Of a stretch of 13,445 nucleotides of DNA, positions 1 to 13,445 are shown in pieces. The translations under genes were made by a program, and so were the position numbers. Position 1 is the first letter of the stretch, and each line of letters begins with the position of its first letter. This DNA comes from Alistipes sp. (lineage in GTDB: Bacteria; Bacteroidota; Bacteroidia; Bacteroidales; Rikenellaceae). A model generated the notes under the pieces. The model did no database searches and had not been told where the DNA came from. It saw only the letters and a program-made list of their open reading frames with translations. The stretch spans positions 1-13,445 of the forward strand of contig JAFOXS010000068.1 of NCBI GenBank assembly GCA_017391665.1. The letters run 5' to 3'.

Positions 1-2
1 CA

Positions 3-197
3 TACATAAATGCCTGTATCAGAGCATTCGCCAAGCGTTTTAGGCTCTCGGTGCAGAGTGCTTTTGAGTACCTTTATAACTTTAAGGGTATTCACTTTTT
101 GGTGGAGTTTTATGAGATTGAGCACTTGCAGTCGATTGATGATGCAGTGGATGACCTAATCGTTTGTTGCCAAAATAATGGAGGAACGCTCAGATGA
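3..197 (+). CDS. DUF3791-type small protein, 5' end outside window
   Basis: The frame is open from the window edge to a TGA at 195-197, giving 64 visible residues that begin YINACIRAF and end NNGGTLR. The FAKRFRLSVQSAFEYLYNF stretch followed by HFLVEFYEIEH matches what I recall of the DUF3791 family: a short all-helical protein with a helix, a 'sv..af.yl...g...fl.e.Ye.eH' core and an acidic tail. Usual length is about 65-80 aa, so only the first few residues are missing. The stop overlaps the next start as ATGA, which indicates translational coupling. DUF3791 genes commonly sit beside DUF3990 genes, as here. A role as antitoxin or partner of the DUF3990 protein is inference only. Confidence 0.72.
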   Translation, partial: YINACIRAFAKRFRLSVQSAFEYLYNFKGIHFLVEFYEIEHLQSIDDAVDDLIVCCQNNGGTLR

Positions 198-664
198 AAC
201 TCTACCACGGAACAAATATAGATTTCAAAGTGATTGATTTGACCAAATCCAATAAGTACAAGGATTTCGGCCAGGGTTTCTATTTGACCGACATTCGCAC
301 GCAGGCAGAAGAACTCGCGGCGAAGAAATCTCGACTCTTCGGCGGTTATCCCGTTATCCAAGAGTATGAGTTTGACGAATCCTTGTTGGCAAGTGCTGAT
401 TTGCACGTTTTGAAGTTTGATGCCCCAACAACCGAATGGGCAGAGTTTATTTTCAAGAATCGTAATAGAGGGTCTAAATTCACTCACGATTACGATATTG
501 TAATTGGTCCAATAGCCAATGACGGCGTTGCCTATCTTTTGGGTAGATATGAGGAGGGTACGCTCACTATTGAGGAACTGAGCAAGAAGTTGGATTACCG
601 CAAACTCAATAGCCAATACTTTTTCGGCACCGAGAAATCACTTAAATACTTGAAACGCCTATGA
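194..664 (+). CDS. DUF3990 family protein, ADP-ribosyltransferase-like fold, putative toxin/effector
   Basis: A 156-aa cytosolic protein with no signal peptide or membrane segment. The N-terminal YHGT (residues 4-7), FGQGFYLT (25-32) with helix-forming AEELAAKK behind it, the central YDIVIGP (about 99-105) and the C-terminal SQYFFGTEKSLKYL block follow the DUF3990 pattern. That family is placed in the ADP-ribosyltransferase fold group: an early H/R strand, a G-x-G-F-Y strand, then a late Q/E strand. Length is normal for the family. The ATG at 194 overlaps the upstream stop (ATGA) and its own TGA at 662-664 overlaps the next ATG at 661, so this is the middle gene of a tightly coupled trio. That architecture fits a toxin with small partner proteins. 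Actual ADP-ribosyl transfer and the target are inferred, not shown. Confidence 0.8.
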   Translation: MKLYHGTNIDFKVIDLTKSNKYKDFGQGFYLTDIRTQAEELAAKKSRLFGGYPVIQEYEFDESLLASADLHVLKFDAPTTEWAEFIFKNRNRGSKFTHDYDIVIGPIANDGVAYLLGRYEEGTLTIEELSKKLDYRKLNSQYFFGTEKSLKYLKRL

Positions 665-876
665 CAGCACAAGTACAGAGAGATTTTTTAGTTAGCCATA
701 TCGTTGACCGCTTGACCGAATATCTTGTCATAGACCACGATATGGAAATTACGGATGCGCTAAAAATCGTGTATCAATCAAAAACATACCAGCAACTTCA
801 AGACGAAGACGGAGGTCTTTATGCTCAAAGTCCTTCATACATATATGAGTTATTGAAACGGGAGTTGTGTATATGA
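661..876 (+). CDS. small protein completing the DUF3791/DUF3990 trio
   Basis: A 71-aa acidic, helical protein without signal peptide. Its core (ITDALKIVYQSKTYQQLQDE followed by GLYAQSPSYIYELLKRE) resembles small proteins I recall encoded immediately beside DUF3990 genes, with a 'DAL..vY.S.tf..L.de.tGLY.QS..Yvy..L' pattern. The start is fixed by a 4-nt ATGA overlap with the DUF3990 stop. The TGA stop at 874-876 is followed within 8 nt by a strong terminator, so this is the last gene of the unit. By position it is a candidate second antitoxin, chaperone or regulator. I cannot assign a biochemical role, and the family name is uncertain. Confidence 0.75.
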   Translation: MTAQVQRDFLVSHIVDRLTEYLVIDHDMEITDALKIVYQSKTYQQLQDEDGGLYAQSPSYIYELLKRELCI

Positions 877-883
877 TATAGAT

Positions 884-917
884 AACGTAGCCAATTTGAG
901 TCGGCTACGTTTTTTTG
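884..917 (+). terminator. Rho-independent terminator of the DUF3990 operon
   Basis: A perfect 9-bp inverted repeat (AACGTAGCC at 884-892 and GGCTACGTT at 903-911) with a 10-nt loop runs into a T tract at 910-916. It lies 7 nt after the stop of the 71-aa gene. Confidence 0.9.
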
Positions 918-962
918 TTTTAGAGTTGATTCCTATCTTTACAGCAATCAATACTTCGATAG

Positions 963-1001
963 CCCCCCTTCCTTAAATCAATTATGGGGAGGGGTGTTTT
1001 T
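963..1001 (+). terminator. possible backup terminator
   Basis: C-rich arm 965-973 can pair with G-rich arm 986-994 (GGGGAGGGG) using two G-U pairs, leaving a 12-nt loop. T-rich sequence follows (997-1001). It would back up the terminator at 884-917 for + strand transcripts. The imperfect stem makes this less certain. Confidence 0.5.
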
Positions 1002-1030
1002 ATGTGTATCAGTTGGTAGATAGTATATAC

Positions 1031-1152
1031 AAAACAACAGACCTCGCAAAGCTGGGATTCTCTGCGAGGCCTGAATACCGATTAAAGAAGGAATACGGTG
1101 TTAATGAGGCTAAAAGATGATGATATACAAACCCTTTTTCGCACCTAATTCC
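1031..1152 (-). ncRNA. candidate small RNA, about 120 nt
   Basis: A consensus Bacteroidetes promoter (1158-1189) points leftward and would start transcription near 1152. About 85-110 nt later comes a hairpin with 7-bp arms (1042-1048 and 1063-1069, CCTCGCA/TGCGAGG) followed in that direction by a T-rich run (1031-1038). No ATG lies on the - strand between the two, so the product should be noncoding. It is insulated from the fimbrillin operon by the terminator at 1211-1237. No known RNA family is recognised. Confidence 0.45.
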
Positions 1153-1157
1153 GATAA

Positions 1158-1189
1158 CAAATATACAATATTTTCTTGTGAAATGCAAA
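1158..1189 (-). promoter_or_regulatory. consensus Bacteroidetes promoter for the candidate small RNA
   Basis: Read on the - strand: TTTG at 1186-1189 (-33 element), a 20-nt spacer, then TATATTTG at 1158-1165 (-7 element, consensus TAnnTTTG). Both boxes and the spacing match the published Bacteroides sigma-ABfr consensus exactly. No protein gene lies downstream in that direction within 250 nt. Confidence 0.6.
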
Positions 1190-1210
1190 TTTATATCGCT
1201 GAAAATCAAC

Positions 1211-1237
1211 AAAAAACCTCCCGAGAGAATCGGGAGG
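1211..1237 (-). terminator. terminator of the fimbrillin operon
   Basis: CCTCCCG at 1217-1223 pairs with CGGGAGG at 1231-1237. Six A residues at 1211-1216 form the T tract on the - strand. It lies 21 nt beyond the stop of the last fimbrillin gene. Confidence 0.9.
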
Positions 1238-1258
1238 CTAATCAAACATTTATCGCTT

Positions 1259-2140
1259 TTACCAGCCACCTTCAACTTCGCCGCCAATATCCACGTGGAT
1301 TTGATCAGGGTTAGAGTTAATGGTTAGCGAGATGGTATGCTGAACTCCCGCTTTGAAGTAGAAAGTATCTTCCAATAGATACGAGATGTTGCCAGCAATC
1401 AACTCAATAAATGGGCGACGAGATGTTACTCGCTGGGGAATGATAATAGCCTCGTACGTATCGTCTGCCACCTTGCGAGCCTTGATAGTTGTAGGCTCTC
1501 CGAAAATATCCTTTACCACTGCTCCTGTTGTAAAATCAATTGTCGCCGTGGGCACCACGTTGTGAATATATAACGAAGCCGAAGTCGGGAAGTCTCCCAC
1601 ATAGTCGTCGCCCTTAACTAACTTCACAATCAGTTTTGAACAACTATGCTTAAACTCCAATGCAACTGTCTCGTCTGCCTGCGATACACCTGTAGCCTTT
1701 GCCCAAAGAAAGTCAGATGCTTCATATCCTCCCAACTCTCCATTCTCACCCTCTATTGATTGGTCGAGCGCCACAGCAAAAGGATGCAAGTCAATCGATG
1801 ATGGTGTCATATAGGGATAGTATCCATATACATCCATCTTATTCTCGCTCCAGAAAATCTTTTTTGCTGTGCTCCACGCTGAGCCATCATAAGTGGTCGC
1901 TACGTTATTTGCCCAGTTTCCCGAAATTTGCAAAGGAGAGGCTACATCACCTGTATAGTCGGTCACATATACGCCAATCTTGTCGCCATCCTCAAAACCC
2001 GTTGCTGTTGCTCGTGTTGCTGAGGGGTGTGTGGCTGTAATCTGCATCACACTCTCCTCGGGTACAAGTATCTCTTCATTCTTACTGCAACTTGTCATCA
2101 AAAGAGTTGCAACCGCCAAAATCAAAATATTCTTTTTCAT
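1259..2140 (-). CDS. fimbrillin family (Mfa-like) lipoprotein, last gene of operon
   Basis: A 293-aa surface lipoprotein. The signal peptide ends in LLMTSC with lipidated Cys18, followed by SKNEE, an acidic stretch like the Bacteroidetes lipoprotein surface-export signal. ATRATATGFEDGDKIGVYV (from about 42) carries the conserved TR site before the first pilin strand, where P. gingivalis fimbrillins are cleaved for donor-strand assembly. The DVYGYYPY and ASDFLWAKA blocks are shared with the two other fimbrillin domains here, so the three are paralogues. The Mfa_like_1 domain fills most of the protein. It starts 18 nt after the protease gene with a good Shine-Dalgarno (AGGAGAG about 8 nt upstream). 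Likely a structural subunit of a type V pilus or related surface fibre; whether shaft, anchor or tip cannot be told. Confidence 0.88.
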   Translation of the reverse strand: MKKNILILAVATLLMTSCSKNEEILVPEESVMQITATHPSATRATATGFEDGDKIGVYVTDYTGDVASPLQISGNWANNVATTYDGSAWSTAKKIFWSENKMDVYGYYPYMTPSSIDLHPFAVALDQSIEGENGELGGYEASDFLWAKATGVSQADETVALEFKHSCSKLIVKLVKGDDYVGDFPTSASLYIHNVVPTATIDFTTGAVVKDIFGEPTTIKARKVADDTYEAIIIPQRVTSRRPFIELIAGNISYLLEDTFYFKAGVQHTISLTINSNPDQIHVDIGGEVEGGW

Positions 2141-2158
2141 AGTTCTTCTCTCCTTTGA

Positions 2159-5100
2159 TTAGTTGTTAGACTTCTTGAAGTTTGGCTTCTCGCCCATAAA
2201 TACGGGTGCTGACTGTCCCTTTGCTGCGTATGGAACTCCGCTCTTCGAACGCGTTGATGCAATTACCTCTGCCTCCTCTGTAGCCAATGGAATATCGTTT
2301 GCCTTGAACGTGTCGTAAGAGTAAGTTAAGCCCGCATATTGCATTATTCGCTTTACTATAGCCTCACGCGAAATAGCCGAGAAGTAAGGAACATTGTTGT
2401 TCATACAAGAGTTTGACTCTGAACGGAACACACCGCGAGTATGGAAGAAACCACCCTCGTAAATATCTACCGTGCCTGAGAACTGCGGATCGAAGATCAT
2501 ATGACTCCAAGGCACTTTGTTCATATCGCCCGACAAAGAGAGGTTATCATAGAATCCGTAAGATTTCATCAAGTTGAACTCCTCTACGTGCTCGTGCCCA
2601 TTATTCGTGCAAGTGCTGATAAAGTTGTTCACGTATATATACTCATCGCCCAACTTACCAAATGCGTGACCTCCTGCTTCGTGCTGAACGACACCTCGGA
2701 AATCGTAAGGATACTCATCTTCGCTCATCGGGCATAGTGCGATAGCCGAGCCATCACCCCACATATAGGTAATTCCGTCGTAGTCATAGGTATTCTCCAC
2801 CAATACGATAGGTGTTTGGCTGATATTATCCTCTGTTACGGTTGGTGCTTTGCAAGCATACTCAAAGCAGATATTTTCGTTAACACCTACCGAGCCCGCA
2901 GCCTGTAAACCATACTGTGAGCCAAACTTCGCCTCGCGAATTGTATTCACTGAGCCTACTCCGCTGTCGGCAGAAAGACCGATTACGGTGTAGATATTGA
3001 AATACTTCTTGTACGACTTGTAAGGCTCTACGGCAAAGAAGTGCTTGATTGCCTCGTTTACGCCAGCGAGATATTTGCCCGTAGCAATATCCTGTGCATC
3101 GAAGCAGTCGCCCATAAAGACAATATTCACTCCGTTGCCCTCGCTTGCGGTCTGGTTTGTTATCACCTTGCCGTCGTAGTGCTCATAGTTGTACTGCTCA
3201 ACTGTTGTTGTCGAACTGTAATCCTTGCCCGTAAGGTGGAATACGACCTTGCCTGAACGGCCATTGTATGAGGTCTCCACAATGTTACCATTTGTGTTAT
3301 AGGTCTGCACCTTGAATGTGCCAACATCACTTGCCGTCATCTCGTTTACAGTAACTGTTACCTCTGTTTTACCTACTCCGCTTGATGGAGTTACAGTAAT
3401 CCACTCGGGAGCCTCTACTGTCCAAGCCGCATCAGCCTCGGCACGCAAAACGAGAGTCTTGCTGTCGCTGGCATTAAGCGTGCGGAATAGATTGCGAGAG
3501 ATAGAGAAATCTCGGTGTGCTGCAAAGCGAAACTCTTTCCATACAGGAGCCGTTGAATACTCCATTACCGCGGCCTCGGGAACCTCCACAGTAAAGTTAT
3601 CCTTTGCTACGCCATTAAATGCCGTAGATGCTACTGTAGGTGGTGTTGTAGCCTTACAAGTAATTGAGTTTAATTGATAGCAATTTTGGAAAGCATTTGC
3701 ACCAATATTCTCCATCGTACGAGGCAAGATAACGCCCTCTAACTGCTTACATCCATAAAAAGCAGATGCAGGAATAGAGATAATATCGTTAGGAATCTCT
3801 ACAATGCCTGTGAGGCGAGAGCAATCCTTAAAAGCGGATTCACCTAATGATGCTAATTCTTTAGGTAAAATTAATTTCCCGCTAAAATTATTACCCGAGA
3901 AAGCGGCTGCTCCAATAACTGTAACACTCTCTGGAATATTTAATTGCCCCTTAAATTTACAACCAGAAAAGGCACTGCCTTCAATAGTCACAATGTTTGA
4001 TGATAAATAAAGTTGCCCATCAAAACCGCAACTAGCAAAACATCCAGCATCAATATATGATATTTTGGGAGGAATGGATAACGAGCCTGATAATCCAGAA
4101 CAACCACCGAATACACCATCAGATTCATCATTACCAAGCATCGTTAGCCCTTTAGGAAGATTAAGAGTTCCTGTAAACCCTTTGCAATGATAGAATGCTC
4201 CGCCTTCAATTATTTCAACTGATTCAGGAATATTAAGTTCTCCATTTAGGTTAGTACAACTATAAAAAGCTCCTGCTCCTATTGTTTTAAGGTTTTTAGG
4301 CAATGTCAATGTTCCATTTAAAGTTGAAACTCCATAAAATGCCATATCCTTAATAACCGTTACATCCTGAGGGATGATAAGTGAACCAGTAAGACTAGAC
4401 CCAGAAAAAGAAGCCGAACCAATTGATGTTATGTTGTCTGGGAATATAAATCGTACAAGGGTCTTTTTCTTATTAAGCGCATAATTTGGAATCTCATTGG
4501 CTTCGCCTGAAACAGTATGAATATTTTTATTTGCAGTAATTGTTACCTCTTTCAAATTCAGCGACTGCAATTTAGTCATATCATCACGCATAAAGACAAA
4601 GTCGCGATTATTGATATAACCCGTAACCTTCAGATTTTTAATGTCAGTGTAATCGTATCCAGCCTCCTCAATCGCCAATTTTAGTGCGCTCTCATCCGCT
4701 TTTGCCTCGGGCACATCAATAATAATATACTCACGTGCTGATGCATCGTGTGAGGTGTTATCGGTCTCCCACGCAGTGATGCTATTGCCTAACAACTTAA
4801 ACTCCAGGCCGCTCTGGCTCTTCTTCGACACCTCGATTGAGAACTTATGCAATTTGCCTGACAGATACTCAAAATCTGCGGTTGCACCATCTACACGATA
4901 GCGGAATGTATAGGGAATGCCATCCACCGTGAGAGAGAACATTGCCATACCTGCCGACAAAGTCTGTGGAACAACAATAGCACGAAAATCATCGCCGCTC
5001 AGATAAGGCACGGTGCCTGTTGTGGGGACATCTCCCGTAGCAGTAACCACACCCGTAGCGAGGTCGATGGTAGCCTTACGTTTGGTGTTGGTAACAAGAG

Positions 5101-5704
5101 CCGATTTCTCAACCTGTGCCCACTCGCCTTCATTCCAACCTGTACCCTCGACAAGAGTAATTTGCACGCCAGCCATACGGTGGTTGAATTTGAGGTTGAT
5201 GCGTGAAGCCGTAGGCGTAATATCGGCTGCCTTACCCCACAGAAAATCTGATGCCTCATAGCCACCCAGCGCACCATTGGTTGCGGCAGTAGATTGGTCT
5301 TTCTGCACCTCGAAAGGATATGCGCCAATAGATGCGGGATTAGTGTAGGGGTAGTATCCGTAAATATCAACGTGGGTATTACGGTCACGGAAATATACGT
5401 CCTGCTCGGGAGTCCACTTCAAATTTGCCTCATCGTAGATATACTTCACGTTATCGGCTTGGTTGCCCTCGACCTGTATAGTACCACTTGAGCCATTCTC
5501 AAAGTTTACGACATAGATACCTACGGCATCACCGTCGCAGAATCCCTCATCGTTCACGCGCGTTGTAGGCACTTGAACAATCTCATTGTACAACTGAATC
5601 GGCAGAGATGGATCATTCTCTGGTGCGATCAGAATATCGTCTGTACGGCAGCTACACAATGCCACCGCTATAAGACAAAGGATTGATAATTTTTGTGCTT
5701 TCAT
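2159..5704 (-). CDS. surface lipoprotein: fimbrillin domain + BspA leucine-rich repeats + BACON + M64 metallopeptidase
   Basis: 1181 aa from the ATG at 5704. An in-frame ATG 48 nt upstream is rejected because only the downstream one opens a signal peptide (MKAQKLSILCLIAVALCSC, lipidated Cys19) and sits just behind AAGAAG. Domains: fimbrillin/Mfa-like about 50-294 (TTRVNDEGFCDGD, DIYGYYPY, ASDFLWGKA); linker 299-418; 11-12 BspA-type LRR_5 repeats 419-704 (IPESVTVIGAAAFSG pattern); BACON 736-829 (AAWTVEAPEWITVTPSSG); peptidase M64 839-1129, starting near VNIVFMGD. The metal site is HEAGGHAFGKLGDEY at 1008-1022, with an extra Gly compared with plain HExxH. M64 is the IgA-peptidase family. The fibre-type N-terminus with a C-terminal enzyme suggests a fibre-tip adhesin/protease. 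Substrate unknown; IgA cleavage is not shown. Confidence 0.9.
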   Translation of the reverse strand: MKAQKLSILCLIAVALCSCRTDDILIAPENDPSLPIQLYNEIVQVPTTRVNDEGFCDGDAVGIYVVNFENGSSGTIQVEGNQADNVKYIYDEANLKWTPEQDVYFRDRNTHVDIYGYYPYTNPASIGAYPFEVQKDQSTAATNGALGGYEASDFLWGKAADITPTASRINLKFNHRMAGVQITLVEGTGWNEGEWAQVEKSALVTNTKRKATIDLATGVVTATGDVPTTGTVPYLSGDDFRAIVVPQTLSAGMAMFSLTVDGIPYTFRYRVDGATADFEYLSGKLHKFSIEVSKKSQSGLEFKLLGNSITAWETDNTSHDASAREYIIIDVPEAKADESALKLAIEEAGYDYTDIKNLKVTGYINNRDFVFMRDDMTKLQSLNLKEVTITANKNIHTVSGEANEIPNYALNKKKTLVRFIFPDNITSIGSASFSGSSLTGSLIIPQDVTVIKDMAFYGVSTLNGTLTLPKNLKTIGAGAFYSCTNLNGELNIPESVEIIEGGAFYHCKGFTGTLNLPKGLTMLGNDESDGVFGGCSGLSGSLSIPPKISYIDAGCFASCGFDGQLYLSSNIVTIEGSAFSGCKFKGQLNIPESVTVIGAAAFSGNNFSGKLILPKELASLGESAFKDCSRLTGIVEIPNDIISIPASAFYGCKQLEGVILPRTMENIGANAFQNCYQLNSITCKATTPPTVASTAFNGVAKDNFTVEVPEAAVMEYSTAPVWKEFRFAAHRDFSISRNLFRTLNASDSKTLVLRAEADAAWTVEAPEWITVTPSSGVGKTEVTVTVNEMTASDVGTFKVQTYNTNGNIVETSYNGRSGKVVFHLTGKDYSSTTTVEQYNYEHYDGKVITNQTASEGNGVNIVFMGDCFDAQDIATGKYLAGVNEAIKHFFAVEPYKSYKKYFNIYTVIGLSADSGVGSVNTIREAKFGSQYGLQAAGSVGVNENICFEYACKAPTVTEDNISQTPIVLVENTYDYDGITYMWGDGSAIALCPMSEDEYPYDFRGVVQHEAGGHAFGKLGDEYIYVNNFISTCTNNGHEHVEEFNLMKSYGFYDNLSLSGDMNKVPWSHMIFDPQFSGTVDIYEGGFFHTRGVFRSESNSCMNNNVPYFSAISREAIVKRIMQYAGLTYSYDTFKANDIPLATEEAEVIASTRSKSGVPYAAKGQSAPVFMGEKPNFKKSNN

Positions 5705-5715
5705 CTTCTTGTGTA

Positions 5716-5850
5716 TTATTCGGCTGTACCGCCGAAGTCCTCGGTTCCCCATCCATTTACATCCATCTCTACTCCATTCGATTGAGCAAAGCCTTGCTCA
5801 ACTCTGATACAGAGTATTTCGATTTGGGGTTCCTCGTAAATACATTTCAT
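5716..5850 (-). CDS. 44-aa peptide encoded between fimbrillin and protease
   Basis: The start chosen is the ATG at 5850, 10 nt after the fimbrillin stop; the TAA at 5716-5718 lies 11 nt before the protease start, so it fits exactly in the operon gap. A longer reading from 5925 would overlap the fimbrillin and is rejected. No signal peptide. The order is a short basic start, YEEPQIEILCIRVEQGFAQS, then an acidic tail ending NGWGTEDFGGTAE. Similar short peptides with a 'P.iEii.v.vE.GFA.S' core are, from memory, frequent in Bacteroidales, often near fimbrillins. Its tail resembles the C-terminus of the adjacent 304-aa fimbrillin (GGWDTDDNEYGGSAE). Function unknown; a chaperone, assembly or secreted-peptide role is speculation. 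Confidence 0.7.
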   Translation of the reverse strand: MKCIYEEPQIEILCIRVEQGFAQSNGVEMDVNGWGTEDFGGTAE

Positions 5851-5860
5851 AGGATTGGAG

Positions 5861-6775
5861 TTATTCTGCCGAACCACCATATTCATTGTCGTCAGTATCC
5901 CAGCCGCCGATACCAATATCAACACCTCCTGCTGACTTATTGACTGTTACGATGAACTTGTGCTGCTTGTTAGCTACGAATGTCGCACTTGATGCGAGAG
6001 TATAATCTACGCCATCCACATTAACCGTGATGAGGTCTGTGCCATCGGCAACTGTCTGAGGAACGATCATCGCACGATAGTACTCGCCTACATTCCACGG
6101 GGTAACGGTTGCTACGTCACCTGTTGCAGTGGCTACACCAGTTGAGAGGTTAATGGTTGCTGCCGTTTTGATATTTTTGATTTTGACAGATTTGGTGGCA
6201 GCAGCCAATGTCTCTGTAGTGAAGCCTTTGCCTGCCTCCAAATAAATTAGAATATTGCTGAATGAGTGGTTTGTGGTAATAGCAACGGGCTCTGCAGTAG
6301 GAGCCACGTTAGCCGCCTTGCCCCACAAGAAATCGCTTGCAAAATAGTTTGCCTCGGTGCTCTGGTCAGTCTGTACAGAGAATGAATGAGCCGAGGTGCT
6401 AGCGGATGCACTGTACGGATAGTAAGCGTAGAAATCTGCGTGAGTGGTTTGATCCTTCCAATAGATAGCAGATGCGGGAGTCCATGCTGAACCACCGAAA
6501 GAGAACTGCATATTGTTGACGTGGTTGCCAGATGCTGCAAGAGTTCCCGCAGTAGAGCCGTTGTAGTTCACAACATAGATACCGACCTTATCGCCATCCT
6601 CAAATGCGGTATCATTGGCACGGGTATAGTTGCCAATAGAGAGGTTGATGGGAATTTGCGCCTGCTCCTGAGGAGTTGGTTCGGGGGTAGTGGTAGGCTC
6701 GGGTGCCTCACTCTTGGATGAGCAAGATGACAAAATTGTGCAGACCGTAGCTGCAAGAATGAAAAGTTTTTTCAT
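5861..6775 (-). CDS. fimbrillin family (Mfa-like) lipoprotein, probable major subunit
   Basis: 304 aa. The signal peptide ends ILSSC (Cys18), then SSKSEAPEP and a Pro/Thr/Glu-rich spacer (about 23-40). NYTRANDTAFEDGDKVGIYV (49-68) gives the TR processing site (Arg52) and first pilin strand. FYAYYPYS and ASDFLWGKAANVAPTA are the shared core blocks of the Mfa_like_1 family, and the C-terminal half follows the usual 'G.YYRAMIVPQTV..G' fimbrillin pattern. It is the first fimbrillin of the operon, 6 nt after the 149-aa gene, with no clear Shine-Dalgarno. The C-terminus, GGWDTDDNEYGGSAE, is echoed by the next small gene. Likely a polymerising subunit of a type V pilus; no usher or Mfa1/FimA-specific partner genes are visible. 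Confidence 0.88.
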   Translation of the reverse strand: MKKLFILAATVCTILSSCSSKSEAPEPTTTPEPTPQEQAQIPINLSIGNYTRANDTAFEDGDKVGIYVVNYNGSTAGTLAASGNHVNNMQFSFGGSAWTPASAIYWKDQTTHADFYAYYPYSASASTSAHSFSVQTDQSTEANYFASDFLWGKAANVAPTAEPVAITTNHSFSNILIYLEAGKGFTTETLAAATKSVKIKNIKTAATINLSTGVATATGDVATVTPWNVGEYYRAMIVPQTVADGTDLITVNVDGVDYTLASSATFVANKQHKFIVTVNKSAGGVDIGIGGWDTDDNEYGGSAE

Positions 6776-6781
6776 AGATTA

Positions 6782-7231
6782 TTATATTTTGATAGTTTTG
6801 ATATTCGGTATTTCTGTTGTCTCATCAAACTCTCGCCAAGAGTTATCGGTATTGTCACAAGAGAATTTTTGGGATATTATATATTTGCCGTACATTTCCC
6901 AAATTTCTTTGATTTTATCCTCTGAGTTATCCCTCGTTATTGGATTGTGTATGGCAAGTGTGGCGTTGCGAATAACCATTGCATCTATGGTGTTACAGTA
7001 TGTTATGCCGACAATTCCCTCTCCAACTTCAAAAATGTCTTCAAATATTTTTCTTAGACATATCGAACTATGTAAATCTTCATCCGATAACTTGCCGAGA
7101 TAATGGTATACTCCAATGAGAAAAGGTAATGTTGGGCCGATTTTAAACCCAAATTTTTTTCGACCTTCATCTGATAGAACTTGTTGCCAAATGGGTAGAA
7201 TAGCACTCATATTGTTTTGACTTTTTGCCAC
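6782..7231 (-). CDS. 149-aa protein of unknown function, first gene of fimbrillin operon
   Basis: No family recognised. The protein has no signal peptide or lipobox, so it is probably cytosolic, unlike the rest of the operon. It is mixed helical, with LPIWQQVLSDEGRKKFGF near the start, a PTLPFLIGVYHYLGKLSDEDL stretch (about 34-54), a GEGIVGITYCNTIDAMVIR block in the middle and a helix KEIWEMYGKYI near the end. The GTG start at 7231 is chosen because AGGAG (7236-7240) lies 4 nt upstream; ATG at 7210 is the alternative and would remove 7 residues. Its stop is 6 nt from the fimbrillin start. As the first gene behind the putative invertible promoter it could be a regulator or assembly factor, but that is position only. 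Confidence 0.65.
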   Translation of the reverse strand: MAKSQNNMSAILPIWQQVLSDEGRKKFGFKIGPTLPFLIGVYHYLGKLSDEDLHSSICLRKIFEDIFEVGEGIVGITYCNTIDAMVIRNATLAIHNPITRDNSEDKIKEIWEMYGKYIISQKFSCDNTDNSWREFDETTEIPNIKTIKI

Positions 7232-7402
7232 TCGGCTCCTATGTGACGGGGTATAAAAACAGAAAGTGTGGAGTCGGGTTCATTTATTCGATAAGAGGCT
7301 CTGGAATGCCCGAAGTAAATAAACGATACGATACCCCACACTCGAATAGATATGGAGTATCAAGGCGCAACTATTACGCCTTGTCCACAGTCTAAACAAG
7401 AA
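7232..7402 (-). promoter_or_regulatory. structured 5' leader of the fimbrillin operon
   Basis: About 170 nt of untranslated leader on the promoter-distal side of the putative invertible segment. It contains a 7-bp hairpin (7361-7367 with 7377-7383, CAAGGCG/CGCCTTG) and two overlapping long-range pairings that cannot both form: 7331-7337 with 7248-7254 (ATACCCC/GGGGTAT) and 7336-7342 with 7265-7271 (CCACACT/AGTGTGG). The first ends about 8 nt from the AGGAG ribosome site. A leader RNA switch is plausible but unproven; no known riboswitch class is recognised. Confidence 0.4.
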
Positions 7403-7557
7403 ATGAGTGTTGTTCGCTGTCCTTACTTCGTTGAAATTTTCCAGATTTCTTATCGCGGACTATGAAAACACTTTCTAAAAATATGTCTGCTCGGCGTAAA
7501 ACAACGCTCTGCATCACAAATATAAGAAAAATATTCTCACACTTGAACAACACTCAT
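7403..7557. repeat. putative invertible promoter element: 13-bp inverted repeats
   Basis: ATGAGTGTTGTTC at 7403-7415 is exactly repeated in inverse orientation at 7545-7557. The repeats bound a 129-bp AT-rich segment that contains a TATATTTG promoter box facing the fimbrillin operon. This is the usual layout of phase-variable promoters for surface structures in Bacteroidales. Orientation here is ON for the operon. Inversion itself cannot be seen in one sequence. Confidence 0.6.
7517..7524 (-). promoter_or_regulatory. probable -7 box of the fimbrillin operon promoter
   Basis: TATATTTG on the - strand matches TAnnTTTG. A TTG that could act as -33 element lies 23 nt upstream inside the right inverted repeat, slightly longer than the usual 19-21 spacing. 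The expected start near 7510 gives a leader of about 280 nt before the 149-aa gene. Confidence 0.5.
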
Positions 7558-7860
7558 GATAATTAGAGTATATTTTCTTCCACAAATTTCTGCAAAACAA
7601 ATTTCATGCGCAATAGCCATTGTCGTTGAAGATGAATTTTGTTCTACTTACTTTGGGATATTATGTTTCGTCTTAGTCTGTATTAGCTTTGAGTGTGTTG
7701 GTATATTGAACTTAACGCATCAAAGTTTGCCGTTGTCGGCAAGAAGTGCATGTCTGACGGCAATATTGCTCAAAATACTTGCCGATAACCATAATGTATC
7801 AGGTAATCAACTTAGGTAGTGCTATTCAAATCACCCCCCCCCGATCCTATCCCAATAATA
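7558..7860. other. noncoding stretch upstream of the putative inverton
   Basis: No convincing gene: an 87-codon + strand frame (7556-7819) starts inside the inverted repeat, resembles nothing and is Cys/Ile-rich like a chance frame. The stretch holds an imperfect 12-bp inverted repeat (7732-7743 with 7778-7789, 11 of 12 matching), an overlapping perfect 6-bp hairpin (7727-7742, TTGCCG/CGGCAA) and a run of nine C (7834-7842). If the neighbouring segment inverts, its promoter would fire into this region. Confidence 0.5.
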
Positions 7861-7898
7861 AAAGCCCAACAGACTGTTCTGCTGGGCTCTTGCTTTTT
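7861..7898. terminator. bidirectional terminator
   Basis: AGCCCA at 7863-7868 pairs with TGGGCT at 7883-7888, extended by a CAG/CTG triplet after one mismatch. A T-rich run follows on the + side (7889-7897), and on the - side TTTTATTATT follows directly. It closes the winged-helix unit read from the right and can stop transcription from the left. Confidence 0.75.
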
Positions 7899-7953
7899 GT
7901 GCTATGTATTACATTGTGTATGCCTTTGGTGGCTTAGGTCGATTCTGCTTCTC

Positions 7954-8760
7954 TCATAAGTACTGGTCGTAGAGAGTTTGCAATTTGAGTGGCTTGAGAA
8001 AATACTCTATAGAAACCTCTGGTGGCAGTTGCTGTGGACAGCGTTGTTCGAGATTGTGGCGTAGATCGATATATGGATTCTCGCGGTAGTCGGCTAATGG
8101 CCGATACCTTGCCCCTATAAACTCCAATGCTACTCTGCTCTGACTTTTGTAATCACGAAGCCTTGAACCGTGCTGCTCGCAGAAGATTCGTAACGTCTCG
8201 AATACCTCTTTATCCATACTCCGTAATGCGTCGTTTATGAAGTAATCGCCAGTAAGCCTATAACCTCATTCGTCTTGCGTTATAAGGCCGTGCCGTAGGC
8301 ACTCTTCCAATAAGGCAGAAACCGTGTTACGAGCCATACCTATGCCATCGGCTATCTCTCGTTTATTTCAGCCTATGGTGTTCGAGCCGTTAATGCAGAC
8401 ACACTTCAGCAACAGCAGAAAGCCTGCTATCTTCGGATCATAGCCTTGCTGAAAAAACTCTCTGTCGAGCATAAAGAAGTTACGCATCCTAAAGTCTGTG
8501 TAATAGGTGTTATGGCGAGTGGTCTCATCACTAAAATGGGTGATGATTACCAGTAATTTCGATTCCTCCAAACGGCGAATGCTTCTACGGATGGTTCGCT
8601 CATTTATGTTGGTTAGCTTTACCAGCTTCTCTATTGTTACGTGGCTCTCGCCATCTTTGTAATTCGAGCAACTGCGGATGGTGGCTCATACATATGCATC
8701 AAGAGGTTTGCTGTTACTCTTTATCTGTATGAGACTTTTGGGTAGGGTAATGTAACTCAT
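7954..8760 (-). pseudogene. double winged-helix protein with in-frame TGA codons: UGA=Trp recoded gene or opal pseudogene
   Basis: From ATG 8760 one frame stays open for 268 codons except for TGA at codons 25 (8686-8688), 131 (8368-8370) and 165 (8266-8268). A fourth TGA is codon 269 (7954-7956); reading through it adds 15 residues to TAA at 7909-7911, just before the terminator. The frame has no TGG, no TAA or TAG inside and no frameshift. Each internal TGA falls where Trp is plausible: AYV-x-ATIRS, TIG-x-NKREIA, QDE-x-GYRLT. Two winged-helix units are visible: about 46-75 (TIEKLVKLTNINERTIRRSI) and 132-158 (NKREIADGIGMARNTVSALL), each followed by a wing-like segment. Two winged helices recall Rep_3 plasmid initiators, but no family is established. 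Under the standard code only 24 residues would be made. Confidence 0.7.
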
Positions 8761-8893
8761 CGTTAGCAATGTGGTTAGTGGTGAACAGGATCTCTTGTTT
8801 GTGGAGCATACGTCTGAAACGTGATACTCCGTAGTGTTGTTTGGCCTGCTTACGCGTTTCAAAGCAGAGTCCAGTGGACGGGTTGTAGTACAT
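8714..8893 (-). CDS. 59-aa basic protein, first gene of the winged-helix unit
   Basis: Starts at ATG 8893 (MYYNPSTGLCFETRKQAKQHY) and ends in TAA at 8714-8716. No signal peptide; the middle is basic with GVSRFRRMLHKQEI. The 'G..F.t...A...yGvs' pattern resembles short modular DNA-binding units (NUMOD-like), but this is a weak pattern match. The last 47 nt overlap the start of the winged-helix gene in another frame, which suggests translational coupling and means the two are probably always co-expressed. It is the first gene after the strong promoter at 9076-9107. It contains no TGA or TGG codon in frame, so says nothing about the code. It could be a regulator of the downstream gene. Confidence 0.6.
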   Translation of the reverse strand: MYYNPSTGLCFETRKQAKQHYGVSRFRRMLHKQEILFTTNHIANDELHYPTQKSHTDKE

Positions 8894-9075
8894 CGTACGA
8901 GACTATTATATAGGTAATAGTAAATAAGGTAGGTATTCTATATATAGGACAGTTTTGAGCATAATCCACTATCCTCTGCGGACACTTTTGAGCATCCTAC
9001 CTACGCTTATCAATCTTCGACTTAATCTCTGGAATCAGCCCTCAAGAACAAGGGGCTATCTGCGGTTTGATGGTG
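8894..9075 (-). promoter_or_regulatory. leader of winged-helix unit with AT-rich tract and direct repeats; candidate operator or origin
   Basis: Contains two 16-bp direct repeats (8947-8962 and 8980-8995), a very AT-rich stretch (8903-8946) and a 7-bp inverted repeat bracketing the repeats (AGGTAGG near 8928, CCTACCT near 8995). No gene is seen. The layout suits a protein-binding operator or a small iteron origin for the adjacent winged-helix protein. Confidence 0.4.
8947..8995. repeat. iteron-like direct repeats, two copies 33 bp apart
   Basis: GGACAGTTTTGAGCAT (8947-8962) and GGACACTTTTGAGCAT (8980-8995) differ at one base. The 33-bp period is about three helical turns, placing both copies on the same face of DNA. 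Confidence 0.65.
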
Positions 9076-9107
9076 CAAAGATACGAAATCTTATGGGCAC
9101 AGACAAA
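9076..9107 (-). promoter_or_regulatory. consensus Bacteroidetes promoter of the 59-aa/winged-helix unit
   Basis: On the - strand TTTG (9104-9107), a 20-nt spacer, then TATCTTTG (9076-9083): both boxes and spacing match the TTTG/TAnnTTTG consensus exactly. Expected start near 9070, giving a leader of about 175 nt that includes the direct repeats. Confidence 0.75.
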
Positions 9108-9127
9108 AATATCAGGCTGAAATGTTG

Positions 9128-9135
9128 TATCTTTG
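9128..9135 (+). promoter_or_regulatory. probable -7 box for the 279-aa gene
   Basis: TATCTTTG matches TAnnTTTG and lies 24 nt before the ATG at 9160. No TTTG is found at the -33 distance, so it would be weak or activator-dependent. It is divergent from the promoter at 9076-9107. Confidence 0.4.
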
Positions 9136-9159
9136 AGAAAACGATAAAACTAACTGCTT

Positions 9160-9999
9160 ATGAGCGCAATGTATTATACAATGAATGAGTTTAGGTCTCA
9201 TTGGCCTTATCTTGAGAAGTATTATGATTCTTGGGTACGCTACTATGAAAAATGGCTAATCCCTGCGTACAAGGTATCAGGTAGAGATACATTTAGTTTC
9301 TTGCCAATGTTTAATAAAAATCCGTCATTAGATATTTTCCCTGATGATGTGGTCGTTGCTATAGAGATGCCATATTTAAATGAAGTTCGAGCTCTGTTTT
9401 CATCTTACAAGCAGTTCTATCGCACCGATGTGTTACAGGTATTATTACTTGCTCCATTTAATCATCCTTCATTACATCCTGCGGCGGGCAATGATGTCGA
9501 TTGGTATTCAGTGTCCGAGGAGAGCGATATCGCTTGTTTGCATGAGTTTCTGCGACAGATGGAGATTAAAGGTAAAACATCCAATATGAGGTTATCGATA
9601 AGTAACGGCAAGGCAAGCCTAGTTATAGGTAACCATACCCAATGGCTCAATAGATGTATCAAGTCATATGTTGATCGGCACACAAAGTTATATGGGAAGG
9701 CTCCCGTTAAGGCTGCATTTCCGATTATGCCGAAAAGAAGACCTTCATTCGAGTCGTATCTTGCATACAACACTTTGCGCTATCTTCGTTCTGTCTTCGA
9801 GATCAAAGCGTTCTTACCTCATAGTTTGTGCGAGTTCATCTGTCACTATGTCAATATAGTATTATGCCATTTGTCAGAGGTTGTCAGTGACAATATGGCA
9901 CATGAAAAGTTGTCGTACAACCAAGTCTATACGATGCTTAATAATAACAAAAAGAGTTATGGAGATACGTGTATCCCTATTCAATATGTAAAAATATAA
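9160..9999 (+). CDS. 279-aa protein of unknown function
   Basis: Not recognised. No signal peptide or membrane span; the N-terminus is aromatic-rich (YLEKYYDSWVRYYEKW, about 18-33). A central predicted-helical part includes HEFLRQMEIKGKTS. A basic patch MPKRRPSFESY lies near residue 190, and the C-terminal part has several Cys and His (SLCEFICHYVNIVLCHLSE, about 222-240) that could be a metal site or a buried helix; the spacing fits no motif I know. Five Trp are all TGG, so this gene uses the standard code. The start could also be ATG 9169 or 9181; 9160 is kept for length and distance from the -7 box. Ends TAA; 100 nt separate it from the 175-aa gene on the same strand, possibly one transcript. 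Probably element cargo. Confidence 0.65.
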   Translation: MSAMYYTMNEFRSHWPYLEKYYDSWVRYYEKWLIPAYKVSGRDTFSFLPMFNKNPSLDIFPDDVVVAIEMPYLNEVRALFSSYKQFYRTDVLQVLLLAPFNHPSLHPAAGNDVDWYSVSEESDIACLHEFLRQMEIKGKTSNMRLSISNGKASLVIGNHTQWLNRCIKSYVDRHTKLYGKAPVKAAFPIMPKRRPSFESYLAYNTLRYLRSVFEIKAFLPHSLCEFICHYVNIVLCHLSEVVSDNMAHEKLSYNQVYTMLNNNKKSYGDTCIPIQYVKI

Positions 10000-10099
10000 G
10001 ATTATGTATTTTTAAATGAGTTGGCTAAAATAAACACATAAAACGCTGTTATTCAAAGTGGTACACATCTTGTTGTAGTAGGGGTAAATTTTTATAAAA

Positions 10100-10627
10100 A
10101 TGAAAAAGAAAATTTCTTTTACTCAGACTGCATCAGAGGTATCTGGCATGAAGAGCGCTGCAGAGAGCGAAATCTCTAAGAAAATATGTTTGTTTGTTGA
10201 GCTGGATGACATGAAGGGTAACCAGATCGGAGAGGTCACCTTGGAGAGTATCAAGGTAGATGAGGATACCACAGAATGGCAAGGAGCTTTTTGGGCTGTT
10301 GTCAGAATGGCGAACTATGCTAATAACATTCCCTCCATTGTGAGAGGTAACGAGGCTAAGTTTGAGGATATGACAAGGGCCGCAGCAGCTAGCTATGCAG
10401 ACCTTAACGTGTTCTATACACACTATCAGCAAATGGTGGATGAGTTAGTGCTGTCATCCAAGTTTATTGAGGACTGCAATGCCATGAACCTCGATCTACA
10501 AGCTGTGGCACAGCACCTTGTATTTGAGGGAGAGCTGATGTACTCCGTTGTCAAGGAATTTGGCCCTAGGTGCTTCTATCGTACGATGATCGAGAAGTTC
10601 AACGATCCGATCTATACATTGGAGTAA
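10100..10627 (+). CDS. 175-aa acidic protein of unknown function
   Basis: Not recognised. Soluble and acidic, no signal peptide. It opens with Lys-rich MKKKISFTQTASEVSGMKSA, then a strand-rich segment (ICLFVELDDMKGNQIGEVTL, about 29-48), then a long helical part (ALA-rich MTRAAAASYADLNVFYTHYQ at about 91-110, followed by helices to the end). Trp codons are TGG. Upstream is AT-rich (TTTTTATAAAA) without a Shine-Dalgarno, usual in this phylum. A strong hairpin follows its TAA. It stands between the 279-aa gene and the convergently oriented recombinase, so it is probably part of the integrated element. No evidence on function. Confidence 0.65.
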   Translation: MKKKISFTQTASEVSGMKSAAESEISKKICLFVELDDMKGNQIGEVTLESIKVDEDTTEWQGAFWAVVRMANYANNIPSIVRGNEAKFEDMTRAAAASYADLNVFYTHYQQMVDELVLSSKFIEDCNAMNLDLQAVAQHLVFEGELMYSVVKEFGPRCFYRTMIEKFNDPIYTLE

Positions 10628-10637
10628 GACAAACAGA

Positions 10638-10672
10638 GGGAGGTCTCAACCTCAAGACCTCCCATAATTTTG
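10638..10672 (+). terminator. terminator after the 175-aa gene
   Basis: Perfect 9-bp inverted repeat (GGGAGGTCT at 10638-10646, AGACCTCCC at 10655-10663) with an 8-nt loop, then ATAATTTTG. The T run is short but the stem is strong and lies 10 nt after the stop. Confidence 0.7.
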
Positions 10673-10732
10673 AAAACATTCTCAATCGACACACGGTACG
10701 ATTGGAATCGCCCAAAAAAAAATCTTAATATT

Positions 10733-10773
10733 AAAAAACTTCGGCTACTCGTTAATTCGGGTAGCCCTTTTTG
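10733..10773. terminator. bidirectional terminator between 175-aa gene and recombinase
   Basis: GGCTACTCG (10743-10751) pairs with CGGGTAGCC (10758-10766), one T-G pair, 6-nt loop. A T run follows on the + side (10767-10772), and six A (10733-10738) form a T run on the - side, downstream of the recombinase stop. Confidence 0.8.
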
Positions 10774-10791
10774 TTTCTGCGAAGGAGCGTA

Positions 10792-12003
10792 TCACAGCAG
10801 ATGTTTCATCGCCTCGTCGATTTGCGAGTTCTCGAAGGAGTCCAAGTAGATTTGAGTTGTTGAGAGGTCGGAGTGCCCCAACGATTCCGAGATTATGGCG
10901 ATATTTACGCCCGACCGCTTCAACACCGTAGCGTAGGTATGACGTGCAACGTAGGTGGTTAGTGGTACTCGTAGGCCAATCATCTCACCCAGTACTTTCA
11001 GTTCCCGATTAACCTTTCGTAGCACTTTATGTGTGCGGTTGAAAATCTGCTGTGGAGTTATGTGTATGAGCTTGTCAAGGATAGGGAAAATGTAGTCGTC
11101 ATACGAATGTCCTACACGCGAATATTGCTCGATTACCTCCATTGCCTTTGGCATAAGTCGAAACGATAGCAACTTCTGCGTCTTGTTGCGGGAGTATGAG
11201 ATCCGACCATTTACAATGTCGCAGTAACGCAGGGTCGCAATATCCGTAAAGTTCATACCTGCCGTATAGTAGGAAAAGAGAAAAAGATCTCGAGCAAAAA
11301 CTCTATAAGACAGCCTGCTACCTCTCGCCAATTCCAGCTCCGCCAATCGCTGTACATCCTCTTTCGTGATGGCTCTTTTTCGAGTTTTAGCCCATAGGCT
11401 ACCGACTTGATAGAGGCTAAAAGGATTCTGTTTTGCGTTTATTTTTCCCTCCCTGATGGCTTTGTTATAGATAGCCTTGAATATGGCGAAACGTGTGGCT
11501 ATGCTGTTGTCGATATTCCCTCGTTGGCGGAGGAATAACTCCAGTCCTTTCAGATAATCTGTATCGATAGCCTCTAATGCGATAGAGGAGGGTTTGTATC
11601 GACTTATAAGGTGTAGGGCATATTTGTGCTTTGTGGCAGAGTTTATCTTGCCAAGAGCCTCCAATCGGTGTATCTGCTCAAGAAACCCATCTTCGACAGT
11701 TATACGACCATCGTTTGCCTTACGCTCAAGCAGTGTTTCGAATGTTACAGGAATATCCAAAGCCTCCAATCTCCATATCTTCTTCTCATAGCCTCGAATC
11801 TGCTCATTTAGGCGAAACTGCAAATCGTCTCTATTCGGACAGTCGAGAGTAATTTGTTGTGCCATATCATCCCAAAATCGGGGATTTATAGCAACGCCCG
11901 TTGAGACCTTTTTTCTGCGCCCTTCGTGATAAAATTGGAGATAGAGAGGTGCTTCTCCCTGCTTGTTTGCCTTGTCGGCTCTGCAAATAATCTTATAGTT
12001 CAT
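10792..12003 (-). CDS. tyrosine recombinase/integrase, IntDOT-like Bacteroidetes type
   Basis: 403 aa, normal for integrases of Bacteroidetes integrative elements. N-terminal arm-binding region 1-90 (PLYLQFYHEGRRKKVSTGVA), SAM-like core-binding region about 105-200, catalytic domain about 210-403. Catalytic features seen: Lys in the beta-hairpin near 274-278 (NKTQK), YVARHTYAT with Arg354, LGHSDLSTTQIYL with His377 and nucleophile Tyr386. Two canonical residues differ: the first Arg position in YYTAGMNFTDI is Asn251, and the HxxR His is Tyr351. Replacement of the first Arg is known for the CTnDOT integrase. It is transcribed away from the tRNA-Thr gene, 162 nt from the tRNA 3' end, which suits an element integrated there. 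A locally acting invertase is the alternative, but the arm-binding domain favours integration. Confidence 0.9.
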   Translation of the reverse strand: MNYKIICRADKANKQGEAPLYLQFYHEGRRKKVSTGVAINPRFWDDMAQQITLDCPNRDDLQFRLNEQIRGYEKKIWRLEALDIPVTFETLLERKANDGRITVEDGFLEQIHRLEALGKINSATKHKYALHLISRYKPSSIALEAIDTDYLKGLELFLRQRGNIDNSIATRFAIFKAIYNKAIREGKINAKQNPFSLYQVGSLWAKTRKRAITKEDVQRLAELELARGSRLSYRVFARDLFLFSYYTAGMNFTDIATLRYCDIVNGRISYSRNKTQKLLSFRLMPKAMEVIEQYSRVGHSYDDYIFPILDKLIHITPQQIFNRTHKVLRKVNRELKVLGEMIGLRVPLTTYVARHTYATVLKRSGVNIAIISESLGHSDLSTTQIYLDSFENSQIDEAMKHLL

Positions 12004-12053
12004 TGTGTGTTAAGATTATGCAGTAGAATATATCTTGTGCCTCGTCCTAAAAA

Positions 12054-12082
12054 GGGGGACAAAAAAGGGGGACAAAACCCCC
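12054..12082. repeat. GGGGGACAAAA direct repeats upstream of the recombinase
   Basis: Two direct copies of GGGGGACAAAA (12054-12064 and 12067-12077, period 13) followed by CCCCC (12078-12082), which can pair with either G run. They lie 50-75 nt before the recombinase start. G-rich repeats like this are common, from memory, upstream of Bacteroidetes integrase genes; they may be arm-type recombinase or regulator binding sites. Confidence 0.65.
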
Positions 12083-12127
12083 ATTTTCACCCCGAAAAAG
12101 GCTTTGAGACCATTGATTTTGGAGCAT

Positions 12128-12156
12128 AAAAAAGATGGCTACTTGAGTAACCATCT
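12128..12156 (-). terminator. terminator of tRNA-Thr
   Basis: AGATGG (12133-12138) pairs with CCATCT (12151-12156), with four further pairs after one mismatch. A residues at 12128-12133 give the T run on the - strand. It begins 10 nt after the tRNA 3' end. If the element entered at the tRNA 3' end, this terminator is element-borne. Confidence 0.75.
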
Positions 12157-12165
12157 GATTTCCAG

Positions 12166-12237
12166 AGCTGAATCCGAGACTTGAACTCGGGACCCCTTCA
12201 TTACGAGTGAAGTGCTCTACCACTGAGCTAATTCAGC
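12166..12237 (-). tRNA. tRNA-Thr (anticodon CGT)
   Basis: 72 nt, reading leftwards from 12237. Acceptor stem GCTGAAT/ATTCAGC pairs perfectly; T8-A9, D stem GCTC/GAGC, anticodon stem CTTCA/TGAAG with loop CTCGTAA (anticodon CGT at 12203-12205, codon ACG, Thr), and the T loop contains GTTCAAGTC. The discriminator is U; CCA is not encoded. Adjacent to a recombinase gene on the 3' side, so its 3' half is the probable attachment site of an integrated element; the gene is intact, as expected when the element restores the 3' end. Confidence 0.95.
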
Positions 12238-12269
12238 CTGAGGCCATCCTGTGCGGCCGTTATCGAGTG

Positions 12270-12277
12270 CAAATATC
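12270..12277 (-). promoter_or_regulatory. possible -7 box of tRNA-Thr
   Basis: GATATTTG on the - strand differs from TAnnTTTG at one base and lies 32 nt before the tRNA 5' end. No clear -33 box. Confidence 0.3.
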
Positions 12278-12328
12278 GTAATTTTTTTGAAAGATACGCT
12301 ACATTGCCCTGAAAAAGTAATATTTTTT

Positions 12329-12360
12329 TAAACACAAAGCCCGGGCATAAAGCTCGGGCT
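12329..12360 (-). terminator. terminator of the M28 peptidase gene
   Basis: AGCCCG (12338-12343) pairs with CGGGCT (12355-12360). On the - strand TTTGTGTTTAAAAAA follows. It lies 28 nt beyond the stop. Confidence 0.75.
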
Positions 12361-12388
12361 CGGTGTCAGATATTTGTCTTACCTTGTA

Positions 12389-13445
12389 TTAGCGTGTAGC
12401 AGGTGCTGCGGGCAGACCGGGCTTGGTGGGGATACGACCCTCATCCATAGCGGCGCTCAATGCAATCCATGCAGCGATAACTGCGTCAACCTTCAGATCC
12501 TCCAGCGACAGACGCTCGTAGGTATCCATCACGGTGTGGTATGTGCGACCATACTCCAACTCATCCTGGATGAACTGGTATGCGGGCAGACCCAAGCCAT
12601 TGAATACTACATGGTCGGTGCTGCCTGTGCGGCGCAATGAGAGGGTCTTGAAGCCGATAGTCTCGATGTGCTTCTTCCAAGCCTCGAAGAAGGGAACAGC
12701 CTGATCGTTCTCCTCGAGGTAGATACCACGGAAGCGACCTGAACCGTTATCCATATTCAGATAGAGTGCGAAGTTGTCATAGCCAGCGAGCTTCTTGCCC
12801 TTCGCTGAGTCGTAGAGGTTGATGTTTGCGTAGCCGCGTGAGCCGTAGAGACCCTGCTCCTCGCCGCCCCACAATGCAAGGCGGATAGTACGCTTGGGCT
12901 GGATGCCGAGCGACTTGATGATACGCATAGCCTCCATCATTACGATACAACCTGATGCGTTGTCAGCACCACCTGTACCACCATGCCATGAGTCGAAGTG
13001 AGCACCGATCAGCACGACCTCGTTCTTGAGCTTGGGGTCGGTACCGGGAATCTCGGCGATCACGTTGTTGATACGCTGGTTGTTGGTAAATGTGTTCTTG
13101 ATGTTGAGCTCCATCTCAACCTTCTCGCCCTTGGCAATCATACGAGCCATGCGGCCGTGGTCCTCGATGGGAAGCATAACCTCACAGATAGGCTCGGGAT
13201 CGCCCACCTTATATGATACACCGCGTGAGGGAGCAACGTTGAATGTACCGCCACCGCTGATGATAGCTGCAGGCTTCTCCTCCTTGAGCATATTGGTGAT
13301 TGCGGTCTGCAACTCGCGTGATGCCATAGATGCTGCGCGGCTGATAGAGGGGATGCGGCTGTTTGATGTGGGACGGGGATCCTGTGCCAGAACCTCCAGC
13401 TCCTCCTCGGTAAAGCGTGTTGCCAGGGGGTTGAAGTTCATCTGG
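12389..13445 (-). CDS. M28 family zinc aminopeptidase, 5' end outside window
   Basis: The frame stays open to the window edge, so the N-terminus and any signal peptide are missing. Numbering from the in-frame ATG at 13441, 350 aa are visible. All co-catalytic metal-site residues of peptidase M28 are present: His148 (GAHFDSWHGG), Asp160 (GTGGADNASG), Glu194/Glu195 (WGGEEQGLYG), Asp231 (LNMDNGSG) and His302 (TYHTVMDTYE). Residues about 30-115 resemble the inserted PA-like region common in secreted M28 enzymes (PAAIISGGGTFNVAPSRG). Family members are usually about 500-550 aa, so roughly a third is missing. The C-terminus is Pro/Ala-rich. It removes N-terminal residues from peptides, probably in the periplasm. 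The GC-richer codons differ from the genes left of the tRNA, fitting host backbone. Confidence 0.9.
   Translation of the reverse strand, partial: QMNFNPLATRFTEEELEVLAQDPRPTSNSRIPSISRAASMASRELQTAITNMLKEEKPAAIISGGGTFNVAPSRGVSYKVGDPEPICEVMLPIEDHGRMARMIAKGEKVEMELNIKNTFTNNQRINNVIAEIPGTDPKLKNEVVLIGAHFDSWHGGTGGADNASGCIVMMEAMRIIKSLGIQPKRTIRLALWGGEEQGLYGSRGYANINLYDSAKGKKLAGYDNFALYLNMDNGSGRFRGIYLEENDQAVPFFEAWKKHIETIGFKTLSLRRTGSTDHVVFNGLGLPAYQFIQDELEYGRTYHTVMDTYERLSLEDLKVDAVIAAWIALSAAMDEGRIPTKPGLPAAPATR

What the first reader, a model, noticed from the sequence alone, without database searches (positions are those of the whole stretch)
7909..8760. Gene with all plausible Trp positions encoded by TGA in a standard-code neighbourhood
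Seen: from ATG 8760 the frame is open for 283 codons to TAA 7909-7911 if TGA is read through. It holds four TGA (codons 25, 131, 165, 269), zero TGG, zero TAA/TAG and no frameshift. The neighbouring 279-aa gene has five Trp, all TGG. Random decay of Trp codons should give TAG as often as TGA and would normally bring frameshifts. The three internal TGA sit at aromatic-friendly sites flanking two winged-helix motifs. This fits a gene from a UGA=Trp lineage (code 4 phage or plasmid), or an element that relies on UGA readthrough to control a regulator or initiator. The rival explanation is a pseudogene hit by G-to-A changes. The recombinase and the DUF genes stop at TGA, so the whole element is not recoded.
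Basis: partly seen in the sequence, partly recalled or inferred. Interest (0 to 1): 0.82.

Follow-up and report, generated by a model that had tools for sequence, protein, structure and literature searches.

The report
UGA-locked replication gene in Alistipes elements
A gene in mobile DNA elements of the gut bacterium Alistipes keeps two to four stop codons (UGA) at places where the protein needs a tryptophan-like residue; twelve related copies share the two main stops and look alive, so the stops seem to be a lock on the element's replication protein that some unknown key must open.

Summary
The frame 8760-7909 (-) belongs to a gene family in integrative elements of Alistipes. All 12 full-length copies found in 268 genomes have 2-4 in-frame UGA and no UAA/UAG; two core sites are UGA in 12 of 12. 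The protein is under purifying selection before, between and after the core UGAs. UGA and UGG exchange at one non-core site; standard-coded relatives have Tyr or Phe at core site 1. So UGA is meant as Trp. Fifteen other genes of these elements use UGG only; some end in UGA. The one complete host genome has a single tRNA-Trp(CCA) and no UCA tRNA; no tRNA-Sec in 10 hosts. At the core sites UGA never drifts to UGG in the 12 copies, so UGA itself seems selected. The protein has two winged-helix domains, initiator-like, behind iteron-like repeats; four borders resolved give 13-20 kb tRNA-inserted elements, with AbiH, AbiL or NACHT genes beside the UGA gene in several. Best reading: a UGA lock on a replication initiator. 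What opens it is unknown: an opal-suppressing phage or leaky host tRNA-Trp. No protein evidence exists. Three database proteins seem to have sense codons at core site 2.

The parts
7909..8760 (-). UGA-locked gene: 283-residue protein with two winged-helix domains, replication-initiator-like
   Evidence: Pfam HTH_36, HTH_Crp_2 and HTH_24 over cut-off with X at the UGAs; AlphaFold2 pLDDT 83 with the winged-helix arrangement twice; 12 full-length copies, this one included
8686..8688 (-). UGA at codon 25, core site 1 (alignment column 26)
   Evidence: TGA in 12 of 12 full copies and in the partial L012
8368..8370 (-). UGA at codon 131, core site 2 (column 136)
   Evidence: TGA in 12 of 12 full copies; 41 of 41 listed database fragments on contigs over 5 kb start after it
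8266..8268 (-). UGA at codon 165, clade A only (column 170)
   Evidence: TGA in 4 of 4 full clade A copies; Lys, Ser or Asn in the 8 others
7954..7956 (-). UGA at codon 269, private to this copy
   Evidence: R, Q, E, K or gap in the other 11 copies (column 274)
8714..8893 (-). small upstream ORF (59 aa, MYYNPSTGLCFETRKQAK...) overlapping the start of the UGA gene by 47 nt; in clades B and C it carries its own in-frame UGA (8 of 8 copies), in clade A not (0 of 5, L012 included)
8947..8962 (-). iteron-like repeat, ATGCTCAAAACTGTCC
   Evidence: at up to 3 mismatches the motif occurs in the window only at these two places; a pair upstream of the gene in 11 of 13 copies, a single weak match in the two clade C copies
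8980..8995 (-). iteron-like repeat, ATGCTCAAAAGTGTCC
7860..7891 (-). terminator-like hairpin followed by a U-rich stretch just after the UGA gene
   Evidence: -21.7 kcal/mol, z -6.0; a like hairpin after L004 (z -5.4). The consensus scan did not list it
10792..12003 (-). tyrosine recombinase (integrase) of the element; 3 TGG, ends in TGA
   Evidence: Pfam Phage_integrase, Arm-DNA-bind_5, Phage_int_SAM_5
12165..12237 (-). tRNA-Thr(CGT), probable integration site
   Evidence: in four relatives the tRNA 3' part (50-55 nt) is repeated at the other end; no repeat found within this contig
9160..9999 (+). 279-aa gene of unknown function, 5 TGG, standard-coded
10100..10627 (+). 175-aa gene of unknown function, standard-coded
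6782..7231 (-). cargo-slot ORF (149 aa, GTG start), unknown; in some relatives this slot holds AbiH, AbiL or NACHT genes
   Evidence: 0 Pfam families; 0 PADLOC families; relatives

Best explanation
The gene encodes a working two-winged-helix DNA-binding protein, most likely the replication initiator of a tRNA-inserted integrative element. Its UGA codons are meant to be read as Trp and are kept by selection as a translational lock. In ordinary cells RF2 ends translation at codon 25, so almost no full-length protein is made and the integrated element stays silent. When UGA suppression rises, all 2-4 UGAs can be passed and the initiator is made; it would then act at the iteron-like repeats upstream. 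Shown here: conservation of the UGAs, purifying selection on both sides of each core UGA, UGA/UGG exchange at one site, aromatic residues at core site 1 in relatives, and no recognisable UCA tRNA in the elements examined or in one complete host. Inferred: initiator function, the lock, and its opening by an outside key (an opal-suppressing phage, or shifts in misreading by host tRNA-Trp(CCA)).
For:: 268 genomes searched; 14 with a match, 18 places; the 12 full-length places all have 2-4 TGA and no inner TAA/TAG. TGA 12 of 12 at two core columns; column 209 TGA in 3, TGG in 2; dN/dS 0.06-0.22 where dS could be computed; pooled pN/pS over nine close pairs 0.03 before UGA1, 0.14 between UGA1 and UGA2, 0.21 after UGA2; both core columns have 0 third-base changes, against a mean of 2.1 in 28 comparable two-fold columns (1 of 28 with none); of 120 listed database fragments (376 found), 41 are of clusters with a contig over 5 kb and 41 of 41 start after UGA2; standard-coded relatives have Tyr or Phe at core site 1 (7 of 7 loci; L015 by two of three pairwise alignments) and Tyr at core site 2 in 5 of 7 (Pro in L041, L042); clades B and C have a further UGA in the small ORF (8 of 8), so each of the 12 operons holds 3-4 UGA; 48 tRNAs in the complete genome G152, none UCA; initiator-like fold and profile matches; iteron-like pair; tRNA-bounded elements with defence cargo.
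Against: No protein has been seen. No tRNA that reads UGA was found in the complete host or in the elements; two or more readthrough events in series at usual leak rates would leave almost nothing. Two database proteins have Leu (P0119) or Arg (P0149) at core site 2, and P0008, from a cluster with a 42.6-kb contig, starts after UGA1 but runs through W131 and W165, so those are probably TGG there. The test against drift to UGG rests on two columns in 12 related copies; by my arithmetic its size is about 0.001 (1/28 squared) to 0.014 (Poisson), not overwhelming. Folding is not uniformly flat: after UGA at codon 165 in L004/L005 and codon 132 in L011/L019 z is about -3, so a local stimulating structure in some copies is not excluded. 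Matches to solved initiators are weak (Foldseek E 0.005 at best, TM 0.35-0.42, below two RNA polymerase III/TFIIIC matches), and by VIA-align the first winged helix matches many regulators equally well. AAA_24 and DUF3871 were not seen near the window copy, L022 or L028 (by eye).
Confidence: 0.68

Rival explanations
1. Dosage throttle without a key: the host's own tRNA-Trp(CCA) misreads UGA often enough to make a few initiator molecules per cell, and selection keeps UGA because little protein is wanted.
For: The tRNA-Trp(CCA) of G152 has A24 in the D-stem (by recall the same nucleotide as in the E. coli Hirsh opal suppressor) and a G27.U43 pair on top of the anticodon stem (my pairing and numbering). 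[quoted passage not shown] No other decoding factor was found.
Against: The tRNA is the same or nearly so across the genus with and without the element (92 of 180 genomes matched, most at 100% over 72-74 nt, 8 of the 10 carriers among them; G000 and G125, both incomplete, did not match). The same D-arm occurs in other Bacteroidia (11 of 148 genomes matched the pattern, all 13 matches with A24), while the standard-coded relatives of the gene in Bacteroides do not use UGA. Two to four UGAs in series is a costly way to throttle.
Confidence: 0.3
2. The gene is a relic or pseudogene in which Trp codons have turned into UGA by G-to-A change.
For: A stop at codon 25 would end a standard-coded gene. 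Broken remnants of the family exist (L013, L018, L014/L017).
Against: Same two UGAs in 12 of 12 full copies, down to about 38% protein identity, no inner TAA/TAG in any, dN/dS 0.06-0.22, purifying selection in each segment.
Confidence: 0.03
3. Selenocysteine: UGA read as Sec.
For: UGA in frame, conserved. The best tRNA-Sec match, in G005, scores 46.0 bits against a cut-off of 47.
Against: 0 of 10 hosts have a match over the cut-off, and the ten best matches that became loci, one per host, are ordinary tRNA-Ser, -Val or -Leu by ARAGORN. No consistent hairpin after the UGAs: 31 stretches folded, 5 with z below -1.9, from three places in the tree. UGA exchanges with UGG at one site and aligns with Tyr/Phe in relatives.
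Confidence: 0.02
4. Modular translation: UGA1 and UGA2 are true stops and the pieces are separate proteins made by reinitiation.
For: Each piece is an open frame; the part after UGA2 is annotated as a 131-147 aa hypothetical protein in records of Alistipes shahii, A. onderdonkii and A. communis.
Against: The pieces cut into each winged-helix domain (UGA1 lies in helix 18-30 of domain 1, UGA2 just before helix 133-140 of domain 2). Projected N-termini after UGA2 are scattered over positions 141-187, so no conserved start. Relatives in Bacteroides are one continuous protein.
Confidence: 0.07

Closest known systems
Stop-codon recoding in phages (code 4 or 15) with suppressor tRNA, as in crAss-like phages (PMC12386605, passages seen; Borges 2022 recalled, not held)
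   Same: UGA stands for Trp in genes of a mobile element in a standard-code gut host; by recall proposed as a timing lock on late genes
   Different: There many genes of one genome are recoded and a phage suppressor tRNA is often found; here UGA was seen only in this operon, 15 other counted genes of the elements use UGG, and no tRNA of its own was recognised
Programmed stop-codon readthrough (viruses, retroelements; general knowledge)
   Same: In-frame UGA that must be passed to make the full protein
   Different: Usually one stop with a stimulating context or structure; here 2-4 UGAs in one gene and no structure shared by all copies
4-bp anticodon-stem tRNA-Trp(CCA) reading UGA (PMC13092985; abstract, section 18 and passages seen)
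   Same: A possible way for a host tRNA-Trp(CCA) to read UGA
   Different: The Alistipes tRNA has five pairs, the top one G.U (paired by hand); the main text has no occurrence of 'Alistipes'
Two-winged-helix replication initiators (RepE54 of plasmid F and relatives; phage O / DnaD-like loaders)
   Same: Two winged-helix domains; profile and fold matches; direct repeats upstream
   Different: No initiator family over cut-off in Pfam; UGA codons in the gene
Synthetic suppressor-tRNA leak dampener (PMC7969014, abstract and outline seen)
   Same: Nonsense codons in a regulated gene opened by a suppressor tRNA to give a tight off state; one section is on opal (TGA) codons
   Different: Man-made; here the arrangement is natural and the key unknown

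Membership tests
Functional UGA=Trp gene in a standard-code host | UGA sites hold Trp/UGG or aromatic residues in relatives | tested here: met
   Column 209: TGA x3, TGG x2 (other copies Arg or Tyr); core column 26: Tyr/Phe in 7 of 7 standard-coded loci; column 136: Tyr in 5 of 7
Functional UGA=Trp gene in a standard-code host | Purifying selection on both sides of the UGA | tested here: met
Functional UGA=Trp gene in a standard-code host | Full-length protein with Trp at the UGA sites observed | not testable with these tools
   Needs mass spectrometry or ribosome profiling
TGA-recoded (code 4) phage or plasmid | Many genes of the element use UGA for Trp | tested here: not met
   15 other genes counted use TGG only and two of them end in TGA; other TGA-bearing frames look like fused or antisense frames by eye, not tested
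TGA-recoded (code 4) phage or plasmid | Element carries a UCA-anticodon tRNA | tested here: not met
   a divergent tRNA missed by ARAGORN and Rfam is not excluded
Selenoprotein gene | tRNA-Sec in the host | tested here: not met
   0 of 10 hosts over cut-off; the best match of each host is an ordinary tRNA
Selenoprotein gene | SECIS hairpin after each UGA | tested here: not met
   31 stretches folded, no hairpin common to them
Plasmid-type two-winged-helix replication initiator | Two winged-helix domains in tandem | tested here: met
   Model; RepE54 and Rep matches, E 0.005-0.05
Plasmid-type two-winged-helix replication initiator | Initiator family profile over its cut-off | tested here: inconclusive
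   Only generic HTH families over cut-off in Pfam; PHROGs replication initiation / DnaD-like loader, best E 1e-6 to 1e-12 by protein
Plasmid-type two-winged-helix replication initiator | Iterons at the origin bound by the protein | tested here: inconclusive
   Direct repeat pair upstream in 11 of 13 copies; binding not testable here
Integrative element | Integrase and direct repeats of a tRNA end at the borders | tested here: met
   50-55 nt repeats in four of six cases, about 12.9, 13.7, 14.7 and 19.5 kb from the tRNA; the other two gave shorter or doubtful repeats; the window's own second border was not found
Phage satellite (PICI-like) | Packaging or capsid-interfering genes and a helper phage | tested here: inconclusive
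   None recognised among the proteins scanned, but not all ORFs were scanned

The most novel reading that the evidence does not exclude
A natural nonsense-codon sensor: the element's initiator is locked by 2-4 UGAs and is made only when an incoming phage that recodes UGA as Trp supplies its opal suppressor tRNA. The element, which in several cases carries anti-phage genes, then replicates or leaves exactly when such a phage infects. No tool result ties such a phage to Alistipes yet.
Probability: 0.27. Interest if true: 0.95.

Novelty: new variant of a known kind. Interest (0 to 1): 0.86.

Why it matters
Bacterial genes with several selectively kept stop codons in a standard-code host are not, to my knowledge, described; among the titles and abstract starts listed by my ten paper searches (open-licence library only) I saw none. 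It would mean that stop codons can serve as a heritable gate on a mobile element, and it would give a concrete reporter for an open question: what stop-codon recoding in gut phages is for, and whether hosts or rival elements sense it. It also shows a blind spot of annotation: in public data this gene is either chopped into 'hypothetical protein' pieces or, on short contigs, probably rescued by code-4 gene calling (inference). Named carriers of the fragments exist (A. shahii, A. onderdonkii, A. communis), so it can be tested.

Tried and rejected
Rejected: pseudogene; selenocysteine; recoding of the whole element; an element-borne recognisable suppressor tRNA; reinitiation pieces.

Rows left out of counts: of 18 places the 12 full-length ones were counted; L012 is a contig-edge part, L013/L018 and L014/L017 are remnants, L015 is a distant standard-coded relative. 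A1 was built from 37 of the 58 proteins, A2 from 36 of them plus the window protein. In one search the contig lengths were copied by hand, each is the longest contig of a cluster, only the 120 listed of 376 clusters were used, and the search admits only proteins of about 70-224 aa, so full-length ones could not appear there.

Full report
WHAT IS THERE. The frame from ATG 8760 to TAA 7911-7909 on the minus strand is 283 codons long with UGA at codons 25, 131, 165 and 269 and no UGG. Just upstream, and overlapping its start by 47 nt, lies a conserved 59-codon ORF (8893-8714). A strong terminator-like hairpin follows the gene (first read by eye, not listed by the consensus scan). Upstream are two direct repeats of 16 nt, 33 nt apart start to start, found nowhere else in the window at up to three mismatches. 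The surroundings are those of an integrative element: tyrosine recombinase beside a tRNA-Thr gene, unknown ORFs, and cargo.

IT IS A FAMILY. The window lies in an unnamed draft genome of 1.97 Mb in 356 contigs. A search of 268 genomes of the family gave 18 places in 14 genomes. Twelve are full-length, in 10 genomes, one of them with three copies. All twelve have 2-4 in-frame TGA and none has an inner TAA or TAG: 32 TGA and 3 TGG in total. The other six places are one contig-edge piece with its UGA (L012), remnants in two genomes (L013/L018, L014/L017) and one distant standard-coded relative (L015). Of 393 genomes drawn from the order, one more had a relative, with no stop inside (L134). More distant standard-coded relatives in Bacteroides came (L041-L045).

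UGA MEANS TRP, AND THE GENE IS ALIVE. In the codon alignment of the twelve, columns 26 and 136 are TGA in 12 of 12, column 170 in 4 of 4 clade A copies, and column 209 is TGA in three and TGG in two. Relatives without UGA have Tyr or Phe at column 26 (7 of 7 loci: L041-L045, L134, L015) and Tyr at column 136 in 5 of 7, Pro in L041 and L042. Three of these loci (L043-L045) are near-identical, so the independent cases are fewer. Nei-Gojobori dN/dS is 0.06-0.22 where dS could be computed. Over nine close pairs pN/pS is 0.03 before UGA1, 0.14 between UGA1 and UGA2 and 0.21 after UGA2: the protein is under constraint beyond both stops. A pseudogene would not show this.

UGA ITSELF SEEMS KEPT. If UGA and UGG were equal here, third bases should drift. 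In 28 comparable two-fold columns the mean number of parsimony changes is 2.1 and one column has none; both core columns have none. In the database the part after UGA2 appears as 376 clusters. Of the 120 listed, 41 have a contig over 5 kb, and all 41 begin after UGA2, as expected if a standard-code gene caller met a stop there. Of the 58 longer proteins, 57 have no contig over 5.3 kb; I infer that on short contigs callers switched to code 4. Against this: among the 79 of the 120 on short contigs, six run across core site 2, four with Trp, P0119 with Leu and P0149 with Arg; and P0008, from a cluster with a 42.6-kb contig, starts just after UGA1 and runs through W131 and W165, which are then probably UGG. 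So UGA1 may be the more constant lock. Clades B and C have one more UGA in the small ORF, 8 of 8, where clade A has Arg or Cys; each of the twelve operons holds three or four UGAs in all.

WHAT READS IT. No tRNA with UCA anticodon was found in the elements. The complete host genome G152 has 48 tRNAs by Rfam; ARAGORN read all 48 and found one tRNA-Trp(CCA) and no UCA. No tRNA-Sec over cut-off in 10 hosts; the best, 46.0 bits against 47, and the best of each other host are ordinary tRNAs. No structure common to all copies follows the UGAs, though four of the 31 stretches folded have z near -3. The host tRNA-Trp has A24 and a G27.U43 pair (my numbering). By recall A24 is the change of the Hirsh opal suppressor, and PMC13092985 (section 18) names G24A as facilitating readthrough, so some misreading by the normal tRNA is possible. 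But this tRNA is alike with and without the element. A crAss-like phage with UGA=Trp and a tRNA-SUP-TCA is described (PMC12386605, passages seen); none is tied to Alistipes by my searches.

WHAT IT DOES. The model (pLDDT 83, pTM 0.70) repeats one winged-helix arrangement twice. In the PDB, Foldseek lists Rep/RepE54 initiators at E 0.005-0.05 with TM about 0.3-0.4, below two RNA polymerase III/TFIIIC matches at E 0.0006; among viral models, helix-turn-helix proteins (E 7.8e-11) and a replication initiator (E 4.7e-8). PHROGs puts it near replication initiation and DnaD-like loaders. With the repeat pair upstream, a replication initiator is the most likely role; a transcription regulator is not excluded.

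WHERE IT SITS. Of six cases tested, four have the tRNA 3' part repeated (50-55 nt) 12.9-19.5 kb away. Between these borders lie the integrase, the UGA gene, an AAA_24 ATPase and a DUF3871 gene, shared by all four by BLAST (Pfam names from the G152 copies), and a slot next to the UGA gene with different cargo: AbiH (G152), AbiLi/AbiLii (G005; Pfam RloB and AAA_21), a PDC-S42 candidate (G128); a NACHT gene sits there in G016 (L027). Of ten cargo proteins given to PADLOC, four had matches. Integrase, AAA_24 and DUF3871 genes use UGG, and one AAA_24 gene ends in UGA. AAA_24 and DUF3871 were not seen near the window copy, L022 and L028 (by eye). A standard-coded relative in G037 lies in a locus with a 54% identical DUF3871 gene, so a sister element exists without the lock.

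INTERPRETATION. The simplest account of constant UGAs, a constrained protein, standard-coded neighbours and no recognisable key on board is a translational lock on an element's initiator. An integrated origin that fires is dangerous to its host, so a tight off state is useful (inference). Whether the lock leaks constitutively through tRNA-Trp or is opened by a suppressor from outside, such as a UGA-recoding phage, cannot be told from sequence. The second would make it a sensor for recoded phages, on elements that in several cases carry anti-phage genes.

Noticed in passing
L015 1453-2079 (G037): Standard-coded relative of the UGA gene in an Alistipes genome, with Phe/Tyr at the core sites, in a locus that also holds a DUF3871 gene (54% identical to that of the UGA elements): a sister element without the lock.
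   Followed up: partly
L028 1275-1727 (-): A 150-codon frame with four TGA and one TGG in the region of a clade C element; perhaps chance or decay. Other TGA-bearing frames (L021, L022, L025, L027-L029, L031) look fused or antisense by eye.
   Followed up: no
L099 1498-1571 (-): Alistipes tRNA-Trp(CCA) has A24 and a G27.U43 top pair in the anticodon stem; the same D-arm is found in other Bacteroidia.
   Followed up: partly
window 1259-6775 (-): A 1197-aa protein between two ORFs that begin like lipoproteins; the 304-aa one (5861-6775) is Mfa_like_1, fimbrillin-like, the others were not scanned.
   Followed up: no
window 194-664 (+): DUF3990 gene (weak similarity to the ART-PolyVal ADP-ribosyltransferase model, under its cut-off), overlapping a 71-aa ORF; both end in TGA.
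   Followed up: no
L024 1861-2982 (-): Metallo-beta-lactamase-fold protein of unknown substrate near the UGA element of G034.
   Followed up: no
L184 4571-4644, L185 4402-4477, L186 36-110, L191 5391-5466: tRNAs with UCA anticodon in four viral contigs; two of them (L184, L185) in long tRNA arrays that also hold tRNA-Trp(CCA).
   Followed up: partly
P0060-P0179: Public databases carry the part after UGA2 as a separate hypothetical protein in several Alistipes species: probably a systematic annotation artefact.
   Followed up: yes
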